A stretch of 63,935 nucleotides of DNA from NCBI GenBank assembly GCA_020248905.1, contig JADCGR010000029.1, positions 1-63,935 of the forward strand. Direction: 5' to 3'. Below are positions 1 through 63,935 of this stretch, in pieces. The position numbers were made by a program, and so were the translations under genes. The DNA is from Curvibacter sp. GTDB lineage: Bacteria; Pseudomonadota; Gammaproteobacteria; Burkholderiales; Burkholderiaceae_C. The notes beneath the pieces are model-generated. The model worked only from the letters and a program-made list of their open reading frames with translations, did not search any database and was not told the origin of the DNA. Numbering within the stretch: position 1 is the stretch's first letter; the number at the start of each line of letters is the position of its first letter.

Positions 1-167
1 ACCTCGCCGCTGACCAGCACCTTGCTGCCCTGCTGCACGAAGCGCACTTCGCCGCTGGTGCTGTTGCCGCGTGTGGGCTGCAGCGTGCCAACGGCCGAGG
101 GCCCCGACGGGGTGGCGCAGGCCGTGAGGAAGGCAAGGGCGGACAGAACGATGAGCTTGCGGACCAT
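1..167 (-). CDS. sodC: Cu/Zn superoxide dismutase, N-terminal part (runs off window)
   Basis: Only the first 55 or so codons are inside the window; the rest lies beyond base 1. The protein opens with a short basic N-terminus, a hydrophobic stretch and a lipobox (LTAC, Cys17), so it should be a lipid-anchored periplasmic protein. The mature part (LQPTRGNSTSGEVRFVQQG) has the look of the first strands of bacterial SodC. That family dismutates superoxide in the periplasm using Cu and Zn. The metal-binding histidines would be downstream and cannot be checked. The ATG at 167 is preceded by an AGGAG ribosome site. Confidence 0.75.
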   Translation of the reverse strand, partial: MVRKLIVLSALAFLTACATPSGPSAVGTLQPTRGNSTSGEVRFVQQGSKVLVSGE

Positions 168-253
168 AGGGAACTCCTGAGGTTACGGGGCGTCCCCCTA
201 TAGGTGCCGATAGGTCGGCTGGCAAGGGGGTGCAAACCCGCCTGCGCTGGCCC

Positions 254-835
254 TCACGGCGCGTGAGTGAGCAGCGCCTCCAGCGCGCGGTCACGGATGC
301 CATGCGCGCGCAGCGCCTCGTAGGTCTGGCGGGCATAGTCTTGGGCGGTCCCGTAGCGTCCCCTCGCGTGAGTAAAGATGTGCCGGTACTGGGCCGGGCT
401 TAGCGTCCCCGTGAAGTTGGGACTGTGCCGAGAGAGCGTGAAAGCCAGCGCGCTGACGGGCCCGTGCGATGTGGTGCAGAGCAGCCAGCGTGGATCATAG
501 ACACCGGTGGGCATCTCACGCTCCCAGAGCGTTTGCAGCACGGCACGCACCTGCGCCCGCCGCACCCGGAACACGACGCCGTGGCAGCTGCCGCCCGTGA
601 GCAGCGCAAAGACCAGGCCCGGCACGTCGGGCGTGCCCCGGTTGATACGGCTCCACATGCGCAAGGCGCGGTGCCAGCCCCGCACCAGGGCCGGGCGACG
701 CTCCTCAAAATCGAAATCCGGCCGCCAGATCAGCGAGGCATAGCCAAAGATCCATAGATCATCGTGGCCGCCCCACTCGTCTAGAGTGGCCCGCAGCATG
801 GGCAGCGGATCGCGGACGGGGCGGGGCAGCTGCAC
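254..835 (-). CDS. Gamma-glutamylcyclotransferase, ChaC-like
   Basis: 193 aa, the normal size for bacterial ChaC-like proteins. Family role: cleaves gamma-glutamyl dipeptides, above all glutathione, releasing 5-oxoproline and Cys-Gly in the cytosol. Seen: the phosphate-loop-like N-terminal motif FGYASLIWRP (residues 30-39), where most relatives have GYGSL; the GVVFRV strand; the LWEREM segment holding the candidate catalytic Glu (E105 or E107); and the NFTG loop. It reads leftwards, ends 24 bp after the start of the gap to gloA, and may form a glutathione-related pair with it. The Gly-to-Ala change at the loop is conservative but worth noting. The family call is firm; the substrate is inferred. 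Confidence 0.88.
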   Translation of the reverse strand: MQLPRPVRDPLPMLRATLDEWGGHDDLWIFGYASLIWRPDFDFEERRPALVRGWHRALRMWSRINRGTPDVPGLVFALLTGGSCHGVVFRVRRAQVRAVLQTLWEREMPTGVYDPRWLLCTTSHGPVSALAFTLSRHSPNFTGTLSPAQYRHIFTHARGRYGTAQDYARQTYEALRAHGIRDRALEALLTHAP

Positions 836-859
836 GGGGAAGCTCGCGGCTGGGGCTTC

Positions 860-1258
860 TCAGGCGTCGCGCTGGATCAGCTCGATCTTGTAGCCGTCGG
901 GATCGGTGATAAAGGCAATCAGCGTGGTGCCGCCCTTGACGGGGCCAGGCTCGCGTGAGAGGCTGCCGCCAAACTGACCCACGTTGGCGCGAATCCTTTC
1001 GCAGGTGGCGTAAATGTCTTCCACGCCAAGCGCGATGTGGCCGTACGCACTGCCAAGGTCGTAGCGGTCCACGCCGTGGTTGTAGGTCAGCTCGATCTCG
1101 GCCTGCGCCGGATTGCTGTCGTAGCCCAGGAAGGCGAGCGAGTACTTCTGCTCGGGCCGGTCGGTGGTGCGCAGCAACTGCATGCCCATGACGCGAGTGT
1201 AGAAGTCAATCGAGCGCTGCAGGTCGCCGACGCGCAGCATGGTGTGAAGGAATCTCAT
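860..1258 (-). CDS. gloA: Lactoylglutathione lyase (glyoxalase I)
   Basis: 132 aa beginning [20 protein letters not shown]. An upstream extension in the same frame belongs to a decayed thioesterase, so I place the start at 1258. GloA isomerises the methylglyoxal-glutathione hemithioacetal to S-lactoylglutathione. Metal ligands of the two beta-alpha-beta-beta-beta units are visible: His6 in LHTML, Glu in IELTYNHG, His in YGHIALGV and Glu in YKIELIQ. No strong ribosome site precedes the ATG. The neighbouring ChaC-like gene is also a glutathione enzyme on the same strand. Confidence 0.92.
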
Positions 1259-1720
1259 GCACGGAATTGTGCCGCAAGCTCGAACACAAACCAGGTAGCG
1301 GTCGAGTGGGCATTGAGGGCGCCGTCGGGTGCCACAAGCCGCGCTTCGGCGGTGGTCCGCAGGCGTCCAGCTCGGCGGTGGTGTAGCCGCGGCCTGCGGG
1401 GCATCAGGGTATGCACGGCACAGCCCAGGGCGGAGTCGAGCAGGGTGGCGTACCAGCCGCCGTGGATGCGGCCCATGGAATTGAGGTAACGCGCGCCCGG
1501 TCGGCTCTGAAAGAACCTGCCGGCCTTCGTCCAATTCGATGAGACTGAAGTCCAGGGTCCGCGCGATGGCGGCGTAGGGCAGCTCCCCGCGCAGCATGGC
1601 CTGCAGGAGTTCCTGCATGCTCAGACCGAGCGCCTGCTCGGTCCGCGGGGCGCCGGGCCGACACAGGCCTCGAGGCGGGAGAGGACCTCGGCTTGCCGGG
1701 CCAGCCAGGCCTCAATTCGG
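1255..1720 (-). pseudogene. Decayed PaaI-family hotdog thioesterase
   Basis: No single frame encodes the protein, but consecutive pieces in different frames do: an N-terminal [14 protein letters not shown] block near 1710-1670, [20 protein letters not shown] from 1618, then the hotdog signature [20 protein letters not shown] from 1476, and the C-terminal [20 protein letters not shown] ending at 1255. That is at least two frame changes. The middle of the fold, normally between the YTTAEL-like strand and the [10 protein letters not shown]-like strand, is also missing about 30 residues. An internal deletion plus several frameshifts argue for true decay rather than one sequencing error. The intact relative would hydrolyse acyl-CoA thioesters. 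Its stop overlaps the gloA start. Confidence 0.8.
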
Positions 1721-1847
1721 CAGGTAGTGGGCGTTGGGTGTTCCGCAGAGCTGCTGAGACAAAAAGTCTCGTACGCATCCGCAGCAGGCGACAGGCACAA
1801 CGGCGACTGGCGCTGGGGAATAATGGGCGCCATTTGCGGGGCTATCC

Positions 1848-2231
1848 ATGACGCACTTCACCCAAACCATCCTCTACACCGACACCGACGGCCGCGCGCG
1901 TTTCCGCGAGGAGTCGATTCCGCTGGGCGAGGGCAACCCGCAGTCCATGCTTTCAAAGGTTTTTGCGAGCGGTGGCTATCAGCTGCGTATGAGTCCGGTG
2001 GGTTTTCGCAGCCAGTTCCATTGCACGGGTGCGCCGCAGTGGTGTTTCATCCTGAAGGGGCGCATGGAAATCGGCCTGCAGGGCGGCAGCTCGCGCGTCT
2101 TCGGCCCGGGCGAGCATTTCTACTCTGCTGACGTGTTGCCCGAGGGGGCCACCTTCGATCCTGCGGTGCATGGGCACTGGAGCCGGCAGGTGGGCGACGA
2201 GCCGCTGCAGACCCTGTTCGTGCGCGGCTGA
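1848..2231 (+). CDS. Cupin-domain protein
   Basis: 127 aa. The single beta-barrel is recognisable from the paired motifs: QFHCTGAPQWCFILKGRMEI (first cupin motif) and the FGPGEHFYSADVL strand (second). The motif-1 histidines of metal cupins are partly replaced (FHCTGAPQW), so metal binding is uncertain. No substrate can be named; small cupins of this type are annotated only by fold. It stands alone on the plus strand between leftward genes, convergent with the SDR at 2250. ATG at 1848 fits the alignment of the barrel. Confidence 0.75.
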   Translation: MTHFTQTILYTDTDGRARFREESIPLGEGNPQSMLSKVFASGGYQLRMSPVGFRSQFHCTGAPQWCFILKGRMEIGLQGGSSRVFGPGEHFYSADVLPEGATFDPAVHGHWSRQVGDEPLQTLFVRG

Positions 2232-2249
2232 ACCGTACCGCGACGCGGC

Positions 2250-3032
2250 TCAGACCGGCACGGTGTAATTCAGCGCCATGCGGCCGCCGTCGACGGTCAC
2301 GATCTCGCCGGTCACATAGCTGGCAGCGTCACTCGCAAGCCAGGCCACGGCCTCGGCCACTTCTTGCGCCGCGCCCAGGCGCTTCATGGGTGTGCGGCTC
2401 AGGATGCGCGTGCGCGCCTCGTCGCTGGTCAGCACGGCCTGGGCTGCAAGTTCGGTAGCGATGGTGCCGGGCGCGACAGCATTCACGCGGATACCCTTGT
2501 CGACCAGGGCCAGTGCCATGGCGCGCGTGAGCTGGTTGATGCCGCCCTTGCTCACGTTGTAGCTGGCGATGGCAGGGATGGCGAGCACGGCATTGACCGA
2601 GCTCATGTTCACGATGGCGCCGCGCCCGGCCTGTGCCATGGCGCGTGCCACGGCCTGCCCCACGAGGAAGGCGCCCTTGAGGTTGACGCGCAGCACGGCG
2701 TCGAAGTCGGCCTCGCTGACGTCCAGGAAATCCGCCGCCTTGAAGATGCCGGCGTTGTTCACCAGCACGTCGATGCGCCCGTGGGCTGCCAGTGCCTGCG
2801 CCACCAGAGCGTCCACCTGCTTCTTGTCGCCCACATCGCAATGCACGTAGAGCCCGCCGAGTTCGGTCGCCACGGCGTGACCCGGGGCATCGGCGACGTC
2901 GGCCAGGATGACCCGAGCGCCCTCGCGTGAGAAGCGCCGAGCGCAGGCCGCCCCGATGCCCTGCGCGGCGCCAGTGACGATACAGACACGGCCCTGCAGG
3001 CCGTAATGGATGGCAGAGGTATCGGTGTTCAT
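2250..3032 (-). CDS. SDR-family NAD(P)-dependent oxidoreductase
   Basis: 260 aa classical short-chain dehydrogenase. Visible: the cofactor loop TGAAQGIGAA (residues about 20-29), an acidic residue after strand 2 (ILADVAD) that favours NAD, the NNAG motif, the catalytic Ser in NMSSVNA and the Tyr-Lys pair in YNVSKGG. The C-terminal YVTGEIVTVDGG is typical of the FabG-like class. The substrate cannot be told. Transcribed leftwards after rhlE but separated from it by a strong hairpin terminator, so it probably has its own promoter. Confidence 0.88.
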   Translation of the reverse strand: MNTDTSAIHYGLQGRVCIVTGAAQGIGAACARRFSREGARVILADVADAPGHAVATELGGLYVHCDVGDKKQVDALVAQALAAHGRIDVLVNNAGIFKAADFLDVSEADFDAVLRVNLKGAFLVGQAVARAMAQAGRGAIVNMSSVNAVLAIPAIASYNVSKGGINQLTRAMALALVDKGIRVNAVAPGTIATELAAQAVLTSDEARTRILSRTPMKRLGAAQEVAEAVAWLASDAASYVTGEIVTVDGGRMALNYTVPV

Positions 3033-3060
3033 GCGCCAATGCTACCCGCTCGAAGCGCAG

Positions 3061-3093
3061 AAAAAGCAACGGCCCCGTCGGGGCCGTTGCTTT
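3061..3093 (-). terminator. Rho-independent terminator of rhlE
   Basis: A perfect 14-bp inverted repeat (3063-3076 and 3080-3093; core GCAACGGCCCC) with a three-base loop. Read leftwards it is followed by a T run (the A run at 3061-3065 on the plus strand). It sits 20 bp past the rhlE stop and ahead of the SDR gene. Confidence 0.9.
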
Positions 3094-3112
3094 GCGGGGC
3101 TGGACGCCGTGC

Positions 3113-4750
3113 TCAGTGGCTGATGCGACCGTAGTTGGTACGCAGTGGATCGACACCACCACCCTTGCCGCTGCCCTGTCCACCGCCGCCCGAACGGCCT
3201 CGACCGCCACCACCACCGCGGCGACGACCGCCCTGGCTCAGCGCATCGGTACCCGTGCGCAGCGGATCAGGCTGGCCGCCTTTGCCGCCACCCGAGCCGC
3301 GCGGGCCGTTGTTGCTGCGGCGCTGCTCGTTGTTGCGACCCTGGCCGTGGCCCTGCCCCTGGGGCCGGGCGCCTTGTGCACGGGCCTGGCCCTGGCCGTC
3401 GCCGTGACGCTGGGCACCACCGCCCTTGCCGCCACGCTCACCCTGGGTGGCCTTGTTGTCGCGGATGCGCTGCATCATCTCGCTGCGCGCGGCTTTGGCC
3501 GCGGCGGCCATGACCTCGCGGCTTGGCGGCTTGCCGGCGCCGCCCCAGATCGTCTGGCGACCCATGGCGATGGGCTCGGCTCGCTCGCCCGGCTCGGGGC
3601 CGAAGCCCTCCAACGGCACCACCGGGATCCGCTGCTTGGTGAAGCGCTCAATCTCGGCCATGAAGCCTTCCTCGTCTAGGCAAACCAGGTTAATGGCCTG
3701 GCCCTCCTTGCCCGCGCGGCCGGTGCGGCCGATGCGATGCACGTAGTCTTCCGGCACGTTGGGGATCTCGTAGTTCACCACGTGGGGCAGGTCGTCAATG
3801 TCGATACCGCGGGCGGCGATGTCGGTGGCCACCAGGGCACGAATGTCGCCGCTCTTGAAGCCGGCCAGGGCCTGGGTACGGGCGCCCTGGCTCTTGTTGC
3901 CGTGCAGGGCCATGGCGGTAATGCCGTTTTTCTCCAGGTACTCGGCCACGTTATTTGCGCCGAACTTGGTGCGCGTGAACACCAGCACCTGACTCCAGTT
4001 GTGTTCGTTGATGATGTGGGCTAGCAGGGCCTTCTTCTTGCCGCGACCGACGGGATGCACCGCCTGCGTGATGCGCTGCACCGTGGTGTTGCGCGGCGTG
4101 ACCTGCACGCTCTGCGGGTTCTTCAGCAGGCTGTTGGCCAGGTCGCGGATCTCATCGCTGAAGGTGGCCGAGAACAGCAAGCTCTGCTTTTCCTCTGGCA
4201 GCAGGGCCAACACCTTCTTCACGTCGTGTATGAAGCCCATGTCCAGCATGCGGTCGGCCTCGTCCAGGACCAGCATCTGCACCTGCGACAGGTCCATGAA
4301 GCCCTGCTGCTGCAGGTCCAGCAGTCGACCCGGCGTGGCGACGAGGATGTCGACGCCCTTCTTCACGCGGTCGATCTGCGGGTTCAAGCCCACGCCACCG
4401 AAGATCACGGTAGACGAAAGTTGCAGGTACTTGCCGTAGCTGCGCACCGACTCTTCCACTTGGGCGGCGAGCTCTCGCGTTGGGGTGAGTACCAGCGCGC
4501 GGATGGCGTTGCCGCCCCATTTGTTCTGGGCGCTGCGGCGCATGCTCAGGTTGTGCAGCAGCGGCAGGGTGAAAGCGGCGGTCTTGCCGGTCCCGGTCTG
4601 GGCGCCGCCGAGCAGGTCGTGGCCTGCGAGTACCAGGGGGATGGCCTGGGCCTGGATGGCGGTGGGGGTTTCGTAGCCTTGCTCGCGCACGGCCTTGAGG
4701 ATGGCGGGAGCCAGTTTCAGTTCTTCGAAGTTCATCAAGTGGGCGCTCAT
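3113..4750 (-). CDS. rhlE: DEAD-box ATP-dependent RNA helicase RhlE
   Basis: 545 aa. Core motifs are complete and in order: Q motif ([12 protein letters not shown]), Walker A AQTGTGKT (residues 50-57), [31 protein letters not shown], and HRIGRTGR. After the core (about residue 390) comes a long basic, Gly/Arg/Gln-rich tail with RGG-type repeats, usual for RhlE and likely to bind RNA. Role by family: ATP-driven remodelling of structured RNA in ribosome maturation and cold adaptation. Start: ATG 4750; an internal ATG at 4735 (MNFEELKL) would match many RhlE N-termini better. Followed by a strong terminator. Confidence 0.93.
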
Positions 4751-5066
4751 CCGGAGCGCAGGGATATCGGCCTATACGGGGGCTTTCGGCTCCCGGCCAG
4801 TCAAAGGCAGATACGGGTTAAGGGTGGGGTGTGGACGGGCCGCCCGTGGCGGAGACTTGACCCCCAGCAGAGATGCTGGCGTTGCGGCCAACTGGAGCCC
4901 AACCGCTATGATTATCCTATGTTTCGGCGCCCCCGGTCTGCCCGGGCCGAGATTTGTCTGCGGCTGCGACGTTTAGGTACGGAATGTGCGCATCGATTTT
5001 TCGATGCTATAACAAACCGTAACTCATGTGTATGCTGTCTTACAAACACGAGAGAAAGTGTAAAAG
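4751..5066. promoter_or_regulatory. Divergent upstream region of rhlE and DUF1631 gene
   Basis: No gene in this 316-bp gap. It must hold the rhlE promoter (leftwards) and the promoter of the DUF1631 gene (rightwards). A perfect 7-bp inverted repeat, GCATCGA-TTTT-TCGATGC, occupies 4990-5007 and is followed directly by TATAAC (5008-5013), a good -10 candidate for the rightward gene. No convincing -35 was found, so an activator or a repressor acting on the palindrome is possible. The right half is clearly more AT-rich than the surrounding genes. Confidence 0.4.
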
Positions 5067-7346
5067 GTGCCGGGCCGGATCCTGGCCGACATCGTTGATT
5101 TCATGAAGAAATTTCTTTCGCGGCGGTTAGGCGTGTCGGACGACCCGACGGACGAGAAGCCTTCCCTGCACGACTGCATTGAGGCGGTGCTGGAGCAGTC
5201 CGGCCCACTGATGGACGACGTCATCAAGGGGCTGGACCGGCACGCGCTGAGTCCGGTCATCGTCGACGCCCTTCGTCGTCAGGCCGAGGCCGTACGCTCG
5301 ACCTTCAGCGTGCAACTGCGCCTGGCCATCTACCGCAGTGGCAGCCGTGCCCGCGACCCCGAGGCCCTGGTGCGCTTCGACGATATCCAACTACTTGACG
5401 ACGGTCAGCTGGAAGCCAATATCGAACTCGCGCTCGCGCAGCAGGAGATTCAGTTCGCGACTGACGAGATCATCCCGCCGCTCAATGCCCTGGTCAGTAG
5501 CCTGATGGGCTGGATGTCGGTGCAGGCCCACCTCAATCCTCTGCGCCCCGAGACCTTCGCCCGTGCCCTGCGCGAGACCCTGCTCCAGCACGTGCCCAGC
5601 GAACAGGCGCGCACGGCCCTGATCACGCCGGCCGCCGGCATCCTGGGCAACAGCCTGCGCGCGCTCTACAAGAAGCTGGCCGACTGGTTGCGCTCGCACG
5701 GCATTGAGCCCGTGGTGCCCTTGCTGACGCTGGCTACCGCCGAGGCGGGCGGCAAGCCGGTGGAAAGCCCCGTGACGCGCACCATGCTCACGCTGGACAA
5801 GCTGCGCAAGCTGCTGACCGCCGAGATCGACCTCAGCGGCGGCGCCAGCCGCGGGCAGGATTTCATCCATACCGTGCCGGCCCCGATGGTGGCGCTTGAG
5901 GAACTGCGCATGGTCGAGCCCATGATCAAGCGCCTGAGCGAGCGCGCGCTCAAGGAGACCAAGGTCGCAGCCAAGGCCAACAGCAAGAACATGAATCGCG
6001 AGCTCGGCCAGCAGCTGGGCGAGGAAGTGGTCCGCCTGATGATGGAGAACCTGGGTAAGGACCAGCGGCTGCTGCCCCCAGTGCGCGCCCAGGTCAAGGA
6101 GCTGGAGCCGCTGCTGCTGCAGCTTGCCCAGAACGATCCGCGCTTCTTCAGCGACAAGCGCCATCCCGCTCGCAAGTTCCTCGACCGCATCACCCACCAG
6201 AGCCTGGGCTACAAGACCGAGAACGACGAGCGCTTCCAGCGTTTCCTCAAGATGGTGTCCTCGGCGGTGCTGGAACTGCTGGGCAGCGAAGGCGGCCCCG
6301 AGTCCTTCGCCCGTGCGCTCACCATGCTGGATGCGCAGTGGGCGCGGGTAGACCTGGAGCTCAAGGCCCGGCAGGAAGACGCGGCGCGTGCGCTGGTACA
6401 CGCCGAACAGCGCAACTTGCTCGCGCAGCGCCTGGCCAGTGATTTCCAGGAGCGCATGCAGGACAAGAGGATCCCCGAATTCGTCGCCAGCTTCGTCATG
6501 GGGCCCTGGGCGCAGGTGGTGGCCGAATCGCGGCTGGGGGGCGACGGCACCGACGATGCCGATGGCTACCTTGCCGTGGTGGACGACCTGCTCTGGAGCG
6601 TACAGTCAAGCCTCGCACGGCGCAACCGGGCGCGTCTGGTGCAATTGGTACCCAGCCTGTTGGTCAAGCTGCGCCGGGGCCTGCAGCTCATTGCGTACCC
6701 GCCCGAGCGCATTCCCCGCTTCCTAGACGAGCTCATCGCGGTGCACGAAAAGGCCTTCGAGCCGCCCAAGGTCAAGCGCCCCAAGGAAGGCCCGCCGCCG
6801 GCCCGGCCTCTGACCCCTGACGTGCAGTCCAGGACATTGGGCGGTGGGGGGCTGGAGGTTCCCGAATTCGAGGGCGCCCTGGACGACCTGCCCGAGGAGT
6901 TTGTGCCGGACGCTGGGGATTCGAGCACGGGCTTCGGTGTCATTGCCGCCTCCGATGCTAACCAGATCTGGATGGCCGGCCGCGAGGCCCACGAGGCCGG
7001 CTACCTGCCCGAGGGTGAGGTCATGCCGGACGACAACAAGGAGCCGGGCACGCCCATGTCGGCCACGTGGAATGCCTCTGACCTGGCTATTGGCTGCTGG
7101 GTGGAGTTGCAGCTCAGGGGCGACTGGGTGCGCGCGCAGCTGGCCTGGGTCAGCCCGCACCGCTCCCTGTTCATGTTCATCTCCGGCAAGGGCCTGGCGC
7201 ACTCTATGTCGCGCCGGACCATCGAGCAACTGCGTACCCGCGGCATCATGCGCATCGTGTCCGAGCGTCGCATTGTGGACAACGCGCTGGACGCCGTGGC
7301 TCAGGCCGCCCTGCTCAACGAGCGCCAGAAGCCGGAAAAAGGCTGA
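5067..7346 (+). CDS. DUF1631 family protein
   Basis: 759 aa from GTG 5067; ATG 5103 (MKKFLSRRLG) is an alternative start. Recognised as DUF1631, a large cytoplasmic, mostly helical family common in beta- and gammaproteobacteria with no established function. No signal peptide or membrane segment. The C-terminal 90 residues (from CWVELQLRGDWVRAQLAW) form a PilZ-like beta-rich module. A second, broken copy of the same C-terminal region lies just beyond ettA at 9130-9909. A candidate -10 box with a palindrome lies about 60 bp upstream. Confidence 0.8.
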   Translation: MPGRILADIVDFMKKFLSRRLGVSDDPTDEKPSLHDCIEAVLEQSGPLMDDVIKGLDRHALSPVIVDALRRQAEAVRSTFSVQLRLAIYRSGSRARDPEALVRFDDIQLLDDGQLEANIELALAQQEIQFATDEIIPPLNALVSSLMGWMSVQAHLNPLRPETFARALRETLLQHVPSEQARTALITPAAGILGNSLRALYKKLADWLRSHGIEPVVPLLTLATAEAGGKPVESPVTRTMLTLDKLRKLLTAEIDLSGGASRGQDFIHTVPAPMVALEELRMVEPMIKRLSERALKETKVAAKANSKNMNRELGQQLGEEVVRLMMENLGKDQRLLPPVRAQVKELEPLLLQLAQNDPRFFSDKRHPARKFLDRITHQSLGYKTENDERFQRFLKMVSSAVLELLGSEGGPESFARALTMLDAQWARVDLELKARQEDAARALVHAEQRNLLAQRLASDFQERMQDKRIPEFVASFVMGPWAQVVAESRLGGDGTDDADGYLAVVDDLLWSVQSSLARRNRARLVQLVPSLLVKLRRGLQLIAYPPERIPRFLDELIAVHEKAFEPPKVKRPKEGPPPARPLTPDVQSRTLGGGGLEVPEFEGALDDLPEEFVPDAGDSSTGFGVIAASDANQIWMAGREAHEAGYLPEGEVMPDDNKEPGTPMSATWNASDLAIGCWVELQLRGDWVRAQLAWVSPHRSLFMFISGKGLAHSMSRRTIEQLRTRGIMRIVSERRIVDNALDAVAQAALLNERQKPEKG

Positions 7347-7441
7347 AGGCCAGCCCCCTCGGACGCCAACGCAGAGTTTGGCTGGGCGTTTCTCGGGCCT
7401 TCCCTAGGATAATGCGGGCTTTACCCGCAGAGTCAGAGCCC

Positions 7442-9103
<1,662 letters not shown>

Positions 9104-9129
9104 GCGCAACGCCCGCCCTGGAGTTCCTC

Positions 9130-9909
9130 ATGGGTTCATCGGCCCCGGGGACCGCCGGCCCCCCGGGCGAGCCCGACTGCGTCGCCTTGCTTGAGGACCT
9201 CCTCTGGAGCGTGCGACCCGATCAGAGCCGCCAGCAGCCGGGCCAGCTGTCAAACTGATCCTGCGGCTCGTCCAGGGCCTGCGGCGGGGACTGCAGCGCT
9301 TCCCTCTCCCCGAGGAGCTGTCCCGGCAGTTTTCTTACCCGGCTCTTGGCCCTGCACCAGGGTGGCCTTGAAGGCGTATCTGTAGCGTGCAACCTGCGCG
9401 CTGCGCCACGACCGGACGTGGCCACCTGGCTCGCCCCCGAGGAGGCGCACGATTCAGGCGTCATGGATGACCTGGGCAGCGAGCCACCGGTCTTTGACGG
9501 GAGGGCTCCAGCCGACTTGCCCGCCGAGTTTCCCGCGACCGAGCCTATGGGACCTGTGGATCGCGATTCCGGGACCAGATAGCTGGCGCTGGAGCTGGCC
9601 GCCACGGTCGTCCCCGTCACTCTGGACGAGCTCCAGCCGGGTAACTGGGTCGAGCTGCTCGTGAGCGGGAAATGGACGCGCCTGCAGCTGTCATGCCGCA
9701 GCAACAACGCCACTCTGCGCCGGTTCTCCACAGCTGGCGGCTCCAACCACTCCATGACGCGACGCATGTTTTACCGGCTGGTGGCCCGGGGCCATCCACG
9801 TCTGGTCGCCCAGGACGCCGTGGTCGATAGCGCTCTCAACGCCGTGGCCGAGATGGACACGTGCAATAGCGTCTTCATGGACAACCAGACCGACCCGCCG
9901 GAAGCCTGA
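9130..9909 (+). pseudogene. Broken second copy of DUF1631 C-terminal region
   Basis: Pieces in several frames match, in order, the C-terminal third of the intact DUF1631 protein encoded at 5067-7346. VALLEDLLWSVRPDQSR parallels LAVVDDLLWSVQSSLAR; LRRGLQRFPLPEE parallels LRRGLQLIAYPPE; and the last piece (WVELLVSGKWTRLQLSC ... HSMTRR ... VVDSALNAVAEMD) parallels WVELQLRGDWVRAQLAW ... HSMSRR ... IVDNALDAVAQAA. A stop at 9256-9258 and frame changes interrupt it. Identity to the intact copy is only partial, so this is a diverged paralogue in decay rather than a fresh duplication. EttA lies between the two copies. Confidence 0.78.
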
Positions 9910-9922
9910 GGCCCGTTTAGTT

Positions 9923-10918
9923 CTACAAATCGAGACTGGCGGGCCAGGACTGCCCGCCCACGCTCAGCCCCCGCGCGGCGTACATGGCGTTGACCACCGC
10001 GCGGGCCGTGACCTCAGCGGCCAGCGTGGCCAGCAGCAGCATGTTGGCGGCTCGCTCGCTCGTGCCCGTGGCCAGGGCGAACAGTGTGTCGCCGTCGAGC
10101 TGCGTATGCACCGGGTTGATCGTGCGGGCCAGCCCGTCGTGGGACACCTGCGCGAGCCGCTGGGCCTGCGCCTTGCTGAGCCGCGCGTCGGTGGCGATAA
10201 CGCCGATGGTGGTGTTGCTGCCAGCGAGTACGTGTCGGGGCAGGTGCCCAGCGAGCAGTGCCTCGCGCGTATTCTGCAGCTTGCGGCCATCGGCGGTGCG
10301 AGCGCCCGCCAGCAGCCGCCCGCTGGTCGGGTCCAGCACGTCACCCACCGCATTGCACACCACCAGCGCGCCCACGGTGTGACCTCCTGCCGAAAGGCTG
10401 GCGCTGCCGATGCCACCCTTCATGGCGCGTTCGACGCCCAGCAGCTTGCCCACCAGCGCGCCGCTGCCGGCCCCCACATTGCCCTGGGCCGGCGCCGACC
10501 GGCTGGCATGCACGCAGGCTCGGTGACCCGAGGCCGCGTCGGGCCGGATGCGGCCGTCGCCCACGCCGAGGTCAAACACCACCGCGCCCGGCACGATGGG
10601 CACCCGGACGCTACCAGTGTCCAACCCGATGTTGTTCTCCTCGAGCCAGCGCATTACCCCGGAGGCGGCGTCCAGCCCCCATGCGCTGCCCCCGGCCAGC
10701 AATACAGCATGTACGTGCGTTACCAGGTTGCCGGGTTGAAGCAGGTCGGTCTCGCGCGTGCCTGGCGCGGCGCCGCGCACATCCACCCCACCCACAGCGC
10801 CAGCGCGCGTCAACACGACGGTGCAGCCCGTGGGTCGGCGCGGGTCGCTGTCGTGGCCGACCTCAATGCCGTCCACATCGGTGATGGCGCCGGCATGGGG
10901 TAGGGAGGGGGATGCCAT
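9923..10918 (-). CDS. P1 family peptidase (DmpA/BapA-type aminopeptidase)
   Basis: 331 aa from ATG 10918; a TTG four codons upstream is possible but would overlap the next gene. Motifs of the N-terminal-nucleophile peptidase family S58: the start ITDVDGIEVGHDSD, GCTVVL, the Gly-rich LLAGGSAWGLDAASGVM, GNVGAGSGA and MKGGIGSAS, and TTIGVIATDARL towards the beta-subunit side. Such enzymes self-cleave before a Ser/Thr and release N-terminal residues, often D-amino acids, beta-peptides or amides. No signal peptide is seen, so it is probably cytoplasmic. Convergent with the pseudogene at 9130. Confidence 0.88.
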   Translation of the reverse strand: MASPSLPHAGAITDVDGIEVGHDSDPRRPTGCTVVLTRAGAVGGVDVRGAAPGTRETDLLQPGNLVTHVHAVLLAGGSAWGLDAASGVMRWLEENNIGLDTGSVRVPIVPGAVVFDLGVGDGRIRPDAASGHRACVHASRSAPAQGNVGAGSGALVGKLLGVERAMKGGIGSASLSAGGHTVGALVVCNAVGDVLDPTSGRLLAGARTADGRKLQNTREALLAGHLPRHVLAGSNTTIGVIATDARLSKAQAQRLAQVSHDGLARTINPVHTQLDGDTLFALATGTSERAANMLLLATLAAEVTARAVVNAMYAARGLSVGGQSWPASLDL

Positions 10919-10926
10919 GTTGCGAT

Positions 10927-11490
10927 TCAATCGATGATCTGGATGTGCACTCCCACCATGCCCGCGTTAAATGTGGCGATGCTTCGGAAGCCCGAGCTGG
11001 ACAGGTTGATGCCCTGCCCCAGGACAAATCGGTGGTGATCGGTCACGCGCCTGAGTACGCTCCTGCCGTTTTGCTTGTTGGTCACCCGCAGCCGTTTGCC
11101 GAAGGGCAGGGTAGGGCGCGCTGCGGTCAGCTGGTTCTGGTCAAAGCGTTCGCCGTTGGCTGTGTTGCGACTCTGCAATTCGCTGCCTTCGTAGGAGGCC
11201 TGATCCGACTCGCTGAGCCCGCTTTCGGCAGGGCTTGTGCCTTCGGGCGCGCTGCTGCAGCCCTTCGGATTGAAAACACGCTGGGTGGATGGAGGATTCT
11301 TATCCAGCTTGCTTGCTGGCCGGCGTGGCCGTGCCACCAGTTCGCCGCCACAGTTGGGGCACTTGCCATTCAGGGTGGAGTTCGCGCAATCAACGCAAAA
11401 CGTGCACTCGAACGAACAGATCCGCGCGTCGACTGACTCGGGTGGGAGGTCTTTGTCGCAGCACTCGCAGCCAGGGCGCAATTGAAGCAT
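10927..11490 (-). CDS. DUF1272 zinc-ribbon fused to RlpA-like double-psi beta-barrel
   Basis: 187 aa in one open frame. Residues 1-60 are a typical DUF1272 protein: Cys pairs CECCDKD, CSFECTFCVDC and CPNCGGEL, which would bind zinc. Residues about 90-187 are an RlpA-like barrel: ASYEGSELQSRNTANGERFD, LTAARPTLPFGKRLRV and a retained Asp in RRVTDHHRF, where RlpA relatives use Asp for peptidoglycan cleavage. Between them is FNPKGCSSAPEGTSP, which looks like the mature start of a lipoprotein whose signal peptide is gone. RlpA enzymes act in the periplasm, DUF1272 in the cytoplasm, so the fused product is probably not functional as RlpA. An AAGGAG site precedes the ATG; an IS5 end lies about 12 bp further up. 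Confidence 0.75.
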   Translation of the reverse strand: MLQLRPGCECCDKDLPPESVDARICSFECTFCVDCANSTLNGKCPNCGGELVARPRRPASKLDKNPPSTQRVFNPKGCSSAPEGTSPAESGLSESDQASYEGSELQSRNTANGERFDQNQLTAARPTLPFGKRLRVTNKQNGRSVLRRVTDHHRFVLGQGINLSSSGFRSIATFNAGMVGVHIQIID

Positions 11491-11502
11491 GGTAGTTCTC
11501 CT

Positions 11503-11721
11503 TGGTAACGTCTGAACAAGTCCACCGATTACATCCCTGAACCATTGACGGCGGCAAAGGAGTGATGTTGATGGACCATTTCAGTTTTGCAGATGCCGGG
11601 TACGCTGGCAAGAGGAAGAAGACTCGCCGCGAAGTTTTCCCGGAGGCGATGGAACTGCTCGTGCCCTCGACGGGCTTGATGGAGCTCATCAAGCCACACT
11701 ACCCCACAGCCGGACGCAGGG
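11503..11721 (+). mobile_element. IS5-family insertion sequence remnant (left end and transposase start)
   Basis: From ATG 11565 or GTG 11562 a plus-strand frame reads MDHFSFADAGYAGKRKKTRR, then VFPEAMELLVP and LIKPHYPTAGRRG. That is the conserved start of IS5-group transposases (Q/D-L-x-F-x-D-A-E-Y-x-G-K-R-K-K-T-R). Homology stops at about 11721 and the frame ends at a stop soon after, so the catalytic DDE core and the right end are missing. The bases upstream (around GTCTGAACAAGTCC at 11511-11524) resemble an IS5 terminal repeat. The element is dead; it marks a deletion or rearrangement junction. Confidence 0.72.
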
Positions 11722-11971
11722 GAGCCTGCCGGGGAACCTGACGCGCCGTCACGGTAAGCATGTCCTGCGCGCGGCGCAGCTTGCCGTCGATGCCGTCGGC
11801 CAGCGAGCTGGCCAGTACGAACAGGTCTTCCATCAAATTGGCGCGGAAGTCGCGGTTGATGTGGTCCAGGGCCAGCCAGGTCAGAAGACCCGCGAAGACC
11901 ACGAACAGCAGTGCCACGGCCAGGGCCACGCGTGTCTCCAGGTTGACCGCAAGCAGGCGGAGGTGGCGCAT
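11699..11971 (-). pseudogene. N-terminal stub of a membrane sensor (diguanylate cyclase/kinase type)
   Basis: A 90-codon frame starts well (MRHLRLLAVNLETRVALAVA) with one membrane helix (residues about 12-32), then a helical segment (LMEDLFVLASSLADGIDGKL) typical of the extracytoplasmic sensor start of PAS/GGDEF or kinase proteins. It then runs into antisense sequence of the IS5 remnant and stops (about residue 80 onward). Everything downstream of the first periplasmic helix is gone. It is 33 bp downstream of soxA on the same strand. The output domain cannot be known. Confidence 0.7.
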
Positions 11972-12004
11972 CCCTTAGGTAGACCGCGTTTTTTCCCGCT
12001 GGAT

Positions 12005-12778
12005 TCAGGGACGCACACCCGGGCTCTCGGATAGCAGGTTCGCGGCGCGATTTGTGAGAAATAGTTCCAGCTCGACGAGCTCCTGGGAGCCGGCGGGCCA
12101 GGGCTGGGCACGCACGCCGGTCAGGCAGTTGCGCAGTCGACGCTGCAGCGAGCCCAGGCCCTGCCATTCCAGCCGGTATTGCGGATAGCTGTTGGGATGG
12201 CCTTGCGGAATCACGGTGCCGCCCAGGCGCTGGCCCCAGCGCTGGTCGTGGCACTGCGCGCACGACAGATCAAGCTGGCCGAGCCTCTGTGCAAAGCGCT
12301 GGCGGCCGCGCTCCAGCGCGGCCGCCAGCCGCGCGTCCTTCGATGCCTGGATGGGCAGCCCACGCGATTGCAGCGCCACCAGGCTTTCCAGCGCGAGCAG
12401 CTCATCACTCTCCAGCGGCCAGGGCACGACGCCCTGCTGCTGCTGGCGGCAGCGGTTGATGCGCTGCGCGAGATTGATGGCGCCTGCCGTCTGCGCGTCG
12501 AAGGCCGGGTAGCGCGTGGCCACGCCGCGCAGGCTGGCGACGTCGCCGTGGCAGCCGACGCAGGACTGGCCGCCGGCACCGGCGCGTTGCTGCCATAGCT
12601 GTGTGCCCTGCTGCACCCAGAGCATGGCGGGATTGCGCGAGTCGTCGCGCTGCATGGCCTGCACGTCGGCGCCCATAAACTCAAAGTCCGAGCGGCGCTG
12701 GGTCTCAGCGATCTGCGCTTGCAGGCCAGGTGCCAGCGCCAGGGCTGCAGCGGCGAACCAGCGCGACGTGGCGCTCAT
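12005..12778 (-). CDS. soxA: Sulfur oxidation c-type cytochrome SoxA
   Basis: 257 aa, exported (signal peptide MSATSRWFAAAALALAPGLQ, cut after LQA). Two haem c motifs, CVGCH and CAQCH, and the RLRNCLTG segment that in SoxA carries the special cysteine ligand near the active haem. With SoxX it forms the SoxAX enzyme that links a sulfane substrate oxidatively to the SoxY cysteine. The start ATG overlaps the soxZ stop (ATGA), so translation is coupled. It is last in the operon; the gene that often follows in Sox clusters, soxB, is absent and a truncated sensor lies there instead. Confidence 0.92.
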   Translation of the reverse strand: MSATSRWFAAAALALAPGLQAQIAETQRRSDFEFMGADVQAMQRDDSRNPAMLWVQQGTQLWQQRAGAGGQSCVGCHGDVASLRGVATRYPAFDAQTAGAINLAQRINRCRQQQQGVVPWPLESDELLALESLVALQSRGLPIQASKDARLAAALERGRQRFAQRLGQLDLSCAQCHDQRWGQRLGGTVIPQGHPNSYPQYRLEWQGLGSLQRRLRNCLTGVRAQPWPAGSQELVELELFLTNRAANLLSESPGVRP

Positions 12779-13098
12779 GTGACCGAGATCGTCACGCTCT
12801 CCTGGTGACGAAAGCCCTCGTCACCTTCCCAGCTCAGTCGCAGCGTACCGCTGGCGCTGGCCACCGTGTGGAAGGCGATGAGGGGGTTGGCCGCGATGGC
12901 CGAAGAGAACTCCACAGCAAACACGAGATCGCCGTCGTAATGGCAGCTGAAGCGCTCGATGATGTTGCGTGGCAGACGACGCCCGTCGGCGCCCGGCCTG
13001 AAGCCCGACTCCATGGGATGACCGATGAGCGCACTGATTTCGATGACCTCACCCTTGCGTGCCGTGCGAGGAATCCTGATGAGGGTGCGCACGCTCAC
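12775..13098 (-). CDS. soxZ: Thiosulfate oxidation carrier complex protein SoxZ
   Basis: 107 aa from GTG 13098 (VSVRTLIRIPRTARKGEVIE), a start fixed by the four-base overlap with the soxY stop and by a GGAGGA ribosome site that lies inside the last soxY codons. Immunoglobulin-like SoxZ fold: GHPMESGFRPGADGRRLPRN, FSCHYDGDLVF and the WEGDEG loop near the end. SoxZ pairs with SoxY in the periplasm and shapes the carrier; like other SoxZ it has no signal peptide and would be exported together with SoxY. Confidence 0.93.
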   Translation of the reverse strand: MSVRTLIRIPRTARKGEVIEISALIGHPMESGFRPGADGRRLPRNIIERFSCHYDGDLVFAVEFSSAIAANPLIAFHTVASASGTLRLSWEGDEGFRHQESVTISVT

Positions 13099-13646
13099 TG
13101 GATTTCCTCCAGGCAGGCGGCCAGCGTCACGATGACCTCGACCGTGTGCTGCCAGTGGCTGCCGTCGCTCATGCGCGCCACGGCGGTGAGCTTCTGGGTC
13201 GTGGCCAGGCGCAGGCGCGTGCTGACCTGGGCGCGCCCGGCGCGCGGGCCCAGCAGGAAGCGCGCCACATCGGGCTGCGGATTGCGTTCGTTGAACACGG
13301 CGATGGCCACCACGTGGTTGGCGGCCGTCATGGGGCTGTCCACGCGCACGGTCATGGGCACGGTGTTGCCGTTGTCCACCAGCGGCGCGACGTCCAGCGT
13401 CACACGGCCGGTCTGTACGTGCGCGCCAGCAGTCCAGGCGTGCATGGCCTCTTCCAGTTGACGGCTGGCGTGGGCCGGGCGCATCAACAGCCAACTGCTC
13501 AGTGCTGCACCTGCGCCCAGCATTTGACGACGGGAAAGCTCAGGGCCGATCGCGCCACCTTTCGCCCTGAGCCTGTCCAAGGGCCGGGCTCCGAGCGGCT
13601 CAGCCCCAACGGTGAAGAGGGCCTGCGTGAAAGTGTCGGGCTTCAT
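13095..13646 (-). CDS. soxY: Thiosulfate oxidation carrier protein SoxY, atypical C-terminus
   Basis: 183 aa. The twin-arginine signal (SRRQMLGAGAALSSWLL, about residues 38-54) fits SoxYZ export by Tat. The preceding 37 residues are unusually long for a signal N-region, so the true start may be internal. The body (GRVTLDVAPLVDNGNTVPM, FNERNPQPDVARFLLGP, ARMSDG) is clearly SoxY. Known SoxY proteins end in GGCGG, the mobile arm whose Cys carries the sulfur cargo. Here the end is TLAACLEEIQ: a single Cys is present in the right strand but the glycines are replaced and five residues follow it. Whether it still carries sulfur is open. Confidence 0.88.
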   Translation of the reverse strand: MKPDTFTQALFTVGAEPLGARPLDRLRAKGGAIGPELSRRQMLGAGAALSSWLLMRPAHASRQLEEAMHAWTAGAHVQTGRVTLDVAPLVDNGNTVPMTVRVDSPMTAANHVVAIAVFNERNPQPDVARFLLGPRAGRAQVSTRLRLATTQKLTAVARMSDGSHWQHTVEVIVTLAACLEEIQ

Positions 13647-13649
13647 GCT

Positions 13650-14087
13650 TCAGTCCCGCAAGGTGAGCAGCCAGGCCACGACGTCCTCAATCTGCTGCGC
13701 GTCCAGCAGCGGGCGTCCTTCCCAGGAGCGCGCCACGCGCGTCAGCCCCGCGCTGCGGTGGTAGTCCGGCATGATGCTGTCCGGGTTGAGATGCTGCGGG
13801 GCCACAAGGCGCAGGCGCAGCTGCGCGGCGTTCCAGCGGGCGCCCGCGCCGGCGAGGTCCGGCGCCAGATTGCCCTGGAAGCGTTCCTCGGGGACAGGGC
13901 CGCTGTGGCACAAGAGGCACAGCCCGAGCTGACGGTTGGTCACGATGGCACGGCCGCGGGCCGCATCACCCACTCGGCCTTCAAGCGCCTGCGGTATGCC
14001 GTCTCCCACCACCGTGAGCGCATGGCTCGGCAGGGCCAGGGCCAGGGCCAGCAGGCCCATCAGTCCCATGGCGAACAGGACGCGCAT
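13650..14087 (-). CDS. soxX: Sulfur oxidation c-type cytochrome SoxX
   Basis: 145 aa from ATG 14087. Signal peptide MRVLFAMGLMGLLALALALP, one haem motif CLLCH (in NRQLGLCLLCHSGPVPEERF), and a distal Met in DSIMPDYHR that should be the sixth haem ligand. The repeated SoxX landmarks NLAPDLAGAGARW and DAQQIEDVVAWL are present. Partner of SoxA in the periplasm. It starts 17 bp after the iorB stop and ends 3 bp before soxY, so it is the joint between the molybdoenzyme genes and the Sox genes. Confidence 0.92.
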   Translation of the reverse strand: MRVLFAMGLMGLLALALALPSHALTVVGDGIPQALEGRVGDAARGRAIVTNRQLGLCLLCHSGPVPEERFQGNLAPDLAGAGARWNAAQLRLRLVAPQHLNPDSIMPDYHRSAGLTRVARSWEGRPLLDAQQIEDVVAWLLTLRD

Positions 14088-14104
14088 CGCTACAGCCCTT
14101 GAGA

Positions 14105-16300
14105 TCACGCGCGTCGCAGGTCCTGGTCCTTGATGGGGAGGGTACGGATGCGTTTGCCCGTGGCCGCGAAGATGGCGTTGAGCACGGCTGGCGCCGCCAC
14201 CGCGATGGTTGGCTCGCCCACGCCACCCCAGAAGCCGCCCGAGGGCATGACGATGGTCTCCACCGGGGGCATATCGGCCAGGCGCAGCACGGGATAGGTG
14301 TCGAAGTTCTTCTGCTCTACGGCGCCGTCCTTGACGGTGATCTCGCCATAGAGCGCGGCCGACAGGCCGTAGACGAAGGAGCCTTCCACCTGCGCCTCGA
14401 TCTGCTGCGGGTTGACCGCATGGCCGCAGTCGGTCGCTGCGACGATGCGGTGGATCGTGAGCTTGCCTTCGGCGCTCACCGAGACCTCGGCGCAGGCGGC
14501 CACATAGCTGCCAAAGCCCATGGTCTGTGCCAGGCCGCGGAACACGCCGGCCGGTGCCGGGTTGCCCCAGCCCACGCGCTCGGCCACGGCATTGAGCACG
14601 GCCAGATGCCTGGGGTGCTTGTCCATCAGCTTGCGCCGCAGCGCCAGCGGGTCCTGGCCCGTGGCATGCGCGATCTCGTCGAGGAAGCACTCGAGGTAAA
14701 CGGCGTTCTGGTTCAGGTTCACGCCGCGCCAGAACCCGGCGGGCACATGCGGGTTGCGCATGGCGTGCTCGATCGTCAGGTTGGGGAAGCTGTAACCGAT
14801 GGCGGCCTCGGGCCCGGAGGGATTCAGGCCCTGGTAGACCACCATGTCCTTGCCGTCACGCATGGCCTGCGGCGCCACTGTGGCCAGGATGGACTGGCCC
14901 GAGATGCGCATGTGCAGTCCGGTGATGTTGCCTTGCGCGTCCAGGCCGGCACTGACCTTGGCCGAGGTGATGGGATGGAAGAAGCAGTGCTGCATGTCTT
15001 CCTCGCGCGACCAGATCAGCTTGACGGGCGTGCCGGGCAGGGCGCGGGCCACCTGCACGGCCTGCGTGACAAAGTCGCTGCGGCCGCGCCGCCCGAAGCC
15101 GCCGCCGAGCAACTGCTTGTAGACCTCGCACTGCGCAGGCGGCAGGCCCGCCGCCTCGGCGGCGGCGGCCAGCGCGGCCTCGCCGTTCTGCGTGCCCACC
15201 CAGACCTCGCAGCGCTCGGGCGTCCAGCGCGCCGTGGCGTTCATGGGTTCCATGCAGGCGTGGTTCTGGTAGGGATAGTGGTAGATGGCCTCGACGCGGC
15301 GCGGCGCGGCGGCAATAGCAGCGGACGCGTCGCCGTTGCTGTTGCCCACCGAGGTGGCCGGCACCGACAGGTCGAGACCGCCGTTAACCATGGCGCGCAC
15401 GTCGGCTTGTGACACCGCCGCGTTGGGGCCGAGGTCCCAGTCGATGGGCAGCGCATCCAGCGCGGTCTTGGCGGCCCACCAGCTGGTGGCCACGACGGCT
15501 ACAGCGCTGGGGCCCACCGGCACCACCTTGCGCACGCCGGGGCGCTTCATCACGGCGGCTTCGTTGAAGCTCCTGACCTTGCCGCCGAAGACCGGGCAAT
15601 CCTTGATGGCGGCATGGAGCATGCCAGGCAGCGTGAGGTCGATGCCGTAGTCCTGGGCCCCGGTGGTTTTCTTGAAGGTGTCAAGCCGCGCCACGCGCTG
15701 GCCGACGATCTTCCAGTCCTTCGGGTCTTTTAGCGGCACGCTGGCCGGATCGGGCGGAGTGAGCTGGCCTGCCGCCGCTGCCACGCGGCCGTAGAGCACC
15801 TTGCGGCCACTGGGCGCGTGCGTGATGACGCCGGCCGCCGCGCTGCACTCGGCTGGCGGCACAGCCCAGGCATTCGCGGCAGCCTGCACCAACATGAAAC
15901 GCGCCATGGCACCGCCCTTGCGCACGTAGTCATGTGACTCCCGGATGCCGCGGCTGCCACCCGTGGAAAAGTTGCCCCAGACCCGCTTGCGCGCCAGATT
16001 CTGGCCGGGCGTGGGGTACTCGGTCGTCACACGCGCCCAGTTGCACTCAAGCTCCTCGGCCACCAGCTGGGCCAGGCCCGTCAGCGTGCCCTGGCCCATT
16101 TCGGAGCGGGCGATGCGAATGATGACCGTATCGTCCGGTTTGATCAGGACCCAGGCGTTGATTTCCGGCGTCGTGGTGCTCGCCCGAGCCAGCGGCACAT
16201 GAAAGCCCAGCATCAGCCCGCCGGCCGTGGCGCTGGTGGTGACGAGGAAGCCGCGGCGTGAGACGGCCGTGCCGCTGGCGGGCAGATCCCGGGCGCTCAT
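14105..16300 (-). CDS. iorB: Xanthine oxidase-family molybdopterin-binding subunit (isoquinoline 1-oxidoreductase beta type)
   Basis: 731 aa from ATG 16300, overlapping the iorA stop. A Tat signal ([20 protein letters not shown]) directs the folded enzyme to the periplasm. Mo-pterin motifs: [12 protein letters not shown], the NATARW region, [10 protein letters not shown], and [10 protein letters not shown] near the C-terminus, which supplies the catalytic Glu of the xanthine oxidase family. The order iorA-iorB, a two-subunit enzyme without an FAD subunit, marks the IorAB/aldehyde oxidase class, which passes electrons to c-type cytochromes rather than NAD. The substrate is unknown: N-heterocycles or aldehydes are the usual ones. 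Confidence 0.9.
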
Positions 16301-16797
16301 GTCGCGCTCCCTTCTTGGGCCTGCTGGCGGGCGGCAGCCCGGCGGGGCGTGCTCTGGGCGGCCACCTTGATGGCAGCGCGCACGCGGTTGTAGGTGCCGC
16401 AGCGGCAAATATTGGTCATTGCCGCGTCGATATCGGCGTCGGTCGGCCTGGGCTTGTCGCTCAGCAGCGCGGCCGCCGCCATGATCATGCCGCTCTGGCA
16501 GAAGCCGCACTGCGGCACATCCAGCGCCTGCCAGGCGCGCTGCACCGGGTGCGTGCCGTTGCGCGAGAGGCCCTCGATGGTGACGATCTTGTGGGTCTCC
16601 TTGAGCGCCCGTGCCGGCATCACGCAGCTGCGCACCGCCTGGCCGTCAATGTGCACGGTGCAGGCGCCGCACTGTGCAAGGCCACAGCCGTACTTGGTGC
16701 CGGTCAGGCCCAGTTGTTCGCGCAGCACCCACAGCAGCGGGGTATCCGGCGCAGCGCCGAATTCCCGGTCCTTGCCGTTGACGTTGAGTTTGGCCAT
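16297..16797 (-). CDS. iorA: (2Fe-2S)-binding subunit of molybdenum hydroxylase (IorA type)
   Basis: 166 aa from ATG 16797 behind an AGAGGAGAC ribosome site. N-terminal plant-type ferredoxin domain with [14 protein letters not shown] and the further Cys in VRSCVMPA; C-terminal helical domain with CGFCQSGM and CRCGTYNR for the second cluster. It transfers electrons from the Mo site of IorB. First gene of the six-gene operon down to soxA; the promoter should lie in 16798-16950, where nothing specific stood out. Confidence 0.92.
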
Positions 16798-16951
16798 GGT
16801 CTGTCTCCTCTGTGTCGTGGAGCGGGCCCGGGCAGCAGGCACGCCAGTCCGGCGCATGCCGGTCAGGACTTTATAGGGATTTCCGTGACGGTTGAACAGG
16901 GCCACACCGTCGATGAGGCCGGGGGTTTACCCGGGTGACAGCGTCGGTCGA

Positions 16952-17224
16952 TCAGGTGCGCAGCTGCTGCGCGGCCTTGTCGAGCCACATCTGCAGACTG
17001 TCGAACAGGTCGCGCTGGCTGAAGGAGCAGCTCTCCTCGGAGAACAGCGCGCTCGATTCGAGCCGATCCAGCAGGCCATGCAGCACGTCGGTGTAGCGTG
17101 GCGGCAGCGCCGCCAGCAACGCGGTCTGAGTGCGTGCCGTCTGGCTGAACGCTGCGACCGAGCCCCGGCCCTGGCGCAGCGCATCAAGCGCCGATTGCAA
17201 GGGGTCCAGTTGGGGACGGCTCAT
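16952..17224 (-). CDS. Hypothetical protein, small and helical
   Basis: 90 aa from ATG 17224, start fixed by a four-base overlap with the stop of the upstream membrane protein gene. Predicted all-helical and soluble (LDPLQSALDALRQ, LHGLLDRLESSALF, LFDSLQMWLDKAA), with one Cys. No family recognised. Coupling with the gene at 17221-17613 suggests they act together. Confidence 0.6.
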   Translation of the reverse strand: MSRPQLDPLQSALDALRQGRGSVAAFSQTARTQTALLAALPPRYTDVLHGLLDRLESSALFSEESCSFSQRDLFDSLQMWLDKAAQQLRT

Positions 17225-17613
17225 CGGTACGGCGTCATGGTGCGGTTGAGGCCCTTGCGTGCGCATTCATACTGCCCGGCTTCGCAGGGTGCGCGGTAGT
17301 CGAGCCGGCCGGACCACAGCAGCGCATGTGCGCCGCCCACACAGGCTAGCGCCAGCAGCGCCATTGCCAGTGACTGATAGCGCTGTCGCGAGAGCAGGCT
17401 GTAGGGACCGCACAGGGCCAGGCTGGCGATCGCGCCCGCGATGAAGAGCGTTCCGAGGTCCGGATTGGAGAAATGCGGCCATTCCTCGTACAGCAGGTAA
17501 GCGGCATCGGCCGTGACAGCCAGCACGAGCAGGATGGCCAGGGCCGAGGGCCAGGTGTTGCCTGGCCTGGCGCCGGCGCCCGCAGATCTGCTGTTGCGCA
17601 GGGCGGCTGCCAT
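17221..17613 (-). CDS. Small membrane protein, unknown function
   Basis: 130 aa with three predicted membrane helices (about 22-42, 56-74 and 82-101) and a polar C-terminal tail with two cysteines (APCEAGQYECARKG) that may be outside. No family recognised. It begins 2 bp before the end of the Bug-type gene and overlaps the following small gene by four bases, so the three may share a transcript. Confidence 0.65.
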   Translation of the reverse strand: MAAALRNSRSAGAGARPGNTWPSALAILLVLAVTADAAYLLYEEWPHFSNPDLGTLFIAGAIASLALCGPYSLLSRQRYQSLAMALLALACVGGAHALLWSGRLDYRAPCEAGQYECARKGLNRTMTPYR

Positions 17614-17615
17614 GT

Positions 17616-18587
17616 TCAGTCCAGCTTGGCACCCGATTTCTGCACCGCTTCGGCCCAGCGCGGCATCTCGTCGGCAAGGAACTTCGCAAAGTCCTCGGCG
17701 CCCAGGAAGGCCGGGTCGGCCCCCTGGCCGATCATGCGCTGGCGCAACTCGGGCTGGGTGAGCACGGTGCGGAAGGCTTCGCTGAGCTTGGCAACCACGT
17801 CCTTCGGCGTACCCGCAGGGGCGAGGAAGCCGTAGAAGCCTACGACCTCAAAGCCCTTGATGCCGCTCTCGATGACCGTCGGAATGTCGGGCAGGGCCTG
17901 GTTGCGCTCGCGGCTGGTCACGGCCAGGGCGCGTACCTTGCCCTGTTTGTGATAGGCGGCAGCCTGTGGAATCGATTCGGCCATGAACTGCACCTGGCCG
18001 GCCATGAGGTCGGTAAAGGCCGGGGCGCTGCCTCGGTAGGGAATATGCACCATGAACAGGCCCGTGGCCGTCTTGAACATTTCTGGCACGAGATGACTGA
18101 TGCCGCCGTTGCCCGCCGAGCCATAGTTGACCTGGCCTGGGCGCGCGCGCGTGTAGTCCATGAACTCCTTGAGCGTCTTCACGGGCACCTGCGGGTTGAC
18201 CAGCAACGCAAGGGGCTGCATGGCCGTTCGTGCGATGGGTGTGAAGTCGCGCAGCGTGGCGTAGGGCAGCTTGCTGTAGAGCGCCGGATTGATCACCATC
18301 GTTCCCGTGTTGGCCAGCAGCAGGGTGTAGCCATCGGGCGCAGACTTCATGACTTCCTGCGCGCCCACGGTGCCGCCAGCACCCGCCTTGTAGTCGATGA
18401 CCACGGGCTGGCCGAGCGCAGCCTGCAGACGCTCGCTCAGCAAGCGGGCATGCTGGTCCAGCGGACCACCCGCAGGGAATCCGATGACGATGCGCACCGG
18501 CTTGGCGGGGAAAGTCTGGGCGGCCGCGCCGAGTGTGAGTAGCAGGCTGGCGGCGAAGACGGCGATGCTTTTGAGGATCGGACGCAT
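17616..18587 (-). CDS. Tripartite tricarboxylate transporter substrate-binding protein (Bug family)
   Basis: 323 aa from ATG 18587. Cleavable signal peptide (MRPILKSIAVFAASLLLTLG, ends AAAQT), then the Bug fold: FPAKPVRIVIGFPAGGPLDQ, GQPVVIDYKAGAGGTVGA, LLANTGTMVINP and GFYGFLAPAGTP. Bug proteins are periplasmic binding proteins for carboxylates, aromatic acids or nicotinate-like ligands; many in Burkholderiales have no linked TctAB genes, as here. The residue order suggests a normal two-lobe protein; the ligand cannot be predicted. Confidence 0.92.
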   Translation of the reverse strand: MRPILKSIAVFAASLLLTLGAAAQTFPAKPVRIVIGFPAGGPLDQHARLLSERLQAALGQPVVIDYKAGAGGTVGAQEVMKSAPDGYTLLLANTGTMVINPALYSKLPYATLRDFTPIARTAMQPLALLVNPQVPVKTLKEFMDYTRARPGQVNYGSAGNGGISHLVPEMFKTATGLFMVHIPYRGSAPAFTDLMAGQVQFMAESIPQAAAYHKQGKVRALAVTSRERNQALPDIPTVIESGIKGFEVVGFYGFLAPAGTPKDVVAKLSEAFRTVLTQPELRQRMIGQGADPAFLGAEDFAKFLADEMPRWAEAVQKSGAKLD

Positions 18588-18665
18588 GGCGTAAAAAAGG
18601 GTTGGACACTGCACACGCGATTGTGCGCGAAGCCCCGTCACCCGAGGACCGGGAAAACGCGCAGG

Positions 18666-19349
18666 TCAGTCCTTGCGTCCCTGGGTGGGCAGGTACTGGC
18701 CGGCGGTGACGCCCATGGACACATAGATGCTGGTCACTCCTTCCACGCCCACGTCCGCCGCCTCGACCCAATCGGCGGGCACAAAGAGCAGGCCGCCGCC
18801 CACGGGCACAGGGGCTGTGGGCACAAGCACTCCGAGATACGGCCGGCCGCCCAGCAGCACCGGCTGGGGTGTGGACAGCAGGCCGAGCACCGCCGTGCCG
18901 GTGGCGTTTTCACCGGCTTCGGCGCGCCCACCGAAGTAGAGCCACACCGGGCTCATGGACTGCAGGCCATCGCCCTGTGATCGGCTCAGTAGCCCGACGA
19001 GCTTTTGCAGCACGTCATACACCGTGCGCACGACCGGGATGCGCTGCACCAGCGCGTTGAGGGCACGCGCCATGCCGCGCTCCAGACCGGCCTCGGTGAG
19101 CAGGCCCAGCACATAAACGCAGGCCAGCAGCAGGAGCACGCCCAGGGCATAGCCCAGCAGTTCCGAGCCCGTCCCGCCCAGGCCCAGGCGCACGAGCAGC
19201 TGGCCGAAGTCACTCTGCGGGCCCAGCGAGGTGGCGAGCAGGCGCAGCGTCCAGATCAACAGCACCAGGGTGGCCGCCAGCGGCAACATGGCCAGCAGGC
19301 CGGTGAGCAGGGTCCGCAGGGGATGGCGCAATTGCAGCTTCATGCACAT
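18666..19349 (-). CDS. DUF502 family membrane protein
   Basis: 227 aa from ATG 19349 (MCMKLQLRHPLRTLLTGLLA); ATG 19343 is equally possible. Two strong membrane helices near the N-terminus (about 14-34 and 60-80), then a soluble C-terminal domain of beta character with the family blocks RIPVVRTVYDVLQKLV, PVWLYFGGRAEAGENATGTA and VPVGGGLLFVPADWV. DUF502 is a widespread, poorly characterised membrane family. It is divergent from the pilin gene. Confidence 0.85.
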   Translation of the reverse strand: MCMKLQLRHPLRTLLTGLLAMLPLAATLVLLIWTLRLLATSLGPQSDFGQLLVRLGLGGTGSELLGYALGVLLLLACVYVLGLLTEAGLERGMARALNALVQRIPVVRTVYDVLQKLVGLLSRSQGDGLQSMSPVWLYFGGRAEAGENATGTAVLGLLSTPQPVLLGGRPYLGVLVPTAPVPVGGGLLFVPADWVEAADVGVEGVTSIYVSMGVTAGQYLPTQGRKD

Positions 19350-19499
19350 GACTGTAGCGCCTGCGCCGAGCTGGCCGTGAAGGGCTGACGTGTGTGTCAA
19401 CTAAGTCACGCTGAACGGCGCTCTTTTGCTATCAAAACTGTAATTTGCGTCGGGCTGCGGCACAATAGAGCCGGTGCTTTATTGACGTTGGAGTGCTCC

Positions 19500-20003
19500 A
19501 TGAAAAAACTCAACCAAGGCTTCACGCTGATTGAACTGGTGATCGTGATCGCCATCATCGCCATCCTCGCGGCCTTCGCGCTGCCGCGTTATGTGGCCTT
19601 GCAGTCGGACGCTCGCGCCGCAAAGCTGCAAGCCGCCGCCGGGAGCGTCAAGTCCGCTGCCGCCCTGGTAAAGGCCATTTGCACCACGCAGACCGCGACG
19701 GGTGCGACGAGCTCCCTGCTCGCAGGCGGCTGTAACGTCGCAGCGGGTGGGACGGTCGGCGTCGTGATGGACGGCCAGGACGTCCTGACCGGTTTTGCCT
19801 ATCCCACCGCAGCTGCAGCGGGTATCCAGGTTGCAGCGCAACTTCTGGCGAACGAGGGCTACACCCTGACCTTCGCGGGCAACGTGATGACGGTCCAGGT
19901 GACGGGTGCGCCGACGCCGGCTAACTGCCAGTTCACCTACACGTGGGTGCCTGTGCTCAACGGCGCTCCGATCGTCTCGGCCCCGGTCATCACCGGCTGC
20001 TGA
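19500..20003 (+). CDS. Type IV pilin-like / pseudopilin protein
   Basis: 167 aa from ATG 19500. The prepilin leader is textbook: MKKLNQG cut before FTLIELVIVIAIIAILAAFA, with Glu5 of the mature protein. The variable domain has two cysteine pairs (CTTQ...GGCN and NCQFTYT...TGC at the very end), the last resembling the D-loop of major pilins and MSHA-type pilins. No other pilus assembly gene is nearby, so it depends on machinery elsewhere. A TTGGAG ribosome site precedes the start. It could equally be a type II secretion-like pseudopilin. Confidence 0.85.
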   Translation: MKKLNQGFTLIELVIVIAIIAILAAFALPRYVALQSDARAAKLQAAAGSVKSAAALVKAICTTQTATGATSSLLAGGCNVAAGGTVGVVMDGQDVLTGFAYPTAAAAGIQVAAQLLANEGYTLTFAGNVMTVQVTGAPTPANCQFTYTWVPVLNGAPIVSAPVITGC

Positions 20004-20045
20004 AGCTTCCCGACCGCCTGTGAGGGGCTGGTCAAGGCGGGCACA

Positions 20046-20810
20046 ATGCCTGTCATGACCCGCCCCTTCTTTTTTCCCCCCGTCGTTTCTCCCGGTGCAC
20101 TGGACACCAGCTTGCAGGGCCAGGGCCATGCGGTGCTCGATGCGGCGGCAGTAGCCCAGCTCAGCGGCTGCAGCGCCGCCGAGCTGCTGGCGCTGGGGCC
20201 TTACTGGGACGCGCTGCCGCCTGACGCCTTCCTCAAGGACGGTGGGCGCTACCGGCGCCGCCGCCACTCGTGCTTTGTTCTGGAGGGCGATTCGCTCGCG
20301 CAGGTGCCGCACCGGCCGCACTGGCAGCCGCTGGAATACAACGCGCTGCACGGCGGCATGCAGCGTCTCTTCGAACCAATGGACCCAGCCATGGTGGCGC
20401 GGCCGGCCTGGGGCCGCCTGCTGCGCTGGCTGGGGCGCACGGCCAGCGCGCTCAAGGGCGCGCAGCGCTGGTACATCGAGGCCCATCCTTTGCGCATCGA
20501 CACCACCGACGGCATCGGCCGGCCCACACCCGAGGGGGCGCATCGAGACGGCGTGGACCTGGTGGCGGTGTTCCTTGTGCAGCGGCGCGGTGTGAAGGGC
20601 GGCGAGACGCGCGTGTTCCAGGCCACCGGACCTTCGGGCCAGCGGTTCACGCTCAGTGAACCCTGGTCGGTGCTGCTGCTCGACGATGCGCGCGTGATCC
20701 ATGAGACCACGCCCATCCAGCCGGTGGAGGCGCTGGCCTGCCGCGATACCCTGGTGGTCACGCTGCGCGCGGGCGCGTTCCAGGGCGAGGGTGCCGCAGC
20801 AGCCGCCTGA
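20046..20810 (+). CDS. 2OG-Fe(II) dioxygenase family protein
   Basis: 254 aa. The iron site motif His-x-Asp is likely HRDGVDLVAVFLV (His and Asp around residues 163-166) with a distal His in DARVIHETTPI and an Arg in ACRDTLVV. EAHPLRIDT is a further family landmark. Proteins of this 2OG-Fe dioxygenase family are of unknown substrate, some near biofilm or amino-acid hydroxylation genes. Stands alone downstream of the pilin gene. ATG 20046 or ATG 20058 (MTRPFFFPP) may be used. Confidence 0.8.
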   Translation: MPVMTRPFFFPPVVSPGALDTSLQGQGHAVLDAAAVAQLSGCSAAELLALGPYWDALPPDAFLKDGGRYRRRRHSCFVLEGDSLAQVPHRPHWQPLEYNALHGGMQRLFEPMDPAMVARPAWGRLLRWLGRTASALKGAQRWYIEAHPLRIDTTDGIGRPTPEGAHRDGVDLVAVFLVQRRGVKGGETRVFQATGPSGQRFTLSEPWSVLLLDDARVIHETTPIQPVEALACRDTLVVTLRAGAFQGEGAAAAA

Positions 20811-20834
20811 GGGCGCAGACCCGGGACGGCGGCC

Positions 20835-21281
20835 TTAGCTCGCCGGTTTGGGCGCCGTCAGCTCGGCCAGCTGCTTGCGCAGGGCCTTCTCTTCGGTAAA
20901 GCGCTTGGTCGCATCGCGGACCACGGCCAGCGAGCCCAGCATCTCCCCAGCCTCGTTGCGCACCATCTCAAAGCTCATGTCGATGTAGATGGACTCTTCG
21001 GTCTTGTGCAGCGAGCGCGTGATCATGGAGGTACGACCCGGCTTGACGCCGCCGCGCGCGACGGCCTGATGGAAACCGTCCCAGTGCGCCTTGCGCATGC
21101 GCTCGGGAATGATCATGTCCATGCTCTGGCCGATGGCCTCGTCGGCGGACCAGCCAAAAACCTTTTCCGCACCCGCGTTCCAGACGCGGACGATCCCGTC
21201 GAGGTCGCAGAAGATCACGGCCTCCGGCATGCTGCGCAGGATCTGGAGAGCGGTGGATTCGAGACTGAGGGGGGCAGACAT
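20835..21281 (-). CDS. PAS-domain protein without output domain
   Basis: 148 aa from ATG 21281. One PAS fold covers nearly the whole length: MPEAVIFCDLDGIVRVWN, GWSADEAIGQSMDMIIPERM, then a PAC part VRNEAGEMLGSLAVVRDATK. It ends in a short charged helix. No kinase, GGDEF or DNA-binding domain follows, so it would signal through a partner. A frame extension upstream to 21359 has no PAS character and was dropped. Confidence 0.82.
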   Translation of the reverse strand: MSAPLSLESTALQILRSMPEAVIFCDLDGIVRVWNAGAEKVFGWSADEAIGQSMDMIIPERMRKAHWDGFHQAVARGGVKPGRTSMITRSLHKTEESIYIDMSFEMVRNEAGEMLGSLAVVRDATKRFTEEKALRKQLAELTAPKPAS

Positions 21282-21445
21282 AGGACAGGGGGTAGCGGTC
21301 AACGGGGCCTTAGCGTAGCCGAAAGCGGCGCAGCGCCGCTCCGTGGGCGCCAGAACCACGCGTCTGGGCAGTGTCTTTCAGCAGCTTGCGGAAGTCCTCG
21401 CTTACCGTGCGCGCCCAGCGGTTGCCCGCAGGTTACGATGCCCCC

Positions 21446-21646
21446 ATGGACACACCCAAGTTGCGCGTCGGCCGGGCCATCACCCCCGACGAGTTTGAGC
21501 TGCTGGAAGACGAGCAGCTGCTGCGCCTCATCCCCAAGGCCTACCGTGAGTACTTCCCGGGCAAGGACTTCTGCGCCGACGGTCACTTCTATCTGCATGA
21601 CGGCACGGCCTGGAGTTTCTACAAGGGCGGCTTGCTGGACGAATAA
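21446..21646 (+). CDS. Hypothetical protein, 66 aa
   Basis: Small acidic protein (MDTPKLRVGRAITPDEFELL) with many aromatic residues in its second half (YREYFPGKDF, GHFYLHDGTAWSFYKGG). No family recognised. It lies 18 bp before the 3-methyladenine glycosylase gene on the same strand. Regular codon use and the tight spacing make it likely to be real. Confidence 0.6.
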   Translation: MDTPKLRVGRAITPDEFELLEDEQLLRLIPKAYREYFPGKDFCADGHFYLHDGTAWSFYKGGLLDE

Positions 21647-21664
21647 GACCCTCGCCTCCAGCCC

Positions 21665-22288
21665 ATGCCACAGGATGACACGATGAGCGTGCTCTGGACC
21701 GCCGCGGACGGCCACCCGCGATGCCACTGGTGCAGTGCCACGGCCGAGTACCTGGCCTATCACGACGAGGAATGGGGCCAGCCGGTGGCGGACGACCGGC
21801 GTCTCTTCGAGAAACTGTGTCTGGAGGGTTTCCAGTCGGGTTTGAGCTGGCGCACGATCCTCGCCAAGCGCGAGAACTTCCGGGCCGCTTTCCAAGGCTT
21901 TGATGTCGGGCGGGTGGCGCGTTACACCGCGCGTGACGTGCAGCGCCTGATGGGTGACGCCGGCATCGTGCGGCACCGCGGCAAGATCGAGGCGGTGGTG
22001 AACAATGCGCAGCGCGCCGTCGAGCTGGTGGCGCAGGAGGGCTCGCTCGCCGCCTTCCTTTGGCGCTTCGAGCCCGATCCGTCCGCCGAAGGCGCGGTGC
22101 AGACCCGATCGACCTCGCCCGAATCGGTGGCCCTGTCCAAAGAGCTCAAACAGCGCGGCTGGAAGTTCGTCGGTCCCACCACCGTCTACGCCTTCATGCA
22201 ATCCATGGGTATGGTCAACGACCACCTGCCGGGCTGCGTGTTGCGCGAGAGGGTGGCGCGGGCACGGCTGGCCTTCCGGCGCCCCTGA
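21665..22288 (+). CDS. tag: DNA-3-methyladenine glycosylase I
   Basis: 207 aa from ATG 21665; ATG 21683 (MSVLWTAADG) may be the real start. Tag excises 3-methyladenine from alkylated DNA. Landmarks: RCHWCSATAEYLAYHDEEWG holding a zinc Cys and the aromatic base pocket, LCLEGFQSGLSWRTILAKRE with the catalytic Glu region, GDAGIVRHRGKIEAVVNNA (helix-hairpin-helix) and KFVGPTTVYAFMQSMGMVND. The C-terminal His/Cys of the zinc site (NDHLPGCVL) are present. Confidence 0.94.
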   Translation: MPQDDTMSVLWTAADGHPRCHWCSATAEYLAYHDEEWGQPVADDRRLFEKLCLEGFQSGLSWRTILAKRENFRAAFQGFDVGRVARYTARDVQRLMGDAGIVRHRGKIEAVVNNAQRAVELVAQEGSLAAFLWRFEPDPSAEGAVQTRSTSPESVALSKELKQRGWKFVGPTTVYAFMQSMGMVNDHLPGCVLRERVARARLAFRRP

Positions 22289-22369
22289 CGTCGGTCGAGG
22301 GGCTTCGACAGACGCGGCCCGAATGGAGTATGTCGTGAGTGATGAACACATCAAACAGGAGTACCGACC

Positions 22370-22810
22370 ATGAGCTCCCAAACCGTCCAGCTACACCGCG
22401 TGCTGCGCGCGCCGCCCGAGCGCGTCTACCGCGCCTTCCTCGCTCCAGACGCCATGGCCAAGTGGCTGCCGCCGCACGGCTTTACAGGCCGGGTGCACGA
22501 GATCGACGCGCGTGTGGGCGGGCGCTACCGCATGTCCTTTACCGATCTGGTGAACGGGCACAGCCACACCTTCGGCGGTGAGTACCTTGAGCTGGTTCCC
22601 GGCGAGCGCATCGTGCACACCGATCGCTTCGATGATTCCGGCTTGGTGGGCGCGATGCGCACCACCATCACGCTGCGCCCCGTGCCCAGTGGCACGGAGT
22701 TGCAGGTCGTGCAGGAGGGCATCCCGGCGCCGATTGCGCTCGATGGCTGCCACGTAGGCTGGGGCCAGTCCCTCCAGCTGCTGGCCCTGCTGGTCGAGAC
22801 CACGCCATGA
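22370..22810 (+). CDS. SRPBCC / AHSA1-type domain protein
   Basis: 146 aa, START-like helix-grip fold: LHRVLRAPPERVYRAFLAPD, MAKWLPPHGFTGRV, GGEYLELVPGERIVHT and a final long helix. Members bind hydrophobic ligands or act as Hsp90-type co-factors; function here is unknown. It overlaps the thioesterase gene by four bases (ATGA), forming a translationally coupled pair, and an AGGAG site precedes ATG 22370. Confidence 0.85.
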   Translation: MSSQTVQLHRVLRAPPERVYRAFLAPDAMAKWLPPHGFTGRVHEIDARVGGRYRMSFTDLVNGHSHTFGGEYLELVPGERIVHTDRFDDSGLVGAMRTTITLRPVPSGTELQVVQEGIPAPIALDGCHVGWGQSLQLLALLVETTP

Positions 22811-23226
22811 TCAGCGCCGAGCACTTCAATCAGCGCGGCGCGGCCATGATGCCCGGCCACCTGGGCATCGTGATCACGGGCGTGGTGGATGGTGAGGTAC
22901 GCGCCGAGATGCCGGTGCGAACGGAGGTCATGGCGCCCAACGGCTTCCTGCATGCAGGCAGCATCGTGACGCTGGCCGACACCTGCGCCGGCTATGGCTG
23001 CCTGCGCAGCCTGCCCGAAGGCGCCAGCGGTTTCACCACGGTGGAGCTCAAGTCCAACCATCTGGGCACAGCGCGCGACGGCACGGTGCTGTGTGTGGCG
23101 CGCGCTGTGCACAGCGCGCGCACCACTCAGGTCTGGGACGCGACGGTGACACACCGCGAGAGCGGCAAGAGGCTGGCGCTGTTTCGTTGCACGCAGATGC
23201 TGCTTTACCCGAAGACTGGAACTTGA
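22807..23226 (+). CDS. PaaI-family hotdog thioesterase
   Basis: 139 aa hotdog fold: MPGHLGIVITGVVDGEVRAE, then NGFLHAGSIVTLADTCAGYG, which carries the usual HG-like turn (here HAG) and the acidic residue on the central helix, and FTTVELKSNHLGTARDG. Such proteins hydrolyse acyl-CoA thioesters, often aromatic ones. The gene is overlapped at both ends, by the SRPBCC gene and the DUF429 gene. Confidence 0.87.
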   Translation: MISAEHFNQRGAAMMPGHLGIVITGVVDGEVRAEMPVRTEVMAPNGFLHAGSIVTLADTCAGYGCLRSLPEGASGFTTVELKSNHLGTARDGTVLCVARAVHSARTTQVWDATVTHRESGKRLALFRCTQMLLYPKTGT

Positions 23227-23933
23227 GCCCCGAGCTGCCCACCGTGGGAGTGGACGGCTGTCCGGCCGGCTGGTACGCCGTGCACCGTACCGGCACGGGC
23301 CAGACGGTCGAGGGCCGGGTCTGCGCGCACTTTGCGGATTTGCTGGCAGCCCGGTCTTCTCAGAGTTGCTTGGCGGTGGACATCCCGATCGGACTCAGCG
23401 AACGCGGTGAGCGGACCTGTGATTTGGCAGCCCGCCAGCTACTGGGCAAGCGGGCGAGCTCGGTGTTTACGGCGCCGCTGCGCGGCGTCCTGGGCGCACA
23501 CGATCATGCCCAGGCCTCGGCGCTGCGGCGGGGCATCGAAGGCAAGGGCATGTCGATCCAGGCCTGGAACATCGTGCGTAAGGTGGCCGAGGTCGATCAG
23601 GCCTTGCGCGCCTCGCCCGCATGGGCCGCCCGCGTGCATGAGGTGCATCCCGAGGTCTGCTTCCTGCGGATGAACGGCGGCCAGCCTCTGGCTCACGGCA
23701 AGAAGACGGCCGCCGGGCGTGCGCTGCGAATGGCGCTGCTGCAAGCGCCCTTCCCCGGTCAGGCCGAGCGCCTGCTGGACGAGCACCCGCGCCGCACGGT
23801 GCAGGCCGATGACGTGCTCGATGCCCTGGCCTGCCTGTGGACCGCGCAGCGCCTCGTGCAGGGCCGGGCGCTCAGCCTGCCGGACCCCCCGCCACATGAT
23901 GCGTTCGGCCTGCGTATGGCGATCCACGCTTGA
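23223..23933 (+). CDS. DUF429 family protein (predicted nuclease fold)
   Basis: About 236 aa. I place the start at TTG 23223, overlapping the thioesterase stop (TTGA); GTG 23244 is an alternative, as no ATG is available before the conserved VGVDGCPAGWYAV. Conserved acidic residues of this RNase H-like family are visible: VGVDGCPAGW, CLAVDIPIGL, HEVHPEVCFLRMNGG and VQADDVLDALACLW. These four acids are arranged as in metal-dependent nucleases, but no activity is established for the family. Third gene of the 22370 operon. Confidence 0.78.
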   Translation: MSPELPTVGVDGCPAGWYAVHRTGTGQTVEGRVCAHFADLLAARSSQSCLAVDIPIGLSERGERTCDLAARQLLGKRASSVFTAPLRGVLGAHDHAQASALRRGIEGKGMSIQAWNIVRKVAEVDQALRASPAWAARVHEVHPEVCFLRMNGGQPLAHGKKTAAGRALRMALLQAPFPGQAERLLDEHPRRTVQADDVLDALACLWTAQRLVQGRALSLPDPPPHDAFGLRMAIHA

Positions 23934-24047
23934 GGCCGCGCCCCAGCCACGGCCGGCCAACGCGCAGTGCTGCCCGAGCGACTGCGGTCCAGTACGCGGA
24001 GTGTCCTGAAACGCCAGGCCGCAGCACCGATGGTGGCCGCGTGGTCA

Positions 24048-24773
24048 TCAGCGCCGCGCTGCAGCCTCGTACACGCAGCGCAGCCCGATGTACACCGCGT
24101 AGAAGTCGGCCGATTTCCAGGCGTCGACCGATGCGCTCATCTGGGACGCGGGATACCACCAGGAGCCGCCCAGGGTGGGACGCTCGTCGCCCCGCACATC
24201 GGCACCCCATTCCCACACATTGGCGCCCATGTCGTGCAGGCCGTTGACGCCGGCGCGGGTCGCGCCCGCGGGAGCGGCGCGCGGCCAGGGGTCGGGCTCG
24301 CTCGTGTTGGCGCCATCAGGCGTCTCGCCCGTGGGCCAGGGGTAGGTACGTCCGCGCACCCAGGGAGCGGGCGGGTTGCGGCGAAGTTCTGTATAGGCTG
24401 CGCGCCGCCACTCGGCCGCAGAGGGCAGGCGGCCGCCTGCCCAGCGACAGTAGGCTGCGGCCTCGGCCTGGGTGAGGTGCACGGCGGGAAGGTGCGGACT
24501 GGAAGGCTCCGTGCCCTCGGGGCGCTGCCACGTCCAGCCAGGGCGGCGCTGCCAGCCACCCACGTACTCGAAGCCGCCTCCCTCGCGCTCGGCGCGGGTG
24601 ACCGTGCCGACGGCGGCCACGTAGCGGGCGAACTGGGCAATGGTGACCTCGGTGCGGTCGATCTCCAGTCCCGCCACATCGTCAAGGCGCACGCGCTCGC
24701 CGACCTGGGCCTGCGCCGTGAAGGCCAGCAGGGACGATGTGAGGAGCCGCCCCAGCCGGTACAGAGGTTTCAC
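24048..24773 (-). CDS. Formylglycine-generating-enzyme (SUMF1) fold protein, exported
   Basis: 241 aa from GTG 24773, start set by the four-base overlap with the DCC gene (GTGA) and by the signal peptide that follows (VKPLYRLGRLLTSSLLAFTA, cut after AQA). The FGE/SUMF1 fold is clear: IDRTEVTIAQFARYVAA, PAVHLTQAEAAAYCRWAGGR, LPSAAEWRRAA, GLHDMGANVWEWG and LGGSWWY. The two copper-binding cysteines of true FGE would lie after GGSW, but YPASQMSAS is found there, so it is unlikely to make formylglycine and is probably a structural or binding member. Confidence 0.86.
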   Translation of the reverse strand: MKPLYRLGRLLTSSLLAFTAQAQVGERVRLDDVAGLEIDRTEVTIAQFARYVAAVGTVTRAEREGGGFEYVGGWQRRPGWTWQRPEGTEPSSPHLPAVHLTQAEAAAYCRWAGGRLPSAAEWRRAAYTELRRNPPAPWVRGRTYPWPTGETPDGANTSEPDPWPRAAPAGATRAGVNGLHDMGANVWEWGADVRGDERPTLGGSWWYPASQMSASVDAWKSADFYAVYIGLRCVYEAAARR

Positions 24774-25171
24774 GTTGCGGTGTCCTTCGCGCGGGCGAGC
24801 GCCCAACGCTGCAGGTGCGGGCGCAGGGGCAGGAAGGCACGATAGGCCAGCTCCAGCAGCCACACCACGGGCGGCGTGCCAGCCAGCCAACCCAGCACGC
24901 GCCAGCCGCCACCAAGACCGCGCCACAGTCGCGCGAAGCCGGCGGCGCCGCTGTAAAGGCGGCCCTGCGCGTCACGCACATGGAAGCGGCGCATGGCGGC
25001 ATCGCAGGACAGGTCGGGGCCGGTCGGGGCGCCGGCGCTGATGTCATGCCAGGCCAACGCTGCGGCGCCGCGCAGGCCCTGGTAGAACGCAATCTCGCGA
25101 AGGCACAGCGGGCAGCCGCCGTCATAGTAGACCGTGAGTTCGGGTGCAGGGCTGGTGTTCATACGCCGCAT
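24770..25171 (-). CDS. DCC-family thiol-disulfide oxidoreductase-like protein (DUF393)
   Basis: 133 aa; ATG 25171 or ATG 25162 (MNTSPAPELTV) possible, with no clear ribosome site for either. N-terminal thioredoxin-like motif YYDGGCPLCLREIAFY, the DxxC..C signature that names the family, and the family landmarks FARLWRGLGGGWRVLGWL and PLRPHLQRWALAR. Redox activity is assumed from the CxxC, not proven. Coupled to the exported SUMF1-fold protein. Confidence 0.87.
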   Translation of the reverse strand: MRRMNTSPAPELTVYYDGGCPLCLREIAFYQGLRGAAALAWHDISAGAPTGPDLSCDAAMRRFHVRDAQGRLYSGAAGFARLWRGLGGGWRVLGWLAGTPPVVWLLELAYRAFLPLRPHLQRWALARAKDTAT

Positions 25172-25255
25172 CATGCCGCGTCCGGTGCGGCCTTGCCCGT
25201 TTGGGGCTGATGCCCTTCGACGCAAGCGGTCTGCACACCGCTCCGATCCCTGGGT

Positions 25256-26011
25256 CTAGCTGCGCACGTCGGCCACGGCATCGGCGCCGAAGTCGGGCCG
25301 CTGCAAAAAAGCCAGCACCTTGCGCGACGCAGCATCGGGGCTGTCGAGCTGTCCGCCGTTCTTGAGCTGCTCGAAGCGCGCACGGTCGGGAAAGGCCGCA
25401 GCGTCGGCGCTGCGCAGCTGGTCCTGCATCGCCGTGTCAATCACGCCGGGTGCCAGCGCGCAGACGCGTGCGCCCTGGGGTTTGAGCGCCTCTTCAAGGG
25501 CGAGGCAGCGCGTGGCATGATCCAGACCAGCCTTGGCCGCGCAGTAGACGGCCTGCGAGGCCATGGCGCGGCGGCCCAGGCCCGAGGAGATGTTGAGTAC
25601 CCTGCGCGGCACGCCCCAGTTTTGGGTGGCGGCAAGAAAGGCGGCGCTGAGCGCCAGCGGGGTCTCCAGGTTCACGTGCAGGGCCTGGGCTATGTCCGCA
25701 GCAGCCAGGGCCGAAAGCGGGGCGATCGCCGGGATGACGCCGGCGTTGTTGATGAGCGTGGCGCTGGCGTGGTTGCGCTGCGGCGTGTGCAGCCAGGCGC
25801 GCAGGCGCGCGGCTGCCGCGCCGCTGTCGGCCAGGTCCAGCGGCCACTGTTCCAGTGTTGCCCCTGCAGCCTGTGCCAGCGCGGTCAGCGCTTTGTTGAC
25901 CCGGCGTGAGATACACAGCAGGCTGTGGTCGGGTGCAAGCAGTTGCTGCGCCATGGCTAGGCCCAGGCCGCGCGAGGCGCCTGTCAGGATGTAGAGATGG
26001 GTGGGCTTAAT
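25256..26011 (-). CDS. SDR-family oxidoreductase with apparent ATT start codon
   Basis: 251 aa if it begins at ATT 26011. The first ATG in frame is at 25954, but that would remove the cofactor loop TGASRGLGLAMA, which lies between ATT and ATG. There is no ATG, GTG or TTG upstream before the in-frame stop at 26024-26026. A very good GAGAGGAA ribosome site is placed seven bases before the ATT. Remaining SDR motifs: NNAGVIPAI, the catalytic Ser in NISSGLG and YCAAKAGLDHA. Resembles sepiapterin reductase/YueD-type SDRs. The rluA-type gene ends 12 bp upstream, in the same frame. Confidence 0.8.
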   Translation of the reverse strand: MKPTHLYILTGASRGLGLAMAQQLLAPDHSLLCISRRVNKALTALAQAAGATLEQWPLDLADSGAAAARLRAWLHTPQRNHASATLINNAGVIPAIAPLSALAAADIAQALHVNLETPLALSAAFLAATQNWGVPRRVLNISSGLGRRAMASQAVYCAAKAGLDHATRCLALEEALKPQGARVCALAPGVIDTAMQDQLRSADAAAFPDRARFEQLKNGGQLDSPDAASRKVLAFLQRPDFGADAVADVRS

Positions 26012-26023
26012 GGTGTGTTCCTC

Positions 26024-26671
26024 TCAGAAAGGGGGCGCGCTGTACCAGTGCAGCGCCGCGCCGCTGGCCGGATGCGTCAGGGCCAGTTCGGTCGCATGCA
26101 GCAGCAGGCGCGCGCTGCGGGCCTGCGTGGCTTCGTCTGCGTAGAGTGCATCACCGAGCATGGGATGGCCAATGTGTTGCAGGTGCACGCGTAGCTGGTG
26201 CGTGCGACCGGTGACGGGTTCGAGCTCCAGGCGCGTCTGCGGCCGGCCCTGGGCATCGTGCTCGCGCGCCAGAACGCGCCAGCGCGTAAGGCTGGGCTTG
26301 CCCTCGGGCGTGATCTTCTGCCGGGGCCTTTGGCGCCAGTCGGTCAGCAGAGGCTGCGCGATCTCGCCGATGTCGTGCGCCGGATGACCCGCCACGATGG
26401 CAATGTAGCGCTTGCGTACGCCGCGCGAGGCGAAGGCCATGCTCAGCGCGCGCTGCATGGCCGCGCCGCGCGCCATGAGCAGCAGGCCCGAGGTGGCCAT
26501 GTCAAGCCGGTGCACGATCAGGGCATCGGGCCACCGGGACTGCGCGCGGGCGCTGGCACAGTCCTGCTTGTCGGCGCCACGGCCGGGGACCGAGAGCAGG
26601 CCAGCGGGCTTGTCCAGCAAGAGCAGGGCAGCGTCTGCGTGCAGGCAGACCAGGTCAGCGCTTGGTGTCAC
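26024..26671 (-). CDS. RluA-family RNA pseudouridine synthase
   Basis: 215 aa, short for the family because no S4 domain is present, as in RluA itself. Motifs: LLLLDKPAGLLSVPGRG, the catalytic HRLDMATSGLLLMARG with Asp, KRYIAIVAGHP, and GRTHQLRVHLQHIGHPMLGD. It isomerises uridines in 23S rRNA and/or tRNA. Its start region overlaps the end of the histidine kinase gene by 17 bp, so the two are likely co-transcribed. Confidence 0.9.
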   Translation of the reverse strand: MTPSADLVCLHADAALLLLDKPAGLLSVPGRGADKQDCASARAQSRWPDALIVHRLDMATSGLLLMARGAAMQRALSMAFASRGVRKRYIAIVAGHPAHDIGEIAQPLLTDWRQRPRQKITPEGKPSLTRWRVLAREHDAQGRPQTRLELEPVTGRTHQLRVHLQHIGHPMLGDALYADEATQARSARLLLHATELALTHPASGAALHWYSAPPF

Positions 26672-28730
26672 CCTGGATCAGGCGCTGCACGGTATCGCAC
26701 AGCTCGGAGACATCGTTGGGCTTGTGGATCAGGGCCAGGGCGCCAGCGGCCGTGGCGCTGGCCTCGATCTCGGGCGTGATGTAGCCCGAAGCCAGGGCCA
26801 TGGGTAGCCGAGGCCGGATGAGCCGCGCCTGCTTGAGCAGATCCACACCGCTGTATCCGGGCATGTTGTAGTCGGTGACAAGCAGGTCGAAGTCCTGGGG
26901 CTGCTCGCGCAGCGCGTCAAGAGCAGACTGTGGTTCGGTATAGACGCTGACCTTGAAGCCGCGTCGGCCCAGCACGCGCTCCACAAGGAACGCCAGCGCG
27001 CGGTCGTCGTCGACATACATGACGTGGCGGCCGAAACCCATGACGGTCTGCAGGCGCACCGGCTCGGTCGGTGCGGGTCGTACCTCGTCGCCAGCGACTG
27101 GGAAGTAAAGGGTGAACTCGCTGCCTCGCCCGGGCTCGCTGCTCACATCCACGGCGCCCAGGTGGGTGCGCATGACCCCGTGGACCACCGCCAGACCCAG
27201 CCCCGTGCCCTGGCCGACCGGTTTGGTGGTGTAAAAAGGCTCGAAGATGCGCTCCAGCGTGGGCGCGTCCATGCCCATGCCGTTGTCCCGCACGGCCAGC
27301 GCGACGTACCGTCCCTCACTCAGGCCCAGGCGCTGGCATTGCAGCAGGTCGGGCACCCCGCTATCCAGGCTGATGTGGATCGAGCCCCGGGTGTCGCCGA
27401 TGGCATGGACGGCGTTGGTGCACAGGTTGATGAGCGCCTGTTCGACCTGGGTGGGATCGGCCAGCACGGGCGGGGTGTCGTGCAGGCGCACCTGCAGGTC
27501 GACCGCAGGCGGCAGGGTGACCTTGAGCAGGCGCACCGATTCATGCACCACCTCTTCAAGCCGTGTGCTTTGGCGTTTGGGTGGCTCGTTGCGGCTGAAC
27601 GTCAGGATCTGGCGCACCAGGTCGCGTCCGCGCCGGCCGGCTTTCTCGATCTCCGCCAAGCTCACCTGCACGGGCGAGTCCGGCTCCGCGTCCTGGCGCG
27701 CTAGCGTGACGTTGCCCAGGATGGCGCCCAGCATGTTGTTGAAGTCGTGCGCGATGCCACCGGCCATGGTGCCGATGGCCTGCATCTTGTGGGCCTCGCG
27801 CAACTGGGCCTCCAGCACGTTACGCTGCGCTTCCATCTGGCGCCTTGCCGTGAGATCGCGGGCGAAGACGGTGGTGATGTCGCCGTCGCCCTCGGGCTGG
27901 CGCTCGCGGGAGACGCTGACCTCCAGTGCCAGCGGCCGGGCATCGGCAGTAACGCCTTTGACCTCACCCAGCGTCGCCTGGCTAGAGACCAGGGTGGCGG
28001 CGATGGGATCGATGGCCTCCGGGAGAAAGCGCCCCAGCGAGGCGCCCAGGGCCTGCTCGGGCGGGCACCGGAAGAGCGCCGCAGCCGCCGGGTTGAAGAC
28101 GGTGATGCGCTGTTCGTTGTCGACGCAGATGATCGCGTCCAGCGAGGAGTTGATGATGGCTGCGAGCCGGTTCTCGGACAGGCGCAGCTCTTCGTTGCGC
28201 TTTTGCAGGGCCAGCGCGCTTTCCTGAAGGGCGCGGCGTCGCTCCTGAAGCGCACGGCGTTCGGTCAGCAGCGGCCCCTGGTCAACCACGGCGCAGACAA
28301 AGTGCGTGAGGTCACGATCGTGCGAGTACTGGATGCGGGCGATGTGCAGGTCGCCGGTGAAGCGGGCTTCCTGGCCGCTGGAGAAGACGACCTCACTGGT
28401 TTCGCTTTGGCCCTTGAGCTTGGCTTCGTCGAGCGAATGCTGCACGCGCTTGACGTGGTCCGGGGTGACCAGCGGCAGCAGAAAATTGAGCGGCGGATCG
28501 GATTCCTTGGGGCGGAACAGGTGCAGTGCCATGGCGTTGCTCTGCTCGACCATACCGAATTCGTCAACCACCATGAGCGCCAGCGGCACATTGGAAAACA
28601 GTGACTCGAAGCGCTCGGACGCCCCCTCGGCCGCGACGCGGCTGAACTCGAGCGCGGTGTTTTGCTCCTCCAGTTCAGCCTGGTAGGCGCGCAGATCCTC
28701 GATCAGTTTGGAGAGGGCCCGGCGGGTCAT
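26655..28730 (-). CDS. Hybrid sensor histidine kinase (PAS-PAS-HK-receiver)
   Basis: 691 aa from ATG 28730. A short coiled coil (YQAELEEQNTALEF) leads to PAS 1 (about 40-140, VPLALMVVDEFGMVEQSNAM), a second coiled coil (150-185), PAS 2 (about 186-300, LDAIICVDNEQRITVFNPAA), then the kinase: MAGGIAHDFNNMLGAILGN with the phospho-acceptor His, an ATPase domain (INLCTNAVHAI, RDNGMGMD, GTGLGLAVVHG), and a C-terminal receiver (about 565-685, YVDDDRALA, VTDYNMPGYSG, LIHKPND). No membrane helix, so it senses in the cytosol. The HDFNN-type box and C-terminal receiver are typical of NtrB-like hybrid kinases. Next to the cyclase gene. Confidence 0.92.
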   Translation of the reverse strand: MTRRALSKLIEDLRAYQAELEEQNTALEFSRVAAEGASERFESLFSNVPLALMVVDEFGMVEQSNAMALHLFRPKESDPPLNFLLPLVTPDHVKRVQHSLDEAKLKGQSETSEVVFSSGQEARFTGDLHIARIQYSHDRDLTHFVCAVVDQGPLLTERRALQERRRALQESALALQKRNEELRLSENRLAAIINSSLDAIICVDNEQRITVFNPAAAALFRCPPEQALGASLGRFLPEAIDPIAATLVSSQATLGEVKGVTADARPLALEVSVSRERQPEGDGDITTVFARDLTARRQMEAQRNVLEAQLREAHKMQAIGTMAGGIAHDFNNMLGAILGNVTLARQDAEPDSPVQVSLAEIEKAGRRGRDLVRQILTFSRNEPPKRQSTRLEEVVHESVRLLKVTLPPAVDLQVRLHDTPPVLADPTQVEQALINLCTNAVHAIGDTRGSIHISLDSGVPDLLQCQRLGLSEGRYVALAVRDNGMGMDAPTLERIFEPFYTTKPVGQGTGLGLAVVHGVMRTHLGAVDVSSEPGRGSEFTLYFPVAGDEVRPAPTEPVRLQTVMGFGRHVMYVDDDRALAFLVERVLGRRGFKVSVYTEPQSALDALREQPQDFDLLVTDYNMPGYSGVDLLKQARLIRPRLPMALASGYITPEIEASATAAGALALIHKPNDVSELCDTVQRLIQGDTKR

Positions 28731-28758
28731 GGTGGAGGGCTGGCAGCAGCGCCTGGGC

Positions 28759-30294
28759 TCAGGCGTTCTTGTTCGTGAACCAGAAGTTGATGATGGGCGC
28801 GGTGGGGTCGTCAAACGAGGCGCCCAGCGCCATCTCGCCCTTGTCGAGCAGCACGCATTCCTGGCGGCGCAGGGCCACCACGGCGCTGGAGCCAGCAAAG
28901 CGCACCCAGGTGCCGTAGCTGCTGATGTCGGTCAGGATGAACAGATCGCTGCGGCGATCCAGCCGGGTGTGCAGGCGTGAGACGCGCGGGTCGAGCACCG
29001 CCAACTGGGCATCGTTGCCGCGCCCCAGGAAGACCGGCATGTCCATGGCATCGAACAGCACATTGTGTTCACGCCACGTCAGCCTGATCGTGCTCGGCAG
29101 GCGGCTGCTGGGGGCGCCCAGCGTGTCCAGGCCGGCCTGCATGGTCATGATCTCGGAAGTGGTCTCGCGTTGCCAGTCAATGCGGTAGACCGTGATGGGT
29201 TCGCTCTTACCGCGGATGTCCATGGCGCCAAGGTTGCGATAGCTGACCTCGCTGGCGTCCCACAGCGCGCCGATCACGCTTTCGGAAGCGAAAATCTGCT
29301 CGGCGCCCGACAGATCGCTGAGGCGTGAGGCCATGTTCACTGCGTCGCCAAAGCAGTCACCGTCCTGTTCCACGACTTCGCCGCGCGCGAGGCCGACCTT
29401 GATCTGCATTTTGGACGCCCTGGGGTCGTTGCTGGCGCGCTCTCGCTGCAGTCGCTGCATCTCCACCATGGCGAGCACCGCGGCCTGGTTGTCGGCGAAG
29501 GAGGAGAGCACCCCGTCACCCAGGTACTTGATCACGCGTGCGCCGCGGGTCTGGACGAGCCTGCCAATCCAGTGCGTGGTGCGGGTGATCACTTCTGCGG
29601 CCCTGGCATTGCCCAGCGCTTCGAACAGGCCGGTGCTTCCGGTCAGGTCGGCGAAGACAATAGTGAGGGCGGCCATTCGCGGGACTTTGTTTTGAACGAC
29701 GAAAAAGTATTGATCGACCGATGCCAGACGAGCCGGCCTCTGGCAGGGACGAACCGAGTATAGACGCGACGGCCGGCGCTCGGGGGGCGGCTGCAGGTCC
29801 TGCCGCACCCATTGCAAGGTCAGTTGCAGCAGGCGTGCGTCGCTGCTGGCGCGGTGGCGCTGGCAACCGCTCTCGCGAGCGACCTGCTGTTTCACCTCTT
29901 GCCAGCGCTCGGCCCTTTGCTCGCCTAGCATGGCGCGCAGGTTCCCCAGCCGCAAGCGCGGTTCCTGGTCCACCGCGTCGAAAAGCAGGGACAGCCAGGT
30001 GTAGTCGTGGTTCCAGCCTTCGGTATAGACGGTGAAGCCGCACAGCTGTTCATTGAGCAGCGTGGCAACCTCGCGAGCGGGCCGGTCGCGACTGAGCAGG
30101 GCCGGGCACGGGAGCTGGTGCAGGCACGCTGCGGCATCAACCCAGTGCGTCCAGTCGGGTTCGGGCCGGATGAAGGTGCAGAAGACACGGCCGTCGGGCA
30201 GGGCGTAGCCGACCTCAATGGGGTAGCTGTGGCGGCCAAAGCCGTACGCCTCTAGATCGAGCACAACGGGCGGTGCCGCTGGGTCCGGTCTCAT
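28759..30294 (-). CDS. Exonuclease-like domain + class III adenylate/guanylate cyclase + FHA, one reading frame
   Basis: 511 aa from ATG 30294 with no stop between the parts. Residues 1-160: 3'-5' exonuclease-like (VVLDLEAYGFGRHSYPIEVG, GWNHDYTWL, HRASSDARLL), with Asp, Glu and the late His-Asp of DEDDh enzymes. From residue 207, MAALTIVFADLTGSTGLFEA starts the cyclase: metal Asp in VFADLT and LGDGVLSSF, then RGEVVEQDGDCFGDAVNMAS. Residues about 415-510: FHA (VFLGRGNDAQLAVLD, VSRLHTRLD), which would bind phosphothreonine. Homologues I recall start at the MAALTIV methionine, so ATG 29676 may give a separate 305-aa cyclase. The AT-rich junction 29677-29725 would then be its leader. Cyclic nucleotide made here may be read by the protein at 30447. 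Confidence 0.75.
   Translation of the reverse strand: MRPDPAAPPVVLDLEAYGFGRHSYPIEVGYALPDGRVFCTFIRPEPDWTHWVDAAACLHQLPCPALLSRDRPAREVATLLNEQLCGFTVYTEGWNHDYTWLSLLFDAVDQEPRLRLGNLRAMLGEQRAERWQEVKQQVARESGCQRHRASSDARLLQLTLQWVRQDLQPPPERRPSRLYSVRPCQRPARLASVDQYFFVVQNKVPRMAALTIVFADLTGSTGLFEALGNARAAEVITRTTHWIGRLVQTRGARVIKYLGDGVLSSFADNQAAVLAMVEMQRLQRERASNDPRASKMQIKVGLARGEVVEQDGDCFGDAVNMASRLSDLSGAEQIFASESVIGALWDASEVSYRNLGAMDIRGKSEPITVYRIDWQRETTSEIMTMQAGLDTLGAPSSRLPSTIRLTWREHNVLFDAMDMPVFLGRGNDAQLAVLDPRVSRLHTRLDRRSDLFILTDISSYGTWVRFAGSSAVVALRRQECVLLDKGEMALGASFDDPTAPIINFWFTNKNA
29677..30294 (-). other. Exonuclease-like segment of the fused frame
   Basis: Listed separately because it could be an independent gene that has lost its stop. 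It has all the acidic residues of a DEDDh exonuclease in order. The last 40 residues before the cyclase methionine (RRPSRLYSVRPCQRPARLAS) have no exonuclease character and look like translated intergenic DNA. No frameshift or stop lies in it. See the fused entry for the domain details. Confidence 0.5.
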
Positions 30295-30446
30295 CGCCTT
30301 CAGTATCGGCAGGGTCATGGGACTGCGCAATCCCGGGAAGTCCCCCGTGACATCTGATACTTGTCGGGATTGCCTCGCTGGGCGGGTTGTGAGATGCTTG
30401 ATTGCTCTGCCGGGTCTCGGCATGAACACACAGGCGACACGACAAG
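30295..30446. promoter_or_regulatory. Divergent cyclase / cyclic-nucleotide-receptor promoter region
   Basis: A perfect 9-bp inverted repeat GCAATCCCG (30327-30335) / CGGGATTGC (30365-30373), 29 bp apart, lies between the two divergent genes. It could be a paired operator or a loop in the leader. No CRP-like TGTGA-N6-TCACA site is present, so direct feedback by CRP is not supported. Confidence 0.35.
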
Positions 30447-30995
30447 ATGAGTATCGATCCGGCCATCGTCCAAAACATTGCCGAGAAAGTGCGCGCAGAG
30501 GTGCTGCCCGTGCGTACCGCGCCTGCGCTGAAGCTGGACCCTGCCATCATCCAGAAGATCGCGCAGAAGGTGCCCATCTTTGCGGGCATGAGCCAGGAAT
30601 GCCTGCTGGCCACCCTTGCCACGGGCGAGCACTTCACCATCCAGCCCGGCGAGGCGGTGTTTCGCGAGGGCGATCTCGGCAATTCCTTCTACGTGCTCAT
30701 CGCCGGGGACGTGGTGGTTGAGAAGCTGCGCGGCGGCAAATTCGTGGAGCTGGTGCGCCTGGGCCCGGGCGAATGCTTTGGCGAGATGGCGCTGGTGGGC
30801 AACGACCTGCGCTCCGCCACGGTGCGGGCGACGTCGTCGCTGGTGGCCATGCGCTTTTACCGTGAGCTCATCGACGCCCATCCCGAAGGGGCCTCCGCGA
30901 TCTACCGCAACATCGCGCGCATCCTCGCGGCCCGCCTCGGAGAGTCCAGCCTGATGCTGGCCGACCTCAAAACCCGCGAGTCCGAGCGCCCCTGA
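30447..30995 (+). CDS. Cyclic-nucleotide-binding domain protein
   Basis: 182 aa. N-terminal helix, then a CNB fold at about residues 42-160: KVPIFAGMSQECLLATLA, FREGDLGNSFYVLIAGDVVV, and the phosphate-binding cassette LGPGECFGEMALVGNDLRSA with the key Gly-Glu and Arg. It lacks an HTH, so it is not a CRP-type regulator. It could be a switch for a partner. Divergent from the cyclase gene across a 150-bp gap; tail-to-tail overlap of 29 bp with the MerR gene. Confidence 0.9.
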   Translation: MSIDPAIVQNIAEKVRAEVLPVRTAPALKLDPAIIQKIAQKVPIFAGMSQECLLATLATGEHFTIQPGEAVFREGDLGNSFYVLIAGDVVVEKLRGGKFVELVRLGPGECFGEMALVGNDLRSATVRATSSLVAMRFYRELIDAHPEGASAIYRNIARILAARLGESSLMLADLKTRESERP

Positions 30996-31968
30996 GCAAT
31001 CCTTCTTCAGCGCCAGCCGCCCTGCTTCGCCACGGGTCCAGCAGGGCGGTGATCGCCTGCAGTTGTGGAACCCGTACGATGCCTTCGGGCAGGCGCTTGT
31101 GCAGCGCCGTGTGCTGGCCGCTCACCCATATCTGGACCGATGCCGGCAGCCGGCGCCGCAGGTCTTCGAGGTCGCGCAGCAGCTCTGGCGTGGGCAGCGC
31201 GGGGCTGAGGCTCAGACCCACAATCCCGGCGCGGTTGGCCTGCGTGGCCAGCGCGATCTCGCTGACCGGCGTCTGTGCGCCCAGCGAAGCGCATTCGCAG
31301 CCCTCCAGCACCAGCATGGCTTCGGCCATGAGTAGGCCCAGCAGATGCGTTTCCTGCGGCAGGCTGGCCAGCAGCACACGCGGCATGCCTGGCATGGGCA
31401 TGGCCGTGCCCAGCGCGCCGCGCAGCACGGCAGTAACGCACTTGGTGTAGGTGTGCTCGTGAAAGGTCCGGATCTCGCCGCGTATCCAGGCCTCGCCCAG
31501 CTGCTCGTTCATCGGCGCCAACATCTCCGTGAGGAATCGCGCCAGGCCCAGACGTATCACTGCCTGGTTGAGCGTACGGCGCAACTCCAGAGCCTCGTGC
31601 CGCTGCAGCAGCTGCAGGATGGCTTGCTGTTCCGGCCCGGGCGGCTTGCCGCCAGATGCTGGCGCCTTCTGCTGCGCCAGCTTTTTCAGATCACCCATGG
31701 GCAGAGGTACCAGCCGGCCCGGGCGCAGGCCGGAGCCGAGCAGCCGGGCAATGAGCCTCAGGCGCTCCACCTGGTCGCGCGGATAAAGGCGTTCGTCCGA
31801 GGTGTCGCGCATGGGCTGCGGAAAGCCGTAACGCCTTTCCCACACCCTCAGCGTGTCCTTGGACAGGCCGGTGTCGCGCTCAACGGCCGAGATCGGGAGC
31901 CCATAGGCCTGCGCAAGGGGTGCGCCCGCTTGGGGGGAGTCTCCGGATGGAGGAGATTCATCTTGCAT
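30967..31968 (-). CDS. MerR-family regulator with B12-binding domain (LitR/CarH type)
   Basis: 333 aa. N-terminal MerR HTH (LPISAVERDTGLSKDTLRVW then ERRYGFPQPMRD). Next a helical bundle (residues about 110-180: MLAPMNEQLGEAWIRGEIRT and FHEHTYTKCVTAVLR) and a C-terminal cobalamin-binding Rossmann domain with PQETHLLGLLM (about 203-213), where the His is the lower cobalt ligand in this class. Family knowledge: adenosylcobalamin-bound tetramers repress in the dark; light breaks the Co-C bond and releases DNA. Divergent from the 32133 operon, as LitR genes often are from Cfa/DUF1365/photolyase genes. Likely represses both itself and the operon. Confidence 0.88.
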   Translation of the reverse strand: MQDESPPSGDSPQAGAPLAQAYGLPISAVERDTGLSKDTLRVWERRYGFPQPMRDTSDERLYPRDQVERLRLIARLLGSGLRPGRLVPLPMGDLKKLAQQKAPASGGKPPGPEQQAILQLLQRHEALELRRTLNQAVIRLGLARFLTEMLAPMNEQLGEAWIRGEIRTFHEHTYTKCVTAVLRGALGTAMPMPGMPRVLLASLPQETHLLGLLMAEAMLVLEGCECASLGAQTPVSEIALATQANRAGIVGLSLSPALPTPELLRDLEDLRRRLPASVQIWVSGQHTALHKRLPEGIVRVPQLQAITALLDPWRSRAAGAEEGLLRGARTRGF

Positions 31969-31976
31969 GATTCATG

Positions 31977-31993
31977 TTTTGTCTATGACAAAA
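31977..31993. promoter_or_regulatory. Operator-like palindrome near MerR start
   Basis: Perfect inverted repeat TTTTGTC-TAT-GACAAAA, nine bases upstream of the MerR start codon. The half site recurs at 32035-32049 and, inverted and shortened, in the operon promoter (32076-32086). A repeated site in a divergent region is what an autoregulating MerR/LitR protein would need. The binding protein is inferred. Confidence 0.55.
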
Positions 31994-32034
31994 ATGACTT
32001 TTTTGCGACTCTAAACCGTTTAATCAATTTTTTA

Positions 32035-32049
32035 TCATGTTTTGTCTAT
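32035..32049 (+). repeat. Second copy of operator half-site
   Basis: Fifteen bases TCATGTTTTGTCTAT, identical to 31972-31986. In this copy the right arm of the palindrome is degenerate (TTCAAAA in place of GACAAAA). Centre-to-centre distance is 63 bp, six helical turns. In addition AAACCGTTT at 32013-32021 and AAACGGTT at 32067-32074 form a second, wider dyad. Confidence 0.55.
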
Positions 32050-32072
32050 TTCAAAAAAATGATACCAAACGG

Positions 32073-32099
32073 TTCACAAAATAGACTGCATAGTATAAA
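32073..32099 (+). promoter_or_regulatory. Promoter of the FAD oxidoreductase-Cfa operon
   Basis: TTCACA (32073-32078) and TATAAA (32094-32099) with a 15-bp spacer. The spacer contains ACAAAATAGAC, the reverse complement of the half site GTCTATTTTGT-like found in the two upstream repeats, so a bound regulator would sit between the boxes. Transcription would start near 32106; the ribosome site TAAGGA is at 32119-32124, nine bases before ATG 32133. The whole gap 31969-32132 is strikingly AT-rich against its surroundings. Confidence 0.5.
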
Positions 32100-32132
32100 T
32101 TACGGTTTTCAACTTACCGTAAGGACGTTTGC

Positions 32133-33428
32133 ATGAAGGTCGCCATCGTTGGCTCAGGGATCTCCGGCCTGGCCGTGGCCCACGCACTGCGCGGGCAGGC
32201 CGAGCTGACGCTGTACGAGGCCGGCGATTACTTCGGGGGCCATACCCACACGGTGGATGTGACCCTGCCCACCGCCTCGGGTCCGACGACCTGGGGCGTG
32301 GACACGGGCTTTTTGGTGTTCAACGAGCGCACGTACCCCAGGCTGATCGCGCTGCTGGACGAGCTTGGCATCCCCACGGCCAAGACGGACATGTCTTTCT
32401 CGGTTCAGTCGGGCAGCGCAAGCGGCCGGCGCATCGAGTGGAACGGAGCCGATCTCAATACTGTCTTTGCCCAGCGGGCCAATCTCGTCAACTGGCGCTT
32501 CCTGCGCATGCTTCGCGATGTGCTGCGCTTCAACCGCCTGGCCACGGCGCTGGCAGAGTCCGGTGCCGATGCCCAGATGAACCAGCGCCTGGGCGACTGG
32601 CTGCAGGAGCAACGTTTCAGCGTCGAGTTTCGTGACTGGTACTTCCTGCCCATGTTGGCCTGCATCTGGAGCTGCCCCACAGCCCAGATGCTGGCGTTTC
32701 CCGTGGCCACCATGATCCGTTTCTGCCACAACCACGGTCTCATCCAGGTCAACGGCCGGCCGCAGTGGTGGACGGTGGCCGGTGGCGCGCGCCAGTACGT
32801 CCAGAAGATCGTCGGGGGCATCCCTGACAAGCGCCTGGCCACGCCGGTGCGCGCCATCGAGCGCGATGCGCGGGGCGTCACGGTGCGCAGTGATGCGGGC
32901 AGCAAGCGCTACGACCACGTCGTGCTGGCGACGCACTCCGACCAGGCGCTCTCTCTGCTGCGCCAGCCCTCGGACGAGGAGGCGCGCGTGCTGGGCGCCA
33001 TCCGCTACCAGTCCAACCGCGCCGTGCTGCACACGGATGCCAGCGTGCTGCCCGAGCGCCGTCTGGCCTGGGCTGCGTGGAACTATGAGCGCGCGGCCCG
33101 AACGGACCAGGAAGACAGCGGCGTGTGCCTGCACTATCTGCTCAACAAGCTCCAGCCGCTGCCCTTCGAGCAGCCGGTCGTGGTGACGCTCAATCCCCTG
33201 CGCGAGATCGATCCGCAGTTCGTCCTCGGTGACTACGAATACTCCCATCCGGTCTTCGATCTCGGCGCGGTGGCGGCCCAGAGGTCGCTGCCTGGTATCC
33301 AGGGCGTGCACCGCACTTGGTTCTGTGGCGCCTGGGCTGGCTATGGTTTCCATGAGGATGGCCTGAAGGCCGGCCTGGCGGTGGCCACCCAGATGCAGAG
33401 CCTGCTGGCCTACCGGGAGGCTGCATGA
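32133..33428 (+). CDS. FAD-dependent oxidoreductase (amine oxidase-like), first gene of lipid operon
   Basis: 431 aa. N-terminal dinucleotide fold AIVGSGISGLAVAHALR with the acidic residue at the end of strand 2 (LYEAGDYFGGHTHTV), middle VDTGFLVFNERTYPRL, and a C-terminal FAD contact WFCGAWAGYGFHEDGLKAG. This subfamily always travels with DUF1365 and a Cfa-type methyltransferase. In the Rhodobacter furan fatty acid pathway a flavoprotein of the same cluster desaturates the methylated acyl chain; the same role here is inference. Overlaps the next gene by four bases (ATGA). Confidence 0.87.
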   Translation: MKVAIVGSGISGLAVAHALRGQAELTLYEAGDYFGGHTHTVDVTLPTASGPTTWGVDTGFLVFNERTYPRLIALLDELGIPTAKTDMSFSVQSGSASGRRIEWNGADLNTVFAQRANLVNWRFLRMLRDVLRFNRLATALAESGADAQMNQRLGDWLQEQRFSVEFRDWYFLPMLACIWSCPTAQMLAFPVATMIRFCHNHGLIQVNGRPQWWTVAGGARQYVQKIVGGIPDKRLATPVRAIERDARGVTVRSDAGSKRYDHVVLATHSDQALSLLRQPSDEEARVLGAIRYQSNRAVLHTDASVLPERRLAWAAWNYERAARTDQEDSGVCLHYLLNKLQPLPFEQPVVVTLNPLREIDPQFVLGDYEYSHPVFDLGAVAAQRSLPGIQGVHRTWFCGAWAGYGFHEDGLKAGLAVATQMQSLLAYREAA

Positions 33429-34231
33429 GAGAGGCGGTGCCACTGATTGGCACGGGCCAGGTGCGGCACACGCGGCTGCGCCCGGTGCGGCACGCTTTTT
33501 CCTATCCCACCTTTTTTCTCATGCTGCCCTTGCGTGCCATGCGCCGCAAGGGCAGCGGCGTGCTGGCGCACAACCGGCGCGGCTGGCTGAGCTTCTTTGA
33601 TGCCGACCATGGCGACGGTCGCGGCCCGCAGCAGGGCGGCGCACTCGCTTGGATGGAGGCGCTGCTTGCCCAGCACGGTATCACCGACGCCGATGGCGAG
33701 ATCTGGCTGCACACCTATCCGCGCGTGCTGGGCTACACCTTCAAGCCGGTGAGCTTCTGGTACTGTGAGCGCGCCGACGGCACCTTGCGCGCCATCGTCG
33801 CCGAGGTCAACAACACCTTCGGCGAGCGCCATTGCTATCTACTGGACCGTCCGCGCTACGGCGAGGACCTGCGCGCCGACAAGGTCTTCCATGTCTCGCC
33901 CTTTTGCCGCGTCGAGGGGGAGTACGTCTTTCGTTTCATGCGCATCGAGCGTCAGGGCGTGCCCCGCACCGTGGTGCGCGTGGACCTGCACGATGCGGGC
34001 GGCGCGTTGCTGCAGACCAGCGTCAGCGGCGACCTGCAGGCCCTGGCCCCCGACAGCGCGCGGCGCGCCTTGCTGGGCCAGCCGCTCATGACGCTGGCCC
34101 TGATCTCCCGCATCCACTGGCAGGCTGTGCAGCTATGGCTCAAGCGCGTTCCCTTTTTCCGCAAGCCGGCGCCCCCGGCCGATTTCGTCACCCGTTCCTA
34201 TCCCGTCCGTTCCGAGGCTGAATCGACATGA
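33425..34231 (+). CDS. DUF1365 family protein
   Basis: 268 aa. Family landmarks: GQVRHTRLRPVRHAFSYPTF, GYTFKPVSFWYC, EVNNTFGERHCYLL and KVFHVSPFC. DUF1365 proteins are of unknown activity and are found almost only beside Cfa-like methyltransferases and the flavoprotein. Overlaps both neighbours by four bases, so the three products should be made in fixed ratio. Confidence 0.92.
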   Translation: MREAVPLIGTGQVRHTRLRPVRHAFSYPTFFLMLPLRAMRRKGSGVLAHNRRGWLSFFDADHGDGRGPQQGGALAWMEALLAQHGITDADGEIWLHTYPRVLGYTFKPVSFWYCERADGTLRAIVAEVNNTFGERHCYLLDRPRYGEDLRADKVFHVSPFCRVEGEYVFRFMRIERQGVPRTVVRVDLHDAGGALLQTSVSGDLQALAPDSARRALLGQPLMTLALISRIHWQAVQLWLKRVPFFRKPAPPADFVTRSYPVRSEAEST

Positions 34232-35448
34232 ATTCCACCACCGCCCCCGGCCTGTCCCTGCCCCGCAGTGCCCCCGTACGTGCGCGTACCGTGCTGCGCC
34301 TGCTTGAACGCCTGCGCCATGGAACCCTGAACCTGCAGCTGCCCGATGGCACCCAGCTGCGCTTCGGGCAGGGTGAGGAGCCGGTCGCGATCCTTGACGT
34401 GCATGACTGGTCGGTGTTCGACGCTGCCCTCAAATCAGGCGACATCGGCTTTGCCGAGGCTTATCGTGATGCGCTCTGGAGCAGCCCCGACATCGCCGCC
34501 GTGCTTCGCGTCTTTCTGCGTAACCGCGAGGCGCTGGAGAACATCGTCTACGGTAACTGGCTCGGTGGCCTCCTGTACCGCTTGCGACATCTTTTCAACC
34601 GCAACACCAAGTCCAACAGCCGCAAGAACATCCACGCGCACTACGACCTGGGCAACGCCTTCTACCGCCTGTGGCTGGACGAGACCATGAACTACTCCTC
34701 GGCCTGGTTCGAGGGGAAGCTCGACGGAGACATCGTCACGGCCCAGAAGGCCAAGGTACGGCGCGCCTTGCGCATGGCTGGCGCGAGCCCCGGCGACCGC
34801 GTGCTGGAGATCGGCTGCGGCTGGGGGGCCCTGGCTGAGACGGCCGTCACCGAGTTCGGAGCAACGCTTACCGGTGTCACCCTCAGCACCGAGCAGCTGG
34901 CCTGGGGTCGCGAGCGATTGGCCAGCCTCGGCCCTCAGGCGCTGGCCCGGACCGACCTCAGGCTGCAGGACTACCGCGAGATCAACGATGGCCCTTACGA
35001 TGCCGTGTGCTCGATCGAGATGTTCGAGGCCGTGGGCCGCGAGTACTGGCCCACTTACTTCCAGAGCGTGGCGCGGTTGCTCAAGACCGGCCGGCGAGCT
35101 TGCATCCAGAGCATTGTCATCGACGACCGGCTCTTCGAGCGTTACATCCGTTCGACCGACTTTATCCAGCAGTACATCTTTCCCGGCGGTTGCCTGCCGT
35201 GCCCGGCCGAGTTCCGACGCCAGGCGGAGGCCGCAGGCCTGCAGGTGGTCGACGAATTCCGCTTCGGCGCGGACTACGCCGAGACCCTGCGCCGCTGGCG
35301 CCAACAGTTCCTCGCCGAACGCACCCGCGTCCTGAAACTTGGATTTGACGAAAGGTTCATACGTCTATGGGAGTTCTATCTTGCCTATTGCGAAGCGGCA
35401 TTCGACGAAGCCAGCATCGACGTCGTGCAGTACACGCTGCAAAAGTAG
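34228..35448 (+). CDS. cfa: Cyclopropane-fatty-acyl-phospholipid synthase-type SAM methyltransferase
   Basis: 406 aa. An N-terminal lipid-binding-like domain (about 1-120) precedes the methyltransferase: NIHAHYDLGNAFYRLWLDET, MNYSSAWF, SAM loop VLEIGCGWGALAE (about 192-204), VCSIEMFEAVGREYW, FIQQYIFPGGCLPC. Enzymes of this group methylenate or methylate the double bond of membrane fatty acids. In this gene context (flavoprotein plus DUF1365) the product may be a methylated or furan fatty acid rather than a cyclopropane. The gene end overlaps the next frame by 82 bp. Confidence 0.9.
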   Translation: MNSTTAPGLSLPRSAPVRARTVLRLLERLRHGTLNLQLPDGTQLRFGQGEEPVAILDVHDWSVFDAALKSGDIGFAEAYRDALWSSPDIAAVLRVFLRNREALENIVYGNWLGGLLYRLRHLFNRNTKSNSRKNIHAHYDLGNAFYRLWLDETMNYSSAWFEGKLDGDIVTAQKAKVRRALRMAGASPGDRVLEIGCGWGALAETAVTEFGATLTGVTLSTEQLAWGRERLASLGPQALARTDLRLQDYREINDGPYDAVCSIEMFEAVGREYWPTYFQSVARLLKTGRRACIQSIVIDDRLFERYIRSTDFIQQYIFPGGCLPCPAEFRRQAEAAGLQVVDEFRFGADYAETLRRWRQQFLAERTRVLKLGFDERFIRLWEFYLAYCEAAFDEASIDVVQYTLQK

Positions 35449-36014
35449 TCGCTTCCCTGCTGCTTGCAGCAGGATGGTTCGCGACGCCTCGCGCCGAGAC
35501 GGCCCCGTCCGCCGCCCTGGCGACACGTGCCGCCAGCGGCGGGGCATCTGCCCCCCTGGCACAGCTGCGCGCTGCGGGCAGTGGCACCTACCGCTACTGG
35601 GGCTTCGACGTCTATCAGGCCAGCCTGTGGGTCGAACCTGGCTTCGAGTCGGCCCTGCTGGCACGTCAGCGCTATGCGCTTGAGCTTCAGTACCTGCGCG
35701 CGTTCAAGGGCCGCGACATCGCGCAGCGCTCGCTCGACGAGATGCGTCGCCTCGACGCCATCCCGGACGCGCAGGCCCGCAACTGGCTGGAGGCCATGCA
35801 GGCCGCCTTTCCGGACGTGGCCGCCGGCGACCGCCTGCTGGGCGTGCACCTGCCCGGCCGGGGCGCGCAGTTTTTCCACAACGGGCGTCTGACGGCCGAG
35901 ATCGCTGACGCCGGCTTCGCCCGCCTGTTCTTCGGCATCTGGCTGTCGGAGCAGACCTCCGCACCGCGCTTGCGTGCGGCGCTCTTCGGCCCCCTGTTGG
36001 CCAGCAGCCGCTGA
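35367..36014 (+). CDS. Chalcone isomerase-like exported protein
   Basis: 215 aa from ATG 35367, inside the end of cfa; TTG 35388 is the only other start that keeps the signal peptide (KVVASLLLAAGWFATPRAE, about 26-44). Mature part: TYRYWGFDVYQASLWVE, LELQYLRAFKGRDIAQRSLD, FHNGRLTAEIADAGFARLFF and IWLSEQTSAPRLRAALFG, the bacterial chalcone-isomerase-like fold. Such proteins bind fatty acids or flavonoid-like ligands; catalysis is not established. Periplasmic location and the operon suggest lipid handling. Confidence 0.8.
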   Translation: MGVLSCLLRSGIRRSQHRRRAVHAAKVVASLLLAAGWFATPRAETAPSAALATRAASGGASAPLAQLRAAGSGTYRYWGFDVYQASLWVEPGFESALLARQRYALELQYLRAFKGRDIAQRSLDEMRRLDAIPDAQARNWLEAMQAAFPDVAAGDRLLGVHLPGRGAQFFHNGRLTAEIADAGFARLFFGIWLSEQTSAPRLRAALFGPLLASSR

Positions 36015-36028
36015 AGGCGCGACGCGGC

Positions 36029-37300
36029 ATGAGCGCAAATCCCTCCCCTTTGAGCGCGGCGCAGGTCGCGCGCTACGGCCTCATGGGCCTGCCCCTGGCC
36101 TTTGTCGCCCTGCCGCTGTATGTGCTGCTGCCCAATCACTACGCGCGGACCTTTGGCGTGCCGCTGGCCACGCTGGGCGCGCTGTTGCTGGCCACGCGCC
36201 TGCTCGACGCGCTGATCGATCCCCTGCTCGGACGCTGGAGCGACCGCCTCATGCGCCGCTCCGGCAATGCCCTGCTGGTCTGGGCCGGCATCGCTTGCGC
36301 GCTGATGGCAGGGGGGTTCGCTTTGCTGTTCTTCCCTCCGCTGACCACGGGCACGGAGCTGCTGGTGCTGACAGCGATCCTGCTGGTGCTGACCTATGCC
36401 TGTTTCAGTGCGGTGACCCTGGCCCACCAGAGCTGGGGTGCGCTGCTGGGCGCCGAAGCGCCTGTGCAGAGCCGCATCGTGGCCTGGCGTGAGGGCCTGG
36501 GGCTGGTGGGGGTGTTGCTGGCTTCCGTGGTGCCCGTCGCGCTGGGCCTCTCTTACATGGTGGCGCTGTTCGCGCTGGCGCTGGGCCTGGGCTGGCTGGC
36601 CTGGCGCAGCGGCCCGCGCCCGGCCGCAGCAGCCGTGGGTTCAGAGCCATGGCAGGCGCCCGACCTCTGGCTGCCCTGGCGCCGGCCCGCCATGCGCCGG
36701 CTGCTGGCGGTGTTCGTCCTGAACGGCATTGCCAGCGCTGTGCCGGCCACGCTGGTGCTCTTCTTTGTGCAGGACCGCCTGCAGGCCTCGTCGGCCTTGG
36801 AGCCGCTGTTCCTGGGCAGCTACTTCCTTGCGGCTGCGCTGTCCATGCCTTTGTGGCTGCGTGCCGTCGGTCGATGGGGGCTGGCCCGCAGCTGGATCGG
36901 CGGCATGGGCCTGGCGGTTGCGGTCTTCGTCTGGGCGGCCACTCTGGGTGCCGGTGACGCGTTGCCCTTCATCGCTATCTGCGTGCTTTCGGGCGCCGCG
37001 CTCGGCGCCGACCTGGTCATGCCCGGCGCCATGCTCGCGGGGGTGATGGCGCGCGTTGGCGACCTCGGTCGCGTGCAGGGTGGCTATTACGGCTGGTGGG
37101 CCTTTGCGACCAAGCTCAACCTGGCGCTCGCGGCCGGTCTGGCTCTGCCCCTGCTCGCATTGTTTGGCTATGTGCCAGGCGCGCGGGAATCGCAGGCCCT
37201 GCAGGCGCTGACCGTGGCCTATTGCCTGTTGCCCTGTGTCCTCAAACTTGCTGCCGCAGGGCTGCTTTACCACTTCTTTGTCCGGAAAGGTTCATCATGA
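36029..37300 (+). CDS. MFS transporter (GPH/melibiose-like)
   Basis: 423 aa, about 12 membrane helices. Landmarks: ALPLYVLLPNHYARTFGVPL and the loop LLDALIDPLLGRWSDR between helices 2 and 3, which is the signature of the glycoside-pentoside-hexuronide group. The same carrier type is found beside cfa in Rhodobacter-like light/singlet-oxygen clusters, where its cargo is unknown. Overlaps the DUF3833 gene by four bases. Confidence 0.88.
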   Translation: MSANPSPLSAAQVARYGLMGLPLAFVALPLYVLLPNHYARTFGVPLATLGALLLATRLLDALIDPLLGRWSDRLMRRSGNALLVWAGIACALMAGGFALLFFPPLTTGTELLVLTAILLVLTYACFSAVTLAHQSWGALLGAEAPVQSRIVAWREGLGLVGVLLASVVPVALGLSYMVALFALALGLGWLAWRSGPRPAAAAVGSEPWQAPDLWLPWRRPAMRRLLAVFVLNGIASAVPATLVLFFVQDRLQASSALEPLFLGSYFLAAALSMPLWLRAVGRWGLARSWIGGMGLAVAVFVWAATLGAGDALPFIAICVLSGAALGADLVMPGAMLAGVMARVGDLGRVQGGYYGWWAFATKLNLALAAGLALPLLALFGYVPGARESQALQALTVAYCLLPCVLKLAAAGLLYHFFVRKGSS

Positions 37301-37863
37301 AACGACGTCTCCTGCTCACGGGCGCTGCCGCCCTCGGTGCTGGCAGCCTGGCCGGCTGCGCCTCGCCGAACATCACCGATTTCGCTGGCGAGAAGCCGGT
37401 GCTGGACCTGCGACGCTACTTCAGTGGCAGGGTCGACGCGTGGGGCGTCTTCACCAACCGCGCAGGCAAGGTCGTCAAGCGCTTCACGGTGGTCATGAAC
37501 TGCAGCTGGAGCGGCGAGACCGGGCGCGAGGTGGGCGTACTGGACGAGGATTTCATTTACTCCGACGGCACCAAGCAGAAGCGCATCTGGACGCTCAAGC
37601 GCGAGCCGGGCGAAGGTGGCCAGGGCCGCTACACGGGCACGGCGGGCGATGTGGTTGGGGTGGCACGCGGCGAGGAACGCGGTAACGCCTTCTACTGGAG
37701 CTACGACCTTGACCTACCGGTTGATGGGCGCAACATCGTCGTGCATTTCGAAGATTGGATGTACCAGATGGACGACCGCGTCATGCTCAACCGCGCCACC
37801 ATGAGCAAGTGGGGTGTGACGCTGGGTGAGGTCACGCTGTCCTTCACCCGGCGCGCCGGCTGA
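37297..37863 (+). CDS. DUF3833 family lipoprotein
   Basis: 188 aa from ATG 37297. Lipobox LAGC after a basic N-terminus (MKRRLLLTGAAALGAGSLAG). Beta-rich body: LDLRRYFSGRVDAWGVFTNR, LDEDFIYSDGTKQKRIW, RGNAFYWSYDLDLPVDGRNI. DUF3833 is a lipocalin-like family of unknown function, often in this gene set. Likely in the outer or inner membrane facing the periplasm. Confidence 0.88.
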   Translation: MKRRLLLTGAAALGAGSLAGCASPNITDFAGEKPVLDLRRYFSGRVDAWGVFTNRAGKVVKRFTVVMNCSWSGETGREVGVLDEDFIYSDGTKQKRIWTLKREPGEGGQGRYTGTAGDVVGVARGEERGNAFYWSYDLDLPVDGRNIVVHFEDWMYQMDDRVMLNRATMSKWGVTLGEVTLSFTRRAG

Positions 37864-37870
37864 GCCCGCC

Positions 37871-38677
37871 ATGCCGCTCAATCCTCCAATGCGCGACTGG
37901 ACCGGCAAGAACGTCTGGCTGGTGGGCGCCTCCACGGGCATCGGCCAGGCCTGCGCCGATCAGTTGCATGAACTGGGCGCCAACGTCTTCGTGTCGGCGC
38001 GCAAGGCGGACTTGCTCCAGGCCTGGGTCGCGTGTCACCCGGGCGTGGACACCCGGGGTCGCCCGCGTGCGGTGGCGCTGCCGCTGGACGTGACGGACCG
38101 GCGCGCACTGCAGTTGGCCGCCGAATCTATCATCGCCCGCGGCCCGCTGGACCTCGTGGTCTACTGCGCCGGTTATTACCTGCCGGTCGACGCTCGCCAC
38201 TACAGCCTGGAGGAAATGCTGCGGCACCAGGAGGTCAACTACGTGGGGGCGCTCTACTTGGTCGAGGCCGTGCTGCCCGCCTTGCGGCAGCAGGCGGCGC
38301 GTGGCGAGCCTGCACACCTGAGTCTGGTGAGCAGCGTGGCGGGCTACCGCGGCCTGCCCCGCAGCCTGGCGTATGGCCCGACCAAGGCCGCCCTGATCAA
38401 CCTGGCCGAAGCCCTGTACCTTGACCTGCGACCCTCGGGCGTGGGTGTGAGCGTAGTCAATCCGGGCTTTGTGGAAACGCCGCTGACCGCGCAGAACAAA
38501 TTCCACATGCCGGCGCTCATCACGCCCGAGGTCGCAGCGCGCGAGATGATTGCCGGCTGGGCGCGCGGGGCCTTCGAGCTGCATTTCCCGCGGCGCTTCA
38601 CGCACTGGCTCAAGTTCATGCGCCTGTTGCCTTACCGCGTTTACTTTCCCCTGGTCCGCAAGTTCACCGCAGCCTGA
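37871..38677 (+). CDS. SDR-family oxidoreductase of the lipid operon
   Basis: 268 aa from ATG 37871. Cofactor loop VGASTGIGQACA, NAD(P) binding strand, catalytic Ser in LVSSVAGYR and YGPTKAALINLAE, where the catalytic Tyr-x3-Lys is kept. C-terminal AREMIAGWARGAFELHFPRR with a basic end suggests a membrane-near enzyme acting on lipid-like substrates. Seven bases after the DUF3833 stop. Confidence 0.9.
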   Translation: MPLNPPMRDWTGKNVWLVGASTGIGQACADQLHELGANVFVSARKADLLQAWVACHPGVDTRGRPRAVALPLDVTDRRALQLAAESIIARGPLDLVVYCAGYYLPVDARHYSLEEMLRHQEVNYVGALYLVEAVLPALRQQAARGEPAHLSLVSSVAGYRGLPRSLAYGPTKAALINLAEALYLDLRPSGVGVSVVNPGFVETPLTAQNKFHMPALITPEVAAREMIAGWARGAFELHFPRRFTHWLKFMRLLPYRVYFPLVRKFTAA

Positions 38678-38683
38678 GAATCC

Positions 38684-39112
38684 ATGAGCCACGCCGTCGA
38701 GCCCATCGTCGTCTTCTTTGAGTCCCTCACGCCGCAGAGCGTGGAGCGTTTCGCACAGTTCTACACCGAGGACGCCTATTTCAAGGATCCCTTCAACGAG
38801 GTGCGTGGCATTCCTGCCATCCAGAGAATTTTCCGCCACATGTTCACGGCGCTGCATGAGCCTCGCTTCGTCATCACGGGCCGCGTGGTCGAGGGCGAGC
38901 AGGTCTTCCTGAGCTGGGATTTCCATTTCCGCATGCGTAACTTCAAGAGCGAGCAGACCCAGACCATCCGTGGTGCGACGCATCTGCGGCTCGCGCACGA
39001 CGGCCGCATCCGCTCACACCGCGACTACTGGGATGCCGCCGAGGAACTCTACGAGAAGCTGCCCGTGGTGGGCACGCTGCTGCGCTGGCTCAAGCGACGC
39101 GCCAATTCGTGA
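38684..39112 (+). CDS. NTF2-like (SnoaL) family protein
   Basis: 142 aa. Cone-shaped NTF2-like fold: VERFAQFYTEDAYFKDPFNE, RIFRHMFTALHEPRFVITGR, LSWDFHFRM, and GRIRSHRDYWDAAEELYEKL. The Asp-rich pocket may bind a small hydrophobic ligand. Last gene of the operon; it ends one base before the stop of the convergent NUDIX gene, so the two transcripts must overlap. Confidence 0.87.
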   Translation: MSHAVEPIVVFFESLTPQSVERFAQFYTEDAYFKDPFNEVRGIPAIQRIFRHMFTALHEPRFVITGRVVEGEQVFLSWDFHFRMRNFKSEQTQTIRGATHLRLAHDGRIRSHRDYWDAAEELYEKLPVVGTLLRWLKRRANS

Positions 39113-39113
39113 C

Positions 39114-39986
39114 TCAGCGGAACAGAGCCTCGAAGCCGTCCTCCGGCAGGAAGCGGCGATCCTGGTATCGCAGGCGCGTGGGGCCGGGTAGCGCACGCTC
39201 GCGCACGCTGTGGCGGGGATCGCCGGGGTAGCACAACACACGCACGCCATCCGCATCGTCAAACGGCTCGGGCTGTACCAGAGCAGGGGCCTTGCCGCGT
39301 GCCTCGGCCATGACGCCCGCCACGTCGGCGTGGCGTGCCAGATGCGCCAGGCTCATGATCTGTGGCGGCGCGAGGTCGATGCGGCCCTCACGGTATCGCT
39401 GCAGCGCGGCGCGCGGTGCCAGCCACGTGCTGGCGCTCGCCTCGTAGTCGTCGTGGCGCGCCGTTTGCAGCGCGGGCACGGCGGCGACGAAGAAGCGCGT
39501 GTCAAAGCGCTTGCTGCTGACCGAGGCCATGCGGGGCGTGACCCAGCGCGACCAGGGCAAGACGCTGCCGGTGTCCAGCCGCAGCCCCAGCCGGGTGAGG
39601 ACCTCGGCAAAGCCGTGGCCCGCGCGCAGCATGGCAGCGGCCTGCGCCACCTGCTGAACACTCGCGCCGTGGGCGAACAGCACCCCGGATTCCTCAAAAG
39701 CCTCTCGTAGCGCGGCCACGTAGCAGCTTGCTGCGAACTCTGCCGTCGCACCCGTCTCGCCGAGCGCGGCCTGCAGCACGGCAGCAGGCCGGTCGAGGTG
39801 CGAGGTCAACGCGGCATCAGCCGCATCGATCTTGCCGCCGGGAAAGACATAGGCGCCGGCCAGTACGTCCGAGCCACTGGCGCGCTTGAGCAGGAAGACC
39901 TCCAGCCCGCCGGGCGTATCACGCAGCATGGCCACAGTGGCCGCGTCGCGCGGCGGCGTGTCGATGACGTTGCGGTTCAGTTCCAT
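39114..39986 (-). CDS. NUDIX hydrolase (NUDT19-like)
   Basis: 290 aa. The Nudix box is split by an insertion: AGAYVFPGGKIDAADAALTS near residue 45 and AALREAFEESGVLFA near 91, a layout known from NUDT7/NUDT19-type CoA hydrolases. FDTRFFVAAVPA and the C-terminal helical part agree. Probable substrate is a nucleoside diphosphate linked to CoA or a sugar; the class is inferred from layout only. Confidence 0.85.
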   Translation of the reverse strand: MELNRNVIDTPPRDAATVAMLRDTPGGLEVFLLKRASGSDVLAGAYVFPGGKIDAADAALTSHLDRPAAVLQAALGETGATAEFAASCYVAALREAFEESGVLFAHGASVQQVAQAAAMLRAGHGFAEVLTRLGLRLDTGSVLPWSRWVTPRMASVSSKRFDTRFFVAAVPALQTARHDDYEASASTWLAPRAALQRYREGRIDLAPPQIMSLAHLARHADVAGVMAEARGKAPALVQPEPFDDADGVRVLCYPGDPRHSVRERALPGPTRLRYQDRRFLPEDGFEALFR

Positions 39987-40079
39987 GCGGTCGTGTGCGG
40001 GAAGTGTGTGTGATTATCGCGGCAGTAAGATGCGGCGCCATCGGTGCCAGCCGGGCGCCTGCAACCCAGGAGACAGGAC

Positions 40080-40988
40080 ATGATCGACTTCAAGGGCCGC
40101 GTGGCCATCGTTACGGGCGCGGGCGGCGGCCTGGGCCGACAGCACGCGCTGGCGCTGGCGCGCCGCGGCGCCAGGGTGGTGGTTAACGACCTGGGCGGTG
40201 CACGCGACGGCTCGGGTGGATCTGCCACGGCCGCGCAGGCCGTGGTGGACGAGATACGTGCGGCAGGCGGCGAGGCCATGGCCGATGCGGCGTCCGTCAC
40301 CGATTTCGGCGCGGTGCAGACCATGGTCCAGCAGGCCGTGGACGCCTGGGGGCGGGTGGACATCCTCGTCAACAACGCCGGCATCCTGCGCGACAAGACC
40401 TTTGCCAAAATGGACGTCGCCGACTTCCGCCTGGTGCTGGACGTGCATCTCATGGGCGCGGTGCACTGCTGCAAGGCCGTGTGGCCGCATATGACGGCGC
40501 AGAAGTACGGACGCATCGTGATGACCACGTCCTCCAGCGGCCTCTACGGCAACTTCGGCCAGAGCAACTACGGCGCAGCCAAGCTCGCACTCGTGGGCCT
40601 GATGCAGACCCTTGCAATTGAAGGCGCGAAGCACGACATCCGCGTCAACTGCCTGGCACCTACGGCAGCCACGCGCATGACCGAAGACCTGATGCCAGCC
40701 GAGGTGCTGCGCGCCCTGCGGCCCGAAGCCGTGGTGCCCGCGATGCTGGTGCTGGCCAGCGAAGCCGCGCCCACACGCACCACGCTGTGTGCTGGTGCCG
40801 GCAGTGTGGAGGCCGCGCACATCACGATGACCCAGGGTGCGTGGATCGGCCTCGATGACAGCGCCGACGTGCGCCTGCAGCAGCATCTGGCCGAAGTGCT
40901 GGACCGCACGCAGGAGATGGTGCCGGGCAGCGGCAGCGCGCAGGCGACACACGAGGTCGGCCGGGCCCTGACGATGCTCAAGGGCTGA
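40080..40988 (+). CDS. SDR-family 3-hydroxyacyl-CoA dehydrogenase-like protein
   Basis: 302 aa from ATG 40080 with a GACAGGA site. It has the longer layout of peroxisomal multifunctional enzyme type 2: TGAGGGLGRQHALALARRGA, VNDLGGARDGSGGSATAA, NNAGILRDKTFAKMDV, catalytic TSSSGLYGNFGQSNYGAAK, and a C-terminal NADP/acyl-CoA-side extension (EAAHITMTQGAWIGLDD). Family role: oxidation of 3-hydroxyacyl-CoA in beta-oxidation. Stands alone; tail overlaps the DUF1294 pseudogene. Confidence 0.9.
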   Translation: MIDFKGRVAIVTGAGGGLGRQHALALARRGARVVVNDLGGARDGSGGSATAAQAVVDEIRAAGGEAMADAASVTDFGAVQTMVQQAVDAWGRVDILVNNAGILRDKTFAKMDVADFRLVLDVHLMGAVHCCKAVWPHMTAQKYGRIVMTTSSSGLYGNFGQSNYGAAKLALVGLMQTLAIEGAKHDIRVNCLAPTAATRMTEDLMPAEVLRALRPEAVVPAMLVLASEAAPTRTTLCAGAGSVEAAHITMTQGAWIGLDDSADVRLQQHLAEVLDRTQEMVPGSGSAQATHEVGRALTMLKG

Positions 40989-41239
40989 GACCGCACGCCG
41001 CCATCACGACCCCCGCGACGCAGGCCATGACTGCGGCCACATGCGACAGCACCATCCACCAGGACAGTGTCGCAAAGCGGCCCTATTCGTCTTGTGCCGC
41101 AGCAGGCGCTGGGCGAGCAGCGCTACAGGCCGGCCGCCGGGCAGGCCCAGCAGATGGCGCGTGCGCTCAGCTGCGGGGCGCCCGTGCCCAGCGCTGCACG
41201 CTTGTCGAGCGCGTGGACAACGTGGGTCACGATGCTCAT
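40978..41239 (-). pseudogene. Frameshifted DUF1294 membrane protein
   Basis: Three pieces in three frames line up to a DUF1294 protein: MSIVTHVVHALDKRAALGTG (from ATG 41239), then TRHLLGLPGGRPVALLAQRL with LRHKTN, and finally LSWWMVLSHVAAVMACVAGV with VVMAACGLSP ending at 40978. Normal DUF1294 reads YxxDKxAA...LHLLALLGGWPGALLAQ...RHKT, so order and content fit. Two frame changes interrupt it. The cold-shock domain often found upstream is absent. Confidence 0.72.
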
Positions 41240-41601
41240 GCATGCGCAGCTTACACCGGAGATCAGGATTCGCGCCCTCATGGTTCACCGGCGAGGCGCC
41301 GTTCCGCGTCCTTGCGCCAGGATGCCGCGGCGGCGTAGTAACCCTCCTAGCTACGGCCGTTGCAGCTGCGCCAACAGCAGGTGGTCGGTACGGGGGTGGC
41401 GCACGCAGGCTGATGCCGACAAGGCGCGCCCCTTGCTGCATCGCGGCAAACATGGCCAAGGAATCGGCCAGCGGGCCGGGCGCCTGTGTGCGGAAGCTCA
41501 AGGCCATGGCGGCAGGGCAACGGAGGCAGGCCAGCAGGATTCAGGCGCCCATGGTACCTTTCGGGTCCCGCACACGAGATGACCGACCCCGGGATCCCCG
41601 C
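41240..41601. other. Gene-free stretch upstream of gshA
   Basis: 362 bp without a supported gene. The frame that runs through it into gshA (from 41041) has no homology in this part, and the leftward frames through it are low-complexity. Presumably holds the gshA promoter; no clear -10/-35 pair was seen. Confidence 0.4.
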
Positions 41602-43152
41602 ATGAGCCAGCCCTCTCCACCATCCGCCCTGAGCCCTGAGCGCCTGCTCGGCATCCGACGCGGCATCGAAAAGGAGAGCCTGCGCGCGCTGCCCGACGGC
41701 GTGCTCGCGCTCACCCCGCATCCTGCTGCGTTGGGATCGGCCCTCACGCACCCACACATCACCACGGACTACTCCGAGTCGCAGCTCGAGCTCATCACAG
41801 GCGTGCACGCCGGGGTTCAGGACTGCCTTGACGAGCTCACCGAGGTCCATCAGTACACACATCGCACGCTGCGCGAGGCGGGCGATGAAATGCTCTGGGT
41901 CTCCAGCATGCCCTGCGGCTTGCCGACCGACGAGACCATTCCGCTGGGGCGTTATGGCTCGTCCAATATCGGGCGTGCCAAGAGCGTCTACCGCATGGGC
42001 CTGGGGCATCGCTATGGCCGGCGCATGCAGACCATCTCGGGCATCCACTACAACTGGTCGCTGCCCGGTCTGGACAACCAGGGCTACTTTGCACTCATCC
42101 GCAACTTCCGCCGACACGCCTTCCTGCTGCTCTACCTCTTCGGTGCTTCGCCTGCGGTGTGCGGCAGCTTTGTCGAGGGGCGAGACCACGCGCTGCAGCT
42201 CCTCGACGGCAAGACGCTGTACATGCCTCACGGCACTTCTCTGCGCATGGGGCGACTCGGCTACCAGAGCGAGGCGCAGGCCTCGCTGGCGGTCAGCTAC
42301 AACAGCCTGGAGGGCTACGCCGCTTCGCTGCACGATGCGCTGACGCGACCCTGGCCTGCTTACGAGGCGCTGGGTGTGCTCAATCCCGGTGGCGACTACA
42401 TCCAGCTCGCCACCAGCCTGCTGCAGATCGAGAATGAGTTCTACGGCACGATCCGCCCCAAGCGCACCATTTTCCAGGGCGAGCGCCCGCTACACGCGCT
42501 GCGCGAGCGCGGTGTGGAGTACGTGGAGGTACGCCTCATGGACCTCGATCCTTTCGAGCCCGTGGGCATCAACGCGCAGACCATGCGTTTTCTCGACGTG
42601 TTCCTGCTGCATTGTTTGCAGACGGCCAGCCCGCCAGACACGCCGCAGGAGATTGCCGAACTCGCCCGCAACCAGCACCTGACGGCTGCGCGCGGGCGCG
42701 AGCCCGGCCTGCAGCTGCTGCGGAGCGGCCACGCCGTCACACTGGTGGACTGGGGGCTTGAGATCCTTGCGGCGTGCGAGCCCATCGCCCGGGCCCTCGA
42801 CGCGACGCACGGCGGCTCTGACTACAGCGCGGCCGTGGCCTCGGCACGCCACGCACTCGCAGCGCCACAGGGCCTGCCATCGGCACGGGTGCTGGCGGCC
42901 ATGGCGGCGGAGCATGACAACTCCTTCCTGCGCTTTGTGCGTGCACGCTCCATCCTGGCGCGGCAGCAGCTACTGGCGCGCAGCTGGACGCCGCAGCAGC
43001 AGGTGAAGTACGAGCGCATGGCGCGGGAATCGGTGCAGGCTCAGCACGCGATCGAGGCCGCTGACAGCCTGCCGTTCGAAATCTTCCGCCAGCAGTACGT
43101 CTCAGCGGCTCGGCTGACCCCGCGCAAGCCGGCGAAGGCCGTAGCGGCCTAG
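41602..43152 (+). CDS. gshA: Glutamate-cysteine ligase (proteobacterial type)
   Basis: 516 aa from ATG 41602, close to the 518 aa of E. coli GshA; the much longer open frame upstream is not homologous. It condenses Glu and Cys with ATP, the first step of glutathione synthesis. Landmarks: RGIEKESLRALPDGVLALTP, HITTDYSESQLELITGVH, the cysteine-site LWVSSMPCGLP, IQLATSLLQIENEFYGTIRP and YVEVRLMDLDPFEPVGI. The basic C-terminus overlaps a small gene on the other strand. Confidence 0.94.
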   Translation: MSQPSPPSALSPERLLGIRRGIEKESLRALPDGVLALTPHPAALGSALTHPHITTDYSESQLELITGVHAGVQDCLDELTEVHQYTHRTLREAGDEMLWVSSMPCGLPTDETIPLGRYGSSNIGRAKSVYRMGLGHRYGRRMQTISGIHYNWSLPGLDNQGYFALIRNFRRHAFLLLYLFGASPAVCGSFVEGRDHALQLLDGKTLYMPHGTSLRMGRLGYQSEAQASLAVSYNSLEGYAASLHDALTRPWPAYEALGVLNPGGDYIQLATSLLQIENEFYGTIRPKRTIFQGERPLHALRERGVEYVEVRLMDLDPFEPVGINAQTMRFLDVFLLHCLQTASPPDTPQEIAELARNQHLTAARGREPGLQLLRSGHAVTLVDWGLEILAACEPIARALDATHGGSDYSAAVASARHALAAPQGLPSARVLAAMAAEHDNSFLRFVRARSILARQQLLARSWTPQQQVKYERMARESVQAQHAIEAADSLPFEIFRQQYVSAARLTPRKPAKAVAA

Positions 43153-43341
43153 CAGCGCAAGACCCAGAACCAGCGCAAACCAGCCCGCCACGCGGCCGCC
43201 GGCCAGCAGCTCCTGCACGGAAGGAGAGCGGGCAAAGTGCGCGCCCAGCAGGATGCCGACGCCGATAAGCGTGATCACCAGCGCCTTGAGCAGCAGCTCC
43301 TGGTCGGCTTTCGAGTCGGGGGCGTTGGGGCGTTCAGACAT
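43102..43341 (-). CDS. Small membrane protein, unknown
   Basis: 79 aa with two predicted membrane helices (about 18-36 and 50-66) between charged ends (MSERPNAPDSKADQELLLKA and RRLARGQPSR). No family recognised. It overlaps the 3' end of gshA by 51 bp in antisense. Tail-to-tail overlaps of this size are unusual but the frame has a normal hydrophobic pattern. Confidence 0.5.
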   Translation of the reverse strand: MSERPNAPDSKADQELLLKALVITLIGVGILLGAHFARSPSVQELLAGGRVAGWFALVLGLALLGRYGLRRLARGQPSR

Positions 43342-43442
43342 GGCGCCATGATACGGCCCGATGGGTCCGATCGGGCTGCCGGACCGAGCGATATCAAGCG
43401 CCGCGAGTCTGGAGGACGGCTTGCGCCTTGCCGCGCGTGGTG

Positions 43443-43466
43443 CCCCGCGTTTCTGGCGCGGGGTTT
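43443..43466 (+). terminator. Possible terminator downstream of gshA
   Basis: Hairpin CCCCGCG (43443-43449) / CGCGGGG (43457-43463) with a 7-base loop followed by only three T. It lies about 290 bp after gshA and before a pseudogene, so its assignment is uncertain. Confidence 0.35.
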
Positions 43467-43607
43467 GCGCCGGTGCCCTGAAGAGCAGGGGCGTTCACCC
43501 CGCCACTGCATGGCTGTGGCGGGAGATTGCTCTTGAACTTCAACTTTCAGGAATGACACATGACCGTCGGCCTTGACGTCACCACCTAGCTGCACAAGGA
43601 GTCGCGC

Positions 43608-44104
43608 ATGGGCGCGATGGGCCTGCTCGATACCGATCGAGAGATTCGCCGCATCGACCGTTCCAACTTCGAAGCCTGCAAGATCGGCGCCGCCTTCGCC
43701 ATGTCCGAGCGTTTCTTCTCGCCGCCTGAAGCGATCAAGTCGCAGCACCCTCCGGGCAAGGCGCTGAACGCAGGCTGGGAGAGCTGAGCCCAGGTGCGGC
43801 CCTGGGCGGACACGCCCGATCAGAACGAGAACTGCCAGATCACGCGCCCGCACCTAGCTGGCCTATGGCTGGCCGAGGACGCGCTGCCCGGTTTCTAGGC
43901 GACCATGCTGCACTTCGAGCCCAAGAGCTCTAGCGTGGCGATGCAGGCGCTTTCATGTTTTGCCTACAAGCTCCGCTTTGACGACGCCTTCTTCGCGCAG
44001 GCCAACAGTAACGCGGTGATTGAGGGCCCGGCCAGGAAGTGTCCCGCCACTGCCTCAGGCGACTACCTCAAGCAGCTTGTGGCGGCCAATTTCAAGGCCT
44101 GCTG
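43608..44104 (+). pseudogene. Broken isopenicillin-N-synthase-family 2OG oxygenase
   Basis: From ATG 43608 behind an AAGGA site the sequence reads MGAMGLLDTDREIRRIDRSN, then FAMSERFFSPPEAIKSQHPP with GKALNAGWES, a stop, RPHLAGLWLAEDALPGF, a stop, ATMLHFEPKSSSVAMQALSC with FAYKLRFDDAFFAQANSN, and ends AVIEGPARKCPATASGDYLK. The pieces are the start, middle and very end of a non-haem iron oxygenase of the IPNS/2OG class. The section with the His-x-Asp...His iron ligands is deleted, as is part after the first strand. Two in-frame stops (43786-43788 and 43897-43899) confirm it is dead. Confidence 0.72.
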
Positions 44105-44120
44105 AGCCGCAGGGAAGGCC

Positions 44121-44600
44121 TCAGCCCCGGTGCCAGAAATCGAGGTGCAGCGCTGCGATTTCTTCTTCCAGCTCGGGTACTGGCCCGATGACATGCACCT
44201 GCATTTGTCCGGTCGCAAACACGCTGCGGCAGGGTAGATCCATGGTGGGGTTTTCCTCGGCGCTACCCGTCAGTTCGAGCAGGCGGCGTTCGCTCATGCC
44301 ATAGACAAGGCGGCCGATATGGGCCCAGTACTGCGTGCCCGCGCACATGGCGCAGGGCTCGGCCGTGGTGACGAGCGTGCAGCGCCACAGGTAATCCGGC
44401 GCGTAGTTCAGCGCGGCCGTGCGGGCCAGCACGGACTCCGCGTGGTTCACCGTGTCCACATTGCCCTGCTCGGCCAGCACGGTTTGGCCGTCGGGTGCGA
44501 CGAGGATGGCGCCAAAAGGGTGACGGCCCAGCTCATCGCGCGCGCGGCGCGCCACCTCGTTGGCGCGCCGCAGGTGGCGCAGGATCTGGTCCGCGTTCAC
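44121..44600 (-). CDS. Nucleoside/nucleobase deaminase (CDA fold)
   Basis: 159 aa. Zinc site: VNHAESVLARTAAL (His and catalytic Glu) and TTAEPCAMCAGTQYW (two Cys). Longer than TadA-like editing enzymes in the C-terminal part (TGSAEENPTMDLPCRSVFAT) and lacking TadA tRNA contacts I would expect, so more like guanine or cytosine deaminases. It lies 7 bp after the ABC permease gene on the same strand, which suggests the importer supplies a nucleobase-like substrate. Confidence 0.87.
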   Translation of the reverse strand: MNADQILRHLRRANEVARRARDELGRHPFGAILVAPDGQTVLAEQGNVDTVNHAESVLARTAALNYAPDYLWRCTLVTTAEPCAMCAGTQYWAHIGRLVYGMSERRLLELTGSAEENPTMDLPCRSVFATGQMQVHVIGPVPELEEEIAALHLDFWHRG

Positions 44601-44607
44601 GCTGCTT

Positions 44608-45378
44608 TCAGTGACCCTGCGAGCCGCGGTGGGCCCAAGCGGTCGTGTGGCGCTCGATGTAGCTGAAGAGCTCGTACATGGCCATGGCCATGATGCCCAC
44701 CACCAGCAGTCCGCTGAAAGCCAGGCCCATCTGCATGGCCGAGCCCGCGGAGATCAGCAGGTAGCCGATGCCTTCGTTGGCGGCCGTCATCTCCGACACC
44801 GTGGTGCCCACAAAGGCCAGGGTGATGGCCACCTTGAGCGAACCGTAGAAATAGGGCATCGAGCGCGGCAGGCCCACCTTCACGAGCACATCCCAGCGGC
44901 GCGCGCCGAGCACGCGCAGTACGTCCTCCAGCTCGGGCTCCAGTGTGGCTAGCCCGGTGGCGATGTTGACCGTGATGGGGAAGAAGCTGATGAGAAAGGC
45001 CGTGAGGATGGCCGGGCCGATGCCGATGCCGAACCACACCACGAGGATGGGCACGAAGGCCGCCTTGGGCAGGGCATTGAAGGCCGTCATCAGCGGGTAG
45101 ACCGCTGCGTAGGCCAGGCGCGAACTGCCGATCAGGAAGCCCAGCAGCACGCCGACCACGATCGCGATGCCGAAGCCGGCCATGGTCACCCAGAAGGTGC
45201 GCCAGGCGTGACCGGCGATGGTGGCCTTGTGCTCCAGTGTCTGCTCCCAGATGCGCATGGGGCTGGGGAAGATGAATTCCGAGACCTGGAAAGCCGAGGT
45301 GATGATCTGCCAGAGCGCGACGATGGCCACCAGCAGCAGCAGGGGCGACCAGCGTTCGAGTTGTTTGCGGTTGTTCAT
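44608..45378 (-). CDS. ABC transporter permease (SsuC/ThiX-like)
   Basis: 256 aa with about six membrane helices. The EAA loop that contacts the ATPase reads ATLEPELEDVLRVLGARRWD followed by VLVKVGLPRSMPYF. Typical of permeases of the nitrate/sulfonate/taurine/pyrimidine group. Eleven bases after the ATPase gene. Confidence 0.92.
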   Translation of the reverse strand: MNNRKQLERWSPLLLLVAIVALWQIITSAFQVSEFIFPSPMRIWEQTLEHKATIAGHAWRTFWVTMAGFGIAIVVGVLLGFLIGSSRLAYAAVYPLMTAFNALPKAAFVPILVVWFGIGIGPAILTAFLISFFPITVNIATGLATLEPELEDVLRVLGARRWDVLVKVGLPRSMPYFYGSLKVAITLAFVGTTVSEMTAANEGIGYLLISAGSAMQMGLAFSGLLVVGIMAMAMYELFSYIERHTTAWAHRGSQGH

Positions 45379-45388
45379 GGCGACCCTC

Positions 45389-46219
45389 TTACTGGTTGAT
45401 AACGGCGCCAGACTTGCGCATGGCGCCGATATGCCCGCGCAGCTCGTGCACGATGTCAGTGAACTCGGGGGTGTAGGTGATCTCCAGATCGCGCGGTCGC
45501 GGCAGCACGACGTCGCGCTCGACGACGAAACGCCCCGGTCCCTTGCTCATCACGTAGACCTTATCGGCCAGGAAGACCGATTCGCGCAGGTCGTGCGTGA
45601 CCAGGATGACATTGAAGCGCTGTGCTGCGTGCAGGTCACGCAGCGTGCACCAGAGCTCCTCACGCGTGAAGGCATCGAGCGCGCCGAAGGGCTCGTCCAG
45701 CAGCAGCATCTTGGGTTCGTGGATCAGGGCGCGGCAGATACTGGCGCGCTGCTGCATGCCGCCCGAAAGTTCCCAGGGAAACTTCCTAGCGTAGCCGCCC
45801 AGGCCCACGGATTCGAGCAAACCCAGCGCACGTGTTTCGAATTCCTTGCGCCGGTCCTTGAACTGCGAGCGATAGGGCTCGACGATCTCCAGTGGCAGCA
45901 GCACGTTGTCCAGTGTGGTGCGCCAGGGCAGCAGCGAAGGCGCCTGGAACGCCATGCCCGAGATCTTGAGCGGCCCGTTCACCAGCTGACCATCGACCTG
46001 GATGCGGCCCCTGCTGGGCTTCTTGAGCCCGGTGGTGAGCTTCATGAAGGTGGACTTGCCGCAGCCGGAGGGGCCCACGATGGCGATGAACTCGCCCTGC
46101 TGCACCTTGAGGTTGATCGCCTCGACGGCGAACTGGCTCTTGGCCAGCAGCTCGTCGTTGTAGGCCAGCCAGACGTCGTCGAACTCGACGAAGGGAGATG
46201 AGGTGATTTCGTTGGCCAT
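45389..46219 (-). CDS. ABC transporter ATP-binding protein
   Basis: 276 aa. Walker A VGPSGCGKST, Q-loop AFQAPSLLPWR, signature ELSGGMQQR, Walker B MLLLDEPFGALD, switch His in LVTHDLRESVFLADKVYV. Subfamily of SsuB/TauB/NrtD. Drives the permease at 44608. An in-operon terminator lies between it and the binding protein gene. Confidence 0.93.
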   Translation of the reverse strand: MANEITSSPFVEFDDVWLAYNDELLAKSQFAVEAINLKVQQGEFIAIVGPSGCGKSTFMKLTTGLKKPSRGRIQVDGQLVNGPLKISGMAFQAPSLLPWRTTLDNVLLPLEIVEPYRSQFKDRRKEFETRALGLLESVGLGGYARKFPWELSGGMQQRASICRALIHEPKMLLLDEPFGALDAFTREELWCTLRDLHAAQRFNVILVTHDLRESVFLADKVYVMSKGPGRFVVERDVVLPRPRDLEITYTPEFTDIVHELRGHIGAMRKSGAVINQ

Positions 46220-46231
46220 GGGGAACTGCGC

Positions 46232-46257
46232 AAAAAAAAGGCCAGACGCGTCTGGCC
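46232..46257 (-). terminator. Intra-operon hairpin terminator after the binding-protein gene
   Basis: Perfect 18-base palindrome GGCCAGACGCGTCTGGCC (46240-46257), forming a 7-bp stem with CGCG loop, followed on the minus strand by eight T (A run at 46232-46239). It sits between the substrate-binding protein gene and the ATPase gene. Such partial terminators keep the binding protein in excess over the membrane complex. Confidence 0.82.
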
Positions 46258-46282
46258 GGGTTGGATCAGGCGTGCGGCGAAC

Positions 46283-47317
46283 TCACTTTTTGAGGGGCGG
46301 GAGGATGTTGAGCTCGGCGGCCGTGGGCAGCATGGAGCTGTTCCAGACGGCGTCGGGGTTGACGCGGCTGCGCGTTGCGAAGGCGTCTGACACCTGCGAG
46401 GCCATCAGCGCCAGGCGACCGGGGACAACCTGGCCGAAGCCTTCGCGGCGGGCGTCGGGGCTGGCAACCACCGCGTCGATGGCCATCTGCAGGCGGCGCG
46501 TTTCCAGGGGCACGTTGATGATGCCGTCGCGGGCCTTGACGGTTTCGATGCTGGCGGTCGGGTTGGCCATCGCTTCCTTGGCGCCCTTGGCGAAGGCCTT
46601 GAGGAAGGCGCGGATCACCTCGGGGTTCTCACGGATCAGCTTGGGGCTGGCGATGATGGCGTTGCCGTAGAGCTTGACGCCGTGCTCGGCGTAGGGCATC
46701 ACGACCACATCCGTGGGCTTGACGCCACGCGCCTCCAGGTTGAGCAGGGAGGTGAAGGAAAAACCGGTGATGGCGTCAATGTCGCCGCGCACCAGCATGG
46801 TCTCACGCAGCGGCGGGTCCATGGCCGTCCAGGCCACGTTGCTCACGCCGTTGGCTTTCTCGAAGATCGGGAAAGCCTTGCGGCCGGCGTCAAAGACCGG
46901 CGCGCCGAGCTTCTTGCCGCTCAGGTCGGCCGGCTTGGCAATGCCCGACTTTTTGAGCGCCAGCACGGCGGCGGGCGTGTTGTTGTAAACCATCATCACC
47001 GCCACGGGCTTGTTGGGTGCGTCCGGGTTGTTGGCGTGGAATTCCATCAGCGCGGCCATGTCGGCGAAGCCCATGTCATAGGTGCCCGACGCCACACGTG
47101 TGACCGTACCTCCCGAGCCGTTGCCGCTGTCGATGGTCACGTCCAGACCCGCGTCCTTGAAATAGCCTTTGGCGGCAGGTACCAGAAAAAGGGCGGCTGG
47201 CCCTTCAAAGCGCCAGTCAAGCTGGAACTTCACGGGCTTGGTCTGGGCCTGGGCGTTAGCGAAGACGACCGACAGGGCCAGGACGGCGGCGGTTTTGAGC
47301 AGATGGCGCTTGGACAT
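46283..47317 (-). CDS. ABC transporter substrate-binding protein, NMT1/THI5-like
   Basis: 344 aa from ATG 47317 behind an AGGAGTCATT site. Signal peptide MSKRHLLKTAAVLALSVVFA cut after AQA. Fold landmarks: KFQLDWRFEGPAALFLVPAA, DSGNGSGGTVTRVASGTYDM, LSGKKLGAPVFDAGRKAFPI, and MDPPLRETMLVRGDIDAITG. Family members bind thiamine-pyrimidine, riboflavin precursors, taurine or pyrimidines. With a deaminase at the far end of the operon, a nitrogenous ring compound is the best guess. Confidence 0.9.
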   Translation of the reverse strand: MSKRHLLKTAAVLALSVVFANAQAQTKPVKFQLDWRFEGPAALFLVPAAKGYFKDAGLDVTIDSGNGSGGTVTRVASGTYDMGFADMAALMEFHANNPDAPNKPVAVMMVYNNTPAAVLALKKSGIAKPADLSGKKLGAPVFDAGRKAFPIFEKANGVSNVAWTAMDPPLRETMLVRGDIDAITGFSFTSLLNLEARGVKPTDVVVMPYAEHGVKLYGNAIIASPKLIRENPEVIRAFLKAFAKGAKEAMANPTASIETVKARDGIINVPLETRRLQMAIDAVVASPDARREGFGQVVPGRLALMASQVSDAFATRSRVNPDAVWNSSMLPTAAELNILPPLKK

Positions 47318-47573
47318 GGAATGACTCCTGGGTTGGGCCTGCCTGCAGGCATGAAAAGTATCAGCGTACAACGTTGCGGTGTTACCCTGACGCAAGATCA
47401 GTGCCAGACCGGGTCTGCGCGGCGTACGGATTGAAAACACACTTGTATACACATTGTGGGTCCGATTTTGAGGTGGGGCATTGAGGGAAACCCTGAATCG
47501 TGCGCACGCCAGTGGTGCAGCGCGCGATTTGTGTGCAGCATAGAGCCAGCCGAAAAACCAGGAGCTCAGGAGC
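47318..47573. promoter_or_regulatory. Divergent ABC importer / Kelch gene region with GntR-like site
   Basis: 256-bp gap. TTGTATACAC at 47443-47452 contains the palindrome TGTATACA (47444-47451), the kind of site bound by FCD-type GntR regulators of catabolic genes. It is 126 bp upstream of the binding-protein start and 122 bp before the Kelch gene, so it could act on either. No GntR gene is in the window. Confidence 0.4.
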
Positions 47574-48635
47574 ATGGATACTGAACGTCGATTGCTGCTC
47601 GCTTGCGCCTTGACAGCGCCCGTCTGGGCCCGTGCCCAGCATCATGGCCATCTCGACGGCCAGTTCGAGCGGCTCAATCAGCCTGGCCGCATCGGCCTGC
47701 CCGAGATTCATGCGCAGCAGGCAGACACAGCCAGTCCTGCGCCCCGGGCCGCACACCCCGGGCGCTGGACGGCGCGGGCGCCCTTGCCCGTGCCGCGCAC
47801 CGAGATGGCCTGGGCCGTGGCCTCGCGGGGCCGCATGCACCTCGTGGGCGGCTACGCCGAGCAGCGCGTTGACCGGCCCTATCACCATGCCTACGATCCG
47901 CAGGCCAACCGCTGGGAGGAACTCGCGCCGCTGCCGCGTGGCGCCAACCATGTCGGCGTGGCTGCGCTGGGCGAGCGGATCTACGCCTTCGGCGGCTTCA
48001 TCGAGCAGAATCGAACCCCGCACGACGAAAGCTTTTTCTACGACGGCCAGTCCTGGACCCGCATCCGCCGCCTGCCCGAGGCCTGCGGTGCCATGGCCTG
48101 CATCGGACTGAACGGGCGCATTCATCTCATCGGTGGCGCCATCGGCAGCGACTGGCGCCGTTCGATCGACTGGCATCTCGTCTACGACCCGCAGACGGAT
48201 CGCTACGAGCGCCGCCAGCCCATGCCGGTCGCGCGCGACCACGCCGGCATCGTGGTGGTCAACCAGCAGATTCATCTGATCGGCGGGCGCGTCGACAGCT
48301 TTCACACCAACAGCACCCTGCACCACGCTTGGGATCCGCAGACCGACCGCTGGAACGCGCGCACGCCCATGCCCACGGCGCGTTCCGGCCACGGCTGCGT
48401 GCTGTATCGCGGCAGGGTCTTCGTGATGGGAGGCGAGGGCTGGCAACGCGTTTACGGCCAGAACGAGGCCTGGGACCCGGCCACCGATCGCTGGGAATCG
48501 TACGCTCCCATGCTCACACCGCGCCATGGCATGGGGGCCGTGGTGCTGGATGACGCTATCTATGTCGCTGGTGGCGGCCCGCAGATGGGCGGCGGCGTCA
48601 AGAGCGCGATCAATGAGGCTTTCAGTCTGGGCTAG
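47574..48635 (+). CDS. Kelch-repeat protein, exported
   Basis: 353 aa from ATG 47574 with CAGGAG before it. Signal sequence with a twin arginine (MDTERRLLLACALTAPVWAR, cut near AQ). About five or six Kelch blades follow: HLVGGYAEQRVDRPYHHAYD, IYAFGGFIEQ, IHLIGGAIGSDWRRSIDWHL, IHLIGGRVDSFHTNSTLHHA, VFVMGGEGWQ and IYVAGGGPQM, each with the Gly-Gly and a Trp/Tyr. It should form a beta-propeller in the periplasm. Role unknown. It is the last chromosomal gene before the defence island. Confidence 0.88.
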   Translation: MDTERRLLLACALTAPVWARAQHHGHLDGQFERLNQPGRIGLPEIHAQQADTASPAPRAAHPGRWTARAPLPVPRTEMAWAVASRGRMHLVGGYAEQRVDRPYHHAYDPQANRWEELAPLPRGANHVGVAALGERIYAFGGFIEQNRTPHDESFFYDGQSWTRIRRLPEACGAMACIGLNGRIHLIGGAIGSDWRRSIDWHLVYDPQTDRYERRQPMPVARDHAGIVVVNQQIHLIGGRVDSFHTNSTLHHAWDPQTDRWNARTPMPTARSGHGCVLYRGRVFVMGGEGWQRVYGQNEAWDPATDRWESYAPMLTPRHGMGAVVLDDAIYVAGGGPQMGGGVKSAINEAFSLG

Positions 48636-48705
48636 CGACCGGCACATCGTGAACGCTGGCAAGGCCGTGACCTGCAGGTGCAGCGCGGATTGCGGTCGCA
48701 GCTCC

Positions 48706-48731
48706 TATCCGAGCCCTTCAATTTGGTGGTG
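48706..48731 (+). repeat. Left 26-bp island boundary repeat
   Basis: Identical, base for base, to 62698-62723 (core CCGAGCCCTTCAATTTGG). The bases on either side differ from those of the right copy. Likely attachment or duplication site of the island. Confidence 0.8.
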
Positions 48732-48836
48732 GATGGTTGTCGCCCGAAAAACCGGCTGCCTGGATTAGATAGCACTTCTGCGGGTTGCTGCGGGTCTGGG
48801 AAAATTCAGACGGCATCTGGAAACTTCACTTCACTG
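48732..48836. other. Left island margin without gene
   Basis: 105 bp between the left repeat and the stop of the primase-helicase. No coding or structural signal recognised. Confidence 0.4.
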
Positions 48837-51215
48837 TCAATCGGCAGTGCTGTCAGCGCCGACCCTGTAGCCCATCGCCCGGTAACCTGCCTGCCGTTTG
48901 TCCCACATCCGCAGCAGTGCAGGGTGACCGGTATCGACAAAGTCGATGATCCGCACGTCGGTCTTGCTGGCGTGCTCTCGGTGCAGGCGCCCGGCATATT
49001 GTTGCAGTGTGCCTTTCCAGGAGACTGGCATGGCTAGCACCAGCGTATCGAGCGGCGGGTGATCGAAGCCTTCGCCAACCAGTTTGCCTGTCGAAAGAAG
49101 AACGCGCGGCGCATCGGGCGGCAGGGCCTCCAGATCAGCAACCAGCCCCGCTCGCTGTTTCCTGGACATTCGACCGTGCAACACAAAAGGTGCCGGTTCC
49201 AATCCATCAAGGGCTGCTTTGATGGCATCGAGATGTTCTGTGCGTTCTGTCAGAACTAGCACCTTGCGTCTCTGCCCGATGGCATCACGCACCTCGGCGG
49301 CAATGGCTTCCGTTCGGGACTGGTCATTGGCGAGATGCCGAAAAACATCCTGGATGCCTGCATCGGTCGGTAGGTCGATCCGTGTGAAGCGCGAACGCGG
49401 CAGCACTTCGAGATCGTGCGGTGCACCGGCTGGCTTGGCCGCCGTGTAGCGAATTGGCCCGCACTGCATGAAGATGATGGGCTGCTGACCGTCACGACGG
49501 ACGGGCGTTGCCGTCAGGCCCAACACGTACTTGGCCTTGGTCCGCTTCAGGATGGCATCGAACGACACCGCGCCAACGTGGTGACACTCGTCCACGATCA
49601 CCTGTCCGTAGTTCTCGACCAGCGGGTTGACCTCACCTTGGCGGGAGACGAACTGCATGACGGCAATGTCAATCTTGCCGGTGGGTTTCGCTTTGCCTCC
49701 GCCGATGGTGCCGACCACACCGTTTCCCACACCCAGAAACGTCTGCAGACGCTCCTGCCATTGTCTGAGTAATTCGGTTCGATGCACCAGCACCAAAGTG
49801 TTCACACCCCGGCGCGCGATCATCGCTGCTGCGGTCACGGTCTTGCCAAAGGCTGTCGGAGCGCACAGCACGCCGTTGTCGTGGCTCAGCATGCCGGCAA
49901 CTGCAGCCTCCTGGTCAAGACGCAAAGTGCCGGCAAAAGAGACATCAACGGGTTCACCGCCAAAACGCTCATCGCGCAGGTCACAGTCGATACCGTTGTC
50001 CCGCAGCAGATCCAGCGCGGCATCGAAGCAACCGCGAGGCAAGGCGATGTGCTGCGGGAAATTTTCTGCATTGCCGATGACACGGGGCTTGTCCCATACA
50101 GACATACGCATGGCTTGGGCCTTGTAGAACTCGGGGTTCTGGAAGGCAGCCAGGCGGATCAGGCGATTGGCCAGTGCCTGCGGCAGTTGGGCCTTCTCAA
50201 AATAGATCAGGTTGGCCAGCGTCACGGTCAACGACTTCGGCATTGGCCCAGCCAGTTTCTTGGTCGATGTGCTCTCACGCTTCCAGGGTGTGGCCAAATC
50301 TTCATCATCGATGAAGGTGACGTCCAACGGATGGACGCCGCCCATGGCACGCAAAATGGTCGGCTCGATATCGTGTGCGGCGATGGGCTGGATGGAGGCG
50401 AGTAACCCCCATTGATCAGGATACGGGCGCAGATCGGCATCAACGAAAACACTGCAACCACTTTCACGTGGCCACTTCTGCAACGGCAAGGCAATCAGGT
50501 TGCCGAAACCGCCTTTGGGCATCGTGTCCTGATTCGGGAACAGCCGGTCGTAGGATTCCAGCTTCAATTGCCGGGTGCGCGAGCAGGTATGGCTGATGAT
50601 GGCGGTGCCAAGGCGCCGGGCATCACGTGCAGAAACACGGTTGCCGAAAAACACCCATGCGTGCGCGCCATTTCCGGACCGAGATATTTCCAGCGCAGTC
50701 GGAACACCCAGTTCCTCGCATGACTGGATGAAGGATCGCGCGTCGTCGCGCCATTCGGCCTCATCGAAATCGACAGCCAGAAAGTAGCAGGTATCATCTT
50801 CCAGCAGCGGATAAACACCGACCGTGCGCTTTCCGGCCAGATGCTCATAGATCACCGCATCGGACAGTGGGATCAGCAGACGATTGCTGCAATCGCCGCA
50901 TTTGATACGCGGCTTTTCGCAAACACCGGCACGCCATTCGTTCGCGCAGGCAGGCGCGTAGCCTGATTTGCCAGTTGATTTGCTCTCCCAGCGAATGGGG
51001 TAAACGTCTGTGCGCCCGCGAAACAGACGACGGAACAGCGCCACCTTCTCGGCTGTGGACAATCTAGATTGCTCGGGCTCCTGTACCTCAACAGCAATGG
51101 GCTGTGGGGGCAACCGCCATTCGATTCCGTGCGATTCGAGCAGCGCGATCAGGCGAGCGTTTTCGGAGCGCAGGCCTTCCAACTCCAAGGCCTGATCTGC
51201 ATTGGGGTCGCGCAT
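48837..51215 (-). CDS. TOTE-type primase + DEAD/DEAH helicase
   Basis: 792 aa from ATG 51215; the open frame extends 50 codons further up without homology. N-terminal coiled coil (ELEGLRSENARLIALLESHG). Then a Cys-rich finger (CANEWRAGVCEKPRIKCGDC) and an archaeo-eukaryotic primase-like domain: AVDFDEAEW (about residue 148, metal acids) and ISRSGNGAHAWVFFGNRVSA. Then a superfamily 2 helicase: Walker A CAPTAFGKTVTAAAMIAR (about 450), DECHHVGAVSF (about 540), LGLTATPVRRDG, and QYAGRLHREHASK. This architecture was described for the TOTE conflict systems, thought to act against invading DNA. Last gene of the island operon; 82-bp gap after the DUF6155-like gene. Confidence 0.82.
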   Translation of the reverse strand: MRDPNADQALELEGLRSENARLIALLESHGIEWRLPPQPIAVEVQEPEQSRLSTAEKVALFRRLFRGRTDVYPIRWESKSTGKSGYAPACANEWRAGVCEKPRIKCGDCSNRLLIPLSDAVIYEHLAGKRTVGVYPLLEDDTCYFLAVDFDEAEWRDDARSFIQSCEELGVPTALEISRSGNGAHAWVFFGNRVSARDARRLGTAIISHTCSRTRQLKLESYDRLFPNQDTMPKGGFGNLIALPLQKWPRESGCSVFVDADLRPYPDQWGLLASIQPIAAHDIEPTILRAMGGVHPLDVTFIDDEDLATPWKRESTSTKKLAGPMPKSLTVTLANLIYFEKAQLPQALANRLIRLAAFQNPEFYKAQAMRMSVWDKPRVIGNAENFPQHIALPRGCFDAALDLLRDNGIDCDLRDERFGGEPVDVSFAGTLRLDQEAAVAGMLSHDNGVLCAPTAFGKTVTAAAMIARRGVNTLVLVHRTELLRQWQERLQTFLGVGNGVVGTIGGGKAKPTGKIDIAVMQFVSRQGEVNPLVENYGQVIVDECHHVGAVSFDAILKRTKAKYVLGLTATPVRRDGQQPIIFMQCGPIRYTAAKPAGAPHDLEVLPRSRFTRIDLPTDAGIQDVFRHLANDQSRTEAIAAEVRDAIGQRRKVLVLTERTEHLDAIKAALDGLEPAPFVLHGRMSRKQRAGLVADLEALPPDAPRVLLSTGKLVGEGFDHPPLDTLVLAMPVSWKGTLQQYAGRLHREHASKTDVRIIDFVDTGHPALLRMWDKRQAGYRAMGYRVGADSTAD

Positions 51216-51297
51216 CACGCCCCTACTGCGGTGAAAGTCGAGTTGTCCAGACGGATGACGATTCGCCACTTGCCCACCGCGGTCTTCTCGGATTTCT

Positions 51298-51855
51298 TCA
51301 TTCAGCACCCGCCAACCCGGCTTCCGACCAGAAGTGGTCGAAGTCATCACCCACGCCCCAGCCAACGTCTTGCCCCAACTGGCGCACCCGGTCGAGCCGT
51401 GTCAGGAATGCTGCCCGCTGCGCCTTGGGCAAGGCCAGTACGTATTTCAATGCCTGCTCGAACATCAGCACCAGCGCGTCGTAAAAGCCTTCGTCGTCCA
51501 TGCCGCAACCGGCCAGAAAATCGAACACTTCCTCACAGTAGAACACCGTGAGTTCGGCCAAGCCCTCGGGCTGGCCCAGCGCCTTCTTGTAGTCGCTGAT
51601 GGCTTTCTTGGCCTTGGCAACCGACTGAGGCTTGCGGTAGTCCTGCGGATTGATCCATTGTGTGATCACATCCTTGTACGGCCCCAGCGGGTCATCGCCC
51701 AGCCCAAAGCGGGCATGCAAGTAGGCCTTGTTGTCCTTGCTGGCGGCGTACAGGTCTTGCACCAACCCCAGCAGGCAAGCGCGGTCAAAATCGGCCAACT
51801 TGGTTTTGACGTCGCTCCAACTGGGATTGGCTTTGGTGGTTTTCTTCGTGGCCAT
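51298..51855 (-). CDS. DUF6155-like helical protein
   Basis: 185 aa, rich in Lys at the start (MATKKTTKANPSWSDVKTKL) and helical throughout, e.g. LLGLVQDLYAASKDNKAYLH and LTVFYCEEVFDFLAGCGMDD. The LxxLVxxLYxxSxxNKxYLxxRF pattern recalls DUF6155, a small family of no known function; the match is from memory and only moderate. It lies 5 bp after rhuM, so it is part of the island operon and a candidate accessory factor. Confidence 0.6.
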   Translation of the reverse strand: MATKKTTKANPSWSDVKTKLADFDRACLLGLVQDLYAASKDNKAYLHARFGLGDDPLGPYKDVITQWINPQDYRKPQSVAKAKKAISDYKKALGQPEGLAELTVFYCEEVFDFLAGCGMDDEGFYDALVLMFEQALKYVLALPKAQRAAFLTRLDRVRQLGQDVGWGVGDDFDHFWSEAGLAGAE

Positions 51856-51860
51856 GCGCG

Positions 51861-52931
51861 TTAGCCCTCATCCGTGCCGGGCTTGCCGCCGGATTCAATC
51901 TGTTTCAGCAGCCGGTCGAAGTCGCTCTCAAACAGGCGGTCCTGCACGATGCGGTATTTTTCAAATTCGCTTTCGGCGTGGGCCTTGGCGATTTCTGCTG
52001 TGACCTTGCCTGCGTCCTGTAACACCTCGCGGTCGGTGGCCTCGATAAACCGGTTCAGGCGAGTTTCCCAATCCTGCATGGTCATGGGAATCTTGCGCTG
52101 CGCCATGTCCTCGGCCACATCCAGATAGGCGTTCACGAGGCGGGAGAGTTGCGCCATTTCGGGCTCGGTCAGGTAATTCTTGGCGACCACGACATCGAAC
52201 TTCTGAATCTTCCCGCCCGGCGCATCCTTCCATGAGGTCAGCCCCATATTTGGCTGGTCGGCATCGGCGCGGTGGTAAACCACTTCCGCCGCTGTCTGAC
52301 CGTGGATGGCCCAGTGCAGCTTGTTCTGCACCGTGGCGAAAAAGCGCTTGGTGGCTTGCGCCGTCACGTCGTAGTCAATCGCCGTGGCGTAGATGTCGGT
52401 GATCTTCTGGTAGAACTTGCGTTCTGAGAGGCGAATCTCGCGGATGCGCTGCAACTGCTCTTCGAAATACTGCTCGGTGAGTACCGAGCCACCGGCCTTG
52501 ATGCGGTCATCGTCCATCACATAGGCCTTGATGGTGAACTGCTCGATGATGCCCGTGGCCCACTTGCGGAACTGCACCGCACGCTCGGAATTCACCTTGT
52601 AGCCCACCGCGATGATGGCGGGCAGGCTGTAGTGCTGGGTGTTGTAGTTCTTACCGTCAGAGGCAGTTATCCGGAATTTCCGGATAACTGAATCTTCCTG
52701 CAACTCGCTGTCGGCAAAGATTTTTTTCAGATGCTCATTCACCGTGCGGACATTCACGTCGTAAAGCACACCCATCATCTTCTGGGTGATCCAGACGTTC
52801 TCCTCTGCGTACACCGCTTCCACACCGCCCTGGCCGCTGGCGGCGACGAACGTCAGGTATTCCGCCGCCGAGGAGCGGACGATGGAAACCTCGGTTTTCT
52901 TTGGCGGCTGGGGTGGTTTGCGCTGGCTCAT
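51861..52931 (-). CDS. rhuM: Virulence protein RhuM family
   Basis: 356 aa. Typical Rhu[21 protein letters not shown] as a winged-HTH-like N-terminus, [40 protein letters not shown], and [20 protein letters not shown]. RhuM proteins (named from a Salmonella pathogenicity island gene) are common inside type I R-M operons, apparently as regulatory or defence accessory proteins; their biochemistry is unknown. Start overlaps the hsdR stop (ATGA). Confidence 0.88.
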
Positions 52932-55900
52932 ATCACGCCGCCCACGCCTTTGAACTTCTCAACAAAAGCGGCGATTTTCTGAAATACGCTCTGCTTCTTG
53001 GTCAGGTATTGAGGGTTCAGCGGGCTCATCTTGGGCAGAACGGCATTGAGCTCCGTACCGCTGTCACTGGCAAATTCCCGCTTCAGCGAGGTGCTGATGT
53101 ATCGCTTGGCTGCCTCTGCATTCAGGTTTTCGGCGCTGATCAACTCTTGCGCTTCGCGCTGCTGTTCCGCTTGGGCAAAGGTGAAGAAGGCGTCAATCAC
53201 ACTGGCTTTGTCGCCAATCTGGTCGAGATCAGTCTGATTGATGAAATCGACCAGCAGACTCTCTTTGGCGCGGTTGCCCAAGCTGGCGCGAATGACGCGG
53301 CGCACTTCGTCCACAAGCTCCGACTTGCTCTTGATCTTTTTGTTGTGCTCGAAGATCAACTCCAGGATGTAGTCCAGATTGATTTCCTGCGACTTCAGCA
53401 GGTCCACCTCAAAAACGACGTCATCCCAATCGATGGTGGATTTTTCTTTCTCAGTGGAAGATTTTTCTCGGCGCAGCCAATCGCGCACATCGTTATAGGT
53501 GGAGCGGTAATCCTGAATTTTCCGCTCCGCCGGGAGCGTGATGGCTTGCAGTGCAGTCAGATCGTCATCGCTCAGATAGTGTTTGGCCTTGAACGCCTCC
53601 ACCGCATTGGCATCCGTCAGGTCAACGCTCTGAAGCTCTTTCAGGCTGGCGAACTCGTCATAGTTTTGCAGCACGTTTTCCACGCGCAGGTACTCGCCGA
53701 ACAGCTTGGCGAACGCCTTTTTATCAGCTTCCTTTTCAATGGCAGCGGGGTCGGGGAAGCGTGTTTCCAACTCCTTCACCACCTCCACAAAGCCACGCCG
53801 CGCCTCACCGGTGGCCGCGTCGGTGAAGCCTTCCATGTATTCCTTGTAGCTCTTCTCCAGCACCACGTTCTTGGTGTTTTTGTCACCGAACAGGGTGATG
53901 GCGTCGATGGTCGCCTGCTCCAGATCGCGGAAGGTGACGATGTTGCCGAAGGTCTTGGTGGCGTCGAAAATGCGGTTGGTGCGCGAGTACGCCTGCATCA
54001 GCCCGTGGTAGCGCAGATTCTTGTCCACGAACAAGGTGTTCAGCGTGGGCGCATCAAAGCCCGTCAGGAACATGCCCACCACAATCAGCAGGTCGATTTC
54101 CTTGGCTTTGACTTGTTTGGCCAGATCACGGTAATAGTTCTGGAAGCCATCACTATCCACGCTGAAGTTAGTTTTGAACAGGGCGTTGTAGTCAGTAATG
54201 GCTGCACTCAGGAACTCCTTCGCGCTGCTGTTCATGGCTGAGACTTCAAAACTCTCGTCCTGAATGTCGCCGATCGCATCCTGTTCTTCGTTGGCTGCAA
54301 ACGAGAAGATCGTGGCCACCTTCAGTGGTTTGTCGATGCCCTTCTGTAGCTCCCTGAAGGACTCGTAATACAGCTTTGCGGCATCGACGCTGCTGACTGC
54401 GAACATGGCATTGAAGCCCTTGTTGCCCGCGTGCAGGCGGTGGGTCTTCTGCCGAAAATTGTTCAGGATGTACTGAGTGATCTCGCGAATGCGATCGGGG
54501 TGCAGCAGGGCCTGTTTGTTCTCTGCGGCGCTGAGCTTTTTCTCGTCCAGTTCGGTCTCAATGGCTTTGAACTGTGGACGCACGTCGTTGTAATCGACCT
54601 TGAACTTCAGCACCTTCTCATCACGAATCGCATCGGTGATGACGTACGAATGTAGCTCACGACCAAACACGCTGGCCGTGGTTTCAGCACCCAGCGCGTT
54701 TTCCGGGAAGATGGGTGTGCCGGTGAAACCGAACTGATAGAACTTCTTGAACTTTTTCTTGAGGTTTTTCTGCGCCTCGCCAAACTGACTGCGGTGGCAT
54801 TCATCAAAGATGAATACGACCTGCTTGCCGTAGATGGGCAGGTCGGCCTCGCCCTTCATCAGGTTGTTGAGCTTCTGGATGGTGGTGACGACGATTTTGT
54901 TGTCGTCTTTGTCCAGATTTCGTTTCAGGCCCGCCGTGCTGTCCGAGCCATTCACGCTGTCTGGTGAAAAGCGCTGGTATTCCTTCATGGTCTGGTAGTC
55001 CAGATCCTTGCGGTCCACCACGAAGAACACCTTGTCGATGAAGTCCAGCTCGGTGGCCAGCCGTGCCGCCTTGAAACTGGTCAGGGTCTTGCCGGAGCCC
55101 GTGGTGTGCCAGATGAAGCCACCGCCCTCCAGATCACTCCAGCGTTTGGCCTGATACGCGCTGTTGATCTTCCACAGGATGCGCTCCGTGGCAGCAATCT
55201 GGTAGGGGCGCATCACCAGCAAGGTATCGCTGACATCAAATACGGAGTAGTGCAAGAGCACATTCAGTAGCGCGTGCTTCTGAAAGAACGTGGCCGTGAA
55301 GTCCTTCAGGTCCCTGATCAGGCTGTTGTCCGCCTTCGCCCAGTTCATGGTGAAGTCGAAGCTGTTCTTGTTTCGCTGCGTGGTGTTGGCGAAATAGCGG
55401 CTATCCGTGCCGTTGGAGATGACAAAGATCTGCAGGTATTTGAACAAGGAGTGCTCGCTGTTGAAGCTCTCCTTGCTGTAGCGATGCACCTGATTGAAGG
55501 CTTCGCGAATGGCTACCCCACGTTTTTTCAGCTCCACCTGGACCACTGGCAGGCCATTGACCAGAATCGTCACGTCGTAGCGATTGGCGTGGGTACCGGT
55601 CTGTTCAAACTGTTTGATCACCTGCACCTTGTTGCGGGTGATGTTCTTCTTGTCTAGCAGACGAATGTTCTGGATGCGACCATCGTCAAAGACGAAGTCG
55701 TGCACGTAGTCATCGTGAATCTTGCGGGTTTTTTCGACGATGCCATCGCTGGGCTTGTCCAGCCAGGTTTCGACGAATCGCAGCCACTCGCCATCGGAAA
55801 ACTGCACGCCATTGAGCGCTTGCAGCTGTACACGGACATTGGCCAGTAGCGCTTCGGGTGTGTTCAGTCCGGGTAGGTATTCATAACCCTGGTTTTGCAA

Positions 55901-56026
55901 ATCCTGAATGAACTCCCGCTCCAGATCGTTCTCACTCTGGTAGCTCTCTGCGACCTTCCACTCCCGGGTGTATTGATCGAGAACGATGAAATACTTCGAC
56001 TCGGCGATGGTTTTGTAGTCAGTCAT
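52928..56026 (-). CDS. hsdR: Type I restriction enzyme R subunit
   Basis: 1032 aa from ATG 56026. N-terminal PD-(D/E)xK nuclease: [20 protein letters not shown] (Asp and Glu-x-Lys near residue 163). Then the translocase motor: Walker A in [20 protein letters not shown] (about 306), [15 protein letters not shown] (about 407), [27 protein letters not shown] and [11 protein letters not shown]-terminal helical part contacts HsdM. Length and motif order fit EcoR124I-type (type IC) HsdR. It overlaps the YhcG-like nuclease gene by eight bases. Confidence 0.93.
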
Positions 56027-57065
56027 TGGGCTCTTTCGCATCTTGGATGAGCGCGGCCAACTCGCTCTCAATCTCTTGCACCGTTGGCAACTGGGATTGA
56101 ACCGACAGCGGGATGTCCTTGGTGATGAAAGAACTCACACCCATCGGCTTGTTGACGTCACGCAGGGCGTACTCCACGTCCAGCCTGTCCTTGTCTTTGC
56201 AAAGAATCAGGCCAATGGTGGGCTGATCACCTTCGCCGCGCAGTTGGTCGTCCACCCCCGACAGGTAGAAGTTGAGCTTGCCGACGTACTCGGGTTTGAA
56301 TTCGCCCGCCTTCAGTTCGATCACCACATAGCACTTCAGGCGTGCGTGATAGAACAGCAGATCCAGAAAGTAGTCCCTGCCGTTGACCACCAAGGGGTAC
56401 TGACGCCCGAGAAACGCAAAGCCCTTGCCCAGTTCGAGCAGAAACCGGGTGATTTGAGCGACCAATTGGTTCTCGATGTCGCGCTCCACCGCCTGCGGTG
56501 CCAGCGTCAGAAAATCGAACACATACGGGTCTTTCAGGCTCTGCTGCACCAGCTCTGACTGGGGCGCGGGCAGCGTCTGGGCAAAATTGCCCACCGCCTG
56601 GCCCGCTCGCTCATGAAAGCGCTGCTCAATTTGCCACTCCAGCACGGTGCGGCTCCAGCCGTGTTCAGCGCAGGCCTGTGCATAGAGCAGCACCAATTCC
56701 ACCGACTTCACCTTCGCCAGCAGGGTGCGCACATGCCCCCAAGGCATTTGTCCCACGGGCTGTGGGACAACTTCAAACTGCGGGCTGAAAAAGGCATAGA
56801 ACTGCCGCATGGCAAACAGGCTGGTACGGGAAAAGCCCTTCATGCCAGGGTAGCTGGCTTGCAGGTCCAGCGCCATTTGCTCTACCACCGCAGAGCCCCA
56901 AGCGCGCTCGCGTTGCCAGGCATCCAGTTGACGACCAATGTCCCAGTACAGGCCCAACAACTCGGCATTGACTGCCAGTACAGCCCGAGTTTGAGCCGCC
57001 TGGATGCGCTGCTTGATAGTGGCCAGTGCCGCGCGGTAATCGGTGTGGTGGGTGATGCTGCTCAT
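56019..57065 (-). CDS. PDDEXK nuclease of the YhcG/DUF1016 family
   Basis: 348 aa from ATG 57065. DUF1016 N-terminal domain ([40 protein letters not shown]) with the conserved [11 protein letters not shown] segment, and a C-terminal nuclease with [20 protein letters not shown] followed by [10 protein letters not shown], an Asp...Glu-x-Lys active site. The family is a frequent passenger of type I R-M operons between hsdS/prrC and hsdR, function undetermined. A DNA nuclease role is inferred. Confidence 0.88.
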
Positions 57066-57069
57066 GATG

Positions 57070-58203
57070 CTAGCCTCCCTGCTGCTGCCAAAAGCCATGG
57101 CTGTTCTTCAGGTGGTCGAGCAACAGTTTGACCGTGGCGCTCTCCGCAGGCGTGGGCTGTGCAACGGCTTCATTGGACAGCGTGCTGTGGCTGGTGAAGT
57201 TAATGATGCGTTTGTAGTACAACTGCTTTTCGTCTGGCAACAGCTCCGACCAATGGGGATATCCCAGAAAGCCGGCCGTTTTCTCATAGAGATTGCGCAG
57301 CAGGGTGAAGTGAAACCGCTCGACCTTTTTGTTAGCAACAGCCTGCTCGATGGTCTGCAACAGATAGAGATGGTAGGAAAAGCTCTTGTTGGAGTCGCCA
57401 TGCTTCACGGACAAGTCGAATGATCCATCTTCGTGGCGCTCGAGGAGATAGCAACCGTCCTTCTTGCTATTTTTACTGAGGTCGAGCTCGTTATGAAGAA
57501 CGTTATAGAAAAGCGGGCTATGAGTGGTGATGATGAACTTTAGGCGAGATTGACTGGATTTGATCAATCCAGCCAAGTTGACCGCCAACTCGATCAAGTG
57601 GTTTTCATCCAGCGAGCTCACAGGGTCATCAACAAAGATGTGGGTCAAATTATTGAAAACATCGGTGGAGCGGTGAGCAACTTCTGGAATATTCAGCTCT
57701 AAAATTACCTGCTCCAGCAATGCATTGAAAACACTCCAGATGAAGTTGCTTTCTTCGCCTTTGGAGATTTTGATATGGGGCTCTCGCTGATTGTTCCCGC
57801 GCTCGAAGGAAAAGCTGACTGACGTGAAGTCGGCGCTGAAATGTGGGGTCAGCTTTTCGCTGGTGTATCGTTGAAAATTAGCGGTAATGCTCTGGTCCTG
57901 CCCTTGCTCTTCCAGTACCCACTTGGTGAAAGAATTAGGTTGGATCTTCAACTTCGGCTCCATATCCAGCCCAAGGTCGTTGTCCCAATAAAACAGGTCT
58001 TCGGTGAAGGCGCTGTAATAAATAATCTTCTTGTTTGCCAAGTCGGATGATGGCGCATCACTGCCCTCAACTTCTGAGTCAATCAGCTGCTTGAATTCCC
58101 GCGATAGACGCGTCTTGCCCATGCCATTGAAGGCATAAATCAGCTGCACCGGGTAGTTGGCGCCTTTCAGCTGTTGCGCGATTTCCTTCAGCGTCTTGCC
58201 CAT
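57070..58203 (-). CDS. prrC: PrrC-type anticodon nuclease
   Basis: 377 aa; E. coli PrrC is 396. N-terminal ABC-like NTPase: LIYAFNGMGKTRLSREFKQL (Walker A, residues 24-31), KGEESNFIWSVFNALLEQVI (signature region), HIFVDDPVSSLDENHLIELA (Walker B), FIITTHSPLFYN. C-terminal nuclease: Arg303 and Glu307 in LLRNLYEKTAGFLGYPHW and His339 in NFTSHSTLSNEAV. The spacing Arg-x3-Glu-x31-His equals that recalled for E. coli PrrC (320, 324, 356). Known role: held silent by the R-M complex, PrrC cuts tRNA-Lys in the anticodon loop when a phage disables restriction. The gene lies one base after hsdS, the order of the prr locus. The difference in length is a short N-terminal insert missing before the Walker A strand. 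Confidence 0.88.
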   Translation of the reverse strand: MGKTLKEIAQQLKGANYPVQLIYAFNGMGKTRLSREFKQLIDSEVEGSDAPSSDLANKKIIYYSAFTEDLFYWDNDLGLDMEPKLKIQPNSFTKWVLEEQGQDQSITANFQRYTSEKLTPHFSADFTSVSFSFERGNNQREPHIKISKGEESNFIWSVFNALLEQVILELNIPEVAHRSTDVFNNLTHIFVDDPVSSLDENHLIELAVNLAGLIKSSQSRLKFIITTHSPLFYNVLHNELDLSKNSKKDGCYLLERHEDGSFDLSVKHGDSNKSFSYHLYLLQTIEQAVANKKVERFHFTLLRNLYEKTAGFLGYPHWSELLPDEKQLYYKRIINFTSHSTLSNEAVAQPTPAESATVKLLLDHLKNSHGFWQQQGG

Positions 58204-58204
58204 G

Positions 58205-59461
58205 TCAGGCGCCTACCTCTTCCGGCTTTGGGAAGCTGAGCAGCAGTTCGCGGTAATACTCGTATTGCTTCTGGCGCAGTTCGATTTCGTACGGCAAGCC
58301 CTTGGAGAGGGAGTTGGTAAGGGTGTCAAATTTGTCGAGGATCGCGACGATGCGTGCCTGTTCTGCAAGCGATTTTTTGGGGTCACTTGCATAGGGTATT
58401 GGAAGCCTGAAGCCCTTGATGATGCTTGAATTTAGGTCGCCTCTAGCACCTTGACCCAGGGCCTTGATGTGTTCGTAGTTAAAACTGACCCAATGAAACA
58501 CATAGCGATACAGCGCCTTTGTTTCGTCAATTTCCAAACATCCGCAGTGTTGATTGGTTGTCAGTGGTATCTTGTTGATTCCAGATCTACCTGCTGTTGC
58601 TCCAGATATGGCAATAATTACGCAATTAGCAGGTATCCACTTTGCGGCGGAGTTTTTTAGCGCAGCCTCAGTGATCTTTACTTCCGTGCTTTGAATGTCG
58701 GAAAACTTCACCTCTTGAGTTCTGAGCCATGGAATGTTGCCACTTTCATAATACGCGGGCACACCTGCGGTTGGCGTTCCACCCGAATACCATTTTTTGG
58801 TGACGTCTCCCAACGTCTTCCACTCCATCTCCCCATCTTCAAAATTCAACAACTGGTCGCGGTAGTAGTTGTATTGTTTTTTGCGGGCTGTAAGCTCGGC
58901 TGTAAGCTCGGCTGTAAGCTCGGCTGTAAGCTCGGTAAATGCGTCCAGGATGCGGACAATTTCCGCTTGGATTTCAAGCGATGTTTTGGGGTTATCTGGG
59001 CAGGGGATGGGAAGCTTGTATTCGAGTATCTTTGCTTTGTCGCCGCGAGGCATCTTTGCCCCTTTGGCATGCTGCATGTTGTAGGCAAAAAAATTCTCAT
59101 CGGTGAGTACCTGGTGCAAGTAGCCAGAGCTCAACGACTCGTGAGTGGGGCGGACAACAAGCACATCGCCATTTGTGCCGCCAGACTGATTGGCGAGCCA
59201 AATTTTTTTCAAATAGGGACGAATATTCCCGATCAAGATATCACCTGGGCGATATTCAATTAGGCGCCCCTCAGCGGGGACATAAGTCGAGTTGGTTTTT
59301 CCTGCTCTGTTCTGAAGAAGGTTATCAACGCCTACATAGTTCGTTTCATCGATCCCAGTACAGTCGACGCGCTCGTCAGAGTACTTGGCTACATCCCCAA
59401 GCGCCACCCACTCCACCTCAACGCCATCCAGCAACTTCTCCAAATAGTTTCCGCTGCTCAT
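58205..59461 (-). CDS. hsdS: Type I restriction enzyme specificity subunit, type IC
   Basis: 418 aa. Two target-recognition domains, each followed by a conserved helix. The first conserved region ends [20 protein letters not shown] and the second [20 protein letters not shown]. Between them lies the Thr-Ala-Glu-Leu repeat of EcoR124-type HsdS, here four 12-bp units (residues about 177-192). TRD1 starts [23 protein letters not shown]2 begins near [20 protein letters not shown]. The DNA target cannot be read from sequence. Overlaps hsdM by four bases and precedes prrC by one. Confidence 0.92.
58887..58934 (-). repeat. Four 12-bp tandem repeats in hsdS (TAEL-type spacer)
   Basis: Four perfect copies of GCTGTAAGCTCG (plus strand), coding Glu-Leu-Thr-Ala on the minus strand. 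In type IC HsdS of the EcoR124 family two or three such units set the distance between the two half-targets (N6 or N7). Copy number changes keep the reading frame because the unit is 12 bp. Confidence 0.95.
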
Positions 59462-61014
59462 GCCTCCATCTCTCCGTCCTCAATCTCAGCGACGATGGCA
59501 TCGATGTCTTTACGTAGCTGGTCGATCTTGGTGACGGTGGTTTTCAGCTCTGCATTGAGCTGAGCAATATCCACCACCTCGCGCTTGTCCTTGGCCTCCA
59601 CGTAGCTGCTGACCGACAGGTTGTAGTCGTTGGCTGCCACTCTCTCAAACGGGACGGACTGGGCAAAGTGATCGACATTGGCCTTACTGTCGAACACCGC
59701 CATGATTGCTTTGATGTGCTCATCCAGCAGCACGTTGTTGTTCGTTTCCTTCTTGAACAGGCCGCTGGCGTCGATGAACTGCGTGGTGGTATCTAGCTTG
59801 TGTTTGGACAGCACCAGGATCGTGACGGCAATGGTGGTGCCGTAGAACAGGTTGGGCGCCAGCGAAATGACGCTCTCGACATAGTTGTTGTCCACCAGAT
59901 ACTGGCGGATTTTTTGCTCAGCACCGCCCCGATAAAAGATCCCGGGGAAGCAGACTATTGCCGCGCGGCCTTTGCTGGATAGGTAGCTGAGTGCGTGCAG
60001 CACAAACGCGAAGTCGGCCTTGGACTTGGGCGCCAGCACGCCAGCCGGCGCAAAGCGGTCGTCGTTAATCAGCGTGGGGTCATCGCTACCCACCCACTTC
60101 ACCGAGTACGGTGGGTTGGAGACGATGGCATCGAACGGCTTGTCGTCCCCAAAGTGAGGTTCGATCAAGGTGTCGCCCAGCTGGATGTTGAACTTGTCGT
60201 AGTTCACGTTGTGCAAGAACATGTTCATCCGCGCCAGGTTGTACGTGGTGTGGTTGAGTTCCTGCCCGTAAAAGCCGTCGTCGATCAGATGTTGATCGAA
60301 GTGCTTTTTGGCCTGCAACAGCAGCGAGCCCGAGCCGCATGCTGGGTCGTAAATCTTGTTGACGCTGATCTGCTTGTGCATGGCCAGCTGGGCAATCAGC
60401 TTGGACACGTGCTGCGGCGTGAAAAATTCGCCGCCAGACTTGCCGGCGTTGGCGGCGTAGTTGGAGATCAGAAATTCGTAGGCATCGCCAAACAGGTCGA
60501 TGTGGCTGGCATCAAAGTCGCCAAAATCCAGTTCCGCCACGCCTTTGAGCACAGCAGCCAAGCGGGTGTTTTTGTCTTTGACGGTGTTTCCCAGGCGGTT
60601 GCTGGTGGTGTCAAAGTCGGCAAAAAGGCCTCGAATGTCCCGCTCTGATGGGTAGCCAATGGCAGAGCTTTCAATGGCCGAGAAGATCTTGGCCAGGTCG
60701 GTGTTCAGGCTGTCATTGGTGTTGGCGCTGGCGGCTACGTTGACGAACAGCTGGCTGGGGTAGATGAAGTAGCCCTTGGTCTTGATCGCGTCGTCTTTGA
60801 TTTCCGGCGTGATGACCAGATCGGAGAGCCCGGCGTAGTCGATGCTCTCGTCACCGCCTTCGATGTAGGCCGCAAAGTTTTCGCTGATGAAGCGATAAAA
60901 CAGCGTGCCCAACACGTATTGCTTGAAGTCCCAACCGTCCACAGCCCCTCGGACATCATTGGCGATTTGCCAGATCCGGCGTTGCAGTTCGGCGCGCTGT
61001 TGAATGCTGGTCAT
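59458..61014 (-). CDS. hsdM: Type I restriction-modification DNA methyltransferase (M subunit)
   Basis: 518 aa. N-terminal helical domain ([20 protein letters not shown]), SAM-binding motif [19 protein letters not shown] (about 221) and catalytic motif [20 protein letters not shown] (about 300), giving N6-adenine methylation. [20 protein letters not shown] precedes motif I as in type IC HsdM. First enzyme gene of the operon; start overlaps the stop of the HTH gene by four bases. Confidence 0.94.
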
Positions 61015-61238
61015 GCTTGGTTTCCTGTCGAATCGTTCATCTTGTCTTCATCCGCGCCACCCGCGCGCACCCAGTCATCCACCTCGGACAGCTGGAATTT
61101 CCAGAGCCGTCCGATCTTGTGTGCGGGCAAGCCCTTGCGCTCGCGCCAGCGGTAAACGGTGTCCTTGACCACGCCCAGATGCCGGGCAACATCGATGGCA
61201 GTGACCCACGGTTCGGAGTTCATAGCATTGGCACTCAC
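61011..61238 (-). CDS. Helix-turn-helix protein, excisionase/MerR-like
   Basis: 75 aa. Winged-helix motif [20 protein letters not shown] followed by [20 protein letters not shown], the layout of the excisionase-like HTH_17 family. ATG 61238 or ATG 61223 may be the start. Overlaps hsdM by four bases, so it leads the operon and may control expression of the R-M genes, which must be methylase-first after transfer. Confidence 0.87.
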
Positions 61239-61412
61239 AGAGGCATCAAAGTCGTTTTAAATCGTCATCAGTCTACCAGACGGTCACGGTGGCAGCCACC
61301 TTGAAATGCCCGGGATTAGCGGCATGGCGATTGGGGTAGTTGCTGGCCTCGTTACCCCATTTGTGGTGGCCGTTACCCCGATAGCTTGGCTTATTGATCG
61401 TTCAGCGCGTGA
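61239..61412. promoter_or_regulatory. Leader region of the island operon
   Basis: About 170 bp between the HTH gene and the recombinase remnant. AT-rich near the HTH start (GTTTTAAATCGTC at 61252-61264), consistent with a leftward promoter. Further right, GGGGTA (61335-61340) and two TACCCC boxes (61355-61360 and 61374-61379) form short inverted/direct repeats preceded by TGGCC. Could be operator sites or recombinase sites; nothing decides between them. Confidence 0.3.
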
Positions 61413-61756
61413 ATGGGGATGCCGTTGGGGTACGACGTCGATAACCGTCTGCTGGTGATCAACGAGGACGAGCCCAGACTGGTGCGCCGCATTTTTGATG
61501 ACTTCGTGACCTTGCGCTCGGCCACACTGATGGCCAAGGCCTATGGTGCGGAAGGCGTGGTCACCAAAGGCAGCGAGGCCTGCACCACTCGACGGTCAAT
61601 TAACTGCTGCGGCTGACCCTACTGGAGCCAGCGATCATCCAGACCATCCTGGCCGGGCAGCAGCCCCGGCGTATGAGCCTGTTGTGGTTTCAGCGGAACC
61701 CGCTGCCGACCCACTGGGTGGGGCAGCGGGAGTCTGTGGCGAGGTTTGATGCGTGA
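61413..61756 (+). pseudogene. Serine recombinase remnant
   Basis: Two parts in different frames: MPLGYDVDNRLLVINEDEPR with LVRRIFDDFV (the domain after the resolvase catalytic core, 61413-61580), and near the end LLRLTLLEPAIIQTILAGQQ with NPLPTHWVGQRESVARFDA (about 61603-61756). Both are landmarks of large serine recombinases. The catalytic Ser domain and the zinc-ribbon section are missing. This is what remains of the enzyme that probably moved the island. Confidence 0.75.
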
Positions 61757-61760
61757 AAAG

Positions 61761-62087
61761 TCAGGCCATCACCACCTGCGTGCGCACTTCGACCTTCAGT
61801 GCGCGCTTGATGGCCGCAAACACTGCCGAGATGTTGCTCATGGTCGGGTTGCCAGACTGCGACAGCATCCGGTGCAGGCTTTTGGCCGGTTTGTGAATTT
61901 CCTCGGCCAGTGCCTCGAAGCCGACAGTCGCGTTCACGAGGTCACGCAGGATTAGCTTGGCTGATTCCGGCTCGCCATTGACGAACAGGGTGATGGCCTC
62001 GTCCAGAAGTGCCTGCGCAAAGGCCGGATCGTTCTGTACGCGCGCGGCCACGGTTTCTTTGAAATCACGGGTCAGTGCCATGTTCAC
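61761..62087 (-). CDS. Antitoxin of HigBA-like pair (HTH)
   Basis: 108 aa from GTG 62087 overlapping the toxin stop, or 106 aa from ATG 62081 (MALTRDFKETVAARVQNDPA). Helical protein with LVNATVGFEALAEEIHKPAK and the HTH SLHRMLSQSGNPTMSNISAV, characteristic of the addiction-module antidote class that follows a RelE-like toxin. It should bind its own promoter and the toxin. The partner is frameshifted, so its present role may be only regulatory. Confidence 0.82.
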   Translation of the reverse strand: MNMALTRDFKETVAARVQNDPAFAQALLDEAITLFVNGEPESAKLILRDLVNATVGFEALAEEIHKPAKSLHRMLSQSGNPTMSNISAVFAAIKRALKVEVRTQVVMA

Positions 62088-62423
62088 TTTCCTTGTCTAG
62101 TTGATGCCTTGCGGCGCTTGTAGTCCTCCCACAGCGCCACCGCCTGGTCGGTTTCCTGCTGCTGACGCTTCTTGGTACCGCCACCGATCAGGATGATGAT
62201 CTTCAGACCATCCTTGGCTAGGTAGATGCGCAAGCCCGGCCCCCAATCGATCTTGTACTCACCGATGCCACGGAACCACTCAACGTTGGACAGGTTTCCC
62301 TGTTCCATCCGGCCAGACAGCTACGCGTACCTTGGCGGCTGCAACGGCTTCCAGCGACCCGAACCACTCCGCAAAGGGACTGTCGCCATCGTCCAGCAGT
62401 AGTTCTTTGATCTGGTAGCTCAT
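62084..62423 (-). pseudogene. HigB/RelE-type toxin with a one-base frameshift
   Basis: From ATG 62423 the frame reads MSYQIKELLLDDGDSPFAEW and FGSLEAVAAAKVRVAVW, then goes off frame at 62309-62314 (an extra C in the CCGGCC run). The correct continuation MEQGNLSNVEWFRGIGEYKI and DWGPGLRIYLAKDG...ALWEDYKRRKA runs to 62084 in the next frame. The whole is a typical ribosome-dependent mRNA endoribonuclease of the phage-derived Gp49/HigB type. The 74-aa piece from 62308 lacks the N-terminal part of the fold and is probably inactive. Confidence 0.8.
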
Positions 62424-62697
62424 AGACTAAATGGTAACGTATAAGTTCCCATCTCGCCTGCGAGGCAGGTTTGAAGCCTGATCGCTCGCCTTGGTTGACG
62501 ATGAACCGCCGCGCGTAAGTTGTTGATTCGTATAGAACCAAAACTGCGCCATACCCGCGGGCCAAACAGAGAATAGAGACAGACTTGGAGCCAAAAACGC
62601 TGAAAACCAGGCATTTCGGCAGATGGCCACCCGCAGCACTGATGGCCGGAACCCCGCACCACGCGGGGATTTCAGGCAAGAAAAAGGGCCCGGAGAT
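62424..62697. other. Right island margin with two hairpins
   Basis: No gene. The AT-rich start (GGTAACGTATAAG at 62433-62445) likely holds the toxin-antitoxin promoter. Towards the repeat lies a hairpin CCCCGC-ACCAC-GCGGGG at 62652-62668. The overlapping minus-strand frames of 70-150 codons here have no protein character. Confidence 0.4.
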
Positions 62698-62708
62698 TAT
62701 CCGAGCCC
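62681..62708 (-). terminator. Rho-independent terminator overlapping the right island repeat
   Basis: Stem GGGCTCGG / CCGGGCCC with one mismatch (plus strand 62686-62693 and 62701-62708) and a T run on the minus strand (A run 62681-62685). Half of it belongs to the 26-bp repeat. The same half at the left end (48709-48716) has no partner, so only the right end keeps the full hairpin. Confidence 0.65.
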
Positions 62709-62723
62709 TTCAATTTGGTGGTG
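62698..62723 (+). repeat. Right 26-bp island boundary repeat
   Basis: Identical to 48706-48731. It includes half of a terminator stem. Its complement carries CACCACCA as at a tRNA 3' end, but no T-arm is found on either side. Confidence 0.8.
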
Positions 62724-63023
62724 TAGACCGTGCGCCCAACAATACCGCGCTGCAACCCGACCTAGCGAAACAACGTCACGGCGAGCGCTCATGAGTGCCT
62801 TTGTCCACACTTTGGCGAGTTCCCCCACATGCGCGGATTCCCGGAATGTAGGGGGCCGCCACTGAGCTCCCGACGACAGGCCGCAGTTACCCACCTGCCG
62901 GACGAATGAGCTCCAGCAACAGCTCACGGTCTTTGAAGTCGATCGCCGCCACCGATGGCGCAAAGCGGGCGCAAAGCGGGCGAAAAGGGCCAGCACCAGC
63001 GCCTCCCGACTGCCGGCTTTGTG
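62724..63023. other. Chromosome junction with possible gene remnant
   Basis: No complete gene. On the minus strand one frame ends PSVAAIDFKDRELLLELIRP then AGG and stop (about 62890-62957), which looks like the C-terminus of a lost protein. An 11-base duplication (CGCAAAGCGGG, twice around 62960-62980) lies just upstream. Nothing more can be said. Confidence 0.3.
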
Positions 63024-63371
63024 TCAGGGCGAGCGATCCTTGGCCGCAGAGAAGTGCCGTGGCAAGTCCATACTGTCGTGAAGCAGCCTCAGGACGTCAA
63101 TGTCCGATCCGGCCGAACGGAACACCACGAAGTGTCGCCCAGCGCGCCCCTGCCGAGCGACATGCAATGTCCGAATGCCTGGCTGGATGTCTTCGCGCGC
63201 TCTGGCACCCAAAATATCGGGTCCCTGCTCCAAGGCCTCGATTGCCAGCGCAATCGTTTCAGCGTAGCTGCTAGCCTGACCCTCGCCGAAGGTCATGACC
63301 GTCCACTGCAGGATTTCAGCGTAATCCTGTTCAGCCTGTTGACCGAGTCGAACCGTCCAAACCTGTCTCAT
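63024..63371 (-). CDS. parE: ParE/RelE-family toxin
   Basis: 115 aa, overlapping the antitoxin stop by four bases. RelE/ParE fold: VWTVRLGQQAEQDYAEILQW, RAREDIQPGIRTLHVARQGR, GRHFVVFRSAGSDIDVLRLL. ParE-type toxins poison gyrase, RelE-type cut mRNA; the ParD-like partner favours ParE. Lies outside the island repeats. Confidence 0.88.
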   Translation of the reverse strand: MRQVWTVRLGQQAEQDYAEILQWTVMTFGEGQASSYAETIALAIEALEQGPDILGARAREDIQPGIRTLHVARQGRAGRHFVVFRSAGSDIDVLRLLHDSMDLPRHFSAAKDRSP

Positions 63372-63649
63372 GCACCTGCGATGGCTTTCGAAGCCACGGA
63401 CGCCAGGTGACCTCTGAGTTGAGCACCCGATTCAAAGCTGGCGTATCGCCCCTGCTCGAAGTCAGCAATGCCGACCTTGACCGCAGTACGCAGGGCCTCC
63501 AGGCGTGAGGCATCCTCGGCTTCACGTTGCTCCACCATGCGAAGCCCTTCCCGCAAGACTTCGCTGGCGTTTTGATACCGTCCTGTGCTGACAAGCCGCT
63601 CCACGAAAGAGGCCTGGTAGTTGGTCAGAACAACGTTGCGTGTAGGCAT
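63368..63649 (-). CDS. parD: ParD-family antitoxin
   Basis: 93 aa. Ribbon-helix-helix N-terminus MPTRNVVLTNYQASFVERLV, then TGRYQNASEVLREGLRMVEQ, the ParD signature, and a flexible tail that should wrap the toxin. Upstream is a strong palindrome that fits autoregulation. Confidence 0.9.
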   Translation of the reverse strand: MPTRNVVLTNYQASFVERLVSTGRYQNASEVLREGLRMVEQREAEDASRLEALRTAVKVGIADFEQGRYASFESGAQLRGHLASVASKAIAGA

Positions 63650-63667
63650 GCCGATCTCTCGCTAGTA

Positions 63668-63692
63668 TGCATTGGCAGATTATGCCAATGCA
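63668..63692. promoter_or_regulatory. parDE operator palindrome
   Basis: Perfect 10-bp inverted repeat TGCATTGGCA / TGCCAATGCA with a 5-base spacer, 19 bp upstream of the parD start. CATAAT and CATACT on the minus strand give -10 candidates within and next to it. RHH antitoxins bind such dyads. Confidence 0.65.
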
Positions 63693-63935
63693 CAACGGCA
63701 CCGTCAATCGATCCATCGACCGAACCGACCCGTACCGCCCCCCGGATGCGCAAGTCGCTCGGCCGGGCCTTCATGCTCGGACCGGATAGCCGGATACGGT
63801 GGGAGACCCTAGCTCGCAGGTCGTCAGCCAGTCGGAGAGAAGTCTCCCAACTACGCCTCCAGGGCCGATACGCTGAAGCTTAGAACTTATCCGTAAATAA
63901 GGTTCACTGAGAGCGGAACTTTGCGGAAGGCGATG
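63693..63935. other. Right end of window, no gene assigned
   Basis: Apart from unconvincing frames nothing is coded. The last 60 bases become AT-rich with a small dyad CTTAT-CCGTAA-ATAAG (63886-63901). It may be the end of a mobile element or a promoter, but it is cut by the window edge. Confidence 0.3.

Follow-up and report, generated by a model that had tools for sequence, protein, structure and literature searches.

PrrC of E. coli is a suicide anticodon nuclease: it cleaves tRNA-Lys once a phage has disabled the restriction enzyme encoded beside it. In this protein, the residues R320, E324 and H356 have been published as a triad (PMC2610378), and contact with the modified wobble base of the substrate was ascribed to D287 (PMC3014915). 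PrrC proteins are said to span 341-416 aa (PMC2610378) and have been placed in the HEPN RNase superfamily (PMC3710099). According to the former source, their genes are invariably linked to type IC restriction-modification (R-M) systems (PMC2610378), and in Pseudomonas islands PrrC was found inside type I loci (PMC12629846). In Klebsiella quasipneumoniae, PrrC170 was shown to target tRNA-Lys and to restrict phages T1 and T7 (PMC11555353). As for substrate choice, E. coli PrrC is reported to be inhibited by a stable anticodon stem (PMC3014915). Overexpressed, the enzyme also cleaves species of tRNA-Arg and tRNA-Glu, and 5'-C ends appear as a minor product (PMC2610378). These off-target cuts indicate that its specificity is not absolute.

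Here, we consider a prrC gene of Curvibacter sp. located in a stretch of 63,935 nucleotides (contig JADCGR010000029.1, assembly GCA_020248905.1), hereafter called the window. The gene is very likely an ortholog of the EcoPrrC branch, placed after hsdS in a type IC hsdMSR operon and predicted to encode a guarded suicide nuclease as in E. coli. The family has been investigated mostly in E. coli, and the window contributes to it an intact locus from a GC-rich host.

The prrC gene and its product

The features discussed below are collected in Table 1. The open reading frame given in the original prediction was exact; its location on the minus strand had been left unstated.

Table 1. Position of the features considered in this study (window coordinates unless another contig is named).
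Feature	Position	Strand	Remarks
hsdM	59458..61014	minus	first operon gene; TIGR00497 649.9 bits, cut-off 242.75
hsdS	58205..59461	minus	type I specificity subunit; Methylase_S, 2 stretches
12-bp tandem repeat in hsdS	58886..58935	minus	4.2 perfect copies; codes three TAEL repeats
prrC	57070..58203	minus	377 aa, ATG start; ABC-ATPase and C-terminal anticodon-nuclease domain (predicted)
Walker A AFNGMGKT, residues 24-31	58111..58134	minus	G29, K30, T31 in 82/82 relatives
Walker B / D-loop FVDDPVSSLD, residues 190-199	57607..57636	minus
H228, switch (linchpin) histidine	57520..57522	minus	82/82
D270, equivalent of E. coli D287	57394..57396	minus	82/82
R303, equivalent of E. coli R320, triad	57295..57297	minus	81/82; C in L077
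E307, equivalent of E. coli E324, triad	57283..57285	minus	82/82
R332, HEPN-type R-x6-H motif with H339	57208..57210	minus	79/82 in the aligned column
H339, equivalent of E. coli H356, triad	57187..57189	minus	82/82
DUF1016/YhcG, PDDEXK nuclease family	56019..57065	minus	ORF opens at 57098; likely ATG at 57065
hsdR, with EcoR124_C domain	52928..56026	minus	ORF opens at 56071; likely ATG at 56026
tRNA-Lys(UUU) and nearby tRNA-Lys(CUU)	G000 contig C35:137115-137484		L085, L086

The PADLOC model of PrrC covers residues 3-375 of the product (E=1.3e-143) and scores 476.6 bits, against 46.6 bits for the next model. The protein also aligns over its full length, at 71% identity, with a 396-aa protein encoded by an E. 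coli plasmid (CP057689.1) and annotated as anticodon nuclease, so that a chance resemblance is of no concern. Both results bear out the PrrC identity that had been proposed. The length of the protein falls inside the published PrrC range and no zinc-hook insert is present. No NCBIfam model matched at E<=0.01, and a phmmer search for a relative of solved structure gave four weak matches, the best one (E=0.009) to a Chaetomium Rad50 construct. The architecture is that of a Rad50-like ABC ATPase head followed by a mostly helical C-terminal domain.

Could the protein instead belong to the RloC nucleases, or be some other ABC ATPase of the AAA_13 type (PtuA- or Rad50-like), sensing DNA damage and not the loss of restriction? 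AAA_13 is indeed the sole Pfam match (residues 188-340), and the top Foldseek matches include the PtuA proteins of retrons and Septu, Rad50 and Gabija GajA. Weaker matches to PADLOC PDC-S06 models of about 730-860 positions were also recorded. However, RloC proteins are reported to count 658-897 aa (PMC2610378), the window protein has just one cysteine and lacks a CXXC hook, and the PrrC model leads the next one by 430 bits, in addition to the high identity with E. coli PrrC. Identification as RloC, PtuA or Rad50 was rejected on length, absent CXXC and PADLOC score, and a role of this kind is very improbable.

Conservation was assessed with 82 relatives, namely the best 80 of 514 proteins found by six query-derived peptide patterns plus two E. 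coli plasmid copies; this sample is biased to close relatives (62-85% identity), which the counts given here and in Table 1 describe. K30, D193 and D199 are each kept in all 82 sequences. The NTPase motifs noted previously (Walker A, Walker B/D-loop and H228) are present. R303, E307 and H339, which had been related to the E. coli triad by their spacing, equal the E. coli residues minus exactly 17, and the same shift relates D270 to D287; in the 396-aa E. coli plasmid protein, R320, E324, H356 and D287 occupy the published positions. This supports the intact active site that had been proposed. A fourth residue, R332, forms with H339 a motif fitting the R-x4-6-H spacing of HEPN RNases, and the fold comparison with HEPN proteins gave a weak match. 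In L066, L074 and L080, an arginine stands one column ahead of the R332 column, so that L074 reads R-x7-H. R332 is present in all eight sequences of a separate comparison set. From these alignments, the active site is likely composed of R303, E307, R332 and H339.

Against seven close relatives, the dN/dS ratio of prrC ranges from 0.085 to 0.124 (dS 0.98-1.37), dS being saturated in the comparison with the E. coli gene. Such values, close to 0.1, point to strong purifying selection and to maintenance of the protein. The window gene is a true PrrC ortholog, and probably a working one. It is also a largely ordinary one, apparently intact, among many such relatives.

Linkage to type IC systems and variability of the locus

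The operon has the order hsdM-hsdS-prrC-DUF1016/YhcG-hsdR. From hsdM through hsdR, neighbouring genes overlap or are separated by at most 4 bases, making translational coupling of these genes probable. A single base (58204) lies between the end of hsdS at 58205 and the prrC ATG at 58203, in agreement with the earlier description of the gene as one base after hsdS. The same gap is found in 75/82 relatives. Assignment of the R-M system to type IC, also put forward originally, is based on the EcoR124_C domain of HsdR (PF12008, 244 bits for a cut-off of 23.1) and on the three TAEL repeats predicted in HsdS. Three such repeats are described in EcoPrrI and EcoDXXI, where repeat number is tied to the length of the spacer in the DNA target (PMC3874165). 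TAEL repeats support type IC in the window but are not universal beside prrC: among 80 HsdS proteins, perfect runs have 0 copies in 24 and 3 copies in 22. As a side observation, gain or loss of one unit of the 12-bp hsdS array would be expected to alter the target spacer, as known for EcoR124I/II.

Matches to hsdS, hsdR and hsdM were found near prrC at 81, 80 and 78 of the 82 loci, respectively. The loci with a missing match all lie at contig ends: L020 (HsdS and HsdM), L008, L046 and L055 (HsdM), L052 and L065 (HsdR). In L052, prrC is followed by a frame running to the contig end and called Bro-N-like from its likeness to L023 and L046; L065 has a RhuM match behind prrC, and its contig stops inside that gene or shortly past it. 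The hsdMSR linkage of these loci agrees with what is stated for PrrC in PMC2610378 and PMC12629846.

The interval between prrC and hsdR is variable. At the 80 loci where it could be measured, it amounts to at most 250 nt in 54 and exceeds 250 nt in 26. The contents differ between loci: DUF1016/YhcG, which is also the window's case, RhuM, Bro-N, Fic, a protein with a RelA/SpoT domain and an ATPase of the DUF4143 family; ten of these proteins were scanned individually. The junction is thus a variable cargo slot, a mildly new observation. The occurrence of PrrC-like genes with RhuM had already been noted (PMC3710099), and a literature search pairing PrrC with DUF1016, YhcG or RhuM returned, in the library consulted, no paper naming PrrC together with DUF1016 or YhcG. 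Some DUF1016 matches at these junctions look like remnants. Whether the junction genes join the same guard response or not makes this interval a useful test case.

Further genes flank the operon. Downstream of hsdR (48837-52931) are found RhuM, a 185-aa protein with no family match and a TOTE-type primase-helicase; the latter two are matched only in L018 among the 82 relatives, in identical order. At 63024-63649 and 61761-62087, upstream of hsdM, lie a ParDE-like toxin-antitoxin pair and a small protein that matches an addiction-module antidote weakly, with a score under the cut-off.

On a larger scale, a tblastn search of 72,556 plasmid records detected relatives in 113, several of them annotated as anticodon nuclease. 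The 50,697 phage records searched in the same way for a phage-borne copy contained none at E<=1e-5. Among complete E. coli genomes (5,426 searched by distant blastn), 15 gave a match, which extends over 80% of the gene or more in six. Of 299 genomes from the host family, 33 are matched by the PrrC model at E<=0.001. Ten of these matches, that of the window among them, are nearly full-length (E below 1e-120). Among the other 23, 19 are weak and lie in frames of more than 700 aa, presumably corresponding to other ABC ATPases, and two genomes (G204 and G128) carry prrC in pieces, which suggests either disruption or an assembly break. Within the host genus, prrC occurs in one of five genomes. The eight genes of 48837-61014 have a GC content of 0.556, whereas 12 chromosomal genes from the same window reach 0.664. 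Together, the lower GC and the rarity in the genus suggest that this block was gained horizontally.

HsdM proteins of at least 79% identity were found at 11 places in 10 of the 299 genomes, the window's included. At four of them (G000, G163, G180 and G268), a prrC match lies nearby on the same contig; of the seven others, at least that of G093 is too close to a contig end to judge. PrrC is therefore an optional part of otherwise similar type IC systems. Six of the ten near-full-length proteins of the family (L096-L099, L101, L102) form a diverged branch, with 31-34% identity to the window protein. They keep R303, E307, R332 and H339; their segment around D270 is shorter and its alignment uncertain. 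Immediately behind prrC, L096, L097, L098 and L101 have an HsdM match (36-37% identity); all of these but L097 also have, ahead of prrC, a frame that looks HsdS-like by eye. L099 and L102 have a RhuM-like sequence downstream of prrC.

The original prediction had also pointed out that the N-terminal insert of E. coli PrrC is absent, and had deduced that coupling to HsdR/M may differ. The absence stands: 6 residues separate the first helix from Walker A in the window protein, against 22 in the E. coli plasmid protein. However, among the 82 relatives this segment counts 5-6 residues in 62 and 22-25 in 19, both E. coli copies included; the remaining one, L020, is truncated by its contig end. At the 82 loci, both forms are linked to hsdMSR. 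The insert-less state being that of the majority, its count rules out a special trait of the window protein and the missing insert is no evidence for a different coupling. These data bear on a second alternative, according to which the protein is PrrC by descent but its nuclease is disused, or uncoupled from the R-M enzyme through the missing insert. The optional presence of prrC beside very similar type IC systems and its fragmentation in two genomes may be called upon in its favor. With an intact frame, a dN/dS ratio near 0.1, an intact triad and D270, and the regular linkage of insert-less forms to hsdMSR, such a decay is nevertheless very improbable.

The target tRNA and a possible mode of action

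Tentatively, the guard mechanism may be pictured from the E. coli case, of which it is a reasonable transfer; we infer tRNA cleavage and masking by the window protein from that system. PrrC would be produced together with the R-M enzyme, which would keep the nuclease silent. During infection, a phage product, such as Stp in T4, would disable the type IC enzyme, and GTP hydrolysis together with dTTP binding would then free the nuclease. PrrC would cleave tRNA-Lys(UUU) on the 5' side of the wobble base and generate 2',3'-cyclic phosphate and 5'-OH termini. Translation would halt, so that the phage would not multiply in the infected cell.

A search of the host genome with E. coli lysT gave 11 matches. 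ARAGORN, applied to the eight strongest of them, identified one tRNA-Lys(UUU), one tRNA-Lys(CUU) and, for the rest, other tRNAs. The host tRNA-Lys(UUU) is 91% identical to lysT, with the loop CUUUUAA and A73 unchanged. The anticodon stem is GCGGA/UCCGU in the host versus GUUGA/UCAAU in E. coli, and the calculated stability of the isolated, unmodified 17-mers is -4.2 versus -0.4 kcal/mol. Thus, the expected target exists in the host, but its strong stem raises a question that is absent in E. coli. The pairing of the E. coli anticodon loop with a far stronger stem, in a host that also has a CUU isoacceptor, is a mildly new observation.

In view of this tRNA, a working ortholog with a shifted substrate choice may be envisaged, tolerating the stable host stem and perhaps cutting tRNA-Lys(CUU) too. 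Besides the strong stem and the CUU isoacceptor, the host genes are AAG-rich (AAA 32 and AAG 180 in the 12 chromosomal window genes), and the minor 5'-C ends among the products of E. coli PrrC hint that C34 tRNAs can be weak substrates (PMC2610378). Against this, the wobble-contact residue D270 is invariant in the relatives, arguing for an unchanged wobble preference, and a literature search for PrrC and CUU retrieved nothing relating the two, the CUU passages found concerning other matters. A shift of this kind appears rather unlikely. More speculatively, where hosts are rich in AAG and combine a stable tRNA-Lys stem with a separate CUU isoacceptor, PrrC orthologs of this kind might have adapted to cleave what is a poor substrate for the E. 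coli enzyme (the stable stem, perhaps also CUU). They would be carried in a modular type IC operon, the prrC-hsdR junction of which would take exchangeable defence genes (DUF1016, RhuM, Bro-N, Fic, RelA/SpoT-like) as third-line effectors. The probability of this broader scheme is low. An EcoPrrC-like guarded nuclease stays the preferred reading, and the locus offers a test case for the tolerance of PrrC towards a strong anticodon stem and for the sparing of tRNA-Lys(CUU).

Comparison with known systems

The closest system is E. coli PrrC with EcoprrI (prrABCD), for which the 396-aa plasmid protein stands in here for the prototype in the identity given above. Both share an ABC ATPase joined to a nuclease domain, the R/E/H triad and D287 in register, the order M-S-prrC within a type IC hsdMSR, and three TAEL repeats as reported for EcoPrrI; the one-base spacing between hsdS and prrC is common to the window and the E. 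coli plasmid locus. The window differs by lacking the 22-residue N-terminal insert and by the DUF1016 gene placed between prrC and hsdR, and its host by a stronger tRNA-Lys stem and the CUU isoacceptor. PrrC170, compared here by description, shares the association with a type I R-M system; it is reported to be only 35% identical to EcoPrrC, and the list of its cloned genes reads HsdR, HsdS, PrrC, HsdM (PMC11555353), an order resembling that of the four diverged loci in which HsdM follows prrC. RloC has in common the ABC ATPase and the R-x3-E...H triad, but is described as twice as long, with a zinc-hook coiled coil, excising the wobble nucleotide and rarely R-M-linked (PMC2610378). Finally, with respect to the HEPN-domain RNases (PMC3710099), to which its fold match is weak, the window PrrC is distinguished by the fusion to an ABC ATPase and by its setting in an R-M operon.
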